Shown here: positions 1 through 64,000 of the stretch, piece by piece
Layout: each line of letters opens with the position of its first letter
Numbering within the stretch: the first letter of the stretch is position 1
From: Acetatifactor sp.
GTDB lineage: Bacteria > Bacillota > Clostridia > Lachnospirales > Lachnospiraceae
Assembly: GCA_024693365.1 (NCBI GenBank)
Contig: JAILLF010000044.1
Span: forward strand, 38,463-102,462
DNA: 64,000 bases
Reading direction: 5' to 3'
Program-made: the position numbers and the translations under genes
The notes under the pieces: generated by a model
What the model saw: only the letters and a program-made list of their open reading frames with translations
Databases searched by the model: none
What the model was told of the DNA's origin: nothing

Positions 1-451
1 TTTCTACAAAGTACAAAAGACCAACGGCAAGGATTACCGGGATCACGCTGGAATGGTAGATCGCAGGCTGGATCGGGAGACCCAGAAAGCTTAATCCCTG
101 ATTGTTTTCCAAAACGGCAACGACGTCGGGATAGAGCATGGCAACGGGGATCAGCAGTGAGATGAAGGGATCCGTCTTCCATTGCTTTGATGCCGTCAGG
201 GCCAAAAAGAAGGGCAGAAAGTAAAAGAATCCGTCGGATGCGGCGTAGAAGACGGCATAAAGGCCGCTTTGGGTGGAGAGTACGCCGAAATTGACCAGCA
301 AAATAAGGATGCTCTTTAGGATGCTGGCGGCAGTAAGACAGCCGATGATGGGCAAAAACAATCCGGTGATCTGGCTGATGACTTTTTTATATCCTGATTC
401 TTTTGTGGCTTCTGCGGAGTTTGCAAAAGCACTGTTGATTGATTTCTTCAC
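1..451 (-). CDS. PTS sugar transporter subunit EIIC, N-terminal part (partial, runs off left edge)
   Basis: Minus-strand reading VKKSINSAFANSAEATKESGYKKVISQITGLFLPIIGCLTAASILKSILILLVNFGVLS...GFFYFLPFFLALTASKQWKTDPFISLLIPVAMLYPDVV, typical of beta-glucoside-type EIIC; GTG start; not listed in the ORF track. Confidence 0.75.
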   Translation of the reverse strand, partial: MKKSINSAFANSAEATKESGYKKVISQITGLFLPIIGCLTAASILKSILILLVNFGVLSTQSGLYAVFYAASDGFFYFLPFFLALTASKQWKTDPFISLLIPVAMLYPDVVAVLENNQGLSFLGLPIQPAIYHSSVIPVILAVGLLYFVE

Positions 452-489
452 GGTTTGTAATCCTATTCTTTATCAATGATTTTGTTGTG

Positions 490-1875
490 TTACGGACGCC
501 CGGATGAATGTTCTTTTGAAAACTGATGGTAGGCATTTACCAGGGTTTGGTATCCTAGGGCTTTTAAGTCTTCATAGCGCGCATTGTACCTGGCTTTTGT
601 GTGTTTTCCGGTGAGCAAGGTGCGGATGCACTCCTGTGCGTAAAGGTCGATGACGTGGAGACTGTCCGTGACGGTGAGCGTCGGAAAATACCAATAGCTC
701 CAGGAGAGATCGTTTTCCGCGGGACTTTCTAAGAGCTTGCGGTGAAAAGTGCGGATAAAAGCCTTAGCCGGCTTTTCACTCAATAGGTCATTTCGTTTTT
801 GCCAGCGTTGCAGGGCCCTCACCTTGCGGCGCATTTTTTTCTTGATCTTTTGGACGGAGACGGGCGATACGTCCACCTGACCGTCCCGCACAAAAAAACC
901 TAGGAAGAGAAAGCCTTCTTCCGGGGTGCGAAACTCTTCCTTCGCCGGATTGACGGCGAGCCCTTTCTGCGAAAGAAAACTTCGAATTGCATCGGCATGG
1001 CATCGGACTTCTTCCATGGAATCCCCGAAGACGATGACGTCATCGCTGTAACGGGCATAGGGAATACCCTGATCAAAAAAGAACTGATCCATGTCGCGAA
1101 GGTACAGGTTTGCGTAAAAGCAAGCCAGCGGCGTGCCTGCCATGATGCCTTTTTGTTCCCGGATCAGATTGCTTTCAGGTGACGGGCCGCCCGTCACGAA
1201 GGGCTCCGTCAGGAGGGACTTTAAGAAGAAAAACAGTGACGGATCGTCCATTGTCACGGCTTCCAGCTCCGGAAGGAGTCTTTCGATGGGAATGGAATTA
1301 AAGTAATTGCTGATGTCGACTTTATAGGAATACTTTCGTTGCAAGTCCGGAATTTGATGAAGCCGTCGGATGGCATCCTTGGCACTTTTGTTTGGACGAA
1401 ACGAAAACAGGTTGTCGCTAAACAGTCCGTCATACTTTCGGAGAAGCAGATAGGTCAAAAGCTTTAGAACGAGGTTCTCGGCCTCAGGATACGTATAAAC
1501 CACGCGCTTTTTCCGGGAGCTTTGCTTACTGATGACGGACTTCCGGGGCAAGGGAAATTGGACGCCGGAAGCTTCTTCTTCCCCGGAGGCAGGAAATTGG
1601 ACGCCGGAAGCTTCTTCCCCGGAGGCAGGAAATTGGACGCCGGAAGCTTCTTCCCCGGAGGCAGGAAATTGGACGCCGGAAGTAGGGCATTCTTCCGCGG
1701 AAGCCGTCTGTTGGGAAGTGATTTGCCAGATTTCCTCGCAGACGGGCAGGTACCCTTGCACTTCAATAAACTCCCGCAGGCTCTGGGCGGCAGCCCCTTG
1801 GCAGGCGAGAGACGTCTTATATGCATAAAATTTTTCCCAGACTTCCTTCTGGGAGAGACTGTCCAGTAAAGACAT
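490..1875 (-). CDS. Reverse transcriptase (RNA-directed DNA polymerase), orphan, subgroup undetermined
   Basis: RT motifs KVDISNYFNSI, KGIMAGTPLACFYANLYL, YARYSDDVIVFG, GFLFLGF; likely start MSLLDSLSQKEVW; linker carries ASGVQFPASGEE repeats. Confidence 0.85.
   Translation of the reverse strand: MSLLDSLSQKEVWEKFYAYKTSLACQGAAAQSLREFIEVQGYLPVCEEIWQITSQQTASAEECPTSGVQFPASGEEASGVQFPASGEEASGVQFPASGEEEASGVQFPLPRKSVISKQSSRKKRVVYTYPEAENLVLKLLTYLLLRKYDGLFSDNLFSFRPNKSAKDAIRRLHQIPDLQRKYSYKVDISNYFNSIPIERLLPELEAVTMDDPSLFFFLKSLLTEPFVTGGPSPESNLIREQKGIMAGTPLACFYANLYLRDMDQFFFDQGIPYARYSDDVIVFGDSMEEVRCHADAIRSFLSQKGLAVNPAKEEFRTPEEGFLFLGFFVRDGQVDVSPVSVQKIKKKMRRKVRALQRWQKRNDLLSEKPAKAFIRTFHRKLLESPAENDLSWSYWYFPTLTVTDSLHVIDLYAQECIRTLLTGKHTKARYNARYEDLKALGYQTLVNAYHQFSKEHSSGRP
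1551..1686. repeat. 36-bp in-frame tandem repeat (about 3.5 copies) inside the RT gene
   Basis: Unit gacgccggaagcttcttccccggaggcaggaaattg repeated; first copy has an extra ctt. Confidence 0.95.
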
Positions 1876-1964
1876 TTCGGGATCCTCGGATGGCGTTTGC
1901 CTAGTCACGCGTATGTGTGGCTTTGGATGGTTACATATAAAAAACAGGAAGAGAAAAGGGTTAA

Positions 1965-2039
1965 AATTCAAGGAAATTCCTTGAATTCTACGGGATCGTA
2001 CGTGAAACGGCTGCCTGCGAAACCATGGATTGTTTCACG
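1965..2039 (-). other. Structured leader upstream of the RT (candidate ncRNA/UTR)
   Basis: Perfect 10-bp stem AATTCAAGGA-aat-TCCTTGAATT (1965-1987) and 8-bp stem CGTGAAAC...GTTTCACG (2001-2039) in the 238-nt gap between 2114 and the RT start at 1875. Confidence 0.4.
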
Positions 2040-2113
2040 CCGGACCCACCACAGGCGCTAAGCGTTCTCTTCCTGTTTTTTGGCGTTGATCGTATGTAGT
2101 TACTTAGTTGCGA

Positions 2114-2635
2114 TCACTGGTTCAGGGCTTTGCTGGTGCGCTCAAGGACATATGCCTTGGTGTTCCACCAACCCTGATGATTGTAGTAGAATCTGAGATA
2201 CGGCACGCGCTCCTTGTAGCAGTTGCGGCGGATGCTCTCGGCAGAGCTGGTATCGGACATCAGCTCCACGACCAAGGCCTTTGCCTCGCCGCTCCAAAAA
2301 GTAATCACGGTTGCGCTGCCCTTGCGAACGGGTTCCGTCGTCAGGCGGTACGCGGGAAAATTCTTGGAATAAACGTCAAGGAAGTACTGATCATAGGTGC
2401 CGGGATAATTAAACTGATTTTCCTCATTGGGCATCGTGGGCCCCCAGGAAAATCCGGACTCCGCACCGGAAGAAGAGGGCGCGGGTGCCGTGGACGCAGA
2501 TCTTGCGTTGGTTGCGGCAGAACTGGAATTTACTGCGGCGTTTACGGCATTGGTAGCTTCTTTTGCCACGGTTTCAGCGGCATTTTTTAGTTTGTCAGCG
2601 ACGTTGGAACCAAACAGTTTGTCTAGAAAGCCCAT
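2114..2635 (-). CDS. Hypothetical protein with Ala/Ser-rich N-terminal linker
   Basis: Long ORF starting MGFLDKLFGSNVADKLKNAAETVAKEATNAVNAAVNSS; RBS-like gggggaata upstream. Confidence 0.6.
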   Translation of the reverse strand: MGFLDKLFGSNVADKLKNAAETVAKEATNAVNAAVNSSSAATNARSASTAPAPSSSGAESGFSWGPTMPNEENQFNYPGTYDQYFLDVYSKNFPAYRLTTEPVRKGSATVITFWSGEAKALVVELMSDTSSAESIRRNCYKERVPYLRFYYNHQGWWNTKAYVLERTSKALNQ

Positions 2636-2739
2636 GTGTATTCCCCCTTTATTTTTCGATGGAAGTATGCTAATGTTTATTATAATCAAAGAAAAGATGC
2701 ATGACAAGCATTTTCTTTTGTCTATTGGAGCGTTGCATA

Positions 2740-4581
2740 ATGAAAAATCTGATCAAAACCTTGGACCGGTGCTTGCGCTGGTTCGATCATAAACCATTAT
2801 GGCTATTTGGCTTTCTTCTGTTCGCCGTCGCGTTTGCCCCCATCGCCGCGTTAGGGGAGGGGTGCGTGTTTGCGTGGCATGATCAGTTAGATGAGTCCAT
2901 GATGAATTACGTGTTAACCGCGAGGCACTTGGGACAAAGCGAGATTCCGGAAATGATGGGAGGCATCCGTGCCAGCGGAATGACGCCTTCGGCAATTTTG
3001 TTTTTGCCGTTGTTTTCGTTGTTTTCGCCGTTGAAGGCATTTCTGATCGCTTATGTTTTTATCTTTTTCTGTGCCTTCCTGGGGATGTATTTTCTGGTAA
3101 GGGAGCTGACGGAAAGCAATCTTCTGGCGGTTGCAACTGCATCATGCTTTGCAATGTTGCCGTATTACGTGATCTACGGCTTGTCACAGATGGGGATCCC
3201 GATGGTGATCTTGGGCTTCTTGTATTTATGCAGGAAAAAAAGGATCCTTCCCGCCCTTGGCATGATCGCCCTGTTTGGCTTTTGCAGCCATCTGGTGCTT
3301 ACGGGATACTGCGTCCTCGGCTTTGCCGTGCTTCTGATCTTGTATCGCCTGATACGCAAGGAAGAGATCAAGCATTGTCTGATTGGATTCTTTGTATTGC
3401 TTGGCACCTACGTGATCTCGTGCTTTCACCTTTTTCAGGAAATCTTGTTTGGCACGGGGGATTTTGTCAGCCACCGCGTGGAGACGGTCAGCGGCAGTCA
3501 GCCCTTTTTTGAAACGGTATGGACCATACTGAAGGAAGGCTCCCAGCATATGTACGGCTATCAGGGAACACTGATTTTGCCCATGATCCTCCTGCTGGTC
3601 GCAGGCGTGTTTTTCCTGCGTGTTTGGGAGAAGGAGCGCAGGGCCAGGTATTGGATCGCCCTGGGCGGTTTTGTTATTTTAGTAGGCATCGCTGTCTTTT
3701 TTGGAATCTGTAAGTCGGAAATCGTGGTACGATGGAAGAACAGTCAGACGGGGTTTCTTCGGTATTTCCAGATGGAGCGATTCTATTGGCTGTATCCCGC
3801 AGGGTGGCTTTTGGAGCTTGCCATGATCATTTCCTGTTGGTGGCCAATCCGTAAGGAAGGCGCTGACGAAAAGGGGGCAGAAAAGGAAGACGCAGGCAGA
3901 ATTATAGCGGGGAAGGAAGGCGAAGCCGGAAAAACGTACGGCAGTCGGGGAAAGCTTTGGCAGAGCGAGACGATCCTTTGCGTGATCTTCGCAGGAATCC
4001 TGTTGCCGGTAGTCATAAAGATTGCGGCAAATTCCTTTTTCTATCAGAACGTCAATCAGTATAACAACAGGACCAGGCCGGAGATCACGGGTTATATTAC
4101 CTGGGAAGGTTATTACTCCGAGGACGTCATGAAGCAGATTGAAGAAGAGATCGGCAAGGATAGGAAAACCTATCGCGTTGCACATCTTGGCATGAATCCC
4201 GGCGTTTCCCTCATGCACGGATTCTACACGGTTGACGGTTATTCTAACAATTACTCTCTGGAGTATAAGCACAAATTCCGCAAGGTCATCGCAAAGGAAT
4301 TGGAAAAGGTACCGGCAACGGCAAGTTATTTTGATGATTGGGGAAGCCGGTGTTATCTCTACAATTCCCAGTCGGGCACGGCATACATGCTTTCGAAGCG
4401 GGATCAGGTCAAGTATCAGGGCTTGGAGTTTGACCTGGATGCCTTGAAGGATCTTGGATGTGAATATCTTTTCTCTGCCGGGGAGATCCTGGACGCGGAG
4501 CAAACGGGACTAAAGCCCATGGGCTATTTTGAGTCGGATACTTCCTATTGGGGAATCTGGTTATATGAATTGAAAAAGTGA
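2740..4581 (+). CDS. Polytopic membrane protein, DUF6044-like
   Basis: MKNLIKTLDRCLRWFDHKPLWLFGFLLFAVAFAPIAALGEGCVFAWHDQLDESMMNYV, multiple TM segments. Confidence 0.65.
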   Translation: MKNLIKTLDRCLRWFDHKPLWLFGFLLFAVAFAPIAALGEGCVFAWHDQLDESMMNYVLTARHLGQSEIPEMMGGIRASGMTPSAILFLPLFSLFSPLKAFLIAYVFIFFCAFLGMYFLVRELTESNLLAVATASCFAMLPYYVIYGLSQMGIPMVILGFLYLCRKKRILPALGMIALFGFCSHLVLTGYCVLGFAVLLILYRLIRKEEIKHCLIGFFVLLGTYVISCFHLFQEILFGTGDFVSHRVETVSGSQPFFETVWTILKEGSQHMYGYQGTLILPMILLLVAGVFFLRVWEKERRARYWIALGGFVILVGIAVFFGICKSEIVVRWKNSQTGFLRYFQMERFYWLYPAGWLLELAMIISCWWPIRKEGADEKGAEKEDAGRIIAGKEGEAGKTYGSRGKLWQSETILCVIFAGILLPVVIKIAANSFFYQNVNQYNNRTRPEITGYITWEGYYSEDVMKQIEEEIGKDRKTYRVAHLGMNPGVSLMHGFYTVDGYSNNYSLEYKHKFRKVIAKELEKVPATASYFDDWGSRCYLYNSQSGTAYMLSKRDQVKYQGLEFDLDALKDLGCEYLFSAGEILDAEQTGLKPMGYFESDTSYWGIWLYELKK

Positions 4582-4583
4582 CA

Positions 4584-4622
4584 AAAACGGAGAGCCGTCA
4601 GTCAGACGTACTCTCCGTTTTC
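4584..4622. terminator. Bidirectional intrinsic terminator between convergent genes
   Basis: aaaacggagag...ctctccgtttt inverted repeat between 2740-4581 (+) and 4602-6449 (-). Confidence 0.75.
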
Positions 4623-6449
4623 TATTCTGATCGCAAGTTCTTCCAAGTATGCCCAGCGGTCCATTTTCTGCTCCAAAAGGGCCTCAGCTTCTTCCTTTTC
4701 CTTAGCGATCTGGCCAAGCTTGATGAAGTCACTGGAATGCTTTAGGTAATCCTGATCCAGCTTGGCGATCTTTTCTTCAATTGCCTCGATCTCACTCTCA
4801 ATCGTCTCGTAATCCTTTTGCTCCTGATAGGAGAATTTAAGCTTGCGCTTCCGGTCGGATCGCCAGTTGGCGCCGGAAGAGCCTTCAGCGTTTTTGTCGG
4901 CGTCAGTGCGGGAAGGAGCAGAGGCATCCTCCGAGTGTTTTGCCGTGTCGGCAAGAATTTCATCCCTGCGGATTGCATAGTCCGTGTATCCGCCTTCATA
5001 TTGCTTTAGAACGCCGCCCTTTTCAAAGGCGAAGATCCGGCGGACAATGCGGTCGAGGAAATAGCGGTCGTGGCTTACGGTGATGACAATTCCGGGGAAG
5101 CTGTCGAGGTAATCCTCGAGAATCTGCAGGGTGGTCACGTCAAGGTCATTTGTAGGTTCGTCCAGAATTAGGACGTTAGGGGCGCTCATTAGCACCTTGC
5201 ATAAGTGCAGGCGTCTGCGCTCGCCGCCGGAGAGCTTTCCGAGGAGACCATATTGATCCTCGCCCTCGAAGAGAAACTTTTCCAGCATTCTTGCGGCGCT
5301 GATCTTGCCTTCCGGTGTTTCCACGAATTCGGCTTCGTCACGAATATAGTCAATGACGCGCTGATTTGGATTCATGACGGAAGTGTCAGTTTCTTGCGCG
5401 TAGTAGCTGATCTTGACGGTCTGGCCGATTTCCACGGTTCCCGCATCTTGTTTCTCCAAACCGAGGATGATCTTCATGAGGGTTGATTTTCCGCAACCGT
5501 TCGGACCGATGAAGCCCACGCGGTCATCGCGCAGAAAATTGTAGGAAAAGTCCTTGATCAAAACCTGATCGCCATAGGACTTGCTGACGTTACAGAGTTC
5601 AACGGTGGTTCTTCCAAGGCGCGAGGAGAGGGATGAGATTTCAACGCGGCCGTCTTCGACGGGACCTTTGGCATTTTTCAGTTCCTCAAAGCGTTCCAGG
5701 CGGGCCTTTTGCTTGGTAGTACGGGCCCTGGCGCCCCTTTGCACCCACGCAAGCTCAGTTCTCAGGATGGACGCACGCTTTCTTGCGCTGGCGCGCTCCA
5801 TGTCCTCGCGCTGCATCTTGAGCTCCAGATATCCTGCATAATTGGCCTCATAGGAATAAAGGGAACCCTTGTCGACCTCGACAATGCGGGTACATACGCT
5901 GTCGAGGAAATAGCGGTCATGGGTCACCATGCATAAGGTTCCGCGGTAGTTTCGAAGCGTTTTTTCCAACCAATCGGACATTTCGCCGTCCAGGTGGTTG
6001 GTGGGCTCGTCCAAAACCAGAATTTCTGCGGGGGACAAGAGAACGCTCACAAGCGCAAGGCGCTTTCGCTGACCGCCGGAGAGCTCGCCGCAGGGCTGGA
6101 AAAAGTCCGTGACGCCCAGTCTCGTCAGCATGCTTTTGGCATCGCCCTCAAGCGTCGAGGCATTATCCTCACGGCGATTCTCCTTCATCACGGCCTCCAG
6201 GACGGTCTCCTTTGGCGGAAACGAAGGAGATTGGGGAAGAAAGCGGACAAGATGGTTATTCGCCAAGGTACGGTTTCCCTCGTCAGGCTCCTCTAAGCCG
6301 GCGACGAGCTTTAATAGCGTGGATTTGCCTGTCCCGTTAATGCCGATAATCCCCACCTTTTCCCCCTCCTGAAGAAAGAAGGAACAATGGTCAAAAATTT
6401 TTCTCTGGCCAAAGGCCAAACTAACGTCATCCAAAGACAAAACGTTCAC
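4602..6449 (-). CDS. ABC-F family ATP-binding protein (Uup/EttA-like)
   Basis: Two ABC ATPase domains (GINGTGKSTLLK; GPNGCGKSTLMK), LSGGQRKRLALV and LSGGERRRLHLC signatures, C-terminal coiled coil. Confidence 0.93.
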   Translation of the reverse strand: MNVLSLDDVSLAFGQRKIFDHCSFFLQEGEKVGIIGINGTGKSTLLKLVAGLEEPDEGNRTLANNHLVRFLPQSPSFPPKETVLEAVMKENRREDNASTLEGDAKSMLTRLGVTDFFQPCGELSGGQRKRLALVSVLLSPAEILVLDEPTNHLDGEMSDWLEKTLRNYRGTLCMVTHDRYFLDSVCTRIVEVDKGSLYSYEANYAGYLELKMQREDMERASARKRASILRTELAWVQRGARARTTKQKARLERFEELKNAKGPVEDGRVEISSLSSRLGRTTVELCNVSKSYGDQVLIKDFSYNFLRDDRVGFIGPNGCGKSTLMKIILGLEKQDAGTVEIGQTVKISYYAQETDTSVMNPNQRVIDYIRDEAEFVETPEGKISAARMLEKFLFEGEDQYGLLGKLSGGERRRLHLCKVLMSAPNVLILDEPTNDLDVTTLQILEDYLDSFPGIVITVSHDRYFLDRIVRRIFAFEKGGVLKQYEGGYTDYAIRRDEILADTAKHSEDASAPSRTDADKNAEGSSGANWRSDRKRKLKFSYQEQKDYETIESEIEAIEEKIAKLDQDYLKHSSDFIKLGQIAKEKEEAEALLEQKMDRWAYLEELAIRIENGEYV

Positions 6450-6459
6450 GAATGCGTCC

Positions 6460-7416
6460 TCACTTATCAGTTTGTGATTTTACTGCGACTAGGGTCGATT
6501 CGGCTTTATGGGTGCGATGAAGAAGGTAAAAGCCGGCTATGATCATGGAGATGCCAATGATCAGGAAACACTGTAATTCCTTGAGACTAGTTTCCTGAAA
6601 AAAGTAAGCAAATATGGTTCCGGCAGAGTTGAAGGTGCAATGCATTAAAAAGGTACTGAAAATGGAACCGGTGTACTCTGCGGCAATGCAAAAGATACAA
6701 CCCATGGCAGAGGCATATACAAACCATATGGGATTTCCGTGAACCCAGCCAAAGAGCAGGGAAGAGATCGCGATGCCGATCCACTTGGGAAGCGCTTTGT
6801 CAAAACGGCTGAGCATGAGACCTCGGAAGGTCAGTTCCTCCGTCAAGGGAGCGATGAGGGCTTGCGCAATCATGGAAACGGCAAAGGATCCTTCGGAGCC
6901 AAAACTGGAGGATTCCGTATAACTCTCCATCAATGATTCGGGCAGGAGACTCAGAACGGCATCAATAAAAAAGTAGAAACCTAACGTAAGCAGCACCATG
7001 GCGGGAAGATACCTTGGGGAAAACTTCCGGAACTGGGTCTCTTCAAAGAAGTTCTTTTTGTGCAAAGCAAAGAAGATGAGCAGAAAGACCACGAGGATAA
7101 AACCGTAGAGGCACAAAAGGCCGTTGGTATTCGCAAGTGCCTTGTTGTATGCTTCTTCAACGATTTGCCCGGCTACGTCAGTCATTTGTGAGGAATTCAT
7201 TTCCGTATTGGAGCCGCGAGCTGCCAGTAGCTTAAATACGTAGTAAATCATTAGAATGTAGGTGGCTGCGACTTGAGAAACAATAAAAAGCAAAAAATAA
7301 CACAGGCCCTTCATCAACTGAAAGAAACAATTGGTTTCCTTCGGCGAACCGTTGGGAGTTGGTGCTTGGGGAAATTCTTCTTGAGATGACGATATTTCGT
7401 CAAAATAATCCGACAT
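6460..7416 (-). CDS. CPBP family intramembrane glutamic endopeptidase
   Basis: Motif APLTEELTFRGLMLSRF and HGNPIWFVYA, several TM segments. Confidence 0.85.
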   Translation of the reverse strand: MSDYFDEISSSQEEFPQAPTPNGSPKETNCFFQLMKGLCYFLLFIVSQVAATYILMIYYVFKLLAARGSNTEMNSSQMTDVAGQIVEEAYNKALANTNGLLCLYGFILVVFLLIFFALHKKNFFEETQFRKFSPRYLPAMVLLTLGFYFFIDAVLSLLPESLMESYTESSSFGSEGSFAVSMIAQALIAPLTEELTFRGLMLSRFDKALPKWIGIAISSLLFGWVHGNPIWFVYASAMGCIFCIAAEYTGSIFSTFLMHCTFNSAGTIFAYFFQETSLKELQCFLIIGISMIIAGFYLLHRTHKAESTLVAVKSQTDK

Positions 7417-7455
7417 TGGGTTTCTCCTTTCGATTGCCATGGGTATCGTTACGCG

Positions 7456-8421
7456 TCATGAAGAAAGGTCCCTTGGGAAAAAGTAAGGGCGCAGCAAGGA
7501 TTCCTGCAGATCCTGCCCGATGACGATCAGAATTTCCTGACCCATCGGAACGCACTCGCACAGAGTCTCCAATGGAGTGGCGTTGATCTGGAGCCAATCC
7601 CCCTCGGGAAGGGGAAGATAGCCTTTTATGCGAAAGATGATACCCAGACCGTCGTCTTGAAACAGCTGTTGCAACGTTTCCTCCAACGCTTCCTGCGAGA
7701 GCCTCACGTGCATGAAGAACAAGGAAGAAAAGGATTTCTTGGGATCGAACCAAAGCTTCTCGTGATCCGCGCGCACCCAGCCACAGCTGGAAATGAGGGC
7801 AAAATCCTCATCCGTGAGACTGTCCCAGGGCTTGCACAGGGGACTGGCCTTAGTGCTGCTTAGTTCGAAACGGCGAGGACACTTGAATTCTTCCAGGGCG
7901 TGATTTAGATGCGAGAGCGTAGTTGCGATCCTGTCCGGGGAAGCGTCCTGTACCTTGCTTAATATGAGCATGCCGGCATTAGCAGTCTGAGATACCATCA
8001 AATACTCTTCCTGGCGGGACATGCATTCATCCATGCCGGCATCGAGGATGGTGATGACGTTTCCGGCCTCATACCAGGAATCTATGGGTTCGTCGTGAAG
8101 GACGTCAAAAAATGCGTCCACGTCGTAAATGCCGGAGGGCTCCACAAGGATGCGGTTAAAGCCGCGCATGGCCATGGAGATCAGCTTGGTCCGAAAGCGC
8201 CTTTTCCAATCCGTCACGACGCTGCCGCCGACGATTTGTTCTACGTCGATCCTGTCTCCAAGAAGATCCTGCAGCATGAGCATGTCTATGTTGACGGCGC
8301 CGAAATCATTTTCGATAATGCCGACTTGGTAGCCTTTCGAAACCAGCCATTCAGCATATTTTTTGATAAACGTGGTTTTGCCGGAACCTAAAAATCCGGT
8401 GATCAAATCAATTTGAATCAT
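7456..8421 (-). CDS. CobW/G3E-type GTP-binding protein (metal chaperone-like)
   Basis: MIQIDLITGFLGSGKTTFIKKYAEWL; VEPSGIYD motif. Confidence 0.87.
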   Translation of the reverse strand: MIQIDLITGFLGSGKTTFIKKYAEWLVSKGYQVGIIENDFGAVNIDMLMLQDLLGDRIDVEQIVGGSVVTDWKRRFRTKLISMAMRGFNRILVEPSGIYDVDAFFDVLHDEPIDSWYEAGNVITILDAGMDECMSRQEEYLMVSQTANAGMLILSKVQDASPDRIATTLSHLNHALEEFKCPRRFELSSTKASPLCKPWDSLTDEDFALISSCGWVRADHEKLWFDPKKSFSSLFFMHVRLSQEALEETLQQLFQDDGLGIIFRIKGYLPLPEGDWLQINATPLETLCECVPMGQEILIVIGQDLQESLLRPYFFPRDLSS

Positions 8422-8623
8422 ATCCTGCGCTCCTTGTCTTTCCATGGTGATTGTAGCACGAGGGGAGGGATTTGCGCAACTTAATTTCTCCCGTGCGTTT
8501 TATGATTTCTTTCGTTTTCATTTTGACTATTTTTTGCTATAATGAAGAAGACTTGCAAAGATAGGAAAGAGTGGCACGTAATAAAATATCGTTCAATCAT
8601 AAGACGGAAAGCTGGAATTTGAC

Positions 8624-9655
8624 GTGAAAAGAAAAGGGTTATTTTGGAAAATGAAGAAATTTGCGTTGCTGGCGTGCCTTTGTGCGGTTCTCTCGGCATG
8701 TTCGGATGACGTGGAAACGATGGAAGGATTTCCCTCAGGAGTACCGATCGAATCACAGGAGGCGGTGGAGGCAGGAAATCCGGAGGAAAGCGTCATAAAC
8801 GCGGGAGATTTGGAACTGGAATTCTGGGCGACGGAGGAGAGCAACACGGAGGAAAGCGTTGTAAACGCGGGGGACTTGGAACCGGAATTCTGGGCAACGG
8901 AGGAGAGCAAAACCAGAGAGAGCGAAACCAGGGAGAGCAAAACCAAGGAGAGCGAAACCAGGGAGAGCGAAACCAAGGAGAGCGAAACCAGGGAGAATAA
9001 AGCGACGGATGCCTTGCGGACTGGCGGGAAGCTGATCGTGATCGATGCCGGGCATCAGAAGAAGGGAAACTCCGAGAAGGAACCGGACGGCCCGGGGTCG
9101 ACGACCATGAAGTCGAAGGTTTCCTACGGAACGGAGGGGCGCTTTACGGGTCTTGCAGAATACGAACTGACGCTGATCGTGGCGAAAAAGCTGCAAACGA
9201 TTTTGCTGGATCGGGGTTATGACGTGATCATGGTGCGGGAGACGCATGACGTGAATATCAGCAACAGTGAGCGCGCGGCCGTGGCCAATGACGCTAATGC
9301 CGATGCCTTTATCCGTATTCACGCAAACGGGTCTGAGGACAGCTCCGTAAATGGTGCGGAGACCATCTGTCAGACAAAGAAAAATCCTTACAATAGTGCC
9401 TTTTATCGGCAAAGCAGGGACCTGTCGGATGCCGTTCTGGACGGACTGTGTGCGGAGTGCGGTTGTAAGAAGCTTAGAGTCTGGGAGACGGATACCATGA
9501 GTGGCATCAACTGGTGCCAGGTTCCCGTGACCATCGTGGAGATGGGTTACATGTCCAATGAGAAGGAAGACAGGCTCATGGCCACGGAGGAGTACCAGGA
9601 TAAGTTGGCGAAGGGGATTGCAGACGGGATCGATGCATATTTTCAAGGTCAGTAA
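8624..9655 (+). CDS. N-acetylmuramoyl-L-alanine amidase (Amidase_3), lipoprotein with repetitive linker
   Basis: Lipobox [21 protein letters not shown], ...[20 protein letters not shown]...[12 protein letters not shown]. Confidence 0.9.
8780..8999 (+). repeat. Nested in-frame repeats in amidase linker (66-bp duplication plus 15-bp ESKTR-type repeats)
   Basis: [22 protein letters not shown] / [22 protein letters not shown] followed by [28 protein letters not shown]. Confidence 0.9.
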
Positions 9656-9660
9656 CCCGT

Positions 9661-9724
9661 GACAGTAGGGACGGTTCCTTTTGGCACGTTACTGACCATG
9701 ACAGTAAAGACGGTTCTTTTTGGC
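9661..9724. repeat. Two-copy 39-bp-period intergenic repeat
   Basis: gacagtagggacggttccttttggc / gacagtaaagacggttctttttggc. Confidence 0.8.
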
Positions 9725-9726
9725 CG

Positions 9727-11271
9727 TTATCGTCGCCACACCTTGCTAGGCTGGGCTTTGGCGGTGGGAGTGCGCAGGATGAGGTTGACGAGCGCCTTTC
9801 CATTCCAAGGGAAGAGGGGCCAGAAATAGCTGTAGCCTCCGAAGGTCGGGGTGGTGAGGATGGATAGGAGCACGAGACCTAAACCGATCCAAAAGCCGTG
9901 GATACCGGCGAAAAAAGTGCAAAGCAGCAAAAACATGCGGTAGAGGCGCAGCGCGTCGGAGAGTTCGACGCACGAGACGGAGATGGTCGCCAGGAGCGTG
10001 ATGCCGCCATAAAATAGGACTTCTGAAGTACTCCAGTGCAAACTGACGGCAATGTCACCTATCAACAAACCGCCCACAATGGACAACGCGCCGGAAAAAC
10101 GGTCTGAGCTTAAGGACGCGGAGTACTGGAACATTGCAAGAAAGAATTCAACAACAAGCACGTAAAAGAAAAGTCGTCCCTTGGAGGGGATTTCCGTTGA
10201 GATCAGCTGGAGCCTTTCGGCCAGCTGGGGATAATAAGCCGTGATGAGCAGGAACAGTGGCAAGAACAACAGTGCCACGGGCATGCACAGGAACCGGATG
10301 AATCTCAGGTAAGTCCCCACCAGGGGATTTTTGTAATAATCCTCTGCCGTCTGCGTAAAATGGAAGATGGTACAGGGCAGAACGAGAGCCATGGGAGTGT
10401 TGTCAACCAAAATGAGAACGTAGCCTTCCGCCAGATAGCTGGCGGCCACGTCTGGGCGCTCAGTCATTTGCAGGCTCGGCAGAGGGTTAAAAAAGCGCCG
10501 TTTCACCAGAAGCTCCTCCAAGCTCTTTGTTCCCATGGTCAGGGCGGTGATCTTTAATTCATCTATCTTTTTGGAGATTTTCCGGACAAGCTCTGGATCG
10601 CAGCGGTCCTCAAGATATGCGACACAAACGTCAGTTTTTCCGATCTGACCAACCTCGTGCATTTCAAAGACAAGATGCGGGGAACGGATCCGCCTTCTGA
10701 TCAGATTGGCATTGGTCAGGAGGATTTCGATAAAGCCGTCTCTGGCGCCGCGGGTCATCTTTTCCAGCTCCGGCTCGTCGACGCTGCGCGAATGGTAGGC
10801 GCGGGTGTCCAATATGACAGCCTGCGCGAAGCCATCGACAAAGAGAACGGAATTACCGCTGGTGAGCTTGTCAAGGACGACGTTAAAATCGGAAGCGTAG
10901 CTGATCTGTGCGATGCCAACGCGTGCTTCTATGAAGGCGTGAAGCGAATTGTTATTATCGCCTGGAGTATTTGAATCCTGCCCAGAGGCGGTAAGCTGCG
11001 GCAGGTTTGCCTGCTCTCCCTCCGTTCCTTGCAGCGCGCCAAACATTTTCTCCAATAATTCAGAGACGCAAAAACCATTGAGGCCAATCCAGAAAGCCTT
11101 GGTCTCTCCGAGGAGGAGATCCCTCGTCATCAGGTCAAAGCTTTTTCCAAGAGGCAGGAGCGAGTGAAGCTTGGCCACGTTCTCTCCAAGCTCAGCCCGG
11201 ATCAGGGCTTTGTCGTTGCTTTCCCAGTTGTTTTGGTCACTGTCGTACGTGTCATTCTTATTTTCCGTCAT
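9727..11271 (-). CDS. Spore germination protein, GerA family (GerAA/SpoVAF-like)
   Basis: LLLGETKAFWIGLNGF, LVDNTPMALVLPCTIFHFTQTAEDYY, C-terminal TM segments. Confidence 0.9.
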   Translation of the reverse strand: MTENKNDTYDSDQNNWESNDKALIRAELGENVAKLHSLLPLGKSFDLMTRDLLLGETKAFWIGLNGFCVSELLEKMFGALQGTEGEQANLPQLTASGQDSNTPGDNNNSLHAFIEARVGIAQISYASDFNVVLDKLTSGNSVLFVDGFAQAVILDTRAYHSRSVDEPELEKMTRGARDGFIEILLTNANLIRRRIRSPHLVFEMHEVGQIGKTDVCVAYLEDRCDPELVRKISKKIDELKITALTMGTKSLEELLVKRRFFNPLPSLQMTERPDVAASYLAEGYVLILVDNTPMALVLPCTIFHFTQTAEDYYKNPLVGTYLRFIRFLCMPVALLFLPLFLLITAYYPQLAERLQLISTEIPSKGRLFFYVLVVEFFLAMFQYSASLSSDRFSGALSIVGGLLIGDIAVSLHWSTSEVLFYGGITLLATISVSCVELSDALRLYRMFLLLCTFFAGIHGFWIGLGLVLLSILTTPTFGGYSYFWPLFPWNGKALVNLILRTPTAKAQPSKVWRR

Positions 11272-11396
11272 GAGGTTTCCTCTCAGTTTGATGTTGTTGC
11301 ACCTGTTTTTGATGCGCTTTCTTTGCTCATAGTTTTCCCAAGATCACAAATGCTATGCGCCATGTTTACAAAGCACGCCGCCCATGCTAAAATGAG

Positions 11397-12713
11397 GTGA
11401 AAAATGATATTAAGCAAAGGAACGTACGTGATAAGACCATGAGAAGTTTTCTTATGTTTTTGAAAAACGAGATCGTACTGACGGCAGCGACGGTTCTGGC
11501 CATTGCGTCAGCATTTTTGATCCATCCGGATAAGGAGTATCTCGGATACGTGGATTTTCGCACGCTGGCCTTGCTCTTTTGTCTGATGGCGGTCATGGGA
11601 GGGTTCCAGCGGCTGGGATTCTTTCGGAAGATCGCACAAGGCCTTCTGAAAAAGGTGGGAACGGACAGCGTACGCGTGACCTTGGTTCTCGTGTTATTGG
11701 CTTTTTTCTTCAGTATGCTGATCACGAACGACGTGGGACTGATCACGTTTGTGCCCTTTACGTTTACGGTGCTGGAGCTCCTCGGGGAGGAGACGAGAAA
11801 TCGCCTGGTCATTCCCGTGGTCGTGTTGGAGACGCTCGGCGCGAACCTCGGAAGCATGATGACGCCGATCGGAAATCCGCAGAACCTTTATTTATATGGC
11901 AAGGCGGGACTGACCGTAGGACAATTCTTGTTGCACATGCTGCCCCTGACAATTCTTGCGGGCATAATGCTTGTTATTTGGTCTATTTGCGTGGGAAAGA
12001 CGAAGGGTGCACCGAAAGCACAAGGGAGTGCGGTAAAGTCAAGCGAAGGCGTTTCTAAATCTAATGAAAACGCGGCTGAGGAGCAAAATCCCCGGGACGG
12101 CGCTGACGGGGCGGAAAAGCTGGAGATGGCATTTGCACTGCGGGATGCGGATTCCGTAACCGTGGCCGGCGCGAAAAAGACATTTTTGCTTTCAGTTTAC
12201 GGCATTTTGTTCTTGCTAAGCCTCCTGACGGTGGCGGACGTGCTGGCATATCCGGTGACGCTGGGCATAACCCTTGCGTGCATTTGCGTTTTTGACCGGA
12301 AGACGCTAAAGAAGGTGGATTATTTCCTGCTTCTTACGTTCATTGCGTTTTTCGTATTTATTGGGAACATGGGCAGAATTCCTGCGTTTGCCGATTTCCT
12401 CGCAGGCATTGTGAACGGCAGGGAAGTCATAGTGGGAATTCTTTCGAGCCAGGTCATCAGCAACGTGCCGGCAGCCCTGTTGCTTTCCGGTTTCTCGGAT
12501 GATTACAAGGCGCTGCTCATCGGCGTGAATCTTGGAGGCCTGGGAACGCTGATCGCATCCATGGCGAGCTTGATCTCGTACAAGTACGTGGCGAGACTGG
12601 TGCCTGACAAGAAGGGAAAATACTTTAGATACTTTACGGTGGCGAACCTTTGCTTTTTGGCAGTATTGTTGATGGGATATTTTGGATTGAAGATGCTTGG
12701 CGCGTGGGGATAG
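11397..12713 (+). CDS. SLC13/ArsB-NhaD superfamily anion permease
   Basis: Polytopic; MLITNDVGLITFVPF...GSMMTPIGNPQNLYLY, second SNVPAALLLSGF repeat. Confidence 0.85.
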   Translation: MKNDIKQRNVRDKTMRSFLMFLKNEIVLTAATVLAIASAFLIHPDKEYLGYVDFRTLALLFCLMAVMGGFQRLGFFRKIAQGLLKKVGTDSVRVTLVLVLLAFFFSMLITNDVGLITFVPFTFTVLELLGEETRNRLVIPVVVLETLGANLGSMMTPIGNPQNLYLYGKAGLTVGQFLLHMLPLTILAGIMLVIWSICVGKTKGAPKAQGSAVKSSEGVSKSNENAAEEQNPRDGADGAEKLEMAFALRDADSVTVAGAKKTFLLSVYGILFLLSLLTVADVLAYPVTLGITLACICVFDRKTLKKVDYFLLLTFIAFFVFIGNMGRIPAFADFLAGIVNGREVIVGILSSQVISNVPAALLLSGFSDDYKALLIGVNLGGLGTLIASMASLISYKYVARLVPDKKGKYFRYFTVANLCFLAVLLMGYFGLKMLGAWG

Positions 12714-12807
12714 GTTTCTTGGATTTGTCTGGCGCGCGGGGATAGATTTCGAAGAATTGCCGGATGCGCGTGAACGCATGGACGGCATTGGGCAGGGAGG
12801 AAAAAAC

Positions 12808-13611
12808 ATGCAATATACGTATCCGGAAGGAAAACACTTGGCACTGACTTTCAGCTATGATGACGGTCAGATTTTTGACAGACGGCTCGCAGCTTTGTTT
12901 GACAAGTATGGAATGAAGGCGACGTTCCACCTGAATTCCGGAAGGTTTGGCACGAAGGAGCACGGGCGGACCTTTATCGGGGAAGAGGATTTAAGGACCA
13001 TCTATGCAAATCATGAGATTGCATGCCACGGCGTGGAACATAAGGATCCGCTGCTTCTTACGGAACAACAGCTTTTGATGGAGTTTGGGGAGGACAGAAG
13101 GACGCTGGAGGCCCTGACGGGGAGAATGATCCAAGGATTGTCCTATGCGTATGGCCGTTACAGTGACGTGGTGAAGCGGGTCGCAAGAACCGTGGGCCTT
13201 AAGTATTCCCGAACCGTAAACAGAACGCATGATTTTATGGTGCCTGCAGATTTTATGGAATGGAATCCAACGTGTCATCATGCGGACGAGAGGCTTATGG
13301 AGATTGGCAGGAATCTTTTGAATTCGCCGGAATACCGCATCATGCCGCTCATGTACGTCTGGGGACACAGCTATGAGTTTGACAGGGATGGCACTTGGAA
13401 TGTGATGGAAGAGTTTTGCGAGCTCATGCACGGTCGCGATGACCTATGGTATGCAACCAATCTGGAGATCTGCGATTACGTAAATGCCGTGCGGGGGCTG
13501 ATCTATTCCATGGATGGGAAGAAGGTTTACAATCCTTCCGTGATAAGCGTTTGGATCAAGGATGGCGCGAAGCTGCTGGAATGTAAGCCTGGCGAGACGG
13601 TCTGTTTGTGA
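12808..13611 (+). CDS. Polysaccharide deacetylase family protein
   Basis: LALTFSYDDGQIFDRRLAALFDKYGMKATFHLNSG; IACHGVEH. Confidence 0.9.
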   Translation: MQYTYPEGKHLALTFSYDDGQIFDRRLAALFDKYGMKATFHLNSGRFGTKEHGRTFIGEEDLRTIYANHEIACHGVEHKDPLLLTEQQLLMEFGEDRRTLEALTGRMIQGLSYAYGRYSDVVKRVARTVGLKYSRTVNRTHDFMVPADFMEWNPTCHHADERLMEIGRNLLNSPEYRIMPLMYVWGHSYEFDRDGTWNVMEEFCELMHGRDDLWYATNLEICDYVNAVRGLIYSMDGKKVYNPSVISVWIKDGAKLLECKPGETVCL

Positions 13612-13687
13612 GATTGGCACGAAAGAATTGCGAACGTTTGGCTCGAGGGCTGAGCTGCGTCTTGAAAATATTGGGAGGGAAGGCGAA

Positions 13688-14245
13688 ATGGTAATGAATG
13701 ACGTGGTGGCAATGGGTGATGAAGCTTATAAGGCGGCGAAGGAGCTTTTGGAAGAAGCAAAGCTAAAGAAGGGCGACCTGCTTGTCGTGGGCTGCTCGAC
13801 GAGTGAGGTGGGGGGCGCGACCATCGGGACGTTTTCAAGCCCGGAGCTTGCGGAGATGGTGTTTGGAGGCATTTATCAGGCTACGGAAGAGGCTGGCGTT
13901 TTTCTGGTGGCGCAGTGCTGTGAACATCTAAACCGCGCATTGATCTTGGAGAGGGAAGCGGCAGAAAAATATGGATATGAGATCGTCAACGTGATTCCCC
14001 AGCCGAAAGCAGGCGGTTCTTTTGCAACTGCGGCGTATAACTCCTTCGAAGAGCCCGTGGCGGTGGAACACGTAAAGGCCCATGCCGGAATGGATATCGG
14101 AGACACTTTGATCGGCATGCACCTGCGCGACGTGGCCGTGCCCGTGCGAATCCGTACGACCCAGATCGGGGATGCCCACGTGGTCTGCGCCCGCACCCGC
14201 GCGAAATATATTGGCGGCTCTCGCGCCATTTATGCGGAGGAATAG
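13688..14245 (+). CDS. TIGR01440/DUF436 family protein
   Basis: LLVVGCSTSEVGGATIGTFSSPE...CEHLNRALILEREAAEKYG. Confidence 0.88.
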   Translation: MVMNDVVAMGDEAYKAAKELLEEAKLKKGDLLVVGCSTSEVGGATIGTFSSPELAEMVFGGIYQATEEAGVFLVAQCCEHLNRALILEREAAEKYGYEIVNVIPQPKAGGSFATAAYNSFEEPVAVEHVKAHAGMDIGDTLIGMHLRDVAVPVRIRTTQIGDAHVVCARTRAKYIGGSRAIYAEE

Positions 14246-14270
14246 GATCGCTAGGAAGCTAACGTGACAA

Positions 14271-14301
14271 GGGGACGTGTCTGTTGACATGTCCCCTTTT
14301 T
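14271..14301. terminator. Intrinsic terminator hairpin ggggacgtgtc-tgtt-gacatgtcccc-TTTTT
   Basis: 11-bp stem with one mismatch followed by a T run. Confidence 0.8.
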
Positions 14302-14315
14302 GATATCGGGTTTCG

Positions 14316-15389
14316 CTATTTCAAAGCTTTCACGACCTGCTTGGCAAGTGCGATGGAAAGAAGGGGAGGCACTGCGTTGCCAACCTCTAAGTTCTTTCTG
14401 GCGCGGCTTCCGTAGAATTTGTAATCATCGGGGAAGCTTTGCAGCCTTGCGCCTTCGCGCGTTGTAAGGGATCTGGAATCCCTGGGGTGAATGCAGCGCG
14501 AAGAAGACGGCGTTGCAAAATTCCGCGTCATGGTCGGCGCGGGCTTTTTCCACCACATCTTTGCATACGTGTTCCCATAACCGCTGGTCGGACGGATCTC
14601 TTCGGGGAGATCCTCCTTGGAACCGCCGTCCGGCAGGGCCTCCATGATGGCACGGATGCGTTCGCCGTTTTTCGGTGCTTCAAACTCTTCTAATGAGGTG
14701 CTGTTTTTCCGCAACCATTCCTGATAAGCGTTCTTGGGTTTCGTTTTATACTTTGTCGCACGTCCGCCGCTTTTGATCGAGGGAAGGTCCGAAAGGGCGT
14801 CCTCCAACGTTACGTAAGGAAGCAGTCCCTTGCCGTCGCCGTGCGTCGGAGCGGGATATTTGAAACAATTTGTGCCTCTCATGCCAACCAGGATCACGCG
14901 CTCCCGATACTGGGGGACGCCGTAATCAACGGCATTTAAGAGCTTGATCTGCACTTCATATCCTAATTTCAGGAATCTCTCCTTGATCACGTCGATCAGC
15001 TTTCCGCCCTGCATGCTAAGAAGACCGGATACGTTTTCGAACAGGAAGAGCCTGGGCTTCACAAAAGAGAGAATGCGACAGTACTCCTCAAAGAGCCATG
15101 CCCTGTCATCCATCTGGCGTTTGCCTAGGGTGGAATAGGACTGGCAAGGCGGGCCGCCGACAAGCACGTCGATGGTCTTGCCTTCCGTGGCTTCCAGAAT
15201 CCGCTTTTTGGTTAAATTCCGAATGTCCTCATTGATCACGTTGACGCCGGGGTGGTTTAACGTATAAGCCTTTGCAATGTCCTTTTCATATTCGTTCGCG
15301 AAGATGATTTTGAAATTGGGATTGTGCGCAAAGCCATAGCTTAAACCGCCAACGCCGGCAAAGAGATCGATCACGTTATATTTTGCCAT
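14316..15389 (-). CDS. DNA (cytosine-5-)-methyltransferase, orphan
   Basis: C5 MTase motifs DLFAGVGGLSYGF, GGPPCQSYSTLGKR, LFENVSGLL, RLQSFPDDY, VGNAVPPLL; no adjacent restriction gene. Confidence 0.92.
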   Translation of the reverse strand: MAKYNVIDLFAGVGGLSYGFAHNPNFKIIFANEYEKDIAKAYTLNHPGVNVINEDIRNLTKKRILEATEGKTIDVLVGGPPCQSYSTLGKRQMDDRAWLFEEYCRILSFVKPRLFLFENVSGLLSMQGGKLIDVIKERFLKLGYEVQIKLLNAVDYGVPQYRERVILVGMRGTNCFKYPAPTHGDGKGLLPYVTLEDALSDLPSIKSGGRATKYKTKPKNAYQEWLRKNSTSLEEFEAPKNGERIRAIMEALPDGGSKEDLPEEIRPTSGYGNTYAKMWWKKPAPTMTRNFATPSSSRCIHPRDSRSLTTREGARLQSFPDDYKFYGSRARKNLEVGNAVPPLLSIALAKQVVKALK

Positions 15390-15392
15390 GGA

Positions 15393-16475
15393 CTAATTCT
15401 CCGTTCCGTTCATGCCTGCCGCTTCCTTGATGAGTCCCATGATGGTTGCTACGGAGTCCATCTGACTGCTGGCGGACATGGTCTGAATGTATGCCTGACG
15501 ATTCCTGTAAAGATTTTGTACGGCTTCCGTCAGGGCCTTGGTCGTTAGGTCATCCTCCTCGATCACTACGGAGAAGCCCTGTTCCTTAAAGGAGGCAGCG
15601 TTCAAAAGCTGGTCACCGCGGCTGACTTCCGCAGGAAGCGGGATCAGAATGTTAGGTTTCTTTAATGCAAGAATCTCGCAGATGGCATTTGCGCCGGCTC
15701 TCGAGATCACAAGATCAGTGGCTGCAAAGATATCCTTTAACTCGGCCTTTACGTATTCGAATTGTTTATAACCCACTTGATCCAAAAGGAGATTATCGAC
15801 TTTGTCCTTACCACACAGGTGAACAATCTGGAAATCCTTTAATAGTTCAGGAAGTGCGGTGCGCACTGCCTGATTTACGTTTGCGGAGCCAAGGCTTCCA
15901 CCCATGACGAGAATGACGGGCTTGTTGGCCGTAAATCCACACAGGTTAAGACCTGCAACGGCATTACCCTCAGCCAGTTCCTTCCGGATCGGGGAGCCAG
16001 TCAGGACTGCTTTTCCGGCAGGCAGCGTCTTTAGCGTTTCAGGGAAATTACAGCAGACCTTTCTTGCCACGGGAATGCAAAGCTTGTTGGCGAGACCGGG
16101 CGTTACGTCGCTCTCGTGAATGATGCAAGGGATTTTTAAGGATGCAGCAGCCCGGACAACGGGAACGCTGACAAAGCCGCCCTTGGAGAACACGACGTCT
16201 GGCTGGAATTCCTTGAGAATTTTCTTTGCTTCAAAGAAGCCCTTCATCACGCGGAACGGATCGGAGAAGTTCTTGGGATCCAAATATCTCCGGAATTTTC
16301 CCGTGGCGATGCCGTGATAAGGAATGTCAAAATCTGCGATGAGCTTTTTTTCAATGCCATCGTAGGAACCAACGTATTCTATCTCAAAGCCGGCTTCCCG
16401 TAAAGAAGGAAGCAACGCAAGATTAGGCGTCACGTGACCTGCCGTGCCGCCGCCCGTCAGAACAATTCGTTTCAT
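15393..16475 (-). CDS. murG: UDP-N-acetylglucosamine--N-acetylmuramyl-(pentapeptide) pyrophosphoryl-undecaprenol N-acetylglucosamine transferase
   Basis: RIVLTGGGTAGHVTPNLALLP, VFSKGGFVSVPV, HESDVTPGLANK. Confidence 0.95.
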   Translation of the reverse strand: MKRIVLTGGGTAGHVTPNLALLPSLREAGFEIEYVGSYDGIEKKLIADFDIPYHGIATGKFRRYLDPKNFSDPFRVMKGFFEAKKILKEFQPDVVFSKGGFVSVPVVRAAASLKIPCIIHESDVTPGLANKLCIPVARKVCCNFPETLKTLPAGKAVLTGSPIRKELAEGNAVAGLNLCGFTANKPVILVMGGSLGSANVNQAVRTALPELLKDFQIVHLCGKDKVDNLLLDQVGYKQFEYVKAELKDIFAATDLVISRAGANAICEILALKKPNILIPLPAEVSRGDQLLNAASFKEQGFSVVIEEDDLTTKALTEAVQNLYRNRQAYIQTMSASSQMDSVATIMGLIKEAAGMNGTEN

Positions 16476-16542
16476 GAATTTATCCTCGAATCATTTTTTT
16501 AATAAAATTACGCTAACGTTGTATCCGTCTGCGCTCGCAAGT

Positions 16543-16779
16543 CTATTGCAACTGCTCCAGGGCCTGTGCCAACTGGTCCGGGCAGGAGGTAGACTTAAAT
16601 CCGCACTTAATTCCTTTTAGACGGCTGATGGCATCCTCCACGGGCATGCCCTTTACGAGTGCGCTGATGCCTTTTGTGTTGCCATTGCAACCGCCGACAA
16701 ACTGTACGGATTCGATGATGCCGTCCTTTACCTCCACCTCGATTGCGGTGGAACAGGTTCCGTGAGTTACGTATCTCAT
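16543..16779 (-). CDS. TSCPD domain protein (TIGR03905-like)
   Basis: MRYVTHGTCSTAIEVEVKDGIIESVQFVGGCNGNTKGISALVKGM...KSTSCPDQLAQAL. Confidence 0.88.
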   Translation of the reverse strand: MRYVTHGTCSTAIEVEVKDGIIESVQFVGGCNGNTKGISALVKGMPVEDAISRLKGIKCGFKSTSCPDQLAQALEQLQ

Positions 16780-16941
16780 AATGATTTTTCCTTTCGTCAA
16801 AGATCTCCGGGCAAAGTTCCCCACATCATTATATGCGAAAGCACGGGAAAAAGCAATCGAAAGAAGTTTCAATTGTAATTGGCAGATGTATCGATTATAC
16901 TTAGAGACAAAGAATACAATGACGATGGAATGGGAGGAAAA

Positions 16942-17904
16942 ATGAAAATCGTTTTACTGGAGAGAAACAGTGCAGGCACGGATATTTCCGTGGATTGTTT
17001 TAGTGAACTGGGTGACGTTACGGCTTACGCAAATACGGTGACGGAGCAGGAGGTCGCCGAGAGGGTGGGCGACGCGGACGTTATCGTCTGCAACAAATCG
17101 CCCATGCGGGAGAGCACTTTAAGGGACTGCCCAAACGTGAAGCTGATCTGTGAGCTTGCAACGGGATTTGACAACTGTGACCTAGTATATTGCAAGTCCA
17201 GGGGGATTCAGGTCCGCAACGTCGTGGATTATTCCACGGGAATGGTCGCACAGCACACGCTGACGCTGGCGCTGGCGTTGTCGCAGAAGCTGATGCATTA
17301 TGACACATACGTCAAGTCCGGCGCATATTCGGCACAGGACCGTTTCTCGAATTTTGACGTTCCCTTTTATGAACTGGAGGGGAAGACCTGGGGCATCGTC
17401 GGCATGGGCAATATCGGAAGGCGCGTGGCAAAACTTGCGACAGCCTTTGGATGTAAGGTGATCTTTACCTCCGTCACCGGGAAGAGCACCTGTACGGATT
17501 ATCCGCAGGTGGATAAAGACACGCTCCTTGCGGAAAGTGATTTCCTGTCACTGCACTGCCCGCTGAGCGATCTGTCGCGCAACTATATTGACGCCGGGGC
17601 CCTTCGGAAGATGAAGAAGACGGCATATCTGATCAACGTGGCGCGCGGCCCGGTGGTCAATAATCCGGATCTTTATGATGCCCTGATGAATGGAGAGATC
17701 GCGGCAGCGGGCTTGGACGTGCTTGAGAAGGAGCCGCTTCAGGAATCAAATCCTCTGTCAAAGATCAAAGACAGCACAAAGCTGATTATCACGCCGCACC
17801 TGGCTTGGGCGAGCGTCGAGGCGAGAAAGCGTTGCGTGCAGGGCGTATATGACAACATAGCCTCCTTTTTGCGGGGCGAGAACCGCAACGTCGTCAACCC
17901 CTAG
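16942..17904 (+). CDS. D-2-hydroxyacid dehydrogenase family protein
   Basis: GIVGMGNIGRRVAKLATAFGCKV; NVARGPVVNNPDLYDALMNGEIAAAGLDVLEKEP. Confidence 0.92.
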   Translation: MKIVLLERNSAGTDISVDCFSELGDVTAYANTVTEQEVAERVGDADVIVCNKSPMRESTLRDCPNVKLICELATGFDNCDLVYCKSRGIQVRNVVDYSTGMVAQHTLTLALALSQKLMHYDTYVKSGAYSAQDRFSNFDVPFYELEGKTWGIVGMGNIGRRVAKLATAFGCKVIFTSVTGKSTCTDYPQVDKDTLLAESDFLSLHCPLSDLSRNYIDAGALRKMKKTAYLINVARGPVVNNPDLYDALMNGEIAAAGLDVLEKEPLQESNPLSKIKDSTKLIITPHLAWASVEARKRCVQGVYDNIASFLRGENRNVVNP

Positions 17905-18006
17905 TGCTTCCATGGAAATAGTTGATTTGTAAAACAATTGACATTCTTGCTCTGATGGAATAAGATAATAGCAGGGATAAAAACGATTTACTAAGGGGGT
18001 ATTGCC

Positions 18007-18411
18007 ATGGCGATGACGAATAATTGGGGTGACGACATCGATGACGAACTTAAGAAAAAAGAGAAACTGAGAGCTGGATTTACCTGGAATTTCATCAGCA
18101 CCAACGTTTTGATCACAAGATTTGATCAAGAGGTTGGCGAGGCGGACGAGAATTACCCGAAATATGAGCTTTCGAAGATGTGGTATTCCACGCTGGTGGT
18201 CATGCTTGTTTTTGAAGTTTTATTCCACAGCGTTATCTGCATCGTTGCACTGCCATTTTTCTTCCTGTATGGCATGATTTTGATCAAGATCGCCAAACTG
18301 TTTAAGAGATTTGGATATTCTACCTTAAAGCATTGGATTATTACGATCATTGCATTGATCGCGGGAGCGGCGGCAAACTATATGATCTGGTTTGTGCTTC
18401 CCGGAATGTGA
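18007..18411 (+). CDS. Small hypothetical membrane protein
   Basis: ORF with RBS aagggggt and three hydrophobic segments; promoter-like TTGACA-17-TAAGAT upstream. Confidence 0.65.
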   Translation: MAMTNNWGDDIDDELKKKEKLRAGFTWNFISTNVLITRFDQEVGEADENYPKYELSKMWYSTLVVMLVFEVLFHSVICIVALPFFFLYGMILIKIAKLFKRFGYSTLKHWIITIIALIAGAAANYMIWFVLPGM

Positions 18412-18445
18412 TCCAATGACGGAATGGGAATTGGAGCATTGATAC

Positions 18446-18886
18446 ATGTTTAAGAAGATCAAAGAACTGATGATAAAGTACCGTGAGCTGATTGTCTACG
18501 TGATCGTAGGCTTCATGGTAACGTTTTTCTGCTGGGGCGTGGCCGGCATTGGTAAACTGTTTTTGGACGTGGAGAATTCCTCCTTCCAGAACTTTTTGAA
18601 CAATACGCTGAACTGGATCGCGGGCGTCTGCTTTGCATATCCGCTCAACAGAAAATGGGTGTTTAAAAGCACGAATCCCCAGATATTCGAGGAATTTCTG
18701 GGGTTCGCTTCTTCCAGATTGTCCACGTGGGTGCTAGACGTCTTCATTATGTGGCTGACGGTCAATATCTTCCACTGGAATTACTGGATTTGTAAAATAT
18801 TTATTTCTTCCGTGCTGGTCATGGTTGTAAATTATATTTTTAGTAAATTTCTCATCTTTCGTAAAAAGAAGAAGGAAGAGAATTAA
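18446..18886 (+). CDS. GtrA family protein
   Basis: Four TM segments, YVIVGFMVTFFCWGV, NWIAGVCFAYPLNRKWVFKS, NYIFSKFLIFRKK. Confidence 0.88.
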   Translation: MFKKIKELMIKYRELIVYVIVGFMVTFFCWGVAGIGKLFLDVENSSFQNFLNNTLNWIAGVCFAYPLNRKWVFKSTNPQIFEEFLGFASSRLSTWVLDVFIMWLTVNIFHWNYWICKIFISSVLVMVVNYIFSKFLIFRKKKKEEN

Positions 18887-19548
18887 AATTCTTTCTTTTT
18901 CATAATGCCAATGCTGATCTTCATGGAGATCACGAATGCCAAGATGCCAAGCCCAGCCAGGGAAAGTGCCACGACCTGCTGCGGCATGGCATCTAATTTT
19001 TTGATGATGGTTTCGAAATCAATATGATAATCCTTAACGGCGGTCTCTAGCAGCTTTTTTCCCATAATGCCTACGACGAATACAAGTCCAAAAATGACGA
19101 TGAGAATGATACGTGCCTTTTCTGCCCCGAATTTAAGGCTGATGGGAAGCATCAGGCCTACGATGAACAGGAACATGGGGAAAAAGGTCACGTCCATGCT
19201 TAGAACGTCAAGAACTTCAAAAGACTCCTTCCGGAGAATCAAGCTGGCGAATTGAAGGATGACGGAGAATCCCCAAAAGCCAAGCAATCCAAGAAACGAA
19301 AAGAGGTACTTTGCATATACGTAGGTCTTAGCGGTCACGGGCAGACTCATCAGGAACGGATAGCCGTTGTCAAAGGAATCATAGGTGAGCGTTGTTAATA
19401 CAAGTAAGGATCCAATTAAGGAAAAATAAGATACGATGAATGATGAATCCATCGAGAAACTCAGCATAATAGCAACAAATACGTACAGTACGGCGAGTTT
19501 CTTTTGCTTTGCAATCGTTAAATAATCTTTTATCAATAAACCTTTCAC
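18883..19548 (-). CDS. ABC-2 transporter permease
   Basis: Six-TM permease, directly downstream of an ATPase gene and GntR regulator. Confidence 0.8.
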   Translation of the reverse strand: MKGLLIKDYLTIAKQKKLAVLYVFVAIMLSFSMDSSFIVSYFSLIGSLLVLTTLTYDSFDNGYPFLMSLPVTAKTYVYAKYLFSFLGLLGFWGFSVILQFASLILRKESFEVLDVLSMDVTFFPMFLFIVGLMLPISLKFGAEKARIILIVIFGLVFVVGIMGKKLLETAVKDYHIDFETIIKKLDAMPQQVVALSLAGLGILAFVISMKISIGIMKKKEF

Positions 19549-19549
19549 G

Positions 19550-20407
19550 TTATTTTCCTCCCAGTAAAATCATGATCATGTCGTCGATGTTGCCGTTTTC
19601 AACGACAATGTTAGGATAATTGTCCAAATAGAATTGCTTTTCATTTGTCAGGCAGGCGTATCCGAAGGATTCCTTCTTCGTCGCCTTCAAATATTGCTTA
19701 TCCAGCTTTGCGTATTCCTCTTCGCTGACCTTCAGGATGCCATACTGCCCAAGGATGGCGTCCGTATCCTCGCGCAAAATGATCTTGCCCTTGTGGATCA
19801 TGTAAACGTTATCGCAAATGCCTTCCAGGTCCGAAGAGATGTGGGAACTGATCAGGATGGAACGCTCACTGTCCTGCGCAAGGTAATTGCGAAGCATGTC
19901 GAGAATGTCGTTTCGCGCAAGAACGTCGAGGCCTGACGTGGGCTCGTCTAGGATCAGAAGCTTGGCAGCATGGCTGATGGCAACCAAAACGCGAAGCTTC
20001 GCCTTCATGCCGGTGGAAAAATCCTTGAGAACCTTGTCAAAGGGAAGTCCCTGCTCCTTACACTGCTCGCGGAAGAACTTTTCGTCAAAGCTGCGATACA
20101 TGCTCTTTAAGATCTTTACGATATCCTCGAGATTCAACATCATGCTGAAACCGGAATCGGAGAGGGCAACGCCAAGCTGCTCCTTGTCTTTGGAAGTGAA
20201 TTTTTGGGGATCCTTGCCCAGGACTTCCAGGGTTCCTCCGTCTGGCTTGATCAGGCCGAGGATGGCTTTGATGGTGGTGCTTTTTCCGGCGCCGTTCTTG
20301 CCGATGAGTCCGGTAACGGTTCCAGCCGGGATTTCAAGCGAAACGTCCAGTGAAAAATCCTTATAGTTTTTTTGAAGATTATTTATTTTGATCATATTCT
20401 TTTCCAA
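19550..20407 (-). CDS. ABC transporter ATP-binding protein (YtrB-like)
   Basis: GLIGKNGAGKSTTIKAILGL, LLILDEPTSGLD. Confidence 0.9.
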   Translation of the reverse strand: MEKNMIKINNLQKNYKDFSLDVSLEIPAGTVTGLIGKNGAGKSTTIKAILGLIKPDGGTLEVLGKDPQKFTSKDKEQLGVALSDSGFSMMLNLEDIVKILKSMYRSFDEKFFREQCKEQGLPFDKVLKDFSTGMKAKLRVLVAISHAAKLLILDEPTSGLDVLARNDILDMLRNYLAQDSERSILISSHISSDLEGICDNVYMIHKGKIILREDTDAILGQYGILKVSEEEYAKLDKQYLKATKKESFGYACLTNEKQFYLDNYPNIVVENGNIDDMIMILLGGK

Positions 20408-20459
20408 TCCTTTTGTTTCTAATGATTTGGCACCGCCGGGAGGCGACGATGGGGCTCCC

Positions 20460-20834
20460 TTAGGATTCTGAAAGGAGAATCTCTAAGATTTCCCGAATCT
20501 CGTCATCGGTAAGTCCGACGGTTTTTGCCTTGGAGACCGCAAGGGAGAAGTCCTCCTCGACGGCCTTCCGGCGTGCTTCTACTGCAAGTTGTCTGTCCAT
20601 GGCCGCCACGTAGGTACCTTTCCCGTGTACGGTGACCACGAAGCCTTCCTCTTCCAGCTTATCATAAGCCTTCTTGACGGTCAGTGCACTGATCCTGAGT
20701 TCATTGGAGAAGCTGCGCACGGAGGGAAGTGCTTCCCCTTCGGCGAGACCGCCCTGAATGATCTCTTGCTTGATCTGTGCCATCAGCTGTTCGTAAACCG
20801 GTATCATGGATGAGTTATTCAATATAATATGCAT
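20460..20834 (-). CDS. GntR family transcriptional regulator (YtrA-type)
   Basis: wHTH PVYEQLMAQIKQEIIQGGLAEGEALPSVRSFSNELRISALTVKKAYDKLEEEGFV; short C-terminus. Confidence 0.9.
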   Translation of the reverse strand: MHIILNNSSMIPVYEQLMAQIKQEIIQGGLAEGEALPSVRSFSNELRISALTVKKAYDKLEEEGFVVTVHGKGTYVAAMDRQLAVEARRKAVEEDFSLAVSKAKTVGLTDDEIREILEILLSES

Positions 20835-20931
20835 ATTATGGTTTTTACCTTTCTTGTAAGCAGTGACCTTGTACGCGCCATACAAAGCTCTGGAGGACGT
20901 TTGCGCGATTGCCCTCCCGCTGTCTACAGTT

Positions 20932-20978
20932 AACAGTATATAACAGTTTGTAACAGTTGTCAACTGTTATATACTGTT
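20932..20978 (-). promoter_or_regulatory. Sigma-A-type promoter embedded in a 17-bp inverted-repeat operator upstream of gntR
   Basis: AACAGTATATAACAGTT (20932-20948) / AACTGTTATATACTGTT (20962-20978); minus-strand TTGACA (20963-20958) -17 bp- TATACT (20940-20935). Confidence 0.8.
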
Positions 20979-20993
20979 TATTTGAAAAAATTA

Positions 20994-21066
20994 AAAAACG
21001 TGTCACGGGGACGTGTCTACTGACACATTTTATGTGTCAGTAGACACGTCCCCGTGACACGTTTTT
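20994..21066. repeat. 35-bp perfect inverted repeat (hairpin, TTT loop), terminator-like/REP-like
   Basis: AAAAACGTGTCACGGGGACGTGTCTACTGACACAT-TTT-ATGTGTCAGTAGACACGTCCCCGTGACACGTTTTT, verified base by base. Confidence 0.95.
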
Positions 21067-21081
21067 CCTAGAATAAATGCA

Positions 21082-21780
21082 TTAAATGGAAGGAACTAAG
21101 TTCTCCACTAATTTTGCGCAATGCTTTGCGGCAGCCTTCTCAAAAGTAGGATAGTCCATCTCAGCGCTGTCATCAGCCTTGTCGGAGATGGCGCGGATGA
21201 TCACGAAGGGAATCTTGTTTAGGTAGCAGCCATGCGCAATGGCAGCGCCTTCCATCTCCGCACAGTCACCGTGGAAGGTGCTGATCAGGCGTTCCTTAAC
21301 TTCCTTCTTTGCGATAAACTGGTCACCGCTGACTACGCGTCCCTTCAGGACGCTAACGTCGGGATTTACTTCCTGACAAACGTCCCAGGCTAAGTTGACA
21401 AGACGCTCATCGGCCTTAAAGTAACTCTCTGCCATCTGAGGAACGATGCCGGGGGCATATCCCAAGGGAGATACGTCCATGTCATGATGAACGGCGTCCA
21501 CGGAGATGAGAATGTCGCCGATGTCGAGCACTGCATTTAGAGAGCCGGCCACGCCAGTATTGATAACGTGAGTAACTTGGAAGACGTCTGCAAGGATCTG
21601 CACGCACAGCGCTGCATTCACCTTGCCAATGCCGCAGCGGACGATCACGACCTGCGCGCCGCTCAGGGTGCCTTGATAAAAATCCATGCCTGCCCGGCTG
21701 GTTACTTTTACGTTCTGAAGCAAAGACTTCAGCTCCTCCACTTCCAATTCCATTGCACCAATGATTCCGATCATTTTCAC
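21082..21780 (-). CDS. mtnN: 5'-methylthioadenosine/S-adenosylhomocysteine nucleosidase
   Basis: MIGIIGAMELEVEELKSLL, GVAGSLN, AEMEGAAIAHGCY, AISDKADDSA. Confidence 0.94.
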   Translation of the reverse strand: MKMIGIIGAMELEVEELKSLLQNVKVTSRAGMDFYQGTLSGAQVVIVRCGIGKVNAALCVQILADVFQVTHVINTGVAGSLNAVLDIGDILISVDAVHHDMDVSPLGYAPGIVPQMAESYFKADERLVNLAWDVCQEVNPDVSVLKGRVVSGDQFIAKKEVKERLISTFHGDCAEMEGAAIAHGCYLNKIPFVIIRAISDKADDSAEMDYPTFEKAAAKHCAKLVENLVPSI

Positions 21781-21867
21781 GCAACAATCCTTTCTAAAAT
21801 TAAATTTTATCTGAGAATTTTATATGTTTAAGGGTAATGCTGGCAACAAATCTTACGACGGCCACAA

Positions 21868-22347
21868 TCATACGGGATAGACAAGGCGCTCTTCGGTGAT
21901 GCCATAGAGCACGTTTTCCAGATAGCGTTTTGCGAGGAAATTAGCCATCCCTAAGTTCATGTCCAGATAATTGCCGCAGTCCATGGGGGATGCGCCGGGA
22001 ACTTCGCCTTGGAAGTCACGGATGAACTCGAAGGTCTCCGTGATCAGGGGAACGATCTCCTTGGAATCCAGGTCACCTGCCAGCAGGAGATAAAAGCCCG
22101 TGCGGCAACCCATGGGACCGAAATAGATGATCTTATCCTTATAGAGGGGATGATTTCTCAGGAAGGTGGCGCCCAGATGCTCGATGGTATGGATCTCAGC
22201 GGTATTCATGACGGGCTCCTCGTTGGGGCTGGTCATTCTCAGGTCAAACGTGGTGATGGTTTCCGCGCCGACCTTATCCTTGCGGGATACGTAAATGCCG
22301 GGCTGAAGCTTAATATGATTAACGGTAAAGCTGGCGATTTTTTCCAT
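21868..22347 (-). CDS. luxS: S-ribosylhomocysteine lyase
   Basis: SFTVNHIKLQPGIYVSRKD, TAEIHTIEHLGATFLRNH, FGPMGCRTGFYL. Confidence 0.96.
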   Translation of the reverse strand: MEKIASFTVNHIKLQPGIYVSRKDKVGAETITTFDLRMTSPNEEPVMNTAEIHTIEHLGATFLRNHPLYKDKIIYFGPMGCRTGFYLLLAGDLDSKEIVPLITETFEFIRDFQGEVPGASPMDCGNYLDMNLGMANFLAKRYLENVLYGITEERLVYPV

Positions 22348-22533
22348 GGCTATTGTCTCCTTATTAAATATATAGTTAGCTATGTCATTAAAATACAGTA
22401 TACACAATTTGAAGGATTTTGCAAAGGAGAAAAAATATCGGAAAATTTGACAATTCCCGCCCTTTGGTGCTAATGTATATATGATGTGTTACTATGCTCA
22501 ATTGCTTTTATTATGAAAAGAGGGTATAAATTC

Positions 22534-23946
22534 ATGAAAAAAGGCGTGATTTTGCTGACCATGGTATTGATCCTCTGCCTTGCCGGATGTAGCATTTTGC
22601 CGGAAGATTCCCCCATTCTTTTGGAGGGTGAGAAGACAGAGACGAAGGGGCCGGCAAAAAACAAAGATTCCAAGGAGGAGTCGAACAGCTCAGAGGAAGA
22701 GCCGACGGAAGAGGCAACTCCCGAACCGACTCCGGCGCCTACGCCGAAGGAAGCGAAGTTTTTTGGTGAGGCAGAAGGCGCTTGGGTAGAATTACCGGAG
22801 GGCGGCGAAGCGGAACCCATTCGGGAACGCGTAGTCAAAGACAAAGAGATCGAACCGGATGACGAAGATCCTGAAACTGCGACGGAAGAGCCGGTTGACC
22901 AGAGGGTGCTCGAGGACGGTGAGGGAACCCCTAAGGTGATGCAGAGTTATCTCACGGGCGAATGGAAGGACGTAGACATTGTTAATCGCAGAAGCCTTGC
23001 AGTGATGTTCCCCAATGCTTATCGCGCAGGCGGAAACAATAATTCCCCCAGACTGCAGCTATACGGAATTTCCAGAGCCGGCATCATTTATGAGGCTCCC
23101 GTAGAGGGAAGAATCACGGCACTGATGGGAATTTTTGAGGAATATGACCAGTTGGAGAGGCTTGGACCCATTGCAAATGCCCGCGACTATTTCATCTATG
23201 ATGCCATGTCCTTTGATTCCATCTTCGTGAGCTGGGGAATGGCGAGAGCCTTTACGGAAGCTTTGATCAACTCCGACAGAATTGATGACGTAAGCGCCCC
23301 TACGGCTGGAATCGCAAAGGGATACGATGATGCGTTCTTTCGGGATGAAGACATTATTCCCGACGCGAGCAAGGATTATAACGGATACTTTGACCTGACG
23401 ATACTGAAGGAAGCTCTTGAAGATTACGGATACTCCACGGAATATCGTGACACATTTGAGCAGGGCTTCCTCTTCGCGAATGATAAGCTGGCAACCTATA
23501 AGGATTATCCGACCGTAACCAGGATCTGGCCCGGCGGAAAGGGCAAGAATTCCGGCGGATACGGAAATTATGCAGACAAGAATCCTTACTTTGAGTATGA
23601 CGAGGAGAGACATCTGTATTATCGTTACCAATATGGAGAGCCGTTGTCTGATTCCATGAATAATAAAAAGATCGCCGTGACCAACGTGGTGTTTAAGATC
23701 TGCCATGGTGAGGAGAGAACGCCAGATCAGCCGAAACTGGATTATCTGGCGTACAGGGTTCACGGACAGGACGAATGCATCGTCTTTACGAATGGTAAGA
23801 TGATCCGGGGAACCTGGGTGAAATCCAGCGACCAGAGCGCGGATTATCTGTATGACGAAAATGGCAATGAGATCGTGCTGAACCAGGGAAAGACCTGGAT
23901 ATGTCTGATCTGGCAGGAATATGGCCAGTACATGACGTTTGAATAA
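22534..23946 (+). CDS. DUF3048-type lipoprotein
   Basis: Lipobox LCLAGCS; RSLAVMFPNAYRAGGNNNSPRLQLYGISRAGIIYEAPVEGRITALMGIF; RLGPIANARDYF. Confidence 0.85.
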   Translation: MKKGVILLTMVLILCLAGCSILPEDSPILLEGEKTETKGPAKNKDSKEESNSSEEEPTEEATPEPTPAPTPKEAKFFGEAEGAWVELPEGGEAEPIRERVVKDKEIEPDDEDPETATEEPVDQRVLEDGEGTPKVMQSYLTGEWKDVDIVNRRSLAVMFPNAYRAGGNNNSPRLQLYGISRAGIIYEAPVEGRITALMGIFEEYDQLERLGPIANARDYFIYDAMSFDSIFVSWGMARAFTEALINSDRIDDVSAPTAGIAKGYDDAFFRDEDIIPDASKDYNGYFDLTILKEALEDYGYSTEYRDTFEQGFLFANDKLATYKDYPTVTRIWPGGKGKNSGGYGNYADKNPYFEYDEERHLYYRYQYGEPLSDSMNNKKIAVTNVVFKICHGEERTPDQPKLDYLAYRVHGQDECIVFTNGKMIRGTWVKSSDQSADYLYDENGNEIVLNQGKTWICLIWQEYGQYMTFE

Positions 23947-23950
23947 AAAC

Positions 23951-23976
23951 TGGGTCAGGGGACGTCCCCTGACCCA
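23951..23976. terminator. 26-bp perfect palindrome, bidirectional terminator
   Basis: TGGGTCAGGGGACGTCCCCTGACCCA between convergent genes. Confidence 0.8.
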
Positions 23977-23981
23977 AAACT

Positions 23982-25880
23982 TTACCGGAGGCTTTCGCCT
24001 CTCTTTTTTTTGTTTTCAAGCTTATTGTGGTACATGAAGCTGTCGGCAACCTTGACGAAGTCATCCAGGGTTTCGGCATCCTTGGGAACGTCAAAATAAT
24101 AACCTTGGCTTGCATGGATCTCGTAAGTTTTTTTCTTTGAGTTATTAAACGTTTCCAGCTCCTTCTCGATCGCGGCCATGCAACTTACGCCGGTCTTTTC
24201 GTCCAGGTCCTTTGCAACAATATAGTATTCGTCACCGCCGGTTCTGGCATAGACGTATTGATCATTGCAACAGTTGGAAATGATGGAGGCAACGCGCTTG
24301 AGGGCATAGTCGCCTTCCACGTGCCCAAATTCGTCATTGATCAGCTTAAGGTTATCCATGTCCATAACGGCAACAAATATCGGCTTGTGAATGACCTTGG
24401 CCGCTTCAAAGGTCTGGCCGCCATAATTTGTAAAGGCAGTCCTGTTATAAAGTCCCGTCAGGGAGTCATGCATGGAGGCGGCCTTAAGCTCGTCGATCAT
24501 GCTTTGCATTTTTTTGTACGTTAAGGTTTTGTAAACGTTATTTCCAACAATGACGTCAAACTGGAAATACGTTATGCCTGCCGGATGATCCTCCTCAAAC
24601 CGGAAGGCTTCGTATCCAAGACAGTAATCCATGAAATGTAACGGAATAAAAAACCATGCCTGCGGCTCAGGTCCCGTAAGCTCCCCGGGAAGCAGATCCT
24701 TTTTGTTAAACGGTAGTCTGGCATGCGGGATCATTTGTCCGTCCTTATATGCAACGCGTACTTCCATGCCGTTGGCATAGTCGAGCATCTTGTGATCGCT
24801 GGACATGTCCTTGTTCAGGCAGATCGCATAGCTTCGCAGATGCGAAAAATGATTCAAATACTCGGAAAGCACGCTGGAGATGCCATCCACGTCGGAGAAT
24901 TCCGTCAGCTGAGCTGACATGTAACTGAATACGACGCTCAAGTGACTGCCGTTTTGAAGATTTTCATATTCATCGCGCCGGGTCGTCATCAACTTAAGGT
25001 TATGTCCCTTCAGGCACCCGCAGGATTCCCTAAGACAAAGCCGCGACTTCAAGTGGAGAATTTCCGGCTTGGAATAATCGTCTTGCTGTTCATCGATTAG
25101 TTCAATGCTTTTCTTGCCCATCTCTTCCAATTGCGCTTTCGCGGTCGTGATGGAAGGGGAGAAGGAGAGGGCGAAATCCAAACCGTCATACCCGCAGACA
25201 ATCACGTCATCCGGAACGCGATATCCGCGATGGATCAACTCGCTGGTTACTGCCAGCGCCATGTGATCGTTGGCGCAGATAATGGCATCGGGCTTTTCGG
25301 GTCCGGCCAGGAACTGATCGCAGGCGGCAGGTCCCATAAACTTCCAAAAGTCCCCGTAAAAGATCTGCTTATCCTCCACGGGAAGCTGATACTCCTTCAT
25401 GATGGCCAGAAAACCATTCAGACGCTCTACGGCATCAAAGTGATCCTTGGGCCCCGTCATAAAACAGATCCGTTTTGCCTTGTGATGATCGATCACGTGG
25501 CGGATCACGTTCTCCATGCAGGTGGCATTATCAACCAGGATGGTATTGACTCCGGGAATGGTCATGCGGATGCTCACAATGGGACAATGGCTGCGACCTT
25601 TCACAATGTCGATAACCTTTTGAATGTTTTCCTTCCGGTCCATCGTGTCCAGGATCAGAATGGCTCCGGCAAGCTCTTCATAAGGAGGAAGATGAAAGAT
25701 CTGCATGTCGCCGGTGCAGAACAGTTCGCTTTGGCCATAGCTGCCCTGAGAGGAAAAAAGGGCAACGTTGTACCCCTTTGCCCTGGCCTCGCGGATGATG
25801 CCATCGCAAACCTTGTGCTGAACTTCATTTGACATGTTCTCGGCGAATACGCCGATGGTCTTTCTGCCGTTATGAAACAT
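23982..25880 (-). CDS. GGDEF diguanylate cyclase with N-terminal LacI/periplasmic-binding-like sensor domain
   Basis: NGRKTIGVFAENMSNEVQHKVCDGIIREARAKGYNVALFSSQ...; DSLTGLYNRTAF, ARTGGDEYYIVA. Confidence 0.9.
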   Translation of the reverse strand: MFHNGRKTIGVFAENMSNEVQHKVCDGIIREARAKGYNVALFSSQGSYGQSELFCTGDMQIFHLPPYEELAGAILILDTMDRKENIQKVIDIVKGRSHCPIVSIRMTIPGVNTILVDNATCMENVIRHVIDHHKAKRICFMTGPKDHFDAVERLNGFLAIMKEYQLPVEDKQIFYGDFWKFMGPAACDQFLAGPEKPDAIICANDHMALAVTSELIHRGYRVPDDVIVCGYDGLDFALSFSPSITTAKAQLEEMGKKSIELIDEQQDDYSKPEILHLKSRLCLRESCGCLKGHNLKLMTTRRDEYENLQNGSHLSVVFSYMSAQLTEFSDVDGISSVLSEYLNHFSHLRSYAICLNKDMSSDHKMLDYANGMEVRVAYKDGQMIPHARLPFNKKDLLPGELTGPEPQAWFFIPLHFMDYCLGYEAFRFEEDHPAGITYFQFDVIVGNNVYKTLTYKKMQSMIDELKAASMHDSLTGLYNRTAFTNYGGQTFEAAKVIHKPIFVAVMDMDNLKLINDEFGHVEGDYALKRVASIISNCCNDQYVYARTGGDEYYIVAKDLDEKTGVSCMAAIEKELETFNNSKKKTYEIHASQGYYFDVPKDAETLDDFVKVADSFMYHNKLENKKKRGESLR

Positions 25881-26040
25881 GGCGATCCTCCTTTAAGAGT
25901 ATTCTATTATTTTAACAAAATTATCTGATAAATGCAACTTAATCAGGAATATTTCCGAAAGTTTGCGTGCACGTTAGGTTGCGTTTTTGATATGAGTTTG
26001 ATAAAATGAAAACAAAAATAAATCGAGAGGACGAAAAGAC

Positions 26041-27162
26041 GTGAATTGTAAAAACTGTGGCGGGACCATGCAGGTTGACGCGGAGAATAAACTTTTTATC
26101 TGTCCGTATTGTAACGCGACAGAGCCCATTGACAGTTCCTCGAAGGAGGAAATTGAGGAACTGCTTAAGGGAGCGCTGAAGGATGCGAACGAGGAAAGCC
26201 AAAAGATGATGCGGGACATGCTTGCCGCGCAGCAAAGGGAAATGGCGCTTGCAAGCACGAGTAAGACTTCCGCGCGAGTGGCTCTTTACGTGGTGCTTAC
26301 CGTAGCAGCAGTTTTTACACTGATCATGGCGTTGTTTGGTCTGACTACCGAATATAAGGCATCCGGCGTAGTCGCGTTGATCCAGTGCATTCTTTTACTG
26401 TCGGCCATCATATTAAAGGCGAATTCCCAAGGACGTCCGGATAGGCGGAGCATATCCTTGGTGGCAAACTGGTGCATAATCTCGGCAGCCCTTATGATAT
26501 TGGTGTGGCTCTTTGCGCTGACGGTGAGCTCCGATACTTCGAGCAAAAGGAATGCCGACAAGGATGAAATCTATCAGCGGGATTATTACTGGCCGGAGGA
26601 AGGATTTGCAAAAACGGTTCCTCGCTGGGGTGACCAGCCGGATTATTCCTACGTGAACGACCGCGAATTTAGTGCGACCATTTTGGACGCGACGGAAGAA
26701 ATCTTTGCACAGTACGTGGCAAAGTGCAAGGAGGAAGGCTTCAACGTTGATGTAACGGAGGATGCAACGCATTTCAACGCATATGATGAAGCCGGAAATG
26801 AATTGGATCTGGATTTCCTTCAGAACGTTGAGGATGATCCCATTTACCTGAAGATGTACAAGGCTTTGGAGTTCGACGCTCTGATCTGGCCGACGCAGGG
26901 AATCCTAAAAGACGTGCCGCAGCCAGACTCCGAGGAGATGATGGTCGAGAGCATGGCGACAGGTTTCTTTAAGGCCTATATTAATGACATGTCACCGGAG
27001 AAGTTCCTCGCGTACGTGCAGCAGTGCATGGATGCCGGATTTGACGGGCGATATGAGAAGGATTCCAACTCGTTTTACGGAACAAAAAGGGACGGCGACG
27101 ATAGTGTCACCGTGTCGATCGAGCTTAAGAGAAATCGCGTGATGCTGATCACGGTCTATTAA
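26041..27162 (+). CDS. Zinc-ribbon membrane protein (DUF6591-like C-terminus)
   Basis: MNCKNCGGTMQVDAENKLFICPYCNATEPI; two TM; EDGLWP-type repeats in C-terminal part. Confidence 0.65.
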   Translation: MNCKNCGGTMQVDAENKLFICPYCNATEPIDSSSKEEIEELLKGALKDANEESQKMMRDMLAAQQREMALASTSKTSARVALYVVLTVAAVFTLIMALFGLTTEYKASGVVALIQCILLLSAIILKANSQGRPDRRSISLVANWCIISAALMILVWLFALTVSSDTSSKRNADKDEIYQRDYYWPEEGFAKTVPRWGDQPDYSYVNDREFSATILDATEEIFAQYVAKCKEEGFNVDVTEDATHFNAYDEAGNELDLDFLQNVEDDPIYLKMYKALEFDALIWPTQGILKDVPQPDSEEMMVESMATGFFKAYINDMSPEKFLAYVQQCMDAGFDGRYEKDSNSFYGTKRDGDDSVTVSIELKRNRVMLITVY

Positions 27163-27210
27163 ATGAAAATGAGGCAGGAGAACGGATTCTTCTGCCTCGT
27201 ATTTTTAGTT

Positions 27211-27549
27211 TTATTTTGGAGCAAGCGCCTTTTTCTCGTTTTTTATTTCCCAGTGAATCAGGAACGTAAGTGCAGCCCGCAAGGTAATGATGGCGCCAAG
27301 GATCCCAAGCTCTGCCCATTCCCTGACGACCACGGTACGGAGAACCTCGCCGCCAAGCTTGAATTCCAAGGCGAGGGCGATGCCCTGTGCGAGGCGGAGC
27401 CGGATGGAATCATCTTTTTTGATCCAAAAAACAAAGCATTTGAGTGCCGTAAACACAAGGATGCAGATGCCAAAAAACTCGAGCAGCAACGTGGAGAATT
27501 CCACCACGTAGCGCAGCACGCTCTCGGCACTTTGATACAGTTCTTCCAT
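27211..27549 (-). CDS. DUF1622-like membrane protein
   Basis: SVLRYVVEFSTLLLEFFGICILVFTALK...LAQGIALALEFKLGGEVLRTVVVREWAELGILGAIITLRAALTFLIHWE. Confidence 0.85.
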   Translation of the reverse strand: MEELYQSAESVLRYVVEFSTLLLEFFGICILVFTALKCFVFWIKKDDSIRLRLAQGIALALEFKLGGEVLRTVVVREWAELGILGAIITLRAALTFLIHWEIKNEKKALAPK

Positions 27550-27707
27550 GGGCAGCACCTCCTTCTCTTTTAACATTATATATGGATTGAAGGAAAATTT
27601 CAATCCGGCCAGGGAAGAAACCTCTTTTTTCCTTTTCGTAATCATGATAAAATGATTCCATGGGACTACGTTGGCAGACGCATTGACGGCGGAAAGGCGC
27701 GAACGGC

Positions 27708-28904
27708 ATGTATAAGATTAAGAATGAACGGGAAGAAAACACCATACTGTTACCGGCAACGCTGGACGCACATTTTCCTTTGCTGAAGTACATGTTTTGG
27801 AGCAAGGGCTATTGTGTCGTGCCTTTGGACGAGAGCGATGAATTTGAGATCAAGTCGGAGGGCATGAAATATGCAAACCATGACATCTGCTTTCCGTTTA
27901 TCCTAATGACGGGCCAGGTGGTCAGGGCGCTCAAGACAGGTAAGTATGATCCCAAGAAGACCTTTATCCTAATGCCTACGGCGGGAGACGCGTGCAGGGG
28001 AGCGTGCTATATCGGCCTGATGAGGCGATCCCTCATGAAGGCGGGGTTCGATGACGTAAGGGTTCTGACCATCAACGTCAGACACGTTGAGGATGAGATT
28101 TCCCTCAAGATCAATTCCGATACCGCCATCCGTGGCCTGTTTGGCCTTTTCTACGGGGACATACTTATGATGCTCTCGAATCAGGTCAGGCCATATGAGG
28201 TGAACAAGGGCGAGACGGACGCGTTGTACCAGAAATGGGTGGAGGAGCTTTCGCAGGATCTGCGGCTTGGCAGGAATCTCACGCTTGGAAAGATGAAAAA
28301 GAATTTCGAGAGGATTGCCGAATCCTTTGAGAAGATTGAAAGAGACGGCAAGGAGCGTAAGGTCGTGGGAATCGTGGCGGAGTTCTACGTAAAATATTGT
28401 GCGCTGGGAAACTGGGACGTCATCAGGTATCTGGAGGAGAATGGCTGCGAAGCCTTTGTAAATGGTGCTTCCTGGTATGCACTTTACTACGTTGACTCCC
28501 ATAAGCCGGATAAGTTCAACCTGGAGAGGGCTGGCTTTGAGGTCGTCAAAAAGATTTTGGTTCACGCACAGGAAACAATGAGAAGCGTGATGAAACGCCA
28601 TGGGTTTAGGACGCTTAGCGCGTATGACGTCATGGACAGGAATTCCCGGGAACGGATCTCTCACAATTTCCTGATTGGAGACGGTTGGCTTCTTGGCGCG
28701 GAGGTGGTCGATTACATACACAATGGCGTGAATAAGGTTCTCTGCATCGCGCCCTTTGGCTGCATGCCAAACGTCTGCGAGGGAAGGGGGCTGTACCCTT
28801 ACCTGAAACGCCAGTTCCCGGAGGCTTCCATCGTGGCGGTGGAGACAGACATGAGCGGTTCGAAACTAAATTATTATAACCGGATACAGCTGTTGATTAA
28901 TTAG
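27708..28904 (+). CDS. 2-hydroxyacyl-CoA dehydratase/activase-related protein
   Basis: GMKYANHDICFPFILMTGQVVRALKTGKYD...GDACRGACYIGLMRRSL; VLCIAPFGCMPNVCEGRGLYPYLKRQFP. Confidence 0.75.
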   Translation: MYKIKNEREENTILLPATLDAHFPLLKYMFWSKGYCVVPLDESDEFEIKSEGMKYANHDICFPFILMTGQVVRALKTGKYDPKKTFILMPTAGDACRGACYIGLMRRSLMKAGFDDVRVLTINVRHVEDEISLKINSDTAIRGLFGLFYGDILMMLSNQVRPYEVNKGETDALYQKWVEELSQDLRLGRNLTLGKMKKNFERIAESFEKIERDGKERKVVGIVAEFYVKYCALGNWDVIRYLEENGCEAFVNGASWYALYYVDSHKPDKFNLERAGFEVVKKILVHAQETMRSVMKRHGFRTLSAYDVMDRNSRERISHNFLIGDGWLLGAEVVDYIHNGVNKVLCIAPFGCMPNVCEGRGLYPYLKRQFPEASIVAVETDMSGSKLNYYNRIQLLIN

Positions 28905-28941
28905 GACGTGAATTAAGATTTGACATCTGAGGAGGACTACT

Positions 28942-29724
28942 TTGAACGGAGAAAAGGCTATTACGCAGGGAATCAGCAGAAACGTGCTAAAGCTGATCGC
29001 CATCACGACAATCACGATCGGACATTTCTTTTTGTATACGTTTACGACCTTTCGGGCATTTGGTTTGGGCAAGCCATGGGCGAGTATCCTGTGCTACATT
29101 TGCTTTGTCGGACCGCCGATCTTCATGTTTTTTATTTCAGAAGGGTTTCAGTACACAAGCTCCAAAATAAGATACGGCAAGCGTCTTTTGATCTTTGCGC
29201 TCATCACGCAGGTGGCACATGCCGTCACGGCGGATCCTCAATTGGGCTTCAGTTTTAAAACCTTCTTCTTTGAGTGGAATGTCTTCTTTGCGCTGCTATT
29301 CGGATTTATCGACTTATGCATTTTGACGTCGGAGAAAAAGTGGATTGTCAAAATCGCGGGCGTGCTTGCAACCATGATCCTGTCTTATCTGACGAATACG
29401 GAGTGGTGGGTCTTTGGACAACTAATCATTATTGCGTACTACTTTCTTAGGAAGCACTGCGTACTTAAATTCTTGGTTGTTTCGTTGCTTATATATCTAA
29501 TGTTTGTTTTCAGTGACTGCAATTTTGGCGGGGATTTTGTTGTTAGTTTCTATGGCGGAGGCATGCGCTACTATATGCCATTTTCCGTGATCGGCGTCGC
29601 CCTGCCGTCCTTCTTTTATAAGGGAAGGAACGGAAAAAAGAGCAAATTCCTGCAGTACTTCTTCTATGTCTTTTATCCTCTGCACCTTCTGTTGATCGAC
29701 GCGTCAATGCTGCTGGCGGGATAA
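28942..29724 (+). CDS. TraX family membrane protein
   Basis: LKLIAITTITIGHFFL, FCYF/YVFYPLHLLLI terminal motif, multiple TM. Confidence 0.85.
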   Translation: MNGEKAITQGISRNVLKLIAITTITIGHFFLYTFTTFRAFGLGKPWASILCYICFVGPPIFMFFISEGFQYTSSKIRYGKRLLIFALITQVAHAVTADPQLGFSFKTFFFEWNVFFALLFGFIDLCILTSEKKWIVKIAGVLATMILSYLTNTEWWVFGQLIIIAYYFLRKHCVLKFLVVSLLIYLMFVFSDCNFGGDFVVSFYGGGMRYYMPFSVIGVALPSFFYKGRNGKKSKFLQYFFYVFYPLHLLLIDASMLLAG

Positions 29725-29775
29725 ATGAATGAAAGGAATAAAACAGGGGATTCTCCGGGAATTCCAAACGTAAGG

Positions 29776-29809
29776 CTGTCAGCCCGTTTCGGGCTGGCAG
29801 TTTTTTTTT
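29776..29809 (+). terminator. Intrinsic terminator
   Basis: ctgtcagcccgtttcgggctggcag followed by nine T. Confidence 0.9.
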
Positions 29810-29901
29810 AAAAGAAAGAAAATTTAAGGTTACGTTAAGGAAGACGTAAAACGAGGGAAAGAATGGGGCGGTATCATGCATTCAAAAGGAGGCGAAAGAA
29901 T

Positions 29902-30819
29902 ATGTCTGAATACGTACTGGAAACATTTGGGCTGACAAAAAAATATGGTTCATTTACCGCTGTCAGCGACATCAATCTTCATATTGAAAAAAAGGATATT
30001 TATGGATTTGTCGGAAAGAATGGTGCAGGAAAAAGTACCTGCATGAAAATGATCTCCGGACTCAGCCATCCGACTGCAGGACAGATCTCCATGTTTGGTT
30101 ACCGCGGCAATGAAAAGGAACTGAATCAAAAAGGTGCTTATGCGCGAGTGGGTGCGCTGATCGAATCGCCGGCGTTTTATCCGAATATGTCTGGTTACGA
30201 TAACGTAGAGTTGATCTCCAGGGGCATCAGCGGCGTGACAAAAAAGGATATTGACGAAACACTCGAGATTGTCGGATTGACGCAGGCAGCCAACCGCAAG
30301 ACCAAGGGATATTCCTTTGGCATGAAGCAACGGCTTGGGATCGGCATTGCACTTTTGACGCATCCGGAATTCCTGATTTTGGACGAACCGACCAATGGCT
30401 TGGATCCCCAGGGAATTGCAGAGATTAGGGAGCTTGTTCACAGACTCGTTGATGAGAAGGGCGTGAGCGTCATGATATCGTCCCACATCCTTGGGGAACT
30501 CGAAAAGATCGCAAAGCGAATCGGGATCATTCACAAAGGCAAGCTTCTTTGCGAATTTAACAAGGAAGACTTCCTAAGGGAACACAGCGGCAGCGTCATT
30601 TTGGAAACGCCGGATGCCGAGAAGGCAATCGATTTTGTGAAAGAACAGCCGGGAAGCGAGTGCACGGTAAACAAAGAAAAACAGATCATCATTTCGAACT
30701 GCCGGCTTCCCTTGGGATCCCTGATCCGCGAACTGGTGCATCGCGACGTCTATATTCACCGGATTACGGAAGAACAGCTTTCGTTGGAACAATACTATTT
30801 TGATTTGACAAACAGTTGA
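29902..30819 (+). CDS. ABC transporter ATP-binding protein (BcrA/bacitracin-type)
   Basis: GFVGKNGAGKSTCMKMISGL, FGMKQRLGIGIALL, LILDEPTNGLDPQGI. Confidence 0.92.
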   Translation: MSEYVLETFGLTKKYGSFTAVSDINLHIEKKDIYGFVGKNGAGKSTCMKMISGLSHPTAGQISMFGYRGNEKELNQKGAYARVGALIESPAFYPNMSGYDNVELISRGISGVTKKDIDETLEIVGLTQAANRKTKGYSFGMKQRLGIGIALLTHPEFLILDEPTNGLDPQGIAEIRELVHRLVDEKGVSVMISSHILGELEKIAKRIGIIHKGKLLCEFNKEDFLREHSGSVILETPDAEKAIDFVKEQPGSECTVNKEKQIIISNCRLPLGSLIRELVHRDVYIHRITEEQLSLEQYYFDLTNS

Positions 30820-30833
30820 TTGGAGGTAAGATT

Positions 30834-31616
30834 ATGTTAGTTAGACTGATAAACATGAATTTGTTTCGGATGCGCCGTTCAGCTTCGACTTACGTTATCA
30901 TTGGAGCATTTATCGCATTCCAAATTATGGCCTTTTCCGTTATGCTGGGATCTCAGATGATTTCTAGCGGAAACGTGGAATTTGCGGAGGTTTCCCAAAA
31001 TATTACGACTGGCGGTTTGTTTCAATACGTGATTTCGGGTGACGTGATCTGCATGTTTGTGGCGATTGCCGCGTCCGTGTTCCTGCATGGGGAGATCACA
31101 AATGGCAATCTCAAGAATATATATGGTAAGGTTTCGCAGAAATCCATGCTGGTTGTATCCAAAACCGTAGCAATCTTCCCGATGATCCTGAGCTTCATTG
31201 GAATCGGTTTGGTGGCTTCCGTGACCGCGAGTCTGATCTTTTTGCCGCAGGGCGTCAGCTTTGGGGATTCCGGATGCGAAATCATACGCTTTACGCTTAC
31301 GCACATTCTTCTGCTGACGGCAGCGGCATCCCTTGCGGTCTGCCTGAACGTAATCACAAACAGCACGTTGGTAACGTTGATTGCAAGCTTTCTGTTCTGC
31401 CAATTTGGAATTGCCATTACGGGAACCATAACCGAGTGGATTCACGGCTTAAGTAGTTTCACCCTTTCGGATTACACGTTGCTTGGCAACTTGTATGCGA
31501 TTACGATAAATTCCACTGGCATGGAATGCCTGCGCGCGTCGATCGTGGCGATTGTTATCATTGCGGCATCTACGCTAGCCGGATCTTTCGCTCTTGCTCA
31601 CAGTGACGTGAAATAA
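30834..31616 (+). CDS. ABC-2 transporter permease
   Basis: Six hydrophobic segments, follows its ATPase gene. Confidence 0.82.
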   Translation: MLVRLINMNLFRMRRSASTYVIIGAFIAFQIMAFSVMLGSQMISSGNVEFAEVSQNITTGGLFQYVISGDVICMFVAIAASVFLHGEITNGNLKNIYGKVSQKSMLVVSKTVAIFPMILSFIGIGLVASVTASLIFLPQGVSFGDSGCEIIRFTLTHILLLTAAASLAVCLNVITNSTLVTLIASFLFCQFGIAITGTITEWIHGLSSFTLSDYTLLGNLYAITINSTGMECLRASIVAIVIIAASTLAGSFALAHSDVK

Positions 31617-31655
31617 TTCAAAATTGGAAAAATAAAGGAAAAGGAAGGGATTACA

Positions 31656-32879
31656 ATGAATTACAAAGTTTTGGTGCTCGTTCTTTTGACCGTGAATTTT
31701 ATGTTTCGGCAGGGTGTGAAGTTTCTGGATTGGAAGTCGATGAAGAATCCCGTGCCGGCGAACGTGGATGACATATTTGATGAGGAGACCTATCGGAAAT
31801 GGAAGGGGTATCATACGGAAAAAGCCAGACTTGGGATCATTTCAGCTGTGTGTGAATTCGTGATGATGCTGCTTGCATTTGGATTTAACTGGTATGCAGA
31901 CTTTGCAGGACTCTTTCCTGCGCATCCCGTTTGGGGAATCTTTGCAGTTATGCTGTTTGATTCTTTGCTTCATTTGATCGAGCTGCCATTCAGCTACTAT
32001 GACGATATGAAGATTGAAGGAAAATACGGATTCAATCGTTCTACGAAGAAAACCTTCTGGGCCGATCAGGCGAAGAATTTTTGCATCGACTTGGTCGTGC
32101 TGACGCTCATAGGCATGTTGATCATGGCAATCCATAGGTGGCTTGGCGACTGGCTGATCCCGGTTATGGCAACGGCGCTCACCTTCCTCATCCTCGTCGT
32201 TGCGTTCCTGCATCCCTTTTTAAGTAAGATATTCAATCATTTTGAGGATCTGGAGGATGGGGAACTAAAAGAGAGGCTGACGGCGCTGCTTCAAAAGAAC
32301 GGATTTCACGTACGGGCGATCCGGGTGATGGACGCATCAAGGCGAACCACCAAAATGAATGCCTATTTCACGGGCTTTGGAAAGATGAAGACCATTGTGC
32401 TTTACGATACGCTGAAAGAGGCCTTGAGCGTGGATGAAATCTGTGCCGTGTTTGCACATGAGATGGGGCATGGATTGCATAAAGATACGTTGAAAAGTAG
32501 GATTCTTACGTTTGTTCAAATGCTGATTCTGGCTTTTATGGCATGGTTTACCTTACGGACGCCGGAGCTCTTTACCGAGTTTGGATTCCAGGACGTTAAT
32601 TATGGATTTGCCATGATTCTCATCATGAGCGTCGTGTTCTCCGCCATATCGCCGCTTTATGAAGTGATTGCAAACGTGTTCTCCCGCCGGGCAGAATATC
32701 GTGCGGACGAACAGGCGGTAAAGGAAGGGTATGCCGATGCGCTTGTCAGTGCATTAAAATTTCTTGCCAAGAGCAATTACGTGAATTTAAGCCCGGATCC
32801 TTTGGTCGTAATGCTTCAGTACTCTCACCCCACGCTCAGTCAGAGAATCGATGCCATTGAAAAGAGGAACGTTGAATAA
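31656..32879 (+). CDS. M48 family metallopeptidase (CAAX prenyl protease 1/Ste24-like)
   Basis: HEMGHGLHKDTL zinc motif, RRAEYRADEQAV, multi-TM N-terminus. Confidence 0.93.
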   Translation: MNYKVLVLVLLTVNFMFRQGVKFLDWKSMKNPVPANVDDIFDEETYRKWKGYHTEKARLGIISAVCEFVMMLLAFGFNWYADFAGLFPAHPVWGIFAVMLFDSLLHLIELPFSYYDDMKIEGKYGFNRSTKKTFWADQAKNFCIDLVVLTLIGMLIMAIHRWLGDWLIPVMATALTFLILVVAFLHPFLSKIFNHFEDLEDGELKERLTALLQKNGFHVRAIRVMDASRRTTKMNAYFTGFGKMKTIVLYDTLKEALSVDEICAVFAHEMGHGLHKDTLKSRILTFVQMLILAFMAWFTLRTPELFTEFGFQDVNYGFAMILIMSVVFSAISPLYEVIANVFSRRAEYRADEQAVKEGYADALVSALKFLAKSNYVNLSPDPLVVMLQYSHPTLSQRIDAIEKRNVE

Positions 32880-32890
32880 ACGTTCCTCTT
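32862..32890 (+). terminator. Terminator hairpin overlapping the M48 stop codon
   Basis: aagaggaacgtt-gaata-aacgttcctctt. Confidence 0.75.
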
Positions 32891-32924
32891 GCATTATTGA
32901 TTATGGTTTGCTATATTTTAAATA

Positions 32925-32942
32925 GGCGCAACCGATTGCGCC
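32925..32942. promoter_or_regulatory. LacI-type operator upstream of the lacI-family gene
   Basis: Perfect inverted repeat GGCGCAA-CCGA-TTGCGCC with AAnCGnTT core. Confidence 0.7.
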
Positions 32943-32964
32943 AATAGGGCAAAAGGATAAAAAA

Positions 32965-33948
32965 ATGGACAACGAAAAAACAACGATCGACGACGTGGCA
33001 AAGGCCCTCGGCCTATCAAAATCAACGGTATCCAGATCCATATCCGGAAAGGGGAGGATCAGTGCCGAAACGAGACAGAAGGTACTCGATTACATTGAGG
33101 AGCGCAACTACAGGCCCAATCCCCTTGCCAAGGGCTTAAGTGAATCCAAGACTTATAACGTTGGCTGGGTGATTCCCGGAGATGATCACCTGACGTCGCT
33201 GTATTTCTATCAGCGCTGCCTGCAGGGAGTTATTGGCGCTGCGGCAAAAGCTGACTATGACGTGCTGATCACCACCATCGGAAAGGATGACATATCCGGC
33301 CTAAAGCGGATCACCGAGAACCACAAGGTGGACGGCGTGATCCTTGGACGGACGCTTCGCAAGGACAAAGCCATCCGATATCTCAAGGAAAAGGGGATCC
33401 CTTTTGTGGTAGTGGGCTCCACGGAGGAAAAGGGCGTGATTCAGGTGGATAATGATCACGTGGCTGCCTGCAGGGAACTCACCTCCATCCTTAAGATGAA
33501 GGGGGTAAAGCGCGTTGCCTTTATCGGCGGGGACACCGGACAGGTGGTTACGGGCAGCCGCCTGCAGGGCTTTCAGGAGGGGATGGAGGACGCCAGAACG
33601 CAAATCTGCCTGGACTGCGTCAATAAGGACAGGGTGGACAGGGCCGTCGAGGAGGCGGTCGCCTTTGGAACGGACTGCATTGTGTGTGAGGATGACCGGA
33701 TCTGCCAAATGGTGATGGAAAAACTGAAGGAGATGGAGCTGGAGGTACCCACGGATCTAAAGGTGGCAAGCTTCTACGACAGCAAGCTTTTGGGAAATTA
33801 TAAGCCGCAGATTACCGCCCTGAAGTATGACCCCACGGAGCTGGGGAAAAAAACGTGTGAAACATTGATGGCCATTATCAATGGGAAAAAGGTGGAAAAC
33901 CGGCAGATGCTCGGCTATGAAGTGCTGCTCAAGGGCTCAACCCAATAA
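32965..33948 (+). CDS. LacI family transcriptional regulator
   Basis: TTIDDVAKALGLSKSTVSRSISGKGRISAETRQKVLDYIEERNYRPN. Confidence 0.95.
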   Translation: MDNEKTTIDDVAKALGLSKSTVSRSISGKGRISAETRQKVLDYIEERNYRPNPLAKGLSESKTYNVGWVIPGDDHLTSLYFYQRCLQGVIGAAAKADYDVLITTIGKDDISGLKRITENHKVDGVILGRTLRKDKAIRYLKEKGIPFVVVGSTEEKGVIQVDNDHVAACRELTSILKMKGVKRVAFIGGDTGQVVTGSRLQGFQEGMEDARTQICLDCVNKDRVDRAVEEAVAFGTDCIVCEDDRICQMVMEKLKEMELEVPTDLKVASFYDSKLLGNYKPQITALKYDPTELGKKTCETLMAIINGKKVENRQMLGYEVLLKGSTQ

Positions 33949-34036
33949 AAATATGGCTTGGTAAAACCTTTTACGTCTGGAAATTTTGAATATCGTATTG
34001 ACAAGATGCCATATAGTTGGTAAAATTCCACATAGA

Positions 34037-34050
34037 GCAACCGATTGCGC
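34037..34050. promoter_or_regulatory. LacI-type operator upstream of the sugar ABC operon
   Basis: GCAACCGATTGCGC, same core as 32925-32942. Confidence 0.65.
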
Positions 34051-34105
34051 AAAACCGCAATTGATTAATTTTCACAAGGATTGCTATAAGGGAGGATAAG
34101 AGGAC

Positions 34106-35425
34106 ATGAGAAAAAGAGCATTAGCACTGTTGATGACGTGTGTTTTGTCCATGACGGCTCTTGCGGGCTGCGGCGGTAATACGGACGGAAGCAGCCAGGC
34201 GGAAGTTCAATCTTCAGCGAGCGGATCCGGCGGCGGAGAGATTCAGAAGCTGGATGACGATAAGGCGGCAAGCGCCATTGATAATCTGGTGGCAAACACC
34301 AAGGATACCGTACAGCTTACCGTTTGGGCGTCTGAGATGGATCAGGACTTCACCCAGACGCTTCTGGACCAGTTCAAGGCAAAGTATCCCAGCGTTAAGT
34401 TTGATTTCCAGCTGGGCATTCAGTCTGAGGCCGGAGCAAAGGACGCGGTGATGGCGGATCCCACCGCTGCGGCAGACGTTTATGCGTTTGCAGATGACCA
34501 GCTCATTGAGCTCATTAACATAAAGGGACTTACGGAAGTAAGCACTGCTTACACCTACGACGTGGCTTCCGAGAATTCTGCAAGTTCAATCGCGGCAGCT
34601 ACCTATAACGGAAAAGTATATGCATACCCCATGACGGGTGACAACGGCTACTTCATGTATTACAACAGCAGCATCTTCTCTGCTGAGGACATGGTAAGCT
34701 TTGACAAGATGGTTGAAGTTGCCAAGCAAAAGGGCGTGACCATTGGTTATCAGAAGGGTGGCTGGTATCTCCACGGCTTCTTCGATGCAGAAGGCACCGG
34801 ACATTATGCAGACCTTCAGAGCGACGGCAGCACCACTTGTAACTGGAATGACCAGGTTGGCGTTGACATTGCGAACGCGATCATCCAGTATGCAAAGGAC
34901 GGCGTTCTGGTAATGGCAGACGACAGCACCGCGGCAGAAGCCTTCAAGGCCGGTACCATGGGTGCGGTAGTCAGCGGTACCTGGGCGGCACAGAACTTCT
35001 CTGATGCACTTGGCTCCAACTATGCAGCCTGCATCATGCCGAAGTTCAAGGCAGGCGGCAAGGAGTATCAGATGACCGCATACCTCGGCTTCAAGCTGAT
35101 CGGCGTTAACCCCAACAGCGCATATCTGCCTTGGGCAATGCTTCTGGCTGAGTACTTAACCTGTGAAGAGAGCCAGATCGCAAGATTCCAGGCTAGACAG
35201 TTAGGACCCTCCAACGTGAAGGCAGCTTCCTCAGATGCAGTGCTTAAGGACGTGGCCATCGCAGCAATCTCCGCACAGGGAGCTCACGGAACGCTTCAGA
35301 GAGTAGGCGGAAACTACTGGGCATCCAGCGAATCCCTTTCCGACATCCTGATCAGTGGCAACCCTGACGGACAGGACGTCCAAAAGCTCCTGGATGACGC
35401 AGTGAGCGGAATTACTGCAAAATAA
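34106..35425 (+). CDS. Sugar ABC transporter substrate-binding lipoprotein (MalE-like)
   Basis: Lipobox MTALAGCGG; extracellular solute-binding fold; followed by two permease genes. Confidence 0.9.
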   Translation: MRKRALALLMTCVLSMTALAGCGGNTDGSSQAEVQSSASGSGGGEIQKLDDDKAASAIDNLVANTKDTVQLTVWASEMDQDFTQTLLDQFKAKYPSVKFDFQLGIQSEAGAKDAVMADPTAAADVYAFADDQLIELINIKGLTEVSTAYTYDVASENSASSIAAATYNGKVYAYPMTGDNGYFMYYNSSIFSAEDMVSFDKMVEVAKQKGVTIGYQKGGWYLHGFFDAEGTGHYADLQSDGSTTCNWNDQVGVDIANAIIQYAKDGVLVMADDSTAAEAFKAGTMGAVVSGTWAAQNFSDALGSNYAACIMPKFKAGGKEYQMTAYLGFKLIGVNPNSAYLPWAMLLAEYLTCEESQIARFQARQLGPSNVKAASSDAVLKDVAIAAISAQGAHGTLQRVGGNYWASSESLSDILISGNPDGQDVQKLLDDAVSGITAK

Positions 35426-35509
35426 ATTAGATCCTTAGTAACCCCATATGAGAGCTACCGCAATCATATGGGGATTTCTATATCAAAAATAGTGTGAAAA
35501 GGAGAAAAA

Positions 35510-36970
35510 ATGGCTACGGAAAAACCTAAACAAAAAAAGTCATTCGCACAAACCGCCTTTGCACGATACTTTATTGATTTTGGAGAGGCAATTGCCAAGG
35601 GAGATTGGGCGGTAAAGGCCTCTTTGGGCGTGATGGGCATGGGTTTCTTTAAGAGAAAGCAGATTGCAAAAGGCGTTCTTGTCACCTTGGTGCAGCTGGC
35701 CTACCTTCTCTGCTTTATTCTTTTTTCCATTCCAAATCTTGCCAAGTTCTCTACCTTGGGAACGGTACAGTATCAGGATCCGAAGATCAATCCCCTCACC
35801 TTTGAGGTGGAGCAGTTCCCTTACGACAATTCCTTCCTGATTCTGATCTATGGCATTGCGTCGCTGTTCCTGCTCTTTGTTTTCCTGCTGTTTTACGTTC
35901 ATAACGTAAAGCAGGCTTATGCAGTGATGCTTGACGAACGGAACGGGAAGCACGTCAATTCCTTCAAGGAGGATCTGCAGCAGATGCTGGGGAAGAAGTT
36001 CCACGTAACCTTGCTGAGCATCCCCGCCGTCGGCGTGGTCCTGATGAATATCCTTCCGCTGCTTGTGCTGATTGCCATAGCGTTTACCAACTATGACAAA
36101 ACCCACATGCCTCCGGGAACCCTCTTTACCTGGGTCGGCTTCGAAAACTTTACCGATCTCTTTGGCGGGAAGCTGAGCCTAACCTTTGGATATGCATTCA
36201 AAAAGGTCCTGGGCTGGACCCTGACTTGGGCGTTCCTGGCAACCTTTACCTGCTTTATCGGCGGTATTTTGCTGGCGCTGCTCATCAATTCCGAGGGCGT
36301 AAAGCTCCCGAAAATGTGGAGAACCCTCTTTGTGATCGCCATCGCGGTTCCTCAGTTTGTAACGCTGATTTTGGTGAGAAACTTCTTCGCGGATCAGGGT
36401 ATCTTTAATCAGATCTGTCAGAATCTTGGCATACTTGACTTTTTCAAATCCATCGGACTTGTGAACAAAAATGCAGTATTTATCCCGTTCCTTACGGACA
36501 AGAACTGGACCAAGGTCATGATCATACTGATCAATATCTGGGTAGGCATCCCGTATCAAATGCTGATCGCAACCGGCGTGCTGATGAACGCACCCAAGGA
36601 TCAGCTGGAAAGTGCAAGGATCGATGGCGCAAACAAGTGGAAGATCTTCTGGAAGATCATTATTCCTTACATCCTGGTGGTGCAGGGACCCGCATTGATC
36701 ACGGACTTTGTCAGAAACATCAACAACTTCAACGTCATCTATCTGCTCACGCAGGACGTATACATCACACAGGATGCGGGACTCTACAAGTCCAATGCAA
36801 AGGAAGTCGACCTATTGGTGACCTGGCTCTTCAGACTGACGCAGGAAGAGCAGAACTATAAGATGGCATCCGTGATCGGTATCATAGTATTTGTGATCAG
36901 CGTGGTATTTACCCTGATTTCCTACTCAAGACTGATGAAGGGCGGAAGAGAGGAGGATTACCAGATATGA
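35510..36970 (+). CDS. Sugar ABC transporter permease (MalF-like)
   Basis: LESARIDGANKWKIFWKIIIPYI EAA-type loop; MalF-like N-terminal extension. Confidence 0.92.
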   Translation: MATEKPKQKKSFAQTAFARYFIDFGEAIAKGDWAVKASLGVMGMGFFKRKQIAKGVLVTLVQLAYLLCFILFSIPNLAKFSTLGTVQYQDPKINPLTFEVEQFPYDNSFLILIYGIASLFLLFVFLLFYVHNVKQAYAVMLDERNGKHVNSFKEDLQQMLGKKFHVTLLSIPAVGVVLMNILPLLVLIAIAFTNYDKTHMPPGTLFTWVGFENFTDLFGGKLSLTFGYAFKKVLGWTLTWAFLATFTCFIGGILLALLINSEGVKLPKMWRTLFVIAIAVPQFVTLILVRNFFADQGIFNQICQNLGILDFFKSIGLVNKNAVFIPFLTDKNWTKVMIILINIWVGIPYQMLIATGVLMNAPKDQLESARIDGANKWKIFWKIIIPYILVVQGPALITDFVRNINNFNVIYLLTQDVYITQDAGLYKSNAKEVDLLVTWLFRLTQEEQNYKMASVIGIIVFVISVVFTLISYSRLMKGGREEDYQI

Positions 36971-37872
36971 TGAATCAAATGGATAAGTCAGGCGATGGCA
37001 TTCTCATAAGGCAAAAGATGGGCATGTCACAAAAAAGAAAAATTGGCGGCGCTTTTAAGACCGTATTACTGTTCCTTTTGGCCTGCCTATGGCTGATTCC
37101 CATCCTGTGGCTTCTTGTCACGGCGTTCAGCGCATATCCCGGCATGAGCAGAACAAGATTTTTTCCGGAAGAATGGACGCTGGCTAATTTTAACAGATTG
37201 TTCTTCCATCCGGATTCAATCCTGCAGTATGGAAGATGGTTTTGGAATACTCTCGTCATTGCGCTCTTCACCTGTATCGTATCCAGTATTTTCGTGCTGA
37301 TGGTGAGCTATTCGCTGAGCTGCATGCGTTTCCCGGGCAGACAGGGAATCATCCGTTTCTCGATGATACTGGGCATGTTCCCGGGCGCCCTGTCAATGAT
37401 CGCCGTGTACTTTATCATGAAGTCCATCGGCCTTACCAATTCCCATATTGGAATGGTGGTGGTGTATTCCGCCGGATCGGGTCTGGGATATCTGATCGTG
37501 AAGGGATTCATGGATACCGTGCCGGCGTCCATGCGAGAGGCTGCCAAGATAGAAGGGGCGAACGAATTTAAGATCTTCACCAGGGTAATGCTCCCTCTTT
37601 GCCGGCCGATCATTGTTTACACCGTGATCAGTACGTTCCTGGGACCTTGGTCGGATTTCATGTTTGCAAGACTGATGCTCAACTCCGGTCTGTCGAAGGA
37701 CTGGACGGTGGCCATCGGCTTGTACAATATGCTGGATAAATCCCTGATCGGCCAGAATTTCTCTGCCTTCTGTGCAGGTGGTCTGGTGATCTCCATCCCC
37801 ATCGCAATCCTCTTTGCCATCATGCAGAAGTATTACGTTGAGGGCGTGACCAGCGGTTCAACTAAGGGATAA
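36967..37872 (+). CDS. Sugar ABC transporter permease (MalG-like)
   Basis: MREAAKIEGANEFKIFTRVMLPLCRPII EAA loop; overlaps previous gene by 4 bp. Confidence 0.93.
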   Translation: MMNQMDKSGDGILIRQKMGMSQKRKIGGAFKTVLLFLLACLWLIPILWLLVTAFSAYPGMSRTRFFPEEWTLANFNRLFFHPDSILQYGRWFWNTLVIALFTCIVSSIFVLMVSYSLSCMRFPGRQGIIRFSMILGMFPGALSMIAVYFIMKSIGLTNSHIGMVVVYSAGSGLGYLIVKGFMDTVPASMREAAKIEGANEFKIFTRVMLPLCRPIIVYTVISTFLGPWSDFMFARLMLNSGLSKDWTVAIGLYNMLDKSLIGQNFSAFCAGGLVISIPIAILFAIMQKYYVEGVTSGSTKG

Positions 37873-37886
37873 GGAAAGGACGAAAC

Positions 37887-39728
37887 ATGGAAAATACGTT
37901 TGTGGTGAATATTATCCACAGGCCGGAGATGGTGCCGGAATATGCTGAAAAGGTGACGGGACAGGGGAAGGCCGAGGACATTGGAAGAAAGGCGCTTTTG
38001 ACGGAATCCCTGGACATCTTTAAGTTTCAGCAAAAGACAGCGCATGACAATGGGCTGAAGTGCACCATTCAGATGACCTATGCCTCTTTGTTTAACGAGG
38101 AGGCGATTGCGCTGGCCAAGGAGGATCATGAAAAATATGGGGATGAGATTGCGTTGACCCTTTTAGGGCTCCCCTGCAATGAATTCCGCGAGAAGTACAA
38201 GACAAAGGATTTTTGTATCTGGATGTTCTCCATGGAGGACAAGAAGAACATCGTTGACGACGTGTTTGGAAAGTTTTATGAGTGCTTTGGCTTTTATCCC
38301 GAGTCCACGGGATCTTATTACATGGACGCGGAGCTGACGAACTATATCAAGGAGAAGTATCCTACTGTCAAGTGTGCAGTGGCCACCTGCTGGGAGGAGG
38401 GACCGAAGGCATATCATACCACCAACAATTCCTGGTATACCCTGTTTGACGGCGGTCCATGGAACCCTTGGATCCCGTCGAAGCAAAACACGCATGCGCC
38501 TGCCGCGAACGAAGCCGAGGATTCCGGCATCGTGGCGATCCCGCATCTTTCGAGAGACCTTTTGGCGTGTTATGACGGTAACGGCTCCAATTTTGGAACG
38601 CATCCCCAGAACGTGCTAAGAGGCATGATTTATGACACGAAGACCTGGGAGTACCCCTATCTTTACAATCTGATCGACCAGTACCGGCATCTTGCGAAGT
38701 ACAATAACGGCTATTCCTACAACATGATGTTTGTGGGCCCTGGCTGGCTGAACAAGATGGGCCGCTGGGAACAGCCCTATGAGCTCTTGAAGAAATCCTA
38801 TGAGGACGGCATGCACTATTACGGCGAGCTGAAGAAAGAGGGAAAGCTGATTGATCTTACCATGGCGGAGTTTGCTGATTTTTACAGGGCAAACAAGACC
38901 TATACGGAGCCGGAGTGCGCGCTTTGGAAGGACATCCTCTATGGCTCGGACAAGCAGTTGTTCTGGTACGTGGATCCCTTTATGAGAGCCTGCGTGAACA
39001 TGGACCAGGGCGGCGCCATCGTTGACCTTAGGCCTTACGTTGCCAAGCTTAAGTGGGAGGTCGGTATTGGAACGCCGCACGTACAGGATGCTTCCTATCC
39101 CTTCCTGATCCAGGAAAAGTACAGGGCAGGATACTTCACGCATTATGCCGGAGAGGGCACGGTGCGCAGCGCGAAGATCTGCTGCGGCTCTGAGGAAGTG
39201 GACCTGTGTCTTTGCAGGACGCACGCAACCTTCTCTCAGGAAGGGAAGAACAGGATTCTGTCCTTGGACCCCGTGGACATAGAATTTGCCGGGGTGAGCG
39301 TAAAGCTCCAGACAAAGGTGATTTTCCCTGAGGGAGAGAGCAGGATCCAAATCAGCAGGGAAATCCTTGACGTCAGTGACCCTGCGGCAGAAATCAGCAT
39401 TAACGAATACATGGTAGCCTGCTACGGTACCACGGAGTACCCGGAGGACATGACTTCGATCAAGCTTTCCGTAGGTGACGGAGCAGACGCAAAAAAGATC
39501 GATTATGCCTACAAATGCAGGGAAGCTGCCGTGGAAGGAGCTAAGGTGGCGGAGGCCATTATCCCGCCCGTGCAGACAAAGGTGACGCTCACGACGGATG
39601 CGGATGACGCCACGAGCTATGTCAAGGAAGGCTATGCGTTTTCGCCGATGTTCACGCTGGGTATGACAAAGAAGATCAGAAAGGGAGAGGTGATAAGCAC
39701 GTGGCTCAATCTGGAAAAGGCAAACTAA
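37887..39728 (+). CDS. Large protein of unknown function in galactan operon; candidate glycosidase
   Basis: Continuous 613-aa ORF in operon; TAHDNGLKCTIQMTYASL, GFYPESTGSYYMD, YVAKLKWEVGIG; no signal peptide. Confidence 0.6.
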   Translation: MENTFVVNIIHRPEMVPEYAEKVTGQGKAEDIGRKALLTESLDIFKFQQKTAHDNGLKCTIQMTYASLFNEEAIALAKEDHEKYGDEIALTLLGLPCNEFREKYKTKDFCIWMFSMEDKKNIVDDVFGKFYECFGFYPESTGSYYMDAELTNYIKEKYPTVKCAVATCWEEGPKAYHTTNNSWYTLFDGGPWNPWIPSKQNTHAPAANEAEDSGIVAIPHLSRDLLACYDGNGSNFGTHPQNVLRGMIYDTKTWEYPYLYNLIDQYRHLAKYNNGYSYNMMFVGPGWLNKMGRWEQPYELLKKSYEDGMHYYGELKKEGKLIDLTMAEFADFYRANKTYTEPECALWKDILYGSDKQLFWYVDPFMRACVNMDQGGAIVDLRPYVAKLKWEVGIGTPHVQDASYPFLIQEKYRAGYFTHYAGEGTVRSAKICCGSEEVDLCLCRTHATFSQEGKNRILSLDPVDIEFAGVSVKLQTKVIFPEGESRIQISREILDVSDPAAEISINEYMVACYGTTEYPEDMTSIKLSVGDGADAKKIDYAYKCREAAVEGAKVAEAIIPPVQTKVTLTTDADDATSYVKEGYAFSPMFTLGMTKKIRKGEVISTWLNLEKAN

Positions 39729-39913
39729 ATTACAGATGTCCTTCCTGCTTTATGCGGGATCTGGACATAGACATGTTTTATGACAAGGATAAGAAAGAGT
39801 ATTATTGCCTGCGTTGCCAGTATACCGGTACGGAGGAGGACGTGCTCGAAAAGAATGAGATGATCCGTTTCCGTTACCGGAAGATGATGGAACGCATCAC
39901 GGATTTTGATTAA
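39701..39913 (+). CDS. Small zinc-ribbon protein
   Basis: YRCPSCFMRDLDIDMFYDKDKKEYYCLRCQYTG; start overlaps end of preceding gene. Confidence 0.65.
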   Translation: MAQSGKGKLNYRCPSCFMRDLDIDMFYDKDKKEYYCLRCQYTGTEEDVLEKNEMIRFRYRKMMERITDFD

Positions 39914-39966
39914 CGTACGCGGCGCATTGCGGGTTTAGATCACGGACGAAATGAAGGAGTACAACG

Positions 39967-41061
39967 TTGGATTTTATCAAAGGAATGGACGTCTCCACGC
40001 TTTTGGAAGAGGAGCGTTGCGGAGCAAAGTATTATGATCATGGCGTGCGAAAAGAGCTTTTGGATATCCTGAAAAGCTACGGTTGTAACTATGTAAGGCT
40101 TCGTCTTTGGAATGATCCTTATGCCGAGGACGGCAGGCCCTATGGCGCCGGAACCAATGACCTTGAGACGACCCTGGAGCTGGCAAAGCGCGCCCTGGAA
40201 AAGGGGATGGGTTTCCTTCTTGACTTTCATTACAGTGATTTCTGGGCGGATCCCGGAAAGCAAAACATTCCCAAGGCGTGGCGAGGGCATGATGCGGAAG
40301 AGCTTTCGAAGGACGTATGCGCCTACACAAAGGAAGTGTTGGAGATCCTACAAAAGGAAAACGCCATGCCAACCATGGTGCAGATCGGGAATGAGATCAC
40401 CAACGGCCTGCTCTGGCCTTATGGCAAAAAGCCCGAGTTTGACAACATTGCAAAGCTTGTCAGCGCCGGGATCAAGGCCGTGAGAGAGGTGGATGCAAGC
40501 ATTCCCGTGATGATCCATCTGGATAACGGCGGGAATAACGAAATATACGTCGAGTGGTTTGACAATTACGTGAAGAGGGGCCTGGACTTCGATATCATCG
40601 GGCTTTCCTATTACCCGTTCTGGCACGGAACGCTGGATGCGCTGTCCGTCAACATGAAGGACATGGCCCGCAGGTATGGCAAGAAGATCGTGGTTGCGGA
40701 AGTGTCCATGGGCTTTAGCACCGAGGATTACAGGCGCTATGAAGGGATCGACGAAAGTGAACTCAAAGGGATGGCAACCAAGGAAGAATTGACGAAATCC
40801 CTGGAGTATCCCATGACGCCCATGGGGCAGGCAGATTTCATGAAGGACGTGATCCGGCGGATCAAGGAAGTGCCGGGCGGCCTTGGATTCTTCTACTGGG
40901 AACCCGGCTGGATCCCCGTGCCTGGATGCGGCTGGGCAACGGAAGCAGCGCTGGAGTATACGGGAGAGCAGGGACCGGGAGGAAACGAGTGGGCAAACCA
41001 GGCGCTGTTCGACTATGAGGGCAATGCATTGCCCGCGCTTGACGTCATCAGAGATGCGTAA
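39967..41061 (+). CDS. Arabinogalactan endo-beta-1,4-galactanase, GH53, no signal peptide (cytoplasmic)
   Basis: FIKGMDVSTLLEEE, NYVRLRLWNDPY, LDFHYSDFWADPGKQ, VQIGNEITNG, GLSYYPFWHG, FYWEPGWIP. Confidence 0.93.
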   Translation: MDFIKGMDVSTLLEEERCGAKYYDHGVRKELLDILKSYGCNYVRLRLWNDPYAEDGRPYGAGTNDLETTLELAKRALEKGMGFLLDFHYSDFWADPGKQNIPKAWRGHDAEELSKDVCAYTKEVLEILQKENAMPTMVQIGNEITNGLLWPYGKKPEFDNIAKLVSAGIKAVREVDASIPVMIHLDNGGNNEIYVEWFDNYVKRGLDFDIIGLSYYPFWHGTLDALSVNMKDMARRYGKKIVVAEVSMGFSTEDYRRYEGIDESELKGMATKEELTKSLEYPMTPMGQADFMKDVIRRIKEVPGGLGFFYWEPGWIPVPGCGWATEAALEYTGEQGPGGNEWANQALFDYEGNALPALDVIRDA

Positions 41062-41132
41062 GCGACCTAGAGAGCGTTAAGAGCTTGACAGATTATCCCC
41101 AATTGTGATGATTCCATGGAATAACCTTGAGG

Positions 41133-41488
41133 CTACGGGCAAAAAAGGAAAAGTGGAAAAATGACCCGTAGGGAAAGGGAAAAGGCTACGGGCAAAAAGG
41201 CAAAAGTGAAAAAGGACCCGTAGGAAAATGGCCGAGGCTACGGGCAAAAAAGGAAAAGTGGAAAAAGGACCCGTAGGAAAATGGCCGAGGCTACGGGCAA
41301 AAAGGCAAAAGAAAGAAAATGACCCGTAGGAAAGCGAAAGAGGCTACGGGCAAAAAGGCAAAAGTGGAAAAATGACCCGTAGGGAAAGGGAAAAGGCTAC
41401 GGGCAGAAAGGCAAAAGAGGAAGAATGACCCGTAGGAGAAAGGAAAAGACTACGGGCGGAACGACAAAAAGCTAAATTTAACCCGTAA
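41133..41488. repeat. Seven-copy 52-53-bp tandem array, each unit an inverted repeat CTACGGG-N(24-25)-CCCGTAG
   Basis: CTACGGG at 41133, 41186, 41238, 41291, 41344, 41397, 41450; matching CCCGTAG at 41165, 41217, 41270, 41323, 41376, 41429 and degenerate CCCGTAA at 41482. Confidence 0.97.
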
Positions 41489-41533
41489 GATGGAGGAACA
41501 GGTTCAGTTTGGTAATAAAGTGAAACATATGAC

Positions 41534-43666
41534 GTGAAGGATGAGGACGGGGATTGCATGAAAAAGAGATTCATTACTTTGATGTTGCTGTTATCGATGG
41601 TCATGGCAGGATGTGCCGGGAAGGACGGGGACGCTACGGGTGCCACGGAGGTTCCGGGTCAGTCCAAAGAGGTGGACGTTCAGGAGACTTCGGAAGGGAA
41701 TTTAGCTTCGGATGAGAGTTCAGCGGCAGGGGAAGCGATTGCGGTAACGTGGAATGGCTGCGAGGTGGCGAAGCAGGTATACGAGGCAAAGCTGCCGACT
41801 GCGAAGGAGAAAGCGGATATCTACGTGGAGCCAATCGCGGGGCTGCCTGATGATTTTATCAGGGGCATGGACGTCTCCACGGTAATCGCGGAGGAAGAAA
41901 GCGGCGTTAAGTACCGAGACGAGAACGGTAACGTGCGGGACCTGTTTGAGATTCTTGCAGATGCCGGCGTGAATTATATCAGGGTCAGAGTGTGGAATCA
42001 TCCCTATGATGCCGACGGCAATGGATATGGCGGCGGAAACTGTGACATGGAAAAGGCGGCAGAGATCGGTCGCAGGGCGGCAGAGCATGGAATGAAGCTC
42101 TTGGTGGATTTCCATTACAGTGATTTCTGGGCGGATCCAAACAAGCAATATGCGCCGAAGGCTTGGGCCAGAAAGCGCATAGGCGATAAGGAGACCGCGA
42201 TCGCGAAGTTTACGGAGGAAGCTCTGTATGACATTCTGAATGCCGGTGCGGACGTGAGGATGGTCCAGATTGGCAACGAGATCAATAAGGGCGTCTGCGG
42301 AGCTTATGAAGAGGCTGACGTCATGCTGCTTTTATCATCCGCTTCCGAGGCCGTGAGGAGGGTTTCTTCGGTGACCGGCAGGGAAATGCAGGTGGCAGTA
42401 CATTACACTGCGGTAGATGACTCCGCGATGACCCTGAAAAGGGCAGAGATCCTGCAAACCTATGGCGTGGATTATGATATTTTTGGCATATCCTATTACA
42501 GCTACTGGCATGGCAGCTTTGAGAACATGCGCAACGTGCTGCGGGAGATCAGCTCCAAGTACGGAAAGAAGACTTGCATCATGGAGACTGCATATCCCTT
42601 TACCTCGGATGACGGTGACGCGAACGGAAACAGCGTGGGCAGCGGCGGCGTAGAAGGATATCCCGACAGCGTGCAGGCACAGGCGAAAAACTTCCGGGAC
42701 GTAGCTTCCTATGCCAACGAGGCAGGAGCACTCGGGGTATTCTACTGGGAAGGTGCCTGGGTGCCGGTAGGCTCGGAGCGTGAGAGCAACGAAAGGATTT
42801 GGGAGAAATACGGATCGGGCTGGGCTTCCAGCTATTCCGTTGATTATGATCCCCAGGATGCCGGTCAGTATTACGGCGGCTGCGCCTGGGACAATCAGGC
42901 CATGTTTGATTTCTCGGCGAAGGCCCTGCCTTCCCTGAACGTATTCAAGTGGCTGAAATACGGCACCGATGCGCCGCTTCAAGTGATGGAATTCAAGGAA
43001 GTGTATATCGAAAGCGGGATCGGCGTGCCTCTGGACATGCCAAAGACCGTTGACGTGTATTACAATGATCCTTCCGTCACGGATGGGATGGAGGTCACCT
43101 GGGATGCTGATTCGCTTGCGGCCGTGGACGTAAATGCCGCGGATACCTATGAGGTTAAGGGCCGGGCAGCAGACGGCAGCAGCATTACCGCCACCGTCAA
43201 GGTAATGAACGTCAACTACGTGAAAAATCCAGGCTTTGACGATGCGGACGTGAGCATGTGGACGGTGACCGATAACGGCGCCGGAAATACGACCGACGTG
43301 CAGAAAAAGGCAGCGGACGCCCTGTCCGGGGATAACGCGTTCCACTTCTATTCCACTTCCGCGATTGATTTCACCGTGGAGCAGGAGATCACGATTGTAG
43401 CGGGCGGAGAATATGCGGCAGTCGCAAACATTCAGGGCGGCGACGTGGGCAGATCTGCAGAGATTTACCTGTACGTGACCTGCGGTGACAAAACATACAA
43501 ATCCGATCCCGCAAAGCTCAGCGGCTGGAAGCAGTGGCAGAAGCTGAAGATCGACAGCGTGCCAGTCAAGGCCGGTGACGTTGTCAAGGTGGGCATGGCC
43601 GTAAAAGCTGCGGCAAAGGGCTGGGGAACCATCGATGATCTGGAGTTTTACGCCGTGGCGCAGTAG
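41534..43666 (+). CDS. Extracellular GH53 endo-beta-1,4-galactanase lipoprotein with Ig-like and C-terminal carbohydrate-binding-like domains
   Basis: Lipobox MVMAGCAG; FIRGMDVSTVIAEEESGVKY, VDFHYSDFWADPNKQ, MVQIGNEINKG; YNDPSVTDGMEVTWDADSLAAVDVNAADTYEVKG Ig-like segment. Confidence 0.93.
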   Translation: MKDEDGDCMKKRFITLMLLLSMVMAGCAGKDGDATGATEVPGQSKEVDVQETSEGNLASDESSAAGEAIAVTWNGCEVAKQVYEAKLPTAKEKADIYVEPIAGLPDDFIRGMDVSTVIAEEESGVKYRDENGNVRDLFEILADAGVNYIRVRVWNHPYDADGNGYGGGNCDMEKAAEIGRRAAEHGMKLLVDFHYSDFWADPNKQYAPKAWARKRIGDKETAIAKFTEEALYDILNAGADVRMVQIGNEINKGVCGAYEEADVMLLLSSASEAVRRVSSVTGREMQVAVHYTAVDDSAMTLKRAEILQTYGVDYDIFGISYYSYWHGSFENMRNVLREISSKYGKKTCIMETAYPFTSDDGDANGNSVGSGGVEGYPDSVQAQAKNFRDVASYANEAGALGVFYWEGAWVPVGSERESNERIWEKYGSGWASSYSVDYDPQDAGQYYGGCAWDNQAMFDFSAKALPSLNVFKWLKYGTDAPLQVMEFKEVYIESGIGVPLDMPKTVDVYYNDPSVTDGMEVTWDADSLAAVDVNAADTYEVKGRAADGSSITATVKVMNVNYVKNPGFDDADVSMWTVTDNGAGNTTDVQKKAADALSGDNAFHFYSTSAIDFTVEQEITIVAGGEYAAVANIQGGDVGRSAEIYLYVTCGDKTYKSDPAKLSGWKQWQKLKIDSVPVKAGDVVKVGMAVKAAAKGWGTIDDLEFYAVAQ

Positions 43667-43704
43667 GGATCGCGCGTTAGCTTAAAAGCATAAAGGAAAA
43701 GAGG

Positions 43705-43749
43705 AAAAACTGTCTTCAGGATCCGGACGGATGCTGGAGACAGTTTTTT
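43705..43749 (+). terminator. Intrinsic terminator after GH53 lipoprotein gene
   Basis: aaaaactgtct...agacagttttttt. Confidence 0.8.
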
Positions 43750-43758
43750 TGCGCATAT

Positions 43759-43805
43759 CTTGACAATGTAAAGATGTGCGGTTATAATAACTTTACAATG
43801 TAAAG
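43759..43805 (+). promoter_or_regulatory. Sigma-A promoter with two 15-bp operator copies
   Basis: TTGACA 43760-43765, 17 bp, TATAAT 43783-43788; CTTGACAATGTAAAG (43759-43773) and perfect palindrome CTTTACAATGTAAAG (43791-43805). Confidence 0.82.
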
Positions 43806-43822
43806 ATTGAGAGGTAAGATGA

Positions 43823-44914
43823 TTGAAGAAGATGACAAAAGTGATCCTGATCGTTTGCGCATGCATGATAGCGGCCTTGGCACTGCTTTTTGTGGTCTGG
43901 GTGATCATGAGTCCCGGGACGATCCGGCAATATACGGAAGAAAAGAGCCTGTCCGAGAAATTTGTAATGGACGTAAACGGTGCTCCGAACGGATTCTTCA
44001 TCAACGGCAAAAACACGGACAACCCAGTGCTTCTGTTTGTGTCGAGCGGGCCTGGAACGGATGATTACATGCTCACGGACAAGTATGTTGACATGAATCT
44101 GGAGGAAGATTTTACCGTTGTGTACTGGGATTACCGCAACATGGGCATCGCTTATGACAAGTCTTATGACGTAACGCAGATCACGCTGGAAAACATTATG
44201 AAGGACGTGCAAACGGTCACGGAGTATCTGAAGGAAAGGTTTTCAAAGGAAAAAATCTATCTCATGGGATTCTCGGGAGGAACGACGATCGCGTTGAGAG
44301 CGGCCGCAGAGCACCCAGAGAACTATATTGCGCTGATCGACATGGCGCAGAGCGTGACCAATTCCTTTGAACGCGACACTTACATGTACAATTTCATGAA
44401 GAAGGTTTTCACGGTGCGGAGCGACAAGGCATCCCTGAAAAAGCTGGAGGCGTCAGTCAAACAGCTGGGAGACGGAAACGTAAAGTGCGACAGCTGGATC
44501 GATTACGTTGACCTGCTTCACCATGCAGGAGGCGGAACGATATTGAATCAAACGGAATTTGAGGGGATCGTTCTTCCCATATTGTTTTGCAAATGCTATA
44601 CTGTAAAGGAAAAGCTGAATTACGTGCCTGCGATGAAAAAATATCGCACGACGCCTTTTTATCAGGAGGTTTTGGGGAGGGAATTCGATTTCCGAAGTGA
44701 TATTCCGGAGCTCCGGATCCCAGCCTATTTTATCAGCGGCGAAACGGATTATAACTGCCCTTGGGAGCTGGTCCAAGACTATTGTGATAAGCTAAAGGCG
44801 CCGGACAAAGCATTTTATCTCGTTCCGGATTCGGCGCACAGCCCTCTCTGGGAAAACCCGGAGGTTACCTGCGCCATTATGAGGGAAATAAAGGAGAAGA
44901 CAACGGATGAGTGA
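43823..44914 (+). CDS. Alpha/beta hydrolase (membrane-anchored, aminopeptidase-like)
   Basis: N-terminal TM; LFVSSGPGTDDYML, YWDYRNMGIAYDKS, LMGFSGGTTIALRAA. Confidence 0.88.
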   Translation: MKKMTKVILIVCACMIAALALLFVVWVIMSPGTIRQYTEEKSLSEKFVMDVNGAPNGFFINGKNTDNPVLLFVSSGPGTDDYMLTDKYVDMNLEEDFTVVYWDYRNMGIAYDKSYDVTQITLENIMKDVQTVTEYLKERFSKEKIYLMGFSGGTTIALRAAAEHPENYIALIDMAQSVTNSFERDTYMYNFMKKVFTVRSDKASLKKLEASVKQLGDGNVKCDSWIDYVDLLHHAGGGTILNQTEFEGIVLPILFCKCYTVKEKLNYVPAMKKYRTTPFYQEVLGREFDFRSDIPELRIPAYFISGETDYNCPWELVQDYCDKLKAPDKAFYLVPDSAHSPLWENPEVTCAIMREIKEKTTDE

Positions 44915-45488
44915 CGGTTATCATCATGGGAATTTGAGACAGGCCCTGATTGATGCAGGGATCAAGATCATTAACGAGAGCGGGGAGGATGGGCTTTCCC
45001 TCCGGAAGGTTGCGGCTGCCTGCGGGGTTTCCCACGCGGCTCCCTACGCACATTTTAAGGACAAGGAGGAACTGGTCGAGGCGATCAAGGCGAGCGTGAA
45101 CGAACAGTTTATGGAGGAGCTGGAGCAGGCAGCTGCCGGGGCGAAGAATGCCGAGGGAGCTCTCATAAACATGGGAAGAAGTTATGTCACCTTCTTTGTC
45201 CGCAATCCGGATTACTTCCGGTTTCTGTTTGGCAGCCAGAATATTATTGCTCACCCGCGGCCGGACAAGCGCTTCAAGGAGGATTATCCTCCGTTTACGC
45301 TATTAAAAGATACCTACCAGAAATATCTGAAAGAAAAAAAGCTCAAAAAGAAGAAAGAAGAACAAGAGCTCGACGTCATCCGTCTGTGGTCATCCGCGCA
45401 CGGCTTAGCCGCCATCGCATGCATGCCAGGCGTGGAAACCTCTTTTGACTGGGAGGAGAAGAAAATCTGGGCCGTCCTTCTTAGATGA
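44907..45488 (+). CDS. TetR/AcrR family transcriptional regulator
   Basis: HHGNLRQALIDAGIKIINESGEDGLSLRKVAAACGVSHAAPYAHFKDKEELVEAI; overlaps hydrolase by 8 bp. Confidence 0.93.
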   Translation: MSDGYHHGNLRQALIDAGIKIINESGEDGLSLRKVAAACGVSHAAPYAHFKDKEELVEAIKASVNEQFMEELEQAAAGAKNAEGALINMGRSYVTFFVRNPDYFRFLFGSQNIIAHPRPDKRFKEDYPPFTLLKDTYQKYLKEKKLKKKKEEQELDVIRLWSSAHGLAAIACMPGVETSFDWEEKKIWAVLLR

Positions 45489-45944
45489 GGCTGAGGAAAC
45501 TGGTTTAGCAGAAATGACAAAATAATTTGGATAAGAAAACATGAGCGTTTTGACAAAGGGAAGAAGAAAAATTGACGTTGCCGCTGCATGCGCCGCCCGC
45601 CTACGTGATAAGCAAGGGTTCCGTTTTCCAGGGAAAGAAAACGAGTGGAACATGGGAGCGATATGCCTTGCCGTTCGCAGTCCCTGACGCGATCGTGCCC
45701 AGCTTCGTGGCCGACGTCATTAAGTGGTCATCCGCAGACAACGACGCCGTGGCGGTAGCGTGGGATGGAAAGCAATATCCCGTGTGACGCGGAGCAACGC
45801 CCGCAAACAAAGAAGATGGGAATGGGTCATGAAAAACGGGCCCCCGGTATGCCCGCAATCAAGGAATCGAGGAAATGAGTCATATGCTGGAAAAAGTGAT
45901 GCTAAAAGGCCAATGAAGAGAGTAGGTTAAGGAGGGTAAGCGAT

Positions 45945-46376
45945 ATGAGTTGCAAGGGTATTGGGCACGTGGCGTTTAACGTAAGGGACATGGAAAAGAC
46001 GATCGCCTTTTATGAGGAGACGCTGGGCTTTAAGAAGGCCTTTGAGATTCAAAGGCCGGAGAACGGAGAGCCTTGGATTGTTTACGTTTACGGGGGCGGC
46101 GGTCAGTTCATAGAGCTGTTCTACGGCGGCGTAAATGAAATTCCTTATAAGGACGAAAACATAGGATTTTTCCATATTTGCGTGGCAGTGGATGACATTC
46201 ACGCAGCGTGGAAAAAGGTGGTTGAAACGGGTGCACCGATGGATGACGCACCCAAGCAGGGAGCCGATTTTAACTGGCAGTGCTGGACGCACGATCCTGA
46301 CGGCAACAAGATCGAACTGATGCAGATCAGCGAGGACAGTCCCCAGATGAAATTTATCCGCAGCATGGACTTTTAA
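45945..46376 (+). CDS. VOC family protein (lactoylglutathione lyase-like)
   Basis: GIGHVAFNVRDMEKTIAFYEETLGFKKAFE...WTHDPDGNKIELMQ. Confidence 0.93.
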   Translation: MSCKGIGHVAFNVRDMEKTIAFYEETLGFKKAFEIQRPENGEPWIVYVYGGGGQFIELFYGGVNEIPYKDENIGFFHICVAVDDIHAAWKKVVETGAPMDDAPKQGADFNWQCWTHDPDGNKIELMQISEDSPQMKFIRSMDF

Positions 46377-46505
46377 GATTTAGTTAAATCATCTTTATGA
46401 ATTCCTTACGATTTCGTAAACGATTTCCTTAAAATCTTTCTTTATCATGAGATTTGTAAACAAGATAACCCGCGAGGGAAAAGCAAATCTCAGGAGGATA
46501 AAAAT

Positions 46506-46682
46506 ATGAAGAAGGTTTTGGATATCGTAACGCTCGTTTTGGCTCTGGCAGGTACTGCACTGTTGATTTATTCCATGTTTCAGCCCATTAAGCTTTGGAT
46601 CCCGCTGGCACTCATCAACGTGGGATTTTGGATTTCGATCATTCGCATGTTCGCCAGGAACAAGAAGGAAGCAGGGAAATAA
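46506..46682 (+). CDS. 58-aa two-TM small membrane protein
   Basis: RBS aggaggat then MKKVLDIVTLVLALAGTALLIYSMFQPIKLWIPLALINVGFWISIIRMFARNKKEAGK; below ORF-track size limit. Confidence 0.75.
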   Translation: MKKVLDIVTLVLALAGTALLIYSMFQPIKLWIPLALINVGFWISIIRMFARNKKEAGK

Positions 46683-46913
46683 TTTAACACGATGATTCGT
46701 GTTTGGAAATGTGGAATTGTAATTGCATGTCAAGTGAAGAAAAGGCATTCGTCTAGGGGCGGATGTCTTTTTTGGGGGAATAGCTTTTGTGCTTATGGTT
46801 GGTGTAGGATTCTGGAAACTTTAATTTAGAAAAAACAAATGGGGATGTTGACAATTAGAAATAGCAGAAGCACAATAAAAGTATCAAATGATACCATCGG
46901 AGGATGTGAGTAG

Positions 46914-47353
46914 TTGACAGAAGAAATAAAAGCTCGCATAGAAACGGAATTAGAGATTAAGGCGTATTACAGAATCTAAAATACGCCTTAAATAAAGGCG
47001 CAAAAATAGATTTTCAAGTCGAAAGACGCGTGGATGCAGTTAGAGAAGAGCGGTATACGAATCGATATACGGTAAATAAACTTTTTCCGGACGAAAATCC
47101 TGTGGATGCGTTGAAACGAGAATTGCTCGCACTTAAGGTTGAAGATTATATGCAGACGGTTAAAGATTATCGTTTTCCGAATAGGAGCGAAATGCGTGAG
47201 TTCGGCAAAGTCTATAATGGTAATGAGGACGTATATATAAAAATTCGAGTTGAATTATTGGGCCATTATGGCAATGCTACAACATTTGTGATGTCGTTTC
47301 ATTTTGCGGAAAAAGCATTCACGCCAGATATGTTTCCGTATCGGAAGAATTAG
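46914..47353 (+). pseudogene. Frameshifted small gene, TA toxin-like (MqsR-like tentative)
   Basis: TEEIKARIETELEIKAY then frame change to LQNLKYALNKGAKIDFQVERRVDAVREERYTNRY...VEDYMQTVKD...EDVYIKIRVELL...FVMSFHF; RBS-like ggagg upstream. Confidence 0.5.
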
Positions 47354-47396
47354 GGAGCTTCCTGTATAATTTAAAAGTGGATGTTGAGAATTGAAA

Positions 47397-47462
47397 ATAC
47401 CTCAGTGTAAAATAAGACTACTGACTGGCAAGGTTGGTAAATCTTATTAAACAGAGAGGTAT
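47397..47462 (+). ncRNA. Structured 5' region of the IS110 element
   Basis: Nested inverted repeats ATACCTC/GAGGTAT and AATAAGA/TCTTATT immediately 5' of the transposase. Confidence 0.4.
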
Positions 47463-47467
47463 CTAAA

Positions 47468-48760
47468 ATGAATTCTAACACACAAAACAAAAAAATTGAA
47501 GCAATTACTGAAAAAACACTTGTAATCGGTATCGACGTCGGAAGCGAAACGCACTACGCAAGAGCTTTTGATCACAGGGGAATCGAGTATTCGAAGAAAC
47601 CATTTAAGTTTAGCAATGACGAGGCCGGGTTTGCATCGTTCAAGGCGTGGATACTGGAAATCAAGGAAGCACGTGAGAAGGACAAGGTTGTCCCCGGAAT
47701 GGAACCCACGGGCCACTATTGGTTTAATCTCGGGAAGTTCCTTCAGGACAACGACATGAAGCCCGTACTGGTGAATCCGCATCACGTAAAGAAATCAAAA
47801 GAACTCGACGACAACAGCCAGACGAAGAATGACCGTAAGGATCCCAAAGTCATCGCAGGTCTTGTGAGAGAGGGACGATACATGATCCCCTACCTGCCTG
47901 ACGGTGTTTACGCAGACTTAAGAACCGCGTCAAACATGAGATTTCAGATACAGTCGGAACTTACGAGAACGCTGAATCGGATCAGTCGTTGGTTCAACAT
48001 ATATTTTCCTGAATACAAGACGGTCTATGGAAATCTGGACGCAGTCAGCGGAATGCTGGTGCTGAAGACCGCTCCGTTACCGGAAGACGTCCTGGCGTTG
48101 GGCGTTGACGGCATTAACAAGATCTGGCGGGATGCAAAAATCAGAGCTGTTGGGAAAAAGAGGGCACAGACCCTGGTAAGCGCAGCTGAGCACAGCGTCG
48201 GAAGCAAGGAAGGAGCGATTTCGGCACGCATGGAAATCAACATGCTGATCGAGGACTATGAGTCCAGAAGCGCCCGCCTTCAGGAGGTAATGGCTCTCAT
48301 TGAAGAGCTAGTGAAAAAGATCCCGATGGCTGAGAAGCTGTTGGCGATCAAGGGCGTGGGAATCAAGACGGTGTCAGGGTTCCTTGCCGAGGTTGGGGAC
48401 GTCAGCCGATTTAAGAGTCCCAAGGAACTGCAGAAGCTTGCGGGATTGGCACTGGTGGAGAACAGCTCCGGAAAGCACAAGGGCGAGACAACAATAAGCA
48501 GACGAGGCCGAAAGAGACTCAGGTATCTGTTATTCGAGGTTGCGATGTCTTTGGTGTCTAAGAACCGGGAATTCGCAGAACTGCATCAGTACTATACGAC
48601 CAGAAAGCAGAATCCGCTCAAGAAGATGCAGTCACTGATGGCAGTGGCAGCCAAGCTGATCAGGGTATTCTACGCAATGCTCACAAAAGGCGTGGACTAT
48701 GATCCAAAGAAGATGTCCGATGACATCAGGCGCCCGATGGTTGGTTCGCAGGCTGCATAG
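47468..48760 (+). CDS. IS110 family transposase (DEDD N-terminal domain, Transposase_20 C-terminal domain)
   Basis: TLVIGIDVGSETHYARAFD, GMEPTGHYWFNL, NPHHVKKSKELDDNSQTKNDRKDPKVIA, IKGVGIKTVSGFLAEVGDVSRF, SGKHKGETTISRRGRKRLRYLLFEVAM. Confidence 0.95.
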   Translation: MNSNTQNKKIEAITEKTLVIGIDVGSETHYARAFDHRGIEYSKKPFKFSNDEAGFASFKAWILEIKEAREKDKVVPGMEPTGHYWFNLGKFLQDNDMKPVLVNPHHVKKSKELDDNSQTKNDRKDPKVIAGLVREGRYMIPYLPDGVYADLRTASNMRFQIQSELTRTLNRISRWFNIYFPEYKTVYGNLDAVSGMLVLKTAPLPEDVLALGVDGINKIWRDAKIRAVGKKRAQTLVSAAEHSVGSKEGAISARMEINMLIEDYESRSARLQEVMALIEELVKKIPMAEKLLAIKGVGIKTVSGFLAEVGDVSRFKSPKELQKLAGLALVENSSGKHKGETTISRRGRKRLRYLLFEVAMSLVSKNREFAELHQYYTTRKQNPLKKMQSLMAVAAKLIRVFYAMLTKGVDYDPKKMSDDIRRPMVGSQAA

Positions 48761-49095
48761 CAACAATGGAATAAGGCTGTTTTAGGACAGCTGCTGAACA
48801 AGACTGAATGTAACAGGCAACGTCCACTGGAAACAGTGCTGTAACAGGAAGCAAGTCAGTAATCAAAAGACAAAGAATGAGCCAGTAGTCGGCAGGAATT
48901 TTTACCAAGGGGCATGACCCCGCTAGGGAGCATAGCTGACACCCTGGTTATGGATAGGCAGGACGAAGGAAGTTAGGACCCCGGAGACGGGATGATCCTG
49001 GTGGACATAGGAGGTTCGCTGCCATAGAGGGAAGGGTATACAACAAGGCCATGTAGAGCGAAAACAATGACATTCTATTTCGTATACCCATTAAC
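48761..49095 (+). ncRNA. Candidate IS110 bridge/seek RNA region (3' non-coding)
   Basis: Hairpins GGGG-catga-CCCC, ACCAAGG...ACCCTGGT, and GGGTATAC (49034-49041)/GTATACCC (49082-49089); no ORF. Confidence 0.4.
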
Positions 49096-49218
49096 TGCTA
49101 TTTCGGTACCGGATACCCAGAAATATCCATGATCGTGACTCATTCGCTGAGATATGGAAGGCTTAAAAACCTTGATTTTTCAATAAAAAACACTTGATTA
49201 TATGAGGAGGTAAACGAC

Positions 49219-49533
49219 ATGAAAATAGAGCCTAAGCGCAATTTGAGAAAACCCGCGTATGCCATTGGCATGGCAGTGCTTACGACGACCCTTCTGACCG
49301 GTTGCCCTGGAGTCAGCGTGGAAGGAATGATTTCTACGCTTCCGCCGGGTGAAGAGGTTTCACAGCCCACGAGTGAGTTCGTGTTAGACGGCGACGTACA
49401 GATGATTCCCACGGAGCCTGAAAGCATTGAACCCAGCGAAAGCGGGCAGGATACCACGGAAGAAACCACGGAAGAAACCACGGAAGAAACCATGGAATTA
49501 TTTATTTTGGACGGTGAGACGGCGCCGGACTAG
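49219..49533 (+). CDS. Small lipoprotein with TTEE repeats
   Basis: MKIEPKRNLRKPAYAIGMAVLTTTLLTGCPG lipobox; 12-bp repeat accacggaagaa. Confidence 0.7.
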   Translation: MKIEPKRNLRKPAYAIGMAVLTTTLLTGCPGVSVEGMISTLPPGEEVSQPTSEFVLDGDVQMIPTEPESIEPSESGQDTTEETTEETTEETMELFILDGETAPD

Positions 49534-49561
49534 AAATCCTCTTAAAAATGACAAAAGTGAA

Positions 49562-50377
49562 TCACATCAACCTTTTATAAATGTCCAGCATGCTTTCCAT
49601 CTGGTACTTTAGAAGCCACGCCGCGCTGTTATACTCGGGCGTGGCTTTTATTACGCCCAGAAGGGTGGGGAAGTAGGTTTCCGTCTCGCGGATCATGCGG
49701 TAAATCTTCTCGCGGCTCAGGCCCCAGGACATGGTGGTCAAGTTGTTGCAGCGGTCCAGACACTTGATGAGCGCAGCCTTCGGGTTCTTCGCGATGTTTT
49801 CATAATAGGTCTGCAGGATCTGCTCGCGGTTCTTGTCCGTGGTTTTCGCGCAGGTGAGAAGGCGTACCAATTCTTTCGTGCCATCGCTGACGGGAAGGTC
49901 ACTGAGTTTCCGGCCGCAGTCCTCCACCACGTCATGCAGCATGCACGCCGCAATGACGTCATCCTCGACAATGTCCATGGACAGCGCGTGACACGCGAGG
50001 TTCAGCGGGTGATAGATATACGGAACGGTTGAGCGTTTCCGCTTTTGCCCCTCATGGGCGGTAACGGCATAATCCACGGCCTTTAAGGTATCGCGGAGCT
50101 TAAAATTCTTGGCCGTCGTCTTCACGTAGACCTTCATGTGTTCCCAGTTATAAATGGTTTCCTTTGTCTTGAAGGTGTTCTTTTTTTCCTCCACGATGGC
50201 CGACACGGACACGTCAAAAACCTCTGCGAGGCGGATCAGCTTGTCCGTATCCGGCTTATACTCGTCGCGCTCCCAGGACGACACCGCCTGGAAACTGATT
50301 CCCAGCGCTTCTGCAACCTGCTCCTGCGTCAGCTTTCGTTCTTCCCTGAGACTCTTAATGTTTGTTCCAATGCTCAT
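49562..50377 (-). CDS. XRE-family HTH fused to RelA/SpoT-like HD domain (HD_4)
   Basis: MSIGTNIKSLREERKLTQEQVAEALGISFQAVSSWERDEYKPD; AVTAHEGQKRKRSTVPYIYHPLNLACHAL...DDVIAACMLHDVVEDCG. Confidence 0.85.
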   Translation of the reverse strand: MSIGTNIKSLREERKLTQEQVAEALGISFQAVSSWERDEYKPDTDKLIRLAEVFDVSVSAIVEEKKNTFKTKETIYNWEHMKVYVKTTAKNFKLRDTLKAVDYAVTAHEGQKRKRSTVPYIYHPLNLACHALSMDIVEDDVIAACMLHDVVEDCGRKLSDLPVSDGTKELVRLLTCAKTTDKNREQILQTYYENIAKNPKAALIKCLDRCNNLTTMSWGLSREKIYRMIRETETYFPTLLGVIKATPEYNSAAWLLKYQMESMLDIYKRLM

Positions 50378-50991
50378 CTTTCGTTCCCTCCTTACGATTT
50401 CATCATAACGGACGTCACAGCTTTATTGTAGCGAGTGTGAGTTTATTTTTCAAGAAAGAATTCAAGTTAAACTTGAATACACAGAGCAAGGCATAAGACG
50501 CGCTGAAACCTTAGTTTCGGCGCGGCTTTATTATTCTAAATGGGTTGTAAGGCTCTAGTTAAGCCTGCGTTTCCCGGGAGCCTTATTATATAAGTTGTCA
50601 ACATTAAATATGCACAATATACATCATATATGCATAAATATGCATACAATAAGATTAAAATCGTGCGGTTTATGCAACTATATTAATATAAAAAACTATG
50701 GTATCACTATATTAACATATTTATTCATCCAAAATTATTTATGCGCGAAGCAAATCTAAACAGAAAGTTTATAAATTTGTCAATAAAAAGGTTGGCAGAT
50801 GAGGTATATAAATACGATATAAATAGCCTAGGTATATATATATAAATTTTCAAAATGAGGAGGGGACGGAAAGAGAAACGAATGATAACTGGACTATAAT
50901 CGCTGGTTATATTTATTTTTTTATGGATTAATGAAAGTCATTTTCATGATTCATGCCGTTATTCAAAAAAATTAAAAAGGAGAGAAAAATT

Positions 50992-52086
50992 ATGAACCAT
51001 TTAGGCACTGCGATGAAGAACAATGTTGTGAAGGACAAAATCAAGTTTTTATTTGCATCTGTCTTGACGTTAATTGTTTCGGTACTCTTTTTGGGCGGAA
51101 TGTCTCACGTGAAGGCTGCGCCTGCGATTAATACGTGTGACGTACCTGAGATGTTTCAAACTCAAAATGGAAAGTTTAAGACGACTGCCTATGTCCCATA
51201 TGGTGAAAACGTGAATTTCAGCGGATGGGTGGTTAGAAAGGGAGGACGCTATGAATCCTACTCTTACAGCGTTGAAGGATTTTCCGTAGGCGGAAGTATG
51301 AAGGGATTTTACAGAGAGGATGTTTACAAGGCGCTAAACGGAGCGTATAACTGTTCCTCTTGCGGATACAATTTCAGCTTTTCTTCCAAAAAATTGCCTA
51401 AGGGTTATGGACATAAGATTAACATCTACGGAACGTACAATAATGGCAAGTCTAAGGAGCTTATCGGAGAGATCACTTTGAACCTTGTCACAAAGAAAAA
51501 AGGGATTGTGAAGGTTGGATCTGCAAATTCAAACGAAAATCGACAGATTAAAGGCGGAAATCCTGGGGATCAAGACGGTTGGGAAGTACGCGTAATGGAT
51601 CTTAATGATTTTGATAAATGGTCAGGTACCTGGACGGTGATTAGACCGACCAACTTGAGCAAGGGCAAGACTTTGGCGCAGGTAATGTATAACGCATGTA
51701 ATAATCCTTGCATCGGATATAGTCAGGATGGCACGAATGGCACGACAGAGGGAAACAAAAAAAGCAGATACGGCGTAAACTATTTTGGAACTAGAACTTC
51801 AATATGCGTCAATTGTGATTGTTCTTCACTGGTTCGTCAGTGCATTACTGAAACTTATTCAACTGATATTGGAAGTATCACAACCTCCTCAATTCGTCCC
51901 TTAGATCGAAACAGCAATGTCATTACCAAAAAACTTGGTGCTGAGTTCTCCGTATATCAGCTGGGTGGTCCCGTTATTAAGGATAAAACAGAACTGCGCG
52001 AAGGCGATATTTTGGTTTTCTACGGGAAGAAAAGCACTGGTGCCAAGGATAGTGGCCATGCTGTAATTGTTACCTCTGTACAATAA
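50992..52086 (+). CDS. Secreted protein with C-terminal NlpC/P60- or CHAP-like cysteine peptidase domain
   Basis: Signal peptide ending VKAAPA; NCDCSSLVRQCITE (nucleophile Cys) and LREGDILVFYG...SGHAVIVTS (His). Confidence 0.75.
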   Translation: MNHLGTAMKNNVVKDKIKFLFASVLTLIVSVLFLGGMSHVKAAPAINTCDVPEMFQTQNGKFKTTAYVPYGENVNFSGWVVRKGGRYESYSYSVEGFSVGGSMKGFYREDVYKALNGAYNCSSCGYNFSFSSKKLPKGYGHKINIYGTYNNGKSKELIGEITLNLVTKKKGIVKVGSANSNENRQIKGGNPGDQDGWEVRVMDLNDFDKWSGTWTVIRPTNLSKGKTLAQVMYNACNNPCIGYSQDGTNGTTEGNKKSRYGVNYFGTRTSICVNCDCSSLVRQCITETYSTDIGSITTSSIRPLDRNSNVITKKLGAEFSVYQLGGPVIKDKTELREGDILVFYGKKSTGAKDSGHAVIVTSVQ

Positions 52087-52100
52087 TAGCTTAATGTTTT

Positions 52101-52166
52101 CAATCGTTAGAAAACGATTGACAAATTGTAAAGTCCCTGATATGTTTAAATCACATATCAGGGACT
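52101..52166 (+). terminator. Tandem hairpins downstream of secreted peptidase
   Basis: caatcgtt-agaa-aacgattg and agtccctgatatg...catatcagggact. Confidence 0.7.
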
Positions 52167-52328
52167 TATTCTATAACCATTTCGGTTGTTTATCCCCATA
52201 TGAAAACACATTAAAATACTGGCGGATGGCAATCGGCCGTACACTAGAACGCGAGAACACTGAGAGGGAGAGGGCAAGGGCCAAGGAAGCCAAAGCAGAG
52301 CCTTAACCGGAAGCAAGAGAAAGCGATA

Positions 52329-52371
52329 GCCCCGTGGCATCAGAAAAGTGATGCCACGGGGCTTTTTTTGT
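52329..52371 (+). terminator. Strong intrinsic terminator
   Basis: agccccgtggcatca-gaaaag-tgatgccacggggct followed by T7. Confidence 0.92.
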
Positions 52372-52511
52372 CCGTGAATAAATTGTAAAAAGTTTTCTGA
52401 AATATTGGCGGAATTTGCAATAATTGATTGAAAAATGTCATGCTAAGTATTATAATAATAACATAGGCTTATTGTGTGGAAATAACGGATAATCAAGGGG
52501 CGCGGCGACTT

Positions 52512-53126
52512 ATGTGCGGGCAGGACACAAATCAGAAAACGATTGACTATTATAATGCGCATGCGGAGGCTTTCGCGCGGACGACGGCGTCCGTGGATTT
52601 CCATGAGGTGCAGGACCGGTTTCTTTCGCATCTTCCGGCAGGAGCGAGGATCCTGGACTTTGGCTGCGGCGCGGGAAGGGATGCAAAATACTTTGCGGAA
52701 AAGGGCTATGGCGTTGTCGCGACGGACGGATCCGGGGAGCTCTGCAAGATTGCCAGCCAGTCATCAGGCGTTACCGTGAGGCAGCTGCTCTTTTCAGAGC
52801 TGGATGAGACGGAACGCTATGACGGCATCTGGGCCTGCGCATCCATCCTGCACCTTCGCAGGGAAGAACTCGCGGACGTTCTTCCGAAAATGATCCGGGC
52901 CGCGAAGACAGGCGGATATCTTTATATGTCCTTTAAGTACGGGACCTTTGAGGGATATCGCGCGGAGCGTTATTTCACGGATTTCACGGAAACAAGCTTT
53001 GCAGAATTCATTGCACGGTATGACGGCGTAAGGCTCGCGGAGCAATGGGTTTCGGCGGACGTGCGCCCCGGCAGGAGTGAGGAAAAATGGCTGAATTTGA
53101 TCCTTCAAAAACGGAATACCAACTGA
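52512..53126 (+). CDS. Class I SAM-dependent methyltransferase
   Basis: ARILDFGCGAGRDAKYFAEKGYGVVATDGSGELCKIA; IWACASILHLRREEL. Confidence 0.9.
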   Translation: MCGQDTNQKTIDYYNAHAEAFARTTASVDFHEVQDRFLSHLPAGARILDFGCGAGRDAKYFAEKGYGVVATDGSGELCKIASQSSGVTVRQLLFSELDETERYDGIWACASILHLRREELADVLPKMIRAAKTGGYLYMSFKYGTFEGYRAERYFTDFTETSFAEFIARYDGVRLAEQWVSADVRPGRSEEKWLNLILQKRNTN

Positions 53127-54265
53127 ATATCAGCGGCGAGTACCATAATACGCTCGACCTCGAAGGATTCGCGCGGATGATGAAGGATCCGTCGTATTGC
53201 TACAAATTCTACTGGCTGGAGGCCATCGTGAAGCTGATTCTTGAGGGTGTCACCGAGACGACCTTCGACGCCGTGATCGACGAGATGATCTGCAATGCGT
53301 GGTACTCCGTGCGCGAATTTCACGTCCACCTGAGCGGCATGCAGCTTGACGGGCAGGTGAGAGACGGCCTGGAACGCGCCATATTGACCCTGACGGAGCT
53401 TAGCGACCTTCCAGCGAATGCATCTAAGGTAGAGATCAAAAATGCCATAAAAGAGCACAATACGACGCTCAGAAGCGCAAAGGTCCAACTGACCAACATG
53501 GTTCCCTACCGCGCGCTGGCAGGATTCTTCGATAATGTCGATGTTGCCGTGGAATGGGAAAAGAAAACGAAATTAATCGAGAACATTGAAATCATAAATC
53601 GTGAGAGATTGCTCTTGCCCTATACGCTGGGAATGAGCAGCAACCTCAAGAAAGAAATCCGATTTCAAAAGCCTTGGATCGCCATGATCCAGGACAATGC
53701 GGTCGCCATCCTCGGCTGGATCCAATATGAAAAAGTAAAGTGGCTCCAGAACAATAACCCTGAGGTCCCTGGCCTGGTTTACAAGCTCATGCCGATGGAT
53801 GAAAAGATGCGAAAGCTCGGCCACGTCAGAAAGCTCTGGGAAGGGATCCTTACCTTCAGCGAAGTCCGCGACGTCTTTACGGACAAGCCCGTGCAACCCA
53901 AGGAATATGACGTCGATCATTTTATTCCATGGTCCTTCGTCATGAACGACGAGCTCTGGAACCTGATGCCGATGGACTCCTCCCTGAACTCCGTAAAGAG
54001 CAACAAGCTTCCCAAGTGGGATCCGTTCTTTATCCGCTTCGTGGATAACCAGTTCCTCATGTACCGCATGATCCATGAGAAGGATGCCATCCGGAAATTG
54101 TTTGAAGCATGTTACAGGGATAATCTGCATTCAATATGGGCTGGACAGGAGTTGTACCGGAAAGGAAATTCCAAGGAGCAGTTTTACAACGTGCTGCAGA
54201 AGAACATGAGGCCGGTGTATGATTCCGCGAGAAGGCAAGGGTATGAGGTGTGGGGGAAGTCGTAA
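53087..54265 (+). CDS. HNH endonuclease domain protein
   Basis: HNH core YDVDHFIPWSFVMNDELWNLMPMDSSLNSVKSNKLP; overlaps methyltransferase by 40 bp. Confidence 0.87.
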   Translation: MAEFDPSKTEYQLNISGEYHNTLDLEGFARMMKDPSYCYKFYWLEAIVKLILEGVTETTFDAVIDEMICNAWYSVREFHVHLSGMQLDGQVRDGLERAILTLTELSDLPANASKVEIKNAIKEHNTTLRSAKVQLTNMVPYRALAGFFDNVDVAVEWEKKTKLIENIEIINRERLLLPYTLGMSSNLKKEIRFQKPWIAMIQDNAVAILGWIQYEKVKWLQNNNPEVPGLVYKLMPMDEKMRKLGHVRKLWEGILTFSEVRDVFTDKPVQPKEYDVDHFIPWSFVMNDELWNLMPMDSSLNSVKSNKLPKWDPFFIRFVDNQFLMYRMIHEKDAIRKLFEACYRDNLHSIWAGQELYRKGNSKEQFYNVLQKNMRPVYDSARRQGYEVWGKS

Positions 54266-54351
54266 GTATATTGGATAATGCTATATATTAGCCATAGTTT
54301 GGAAGAATTGGAACCATTTTAATCATTCACTAAAGAAAGGATGATGATAAT

Positions 54352-55362
54352 ATGGAAAACACTAGCATAGACACGGCATATGAAAATATTAGGAGGAGAC
54401 CGATTAGAATGGCGATATGTTATGATTTTGATAAAACATTGTCGCCAGATGATATGCAAACGTTTACGATTATTCCTTCTTTAGGAATGAAAAAAGAAGA
54501 TTTTTGGAGGCATTCAAATACTTTAGCCAAAGAGAATCTCATGGATAATAATCTTGCATGGATGTATGAATTGATTTCAAGGTCAAAAGTCGAAAGACAA
54601 CCTATTAAGAAGGAGTATTTTAATGCCATAGGTAAGAAGGTTCCTCTTTATAAAGGTGTTAAAGAATGGTTCGATAGAGTAAACGAGTATGGAAAAAGGC
54701 AAGGTATAGAGATAGAGCATTACATCATTTCTTCTGGATTAAAAGAAATTATAGAAGGTAGTGTAATTGCTACCAAATGTAAGAGAATATATGCTTCTTC
54801 ATATTTATATTCGGTGGATGGAATAGCAGAGTGGCCAGCGCAAGCGGTTAATTATACAAATAAAACGCAGTATATTTTTAGGATAGCCAAGGGAATATTC
54901 GAAGAATGGGATGAAAGTGTAAACAACACAATGGCGGATGAGAAATTGTATATTCCGTACGAAAATTTCGTTTATATAGGTGATAGTGCTACGGACATAC
55001 CGTGCATGAGACTGGTAAAGAGTAAAGGCGGATATTCGATAGGGGTTTATGATCCGGAGAAGGGTATTAAAGAAAAAGTTCTTCAGTTATATGCCGATGG
55101 AAGAATTAGTTTCTATGCGCCGGCAAATTATTGTGCTAGAAGTAAACTAATGGAGTATATGAAGGAAATTATTGACGAAGTGGCGGCTAAGGAGCGTATA
55201 AAGACGGAACGGATTATTATGAAACAAAGTTCTGATTTATATAAGCTTACAACACAAATGAATTATTTGATAGAAAAATACCCCAGTTTAATATCGGCAA
55301 AGGATAGGAAAGAAATAGAAAAAGAAATAAACAAAGTCAAAGGTTTTTTGAAGGAAAACTGA
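54352..55362 (+). CDS. HAD family hydrolase
   Basis: MAICYDFDKTLSPDDMQTF, FVYIGDSATDIPCMRLVKSKGGYSIGVY. Confidence 0.9.
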   Translation: MENTSIDTAYENIRRRPIRMAICYDFDKTLSPDDMQTFTIIPSLGMKKEDFWRHSNTLAKENLMDNNLAWMYELISRSKVERQPIKKEYFNAIGKKVPLYKGVKEWFDRVNEYGKRQGIEIEHYIISSGLKEIIEGSVIATKCKRIYASSYLYSVDGIAEWPAQAVNYTNKTQYIFRIAKGIFEEWDESVNNTMADEKLYIPYENFVYIGDSATDIPCMRLVKSKGGYSIGVYDPEKGIKEKVLQLYADGRISFYAPANYCARSKLMEYMKEIIDEVAAKERIKTERIIMKQSSDLYKLTTQMNYLIEKYPSLISAKDRKEIEKEINKVKGFLKEN

Positions 55363-55453
55363 TTTTATTATAGCTTTAAATCGGTAAAATGATCCAAGCA
55401 TACGAAGACGCGAATAATCTGTAGAATCTAATCTTTGCCATGGAGGATAGAGA

Positions 55454-58400
55454 ATGAAGAAACTCCCAAATGGTCTTTATGAAAAAGTGCTTTCGGTTAA
55501 AATGGATGAGGCATTGAGTGGTATTGGCGAAGAAAGTAAATATACTGAAAGCATTGGTGCTGATGAAGCACCCTCCATTCTTGCGGCATACTTGGAAAAG
55601 GTTATTAAAGCTGGCCTTGAGGTGATACAAGAAAAAACGGATAATGTCTCTAAACAAGTTGAGTTGGTTAATAAAATCATTGGTATGGTAAATGCTTGTA
55701 CCGATGGGGCGGAAGAAGATATTGTTTCGGAAAAAGCAGAGCAGTTAAAAGCAATTCTTCAGGATGCTCCGCTAACCAGTCTGACGAACAGAACGGCAAG
55801 GAACTTAGTTAGACCAGAGACCTCAATAGCGATGAGTTCTCTGTTTACAGGTGCGCACAGAGAACCTAATTTGTATACGGAAATTAATAAAGAAATTGGT
55901 TCCTGCAATCGCATTGACATGATGGTTTCTTTTATTCGCTGGAGCGGTGTACGCTTAATCATGAAAGAGTTGCAGGAGTTCACGGAATCCGGTCACTCAC
56001 TCCGAATCATCACGACTTCTTATATGGGCGCCACGGAGTTTAAGGCGATTGATGAATTATCCAAACTAAAGAATACTGAAATAAAGATATCCTATGATGG
56101 AGAGAGGACCAGATTACACGCAAAGGTTTACGTATTCCACAGGGATACTGGGTATTCAACGGCATATGTTGGTTCATCAAACTTAACGCAGCCGGCTATG
56201 ACTAGTGGATGTGAATGGAACGTAAAATTCACAAAACAGGATTCGCCAGACGTATTCGATAAGGTGGAAGCTTCCTATAACGGATATTGGAATTCTGGAG
56301 ATTTTGAAATATATGACGCATCCAAGGCTGACATGCTTAGAGAAGCATTGCAGCACCAGCGCGGTAAGGGGAAATACAGTGGCCTTAAGAGGGCGTATTT
56401 TGTTGAGGCGCGCCCATATCCTTATCAACAGGCAATTTTGGACAGACTAAATGCGGAACGAGAAATCCGTGGTTCTTGGAAGAATTTAGTGTCTGCGGCA
56501 ACGGGTACTGGAAAAACGATCATTGCGGCGTTTGATTATAAAAGTCAAGTGGCAAGGCTTGGTTATAGACCAACGCTTCTATTTATTGCGCATAGAAGAG
56601 AGATCCTAGAACAAAGTATTGAATGTTTTCGAGAAGTTCTTGGTGACTCTGAATTTGCTGATCTTTACGTAGGCTCTTATGAACCTTCTCAGTATAAGTA
56701 TCTTTTTATTTCCAACGATATGATTAATAGCAGGGATTTCATGGGTGTGTTGAATCCTGATTTCTATGAGTATATTGTGTTCGATGAATGTCATCACATT
56801 GCAGCGAAAACATATCAGAATATCCTCGAATACTTTAAACCCAAAATTTTGTTGGGACTTACGGCAACACCATACCGTATGGATGGCGTCGACATTTTGC
56901 AATATTTTAATAATCGTATTGCAACAGACATATCCTTAGCGGATGCCATTGACAGAAAGCTACTTTGTCCATTTCAATATTTTGGCGTGGCGGATGACGT
57001 GGATTTGAGTGAGTTGAGATGGACCCGTGGAGGATATGAAAAATCTGAGCTGCTAAATGTTTACGTATACAGTCGAGAAATAGCTGATAAGCGAGCTCGG
57101 TTGATCATTCATTCCTTGAATAAATACATTGATGATATTGAGCGCCTTAAAGGTTTGGCGTTCTGTGTATCCGTGGAACATGCCAAGTATATGGCTGAGA
57201 AATTTAATGAAGCTGGAATTCCTTCAGAAGCACTTTCGGGACAGACATCTGATAAAGACAGAATTGCAGCAAGAAATAAGTTGGAATCTGGAGCGATTAA
57301 ACTGATTTGCGTTGTTGATCTGTATAACGAGGGCATAGACATTAAACAAATAAATACGGTTCTTTTCTTGCGCCCTACGGAGAGTTTGACGATCTTTTTG
57401 CAACAATTAGGAAGAGGATTACGTCTCGCAGATGGCAAGGATTGTTTGACTGTTCTTGATTATGTGGGACAGGCAAATAAGAAATATAATTTTGAAATGA
57501 AATTCAGAGCTTTGCTACAGACCAGCAATCAAGGCGTAAAGAGGGAGATTGAAGCCGGATTCCCTCATCTGCCAAGAGGCTGTTTCGTGAGCTTGGAACG
57601 CAAGGCTAGAGATATCATTCTTAGCAATATCAGAAATGCCATTACGGAAAAAATGGGTATCTTGGATAGACTCCAATCGTTTGAGTTCGATACGGGAAAA
57701 CCGCTTACGTTTGCTAATTTTATTGATGCTTATGACATGACGCCACAGGCATTTTATGCGCAAAGATTCAAATGGACTTTTTGTGATGCGTTGGAGAAGG
57801 CGGGTCTTTCAATTGATCTACCAGAGAATCGTGATCAAGATGCTTGGAAAAAGATATATAGGTTTACGTCGATAGATGATATTGCGTTCTTAAATTATAT
57901 GATTCAAGAGCTGGAATCTGGTCAAGTTCACTGGAATGTCAGTGAACGGGAAGTGGGATATTGGAAGATTATGTACGCCTCTTTGTATGACGATAAGGAG
58001 AAAACCGTTTCGGACGGGCATGTTATTCAAGGCGTGCGGTTCTATTTTGAAGACAATCCCCGCATGAAGAAAGAGATATACGAGTTGTTTTTATACCTTC
58101 GAGATAAGATTGATTTTATTGCAAAGGAGATGCGTCTCCCATATCCATCCGCATTAAAGGTTCATTGTACTTATACTAGAAGACAGGCATTGGCTACTTT
58201 GGACAGTTGGAGCATATCTTCCGAAGGAATGTATCGAATTCCCAATAAAAAGACTATGTGTCTGTTTGTGACACTGAATAAGGGGAACACTTATTATTCT
58301 CCCACGACTTCATATCACGATTACTCCATAAGCGATAAGATGTTTCATTGGCAGTCGCAGAATTCGACTTCGGATACTTCGATAGTTGGTAAACGCTATA

Positions 58401-58606
58401 TTAATCATGTCGCAGAAGGTGAAAGCATTTTATTATTTGTGAGAGAGCAAAAAGATGGAATAAATGGTTCCGTACCTTTTACGCTACTTGGAAAGGCGAA
58501 TTACGTAAGCCATACCGGAAACAAACCTATGAGTATAATATGGGAGCTGGAGGAGACAATACCGGCAAAGTATTTGCCAGTTACGGATCAGCTGGGGATA
58601 GGGTAG
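55454..58606 (+). CDS. PLD-like nuclease + SF2 DEAD/DEAH helicase + DUF3427-like protein
   Basis: LHAKVYVFHRDTGYSTAYVGSSNLTQPAM (PLD HxK), ATGTGKTIIAAFDY, VFDECHHIAAKTY, GLTATPYRMDG, QQLGRGLRL. Confidence 0.92.
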   Translation: MKKLPNGLYEKVLSVKMDEALSGIGEESKYTESIGADEAPSILAAYLEKVIKAGLEVIQEKTDNVSKQVELVNKIIGMVNACTDGAEEDIVSEKAEQLKAILQDAPLTSLTNRTARNLVRPETSIAMSSLFTGAHREPNLYTEINKEIGSCNRIDMMVSFIRWSGVRLIMKELQEFTESGHSLRIITTSYMGATEFKAIDELSKLKNTEIKISYDGERTRLHAKVYVFHRDTGYSTAYVGSSNLTQPAMTSGCEWNVKFTKQDSPDVFDKVEASYNGYWNSGDFEIYDASKADMLREALQHQRGKGKYSGLKRAYFVEARPYPYQQAILDRLNAEREIRGSWKNLVSAATGTGKTIIAAFDYKSQVARLGYRPTLLFIAHRREILEQSIECFREVLGDSEFADLYVGSYEPSQYKYLFISNDMINSRDFMGVLNPDFYEYIVFDECHHIAAKTYQNILEYFKPKILLGLTATPYRMDGVDILQYFNNRIATDISLADAIDRKLLCPFQYFGVADDVDLSELRWTRGGYEKSELLNVYVYSREIADKRARLIIHSLNKYIDDIERLKGLAFCVSVEHAKYMAEKFNEAGIPSEALSGQTSDKDRIAARNKLESGAIKLICVVDLYNEGIDIKQINTVLFLRPTESLTIFLQQLGRGLRLADGKDCLTVLDYVGQANKKYNFEMKFRALLQTSNQGVKREIEAGFPHLPRGCFVSLERKARDIILSNIRNAITEKMGILDRLQSFEFDTGKPLTFANFIDAYDMTPQAFYAQRFKWTFCDALEKAGLSIDLPENRDQDAWKKIYRFTSIDDIAFLNYMIQELESGQVHWNVSEREVGYWKIMYASLYDDKEKTVSDGHVIQGVRFYFEDNPRMKKEIYELFLYLRDKIDFIAKEMRLPYPSALKVHCTYTRRQALATLDSWSISSEGMYRIPNKKTMCLFVTLNKGNTYYSPTTSYHDYSISDKMFHWQSQNSTSDTSIVGKRYINHVAEGESILLFVREQKDGINGSVPFTLLGKANYVSHTGNKPMSIIWELEETIPAKYLPVTDQLGIG

Positions 58607-58818
58607 ATGCTATAAGAATGCAGCCTCAAATGAGAAACAATGGTATCATTGCTGCAGATCACTTTGAAGGAGGATTTCATATTGAAACATTAAACATGTG
58701 TTGTAAAACATGGATTGGAGATTCCTTGTCTCGTGGAGGATTATGGTACATTTCGTGAAATGATGAAAAGACACGAAATGTTTTTAGATAATTTGTTTTG
58801 TTGGTGACGGAGGTCTGC

Positions 58819-59603
58819 ATGGAAAACACAAGAGGTCAAAAATGGAGTCGTGAAGAAACAATTCTGGCATTTTACTTGTATTGTAGGACAGCCTTTGGAA
58901 GAATTGGGAAAACGAATCCAGATATAATCGAGCTGGCTAATTTGCTGGGAAGAACGCCCAGTTCAGTTGCGTTAAAAATGCATAATTTGGCGCACTATGA
59001 TCCGGAGTTGAGAAAACGAAATGTCACAGCGATGGCTCATGGGAGAGCAAGTTAGACGGAGAGATTTTCGAAGAATTTGCGGCAAATGGTGCTGAATTAT
59101 CGTATCAAGCACAATTGATTAAAGCAAGGATGAAGAAAATTGAATTAAAGGAAGTCATGGATTTTGGTGATATAGAGGGGATGTCGAAAGGCGAGTATAA
59201 GGAAAGATTGCTAAAAACCAGGATAGGCCAATATTTCTTTAGAATGGCTGTTCTGAATTCATATAAAAATCATTGTTGCATTACTGGATTGTCTCAAACG
59301 GAGCTGTTGATAGCGAGTCATATTAAACCTTGGGCTGACTGTGATGATAAGACAGAGCGAACGAATCCGCAGAATGGTTTGTGTCTTAATTCGCTTCACG
59401 ATAAGGCGTTTGACAAGGGGCTAATAACGTTAAAATCAGATTATACGATAGTAATATCCTCAAAACTAAATCAGATGGAAATGGACAAGAACACTCGGGA
59501 TTGGTTTTGGAGATATTCTGGTCAAAAGATTATAATGCCAGAGAAATTCTTTCCGGGGAAAGAGTTTATAGAGTATCATAATGATGTCATATTTCAAGGA
59601 TAA
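58819..59603 (+). pseudogene. HNH endonuclease split into two frames by a 2-nt insertion
   Basis: N-part WSREETILAFYLYCRTAFGRIGKTNPDIIELANLLGRTPSSVALKMHNLAHYDPELRKRNVTAMAHG; C-part KLDGEIFEEFAANGAELSYQAQLIKARMKK...CCITGLSQTELLIASHIKPWADCDDKTERTNPQNGLCLNSLHDKAFDKGLITL; break at gggAGAGcaag 59041-59050. Confidence 0.8.
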
Positions 59604-59750
59604 ACCTGAAATGATTGAGTATTTTACTAGAGTTTTCTGCACTTGATAGAACTGGATATAAGTTACGCTATAAGGAAGAGTTGCTGGATCAATATGCTTA
59701 TAAAACAAGAATAAAGAATTAAACATAGGGGCAAAGCGGGAGTGGTCAAA

Positions 59751-60473
59751 ATGATGGATGAAGATGAAGAAATTTTAGACTGTATGCTGGAAAGTGATTA
59801 TGAGGCAGAAAAGGCTAATTGCATAAAACTCGTCGAAAGCTTTCAAACAACAATGTATGACGGATACAAAAGAATGTTTCCGGTATGTTTATTATCTCGG
59901 TTATGGATCAAAGTTTTTTTGAAAGAAATGGTAAATATACAGTGCCTTCCTGATAAGGAAGAATATATTTCGATACGCAGAGAAAATGAGATTTATGAAA
60001 TCACATTATCAATTACATTATCAAATGCGAAGGGAAAAATGACTTGGATGGTTCCTTATCCTATAAGCATCAATAAAATTCAACAGTTTATTGTGGCAAA
60101 TAAAATAAAGCCCCAAACATTGGTCGTAGGAGATATAACAGGATTATTAGCGCCAGAGCGGTTAGAAGAATTAAAAAAAGAAATCAAAGAGTGTCGGAAT
60201 GATTTGTTGGCTCCAATAAAAAAGGATAATCCCATTATCATAATTGCATCGAAAGATATTGTTGGATCGCCTTATCTAATAAACGGAAATCACAGGGTAG
60301 TAAAAGCTATGATGTTAGGAAAAGAAACGGTAGAAGGTTATATTTTTAAAGCGAGTATTTGCGAAATTTGCGGTATGACAGAAGGGTACACGATGATATA
60401 CAAAATGATGCGAAAATTATATGCACGAGTTTATGGAGTTGACAGAAATCAATTATATAGGTATTTAGTTTAA
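59751..60473 (+). CDS. Hypothetical protein with ParB/sulfiredoxin-like NGNHR motif
   Basis: SPYLINGNHRVVKAMMLGKETVEGYIF. Confidence 0.55.
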   Translation: MMDEDEEILDCMLESDYEAEKANCIKLVESFQTTMYDGYKRMFPVCLLSRLWIKVFLKEMVNIQCLPDKEEYISIRRENEIYEITLSITLSNAKGKMTWMVPYPISINKIQQFIVANKIKPQTLVVGDITGLLAPERLEELKKEIKECRNDLLAPIKKDNPIIIIASKDIVGSPYLINGNHRVVKAMMLGKETVEGYIFKASICEICGMTEGYTMIYKMMRKLYARVYGVDRNQLYRYLV

Positions 60474-61473
60474 GCCAGACTCATCGTATTTGTCGCGTTT
60501 TCCCAAATTGCAAGAACTACAAAGGGTTCTTAGGTTCGACATGATTGTTCGACCGCCTTTACTAACAGGGAGGATGTGATCTACATGGAGTTTCACCCCA
60601 TCAGCTTGTCCGTGACCACAAATCTGACAACGAAAACCATCTCTTTTCAGTACGCGATATCTTAGATCATCTGTCATAAGTGAGCGTTCATATTGAGGAC
60701 CGTATTTTGAGAGGTCAATCGGATTTGTGTATTGAGCTTGATTGATTTCATATTTCTTAATGGCTTTGGTAATGCATTCGTCATCATATGTTTTGAAGGT
60801 GCTTCTGTGATTCCTTCCTTGAGGAGAAAGGTAAGAGATATGGCATTCAATTGTACATTTGCAAACGGGTTGCTGTAACTCATCATACTTTAACAAACTA
60901 TTTTCTATTTCATGAAATTTTTCTACAGGTATTTTAACTGTGAGAGCATCTTCAACCGCAGTATTGATATTAATGTGGGAAACTTCATCACAATATGATG
61001 CATATAATTGAGCGTTCTCGTTTGCTTTTTTTTTGATATGCTAATATCTCTTGATAATTTTCACAAATAGATTCGTAAAAAAAGGCTTCCATATCATACC
61101 GATCATAATCTTTATTTGATTCAAGTCTTCTATGGAATTCCATTGTTTTAGGAATCTCCTGAAATGCATAGCGCGCATTTATGCTTAAAAGCTGTTGATA
61201 TTTTCTGCTATTTTGTTTGACCAGGATTATGTTATTTGCTTTGAGATTGGATTTGTGTTTGATGATGCAGCGTTTTAGCGGATTTATTGAAAAGATAATA
61301 GCTACTAGTAAGACAAAGAGAATCCAGGAGAATAACTTGTGATTTTTATAGAAATCAATTACAAAAGTTAAGCATTTTAAGAACGGTTCGGATTCTAGAA
61401 AAATGAGAAGAACAAAAACAAGAAATGGAGATAAAGATTTCAGATATGTTTTAGGGGCTTTATTATTTCTCAT
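60465..61473 (-). pseudogene. Two-TM membrane protein with C-terminal HNH domain, split by a frameshift at an A9 tract (possibly phase-variable)
   Basis: ORF 61473-60988 and ORF 60896-60465 join if A9 (61026-61034) is read as A8: ...ILAYQKKANENAQLYASYCDEVSHININTAVEDALTVKIPVEKFHEIENSLLKYDELQQPVCKC...RDGFRCQICGHGQADGVKLHVDHILPVSKGG. Confidence 0.8.
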
Positions 61474-61712
61474 ATTATTATCCTCATATTGAATCGAAAA
61501 CCATGTTTTGTAAATGATATAATAATGTTAATATAGTATATCATACAATTGGAGAATACGGCAATTGAGAAATCAAAGTTTTCAAGGCTTTTTCGGAGCT
61601 TTTATTGTTTGAAACTGAAGTGGATAGAGATGATTTTAATATAGTTAAACTATAAAGCTTTATCCACGATGCCTATAATTATTTTATGCTAATTTGATTT
61701 ACAAGGGAGTAA

Positions 61713-63863
61713 GTGTCGATGAATTCGGTTTGTAAAGAATTATTCCGGGCTATTCATGAAGGAAAATGGCTAAAAATCGAATATCGTAATAAAGCTGGTG
61801 ACGTTACTAACTACTGGATTGGGATAAAGTCTGTTGATGTTGGCAAAAGGATGCTGGTGGTCGATGGATTACATCTGGGGTTTTATTCTTTGGAGGAACT
61901 TCGGATATATATTGATTCCATTCAAACGGCCGTAATCATAGATGGCACTTATTGTCCGATTAATAAATCATTAGTTGAAGATATTGCGATGCACCCTGAC
62001 AAGTATAAAACGCTCTTCGACAATGTCGTAAATCTGAAGATTCTGAATTATCTTGAGATGTGTAACCGGCTTGATACGACCCCGTATTTTACTGAATATG
62101 AGCTGATAAAGTTTTTGGATAGGGATTCATTTAGCGCCAAAGAGTATACGCTTAATCGAGCACAGTTTGCTGAGATAGTTAGAAACTTTTCTATTAGGGC
62201 AGATAAGAAAAAGAACGCTACTCAGACTGGAAATATACGAGTTAAGCAGCTTGCGATGAATGTGCTAAGTATCAACACCAAGAAAGGACTTTATCCACTT
62301 GCGTACAAAAAACTGAATCTTGACGTGAAAGCGGCTAAAATGGTTCCGGAAGAATCAATTACGATTTGCACGGAGTTCATGATAGATGGAACTCACAAGG
62401 AGAATATAAGAAAGTATCTCGATGCAGATGATTATGAATTGCTTGCTGATTACGAAAAAAATCAGGAGCTTATAAAAAATGCAATAACGAAATATACTGC
62501 AGGAAAAGCGATCGTAGATGACATGCCGTATGTTATTGGTATTGGCATGGACATAATAGTTGATCTTCATAAAGAATATCAGGCTATTGTAGAAATGTAT
62601 GAAAAAAAGAATGTTACGTTTCCTGTCAAAGCATTTTTTGGAGATCTTCTTGAAAAGCCACGAAGAATCAAAAGTTATCCAATAGCATTGATAGATAATA
62701 AGATCAATCTCGATCAGCTTCTTTCGATAAACAAAGCAATGCAGTATCCGACGGCTTACATTCAGGGGCCGCCCGGAACTGGGAAAACCAATACTATAAT
62801 GAATACTATTGTGACTGCTTTCTTCAACGAGCGAACAGTCTTATTTGTATCTTACAATAATCACCCGATTAACGGAGTTTTTGACAAACTCCGTAGTCTG
62901 AAATATAAAGATAAAACCATTCCGTTTCCGGTACTTCGATTGGGGAATACGGATAAAGTAAAAGAGTCCTTACGCTATATTCGTGAACTATATAAGCAGG
63001 TTGAAGCGATTAACATTTTCGAAAAGACGCTTGATAAACGAAAAGATGATCGGAAGGAACGAGCAAAGCAATTGACAGAACTTCTGAAAGTCTATGAGGA
63101 CTATATAGACTTGAAAGAAAGAAAAGAAACCTTAAATAGGCTTATAGAGTATCATGATCAAAGTGCTACGTCAGCGGCTCTGTTTCCGTTTGAAATGGAT
63201 CTTCAAGGAAGACAGATGAAGCAGATCGATGATGCTATTTCAGCCAAGCCGAAGGTAACGGAAAATGATGCATTAAAACTTTTGGACAGAAATGAAGAAG
63301 AGTTTTTACAGTATCTCTATTATGTTTCGGCTAAATACGTAAAACGACTTAGTGAAGAGAAATATGCTGAATTGAGGGGCATCATCAACAATGAAGATAG
63401 CGATGCGGCAGTTCAGGCGCTTAATAAATACATTTCGGAATCAGATAATGTTAGGAAGCTCCAAAGGATCTTCCCGGTGATCATTACTACGTGTATTTCA
63501 GCGCATAGAATCGGAAAAGCGGAACCGCTTTTTGATATGACGATAATGGATGAGGCAAGTCAGTGTAATACGGCCATGTCATTGATTCCAATCATCAGAG
63601 GAGAAAATCTGATGCTGGTCGGTGACCCGCAACAGCTGAATCCGGTTATTTTGCTTGATGATTTTACTAATCGTCGTCTGATGAAGGAATATAGTGTTCC
63701 GGAAGAATATAATTACAGAACGAATTCGATATATAAGGTTTATCTTGCAAGTGATTCCGTCAGTGACGAAATTCTGTTGCATAACCATTACAGGTGTGAT
63801 CCGAGAATCATTGGTTTCAACAACAAAAAGTACTACAATTCATTACTGAGTATTCAAGCGTAA
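61713..63863 (+). CDS. SF1 (Dna2/Upf1-like) helicase with AAA motifs, apparently truncated at the C-terminus
   Basis: YIQGPPGTGKTNTIMNTI, TIMDEASQCNTAMSLIPIIRGENLMLVGDPQQLNPVI, LHNHYRCDPRIIGFNNKKYYN. Confidence 0.85.
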   Translation: MSMNSVCKELFRAIHEGKWLKIEYRNKAGDVTNYWIGIKSVDVGKRMLVVDGLHLGFYSLEELRIYIDSIQTAVIIDGTYCPINKSLVEDIAMHPDKYKTLFDNVVNLKILNYLEMCNRLDTTPYFTEYELIKFLDRDSFSAKEYTLNRAQFAEIVRNFSIRADKKKNATQTGNIRVKQLAMNVLSINTKKGLYPLAYKKLNLDVKAAKMVPEESITICTEFMIDGTHKENIRKYLDADDYELLADYEKNQELIKNAITKYTAGKAIVDDMPYVIGIGMDIIVDLHKEYQAIVEMYEKKNVTFPVKAFFGDLLEKPRRIKSYPIALIDNKINLDQLLSINKAMQYPTAYIQGPPGTGKTNTIMNTIVTAFFNERTVLFVSYNNHPINGVFDKLRSLKYKDKTIPFPVLRLGNTDKVKESLRYIRELYKQVEAINIFEKTLDKRKDDRKERAKQLTELLKVYEDYIDLKERKETLNRLIEYHDQSATSAALFPFEMDLQGRQMKQIDDAISAKPKVTENDALKLLDRNEEEFLQYLYYVSAKYVKRLSEEKYAELRGIINNEDSDAAVQALNKYISESDNVRKLQRIFPVIITTCISAHRIGKAEPLFDMTIMDEASQCNTAMSLIPIIRGENLMLVGDPQQLNPVILLDDFTNRRLMKEYSVPEEYNYRTNSIYKVYLASDSVSDEILLHNHYRCDPRIIGFNNKKYYNSLLSIQA

Positions 63864-63926
63864 GCTGTCATTCATGAGTACTGCACATCAAAACACCCTG
63901 CATTTCTGCAGGGGTTGAGAAGTGTT

Positions 63927-64000
63927 TTACATATTCATTTGTTCCTTGAAAAAGTTAAGACTTTTTGTACTTGCTGGGGCATTCCTTTTGAACTCGGTCT
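63927..64000 (-). CDS. C-terminal end of a minus-strand ORF entering from the right edge (partial, unidentified)
   Basis: Minus-strand reading TEFKRNAPASTKSLNFFKEQMNM*, hairpin ccctgca-ttt-ctgcaggg just beyond its stop. Confidence 0.35.
   Translation of the reverse strand, partial: TEFKRNAPASTKSLNFFKEQMNM

What the first reader, a model, noticed from the sequence alone, without database searches (positions are those of the whole stretch)
41133..41488. Seven-copy tandem array of 53-bp hairpin units between two galactanase genes
Seven units at period 52-53 bp, each flanked by a strictly kept 7-bp stem CTACGGG/CCCGTAG around a 24-25-nt purine-rich loop, occupy the intergenic space between the GH53 genes. 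The loops vary (ggaaaagtggaaaaa, ggcaaaagaaagaaaa etc.) while six of seven stems are exact, and the last unit decays to CCCGTAA. There is no T-tract, so these are not ordinary terminators, and no plausible ORF crosses them. Possibilities include a repeated RNA element, a protein-binding array, an mRNA processing/stability element that sets the level of the downstream secreted enzyme, or a non-autonomous repeat.
Basis: seen in the sequence. Interest (0 to 1): 0.78.

Follow-up and report, generated by a model that had tools for sequence, protein, structure and literature searches.

The report
Dispersed phased palindrome arrays in Lachnospiraceae
The seven-unit hairpin array between two galactan-degrading enzyme genes is one copy of a family of composite DNA repeats scattered between genes in this bacterium and its closest relatives, and its paired 7-letter arms and 53-letter spacing stay nearly fixed while the DNA between them changes, so something probably recognises them.

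Summary
The array is real and exactly placed (41133-41488; steps 53,52,53,53,53,53), but it is not a local minisatellite and its last unit is not decay. The same genome carries 86 exact CTACGGG-N25-CCCGTAG units in about 15 arrays. Many have a BOX-like layout: conserved 5' module, variable number of 53-bp units, conserved terminal unit (TAGAATGACAAAAAGCTAAGTTTGA-CCCGTAA) and tail. Two sister species carry an array at the same GH53 site with diverged loops. Looser CTACGG/CCGTAG arrays at 52-54 bp occur in six other Lachnospiraceae genera. In 106 units the core arm bases vary at 0.3%, the rest at 16-23%, and indels are nearly absent. Arms show no convincing compensatory changes, so sequence and spacing, rather than pairing alone, seem constrained. 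The outermost C-G pair is kept in internal arms (98/99) but not at array ends (last arm ends in A in 13/14), making CCCGTAG-N14-CTACGGG the likely functional palindrome. Unrelated arm sequences in these genomes form arrays of the same period (52-54) or of 62-63 bp. Best reading: a BOX/BIME-like composite interspersed repeat of phased palindromic sites recognised by an unknown factor. A transcribed-hairpin role is the main rival. Function is untested.

The parts
39967..41061 (+). GH53 endo-galactanase-type gene without obvious signal peptide, upstream neighbour
   Evidence: Pfam PF07745 E=4.8e-122
41086..41132 (+). short, diverged 5' module (A'), homologous to the 5' module of the dispersed A-B(n)-C elements (GACAGRTTATCC...CATGGRATAACMT)
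   Evidence: blastn to L017, L020, L022 upstream of their arrays; matches composite query positions 48-195 at 74%; conserved in sister species L085, L091
41133..41185 (+). unit 1: CTACGGG-25-CCCGTAG-14
41186..41237 (+). unit 2 (52 bp, loop 24)
41238..41290 (+). unit 3
41291..41343 (+). unit 4
41344..41396 (+). unit 5
41397..41449 (+). unit 6
41450..41488 (+). conserved terminal unit: CTACGGG-CGGAACGACAAAAAGCTAAATTTAA-CCCGTAA
   Evidence: same terminal unit type in 11 other arrays of the genome and in L090, L091, L093, L094, L098 of sister species
41489..41501 (+). remnant of the 3' module (C')
   Evidence: blastn homology with the C module of other arrays ends near 41501
41165..41192 (+). first of six inferred functional palindromes CCCGTAG-N14/15-CTACGGG (the others at 41217-41244, 41270-41297, 41323-41350, 41376-41403, 41429-41456)
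   Evidence: outermost C-G pair kept only in arms flanking the 14-nt linker; folds as a 7-bp hairpin, -9.9 kcal/mol, 0 of 200 shuffles as stable
41534..43666 (+). downstream GH53 + Big_4 protein; likely start ATG 41558, lipoprotein signal MKKRFITLMLLLSMVMAGC
   Evidence: Pfam PF07745 E=2.7e-109, PF07532; start and lipobox read from sequence

Best explanation
The array is one copy of a dispersed, non-autonomous composite repeat of the BOX/BIME type: a 5' module, n tandem 53-bp B units, a special last unit and a 3' module, present in this species and two sisters. Shown: composite layout, dispersal, copy-number and presence/absence differences, near-invariant arms and spacing, distinct end arms. 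Inferred: the working unit is the palindrome CCCGTAG-N14-CTACGGG (arm centres 21 bp apart), repeated every 53 bp with 32 bp between neighbouring palindromes, i.e. about 2, 3 and 5 turns of DNA. An unidentified dimeric factor recognises it by sequence, most likely as double-stranded DNA, and loads along one face of the helix. In the GH53 spacer this would set local topology or RNA-polymerase passage and so tune expression of the downstream lipoprotein galactanase relative to the upstream enzyme, in the way gyrase acts on BIME-2 arrays. No such factor or effect has been demonstrated.
For: 86 exact units genome-wide, none in 60 other genomes with the exact stem. Strong matches to the element in only two other species (G386, G426) among 138 genomes of the genus. 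5' and 3' modules shared between loci. Same GH53 site occupied in two sisters, while the PLP-gene/dapF junction lacks an array in both sisters. Variability 0.003 in core arms against 0.165 and 0.225 outside; 97 of 99 steps between units are exactly 53 bp. No Watson-Crick double change among 106 units here and 50 units of other genera. End arms differ from internal arms: first arm T in 7/10 vs 1/99 internal; last arm A in 13/14 vs 1/99 internal (Fisher 4e-10 and 4e-18 with relatives pooled, copies not independent). The CTACGG core recurs at 52-54 bp in six further genera with unrelated loops. Unrelated arms in the same genomes form arrays at 52-54 or 62-63 bp.
Against: No binding protein, footprint or expression data. 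Preferred orientation along genes is not required of a DNA-binding site. The helical-turn reading is not secured: the periods form two tight classes, and a spacing of 9.5 bp fits them better than 10.5 (R 0.89 vs 0.76). Inter-arm distances differ between arm families although the period does not. Several arm families would need several factors. Part of the end-arm contrast is shared descent, and homogenisation between units may help keep lengths equal.
Confidence: 0.45

Rival explanations
1. Transcribed hairpin array: the purine-rich strand is part of the mRNA, and the hairpins (7-bp stem, 14-nt purine loop) block 3'-5' decay of the upstream cistron or attenuate the downstream one.
For: Sits between two co-directional genes without a terminator. 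Of 18 flanking genes I could verify around arrays, 16 lie on the purine-rich strand (manual tally). Sense RNA folds better than shuffles, z -4.95, 0 of 100. Different loci use different but always complementary arms.
Against: No convincing compensatory changes in arms. Changes that keep a sense G-U pair are not more common than those that would keep it on the antisense strand (my count). Antisense folds about as well, z -4.5. A hairpin does not need loops of fixed length.
Confidence: 0.27
2. A non-autonomous transposable element (MITE) without host function; ends or arms are recognised by a transposase in trans.
For: Dispersed, shared end modules. Possible terminal inverted repeats CAACAAACGTGAAG / CAACAAACTGGAAG in L055 and ACAAACGTGAAGT / ACAAACTTGAAGT in L057. 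Whole-element fold closes 5' and 3' ends in L090. Array-free site in sisters.
Against: Terminal repeats significant in at most some copies (p 0.02-0.91). No IS sharing the ends appeared among the hits. No target duplication shown. Mobilisation alone does not explain why arms inside old, site-conserved arrays stay fixed while loops drift.
Confidence: 0.22
3. Neutral local minisatellite grown by replication slippage.
For: Copy number varies between sisters and loci; loops are homogenised within arrays.
Against: Dispersed genome-wide, kept in relatives, arms about 50-fold less variable than loops, indels nearly absent, unrelated arms with equal period.
Confidence: 0.03

Closest known systems
BOX elements of Streptococcus pneumoniae and S. 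suis (boxA-boxB(n)-boxC; PMC3049150)
   Same: Composite interspersed repeat: distinct 5' and 3' modules around a variable number of tandem internal units; intergenic; can fold as RNA; alternative end modules around the same internal unit, as in S. suis (boxA/C, boxE/F) and here (TTACGGG-type and ATCGYAG-type 5' ends).
   Different: Other lineage; internal unit is 53 bp with inverted 7-bp arms of near-invariant sequence and fixed spacing, with a specialised last unit; several unrelated arm families share the period. Sequence relation to pneumococcal BOX was not compared directly.
REP/BIME-2 of enterobacteria (PMC2817692, PMC3733652)
   Same: Regularly spaced palindromic units in alternating orientation, extragenic, in tandem clusters; BIME-2 binds DNA gyrase.
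   Different: REPs have an unpaired GTAG tag at the foot of a short hairpin; here GTAG is inside the paired arm. No associated RAYT shown.
CRISPR arrays
   Same: Tandem, regular, palindromic parts.
   Different: No unique spacers; both intervals are repeated; cas linkage not examined.
Intrinsic terminators / SPRITE repeats
   Same: Hairpins after a gene.
   Different: No T tract; inter-arm loop of 25 or 14 nt; many units in series.

Membership tests
BOX composite repeats | Distinct 5' and 3' modules around a variable number of tandem internal modules, at many intergenic sites | tested here: met
   units per array 2-15
BOX composite repeats | Sequence homology to pneumococcal boxA/boxB/boxC | not tested
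   no direct alignment made; no Rfam family matches the array, which does not test this
BOX composite repeats | Terminal inverted repeats resembling a resident IS | tested here: inconclusive
   weak inverted ends in 2 of 5 elements; no IS with the same ends among hits
REP/BIME (GTAG class) | Unpaired GTAG tetranucleotide at the foot of the hairpin | tested here: not met
   GTAG is the paired end of the CCCGTAG arm
REP/BIME (GTAG class) | Cognate RAYT (Y1) transposase flanked by the repeats | tested here: inconclusive
   one Y1_Tnp match in the genome, C9:113594-113851 (122 aa frame); its flanks were not compared with the arrays
REP/BIME (GTAG class) | Palindromic units in alternating orientation, regularly spaced, extragenic | tested here: met
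REP/BIME (GTAG class) | Binding by DNA gyrase or IHF | not testable with these tools
   needs biochemistry
CRISPR | Identical repeats separated by unique spacers | tested here: not met
   both intervals are repeated among units and across loci
Structured RNA conserved by base pairing | Compensatory double changes in stems | tested here: not met
   0 Watson-Crick alternatives in 106 units of this genome and 50 of other genera; in two sister-species arrays T-A occurs beside C-A and T-G at the outermost position only, without clear association
Intrinsic terminator | G+C-rich hairpin followed by T run | tested here: not met
   none in the array

The most novel reading that the evidence does not exclude
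The genus carries a whole class of phased palindrome arrays: at least ten unrelated arm sequences, each in tandem at one of two set periods (52-54 or 62-63 bp), with different arm families expanded in different sister species (86 CTACGGG units here; 61 ACTTGCCTG units in G426 and 1 in G386). The common period, not the sequence, would be the functional feature: a modular, rapidly re-specified chromosome-organising or regulatory code read by arm-specific DNA-binding partners.
Probability: 0.25. Interest if true: 0.85.

Novelty: new variant of a known kind. Interest (0 to 1): 0.6.

Why it matters
Composite interspersed repeats are best described in pneumococci and Proteobacteria. A Lachnospiraceae system in which several unrelated arm sequences share the same array period, and in which arms and spacing are nearly frozen while loops drift, offers a clean way to ask whether such repeats are parasites, RNA elements or DNA-organising sites. 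The arrays also coincide with contig ends in these draft genomes, which matters for assembly quality.

Tried and rejected
Local minisatellite: rejected by genome-wide copies and orthologous arrays. Terminator array: no T tract. Known Rfam RNA: none at E<=1. Phage origin: no match in the viral contigs with the three-arm pattern. The genome-contig scan also hit Actinomadura, Actinoallomurus, Thermoproteota and Bacteroidales; these differ in loops, and with about 7 chance hits expected by my own estimate I did not count them as family members, although three Bacteroidales contigs have a 52-bp spacing. Reversed-pattern hits GATGCCC..GGGCATC are scattered chance hits. TACCGCC arrays occur in no other sampled genus. 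Four-point survey hits at 54 bp (L233, a tRNA region), 72 bp (L234, duplicated terminator-like hairpin) and 79 bp (L177) were judged not to be arrays. The Rayleigh test for 10.5-bp phasing is significant (p about 5e-5) but included those three doubtful families, was devised after seeing the data, and is not specific for 10.5. Terminal inverted repeats: weak. A literature search for the arm sequences returned nothing relevant. G006's GCCCCG array (52 bp) was seen by TRF but missed by the later survey, whose filter drops two-letter arms.

Full report
OBSERVATION. The window holds six exact CTACGGG-N24/25-CCCGTAG units and a seventh ending in CCCGTAA, at 41133-41488, between a GH53 gene without signal peptide and a GH53 lipoprotein gene. 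Shuffles give none. Both neighbours and the purine-rich strand run in the same direction. There is no terminator-like site in the array and no Rfam match.

DISPERSAL. The genome (3.70 Mb, 63 contigs) has 86 exact units on many contigs. Search with a composite element finds further end modules. I read arrays at C1, C8, C9, C20, C23, C29, C32, C46 (this window), C49 (218 kb and 240 kb, plus a single unit at 77 kb), C51, C58, C61, C62, a two-unit array at C43, and an isolated terminal unit at C12. Several contigs end at an array, as expected when short-read assembly breaks at repeats.

ANATOMY. Arrays at C8, C23, C32, C49:240k, C58 and C62 share a 5' module (AGCAACAAACGTGAAGT...GACAGGTTATCC...GGGATAACATARAAA), start with TTACGGG, and end with the same terminal unit CTACGGG-TAGAATGACAAAAAGCTAAGTTTGA-CCCGTAA followed by ATTGAAGAAACGAGATTCGTCTGTCGAGACAAAAGAGC and one or more CCAGTTTGTC modules. 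C1, C20 and C61 share another 5' junction that starts inside a unit (AATCGYAG). The window copy has diverged, short versions of both ends. This is the layout of BOX elements (PMC3049150). In L090 the predicted whole-element RNA fold closes its two ends (z -5.05), but inverted ends are statistically weak in most copies.

CONSTRAINT. In 106 full-length units of this genome, mean variability is 0.003 for the twelve core arm bases, 0.165 for the 25-base interval and 0.225 for the 14-base linker. Of 99 steps between successive units in 14 arrays, 97 are 53 bp, one is 52 (the window) and one is 54 (L017). Spacers rich in A runs would be expected to gain and lose bases, so fixed length suggests that spacing matters, although homogenisation between units could contribute. 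No alternative Watson-Crick pair appears at any arm position there, nor in 50 units of other genera. Arm changes are single-sided. The seventh, outermost pair is C-G in internal arms (98 of 99 on each side), but the first arm is T in 7 of 10 arrays and the last arm A in 13 of 14. Part of this contrast is common descent of the end modules, but the CCCGTAA end also appears in array types with different loops.

RELATIVES. In the genus, 2 of 137 other genomes (G386, G426) carry the element strongly. They correspond to the named Lachnospiraceae MAG records JAFZNO (buffalo rumen) and CAMKQH found by the pattern scan (correspondence inferred from identical loci). Both have an array at the same GH53 site. 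G386 has six units whose loops are 69% identical to the window's, while each array is 83-89% identical within itself: loops change in concert, arms do not. The C51 site behaves alike (10 vs 7 units; loops 68% between, 86-89% within). The C43 site has two units here and at least four in G426. The junction between a Cys/Met PLP-enzyme gene and dapF is about 100 bp without any array in both sisters, whereas here each of these genes borders an array on a different contig. That means insertion followed by rearrangement through arrays, or an assembly join error; I cannot separate these. A looser search (CTACGG..CCGTAG..CTACGG) over 397 genomes of the family has hits in six other genomes, where the arrays have different loops and steps of 52 or 53, and 54 in L074.

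OTHER ARM FAMILIES. A survey of 1.26 Mb of this genome finds hairpin arms in 20 of 67 intergenic tandem repeats and in 5 of 119 coding ones. An independent four-point test (arm, complement, arm, complement at equal steps) gives 20 clusters, shuffled control 0. Arms unrelated to CTACGGG recur at the same step: ACTTGCCTG 52, TACCGCC 53, TACCCA 52, AAGACCT 53, GCGTGTA 53, and GCCCCG 52 in another species of the genus. A second class steps at 62-63: GCAACAA, GATGCTTTTC, CAGCGGGAAATC, ACGGCGA, TACCTC. G426 has 61 exact ACTTGCCTG units, G386 one. One orthologous spacer holds GGCGGTA/TACCGCC units in G426 and CTACGGG units in G386 and here (L149, L083, L150). Two classes about one helical turn apart suggest, but do not prove, a double-helix constraint; a 9.5-bp spacing fits better than 10.5.

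MECHANISM. The conserved arm sequence, the lack of covariation and the fixed spacing fit sequence-specific recognition of phased palindromes in DNA better than a pairing-only RNA role. Orientation along genes (16 of 18 verified flanks, my tally) and location in gene spacers keep the RNA role alive. The effect on the downstream galactanase is inference only.

COMPARISON. It works like BOX and BIME-2 in layout. It is not a GTAG-class REP, because the tag is paired; not CRISPR; not a terminator. I file it as a new variant of composite interspersed repeats, with sequence kinship to pneumococcal BOX untested.

Noticed in passing
window 1953-2060 (-) and 490-1971 (-): RT-5 RNA (Rfam RF03026, 84.7 bits) directly upstream of a 493-aa reverse-transcriptase-like gene; a CTACGGG lies inside the RNA at 1988, probably by chance.
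   Followed up: no
window 1553-1682 and 8781-8996: Coding tandem repeats (36 bp in the N-terminal part of the reverse-transcriptase-like gene; 66 and 15 bp elsewhere).
   Followed up: no
L058 4100-5300 (minus strand; G000:C12): A terminal unit of the CTACGGG family (ATACGGG...CCCGTTAT) follows a different 62-bp hairpin array (GATGCTTTTC/GAAAAAGCATC), as if the inner units had been exchanged.
   Followed up: partly
L188 6207-6723 (same array as L059); ortholog L148: Array with an inner hairpin inside each 25-base interval (TGCCGAAACGGCA) in this genome, variants such as GCCAAAACGGC in the sister: loops differ, arms do not.
   Followed up: partly
L146, L147, L161 (G426, G386): GCAACAA/TTGTTGC hairpin arrays at 62-63 bp; GCAACA motifs also form the upstream border of the CTACGGG elements here.
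   Followed up: partly
L210 16778-17199 (G006, complete genome of the genus): Eight-unit, 52-bp GCCCCG/CGGGGC array, T-rich rather than purine-rich.
   Followed up: no
L073, L075, L076, L082 (Bacteroidales MAGs): Pairs of CCCGTAGGT..ACCTACGGG palindromes at a 52-bp step; chance, convergence or transfer not resolved.
   Followed up: no
L144, L145, L160: Another hairpin, GGGGACGGGGTT...AACCCCGTCCCC and variants, in spacers of the sister species.
   Followed up: no
L054, L061, L159, L022: A further dispersed element with ends GTTTGTCTACGCGGTG / CACCGCTTGTAGAAACGCGCAAC and a variable central hairpin, next to several arrays.
   Followed up: no
window 43760-43788: Perfect TTGACA-17-TATAAT promoter-like site upstream of the alpha/beta hydrolase gene at 43823.
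   Followed up: no
window 37887-39728: 613-aa protein next to the transporter and GH53 genes with no Pfam match even at E 0.1.
   Followed up: no
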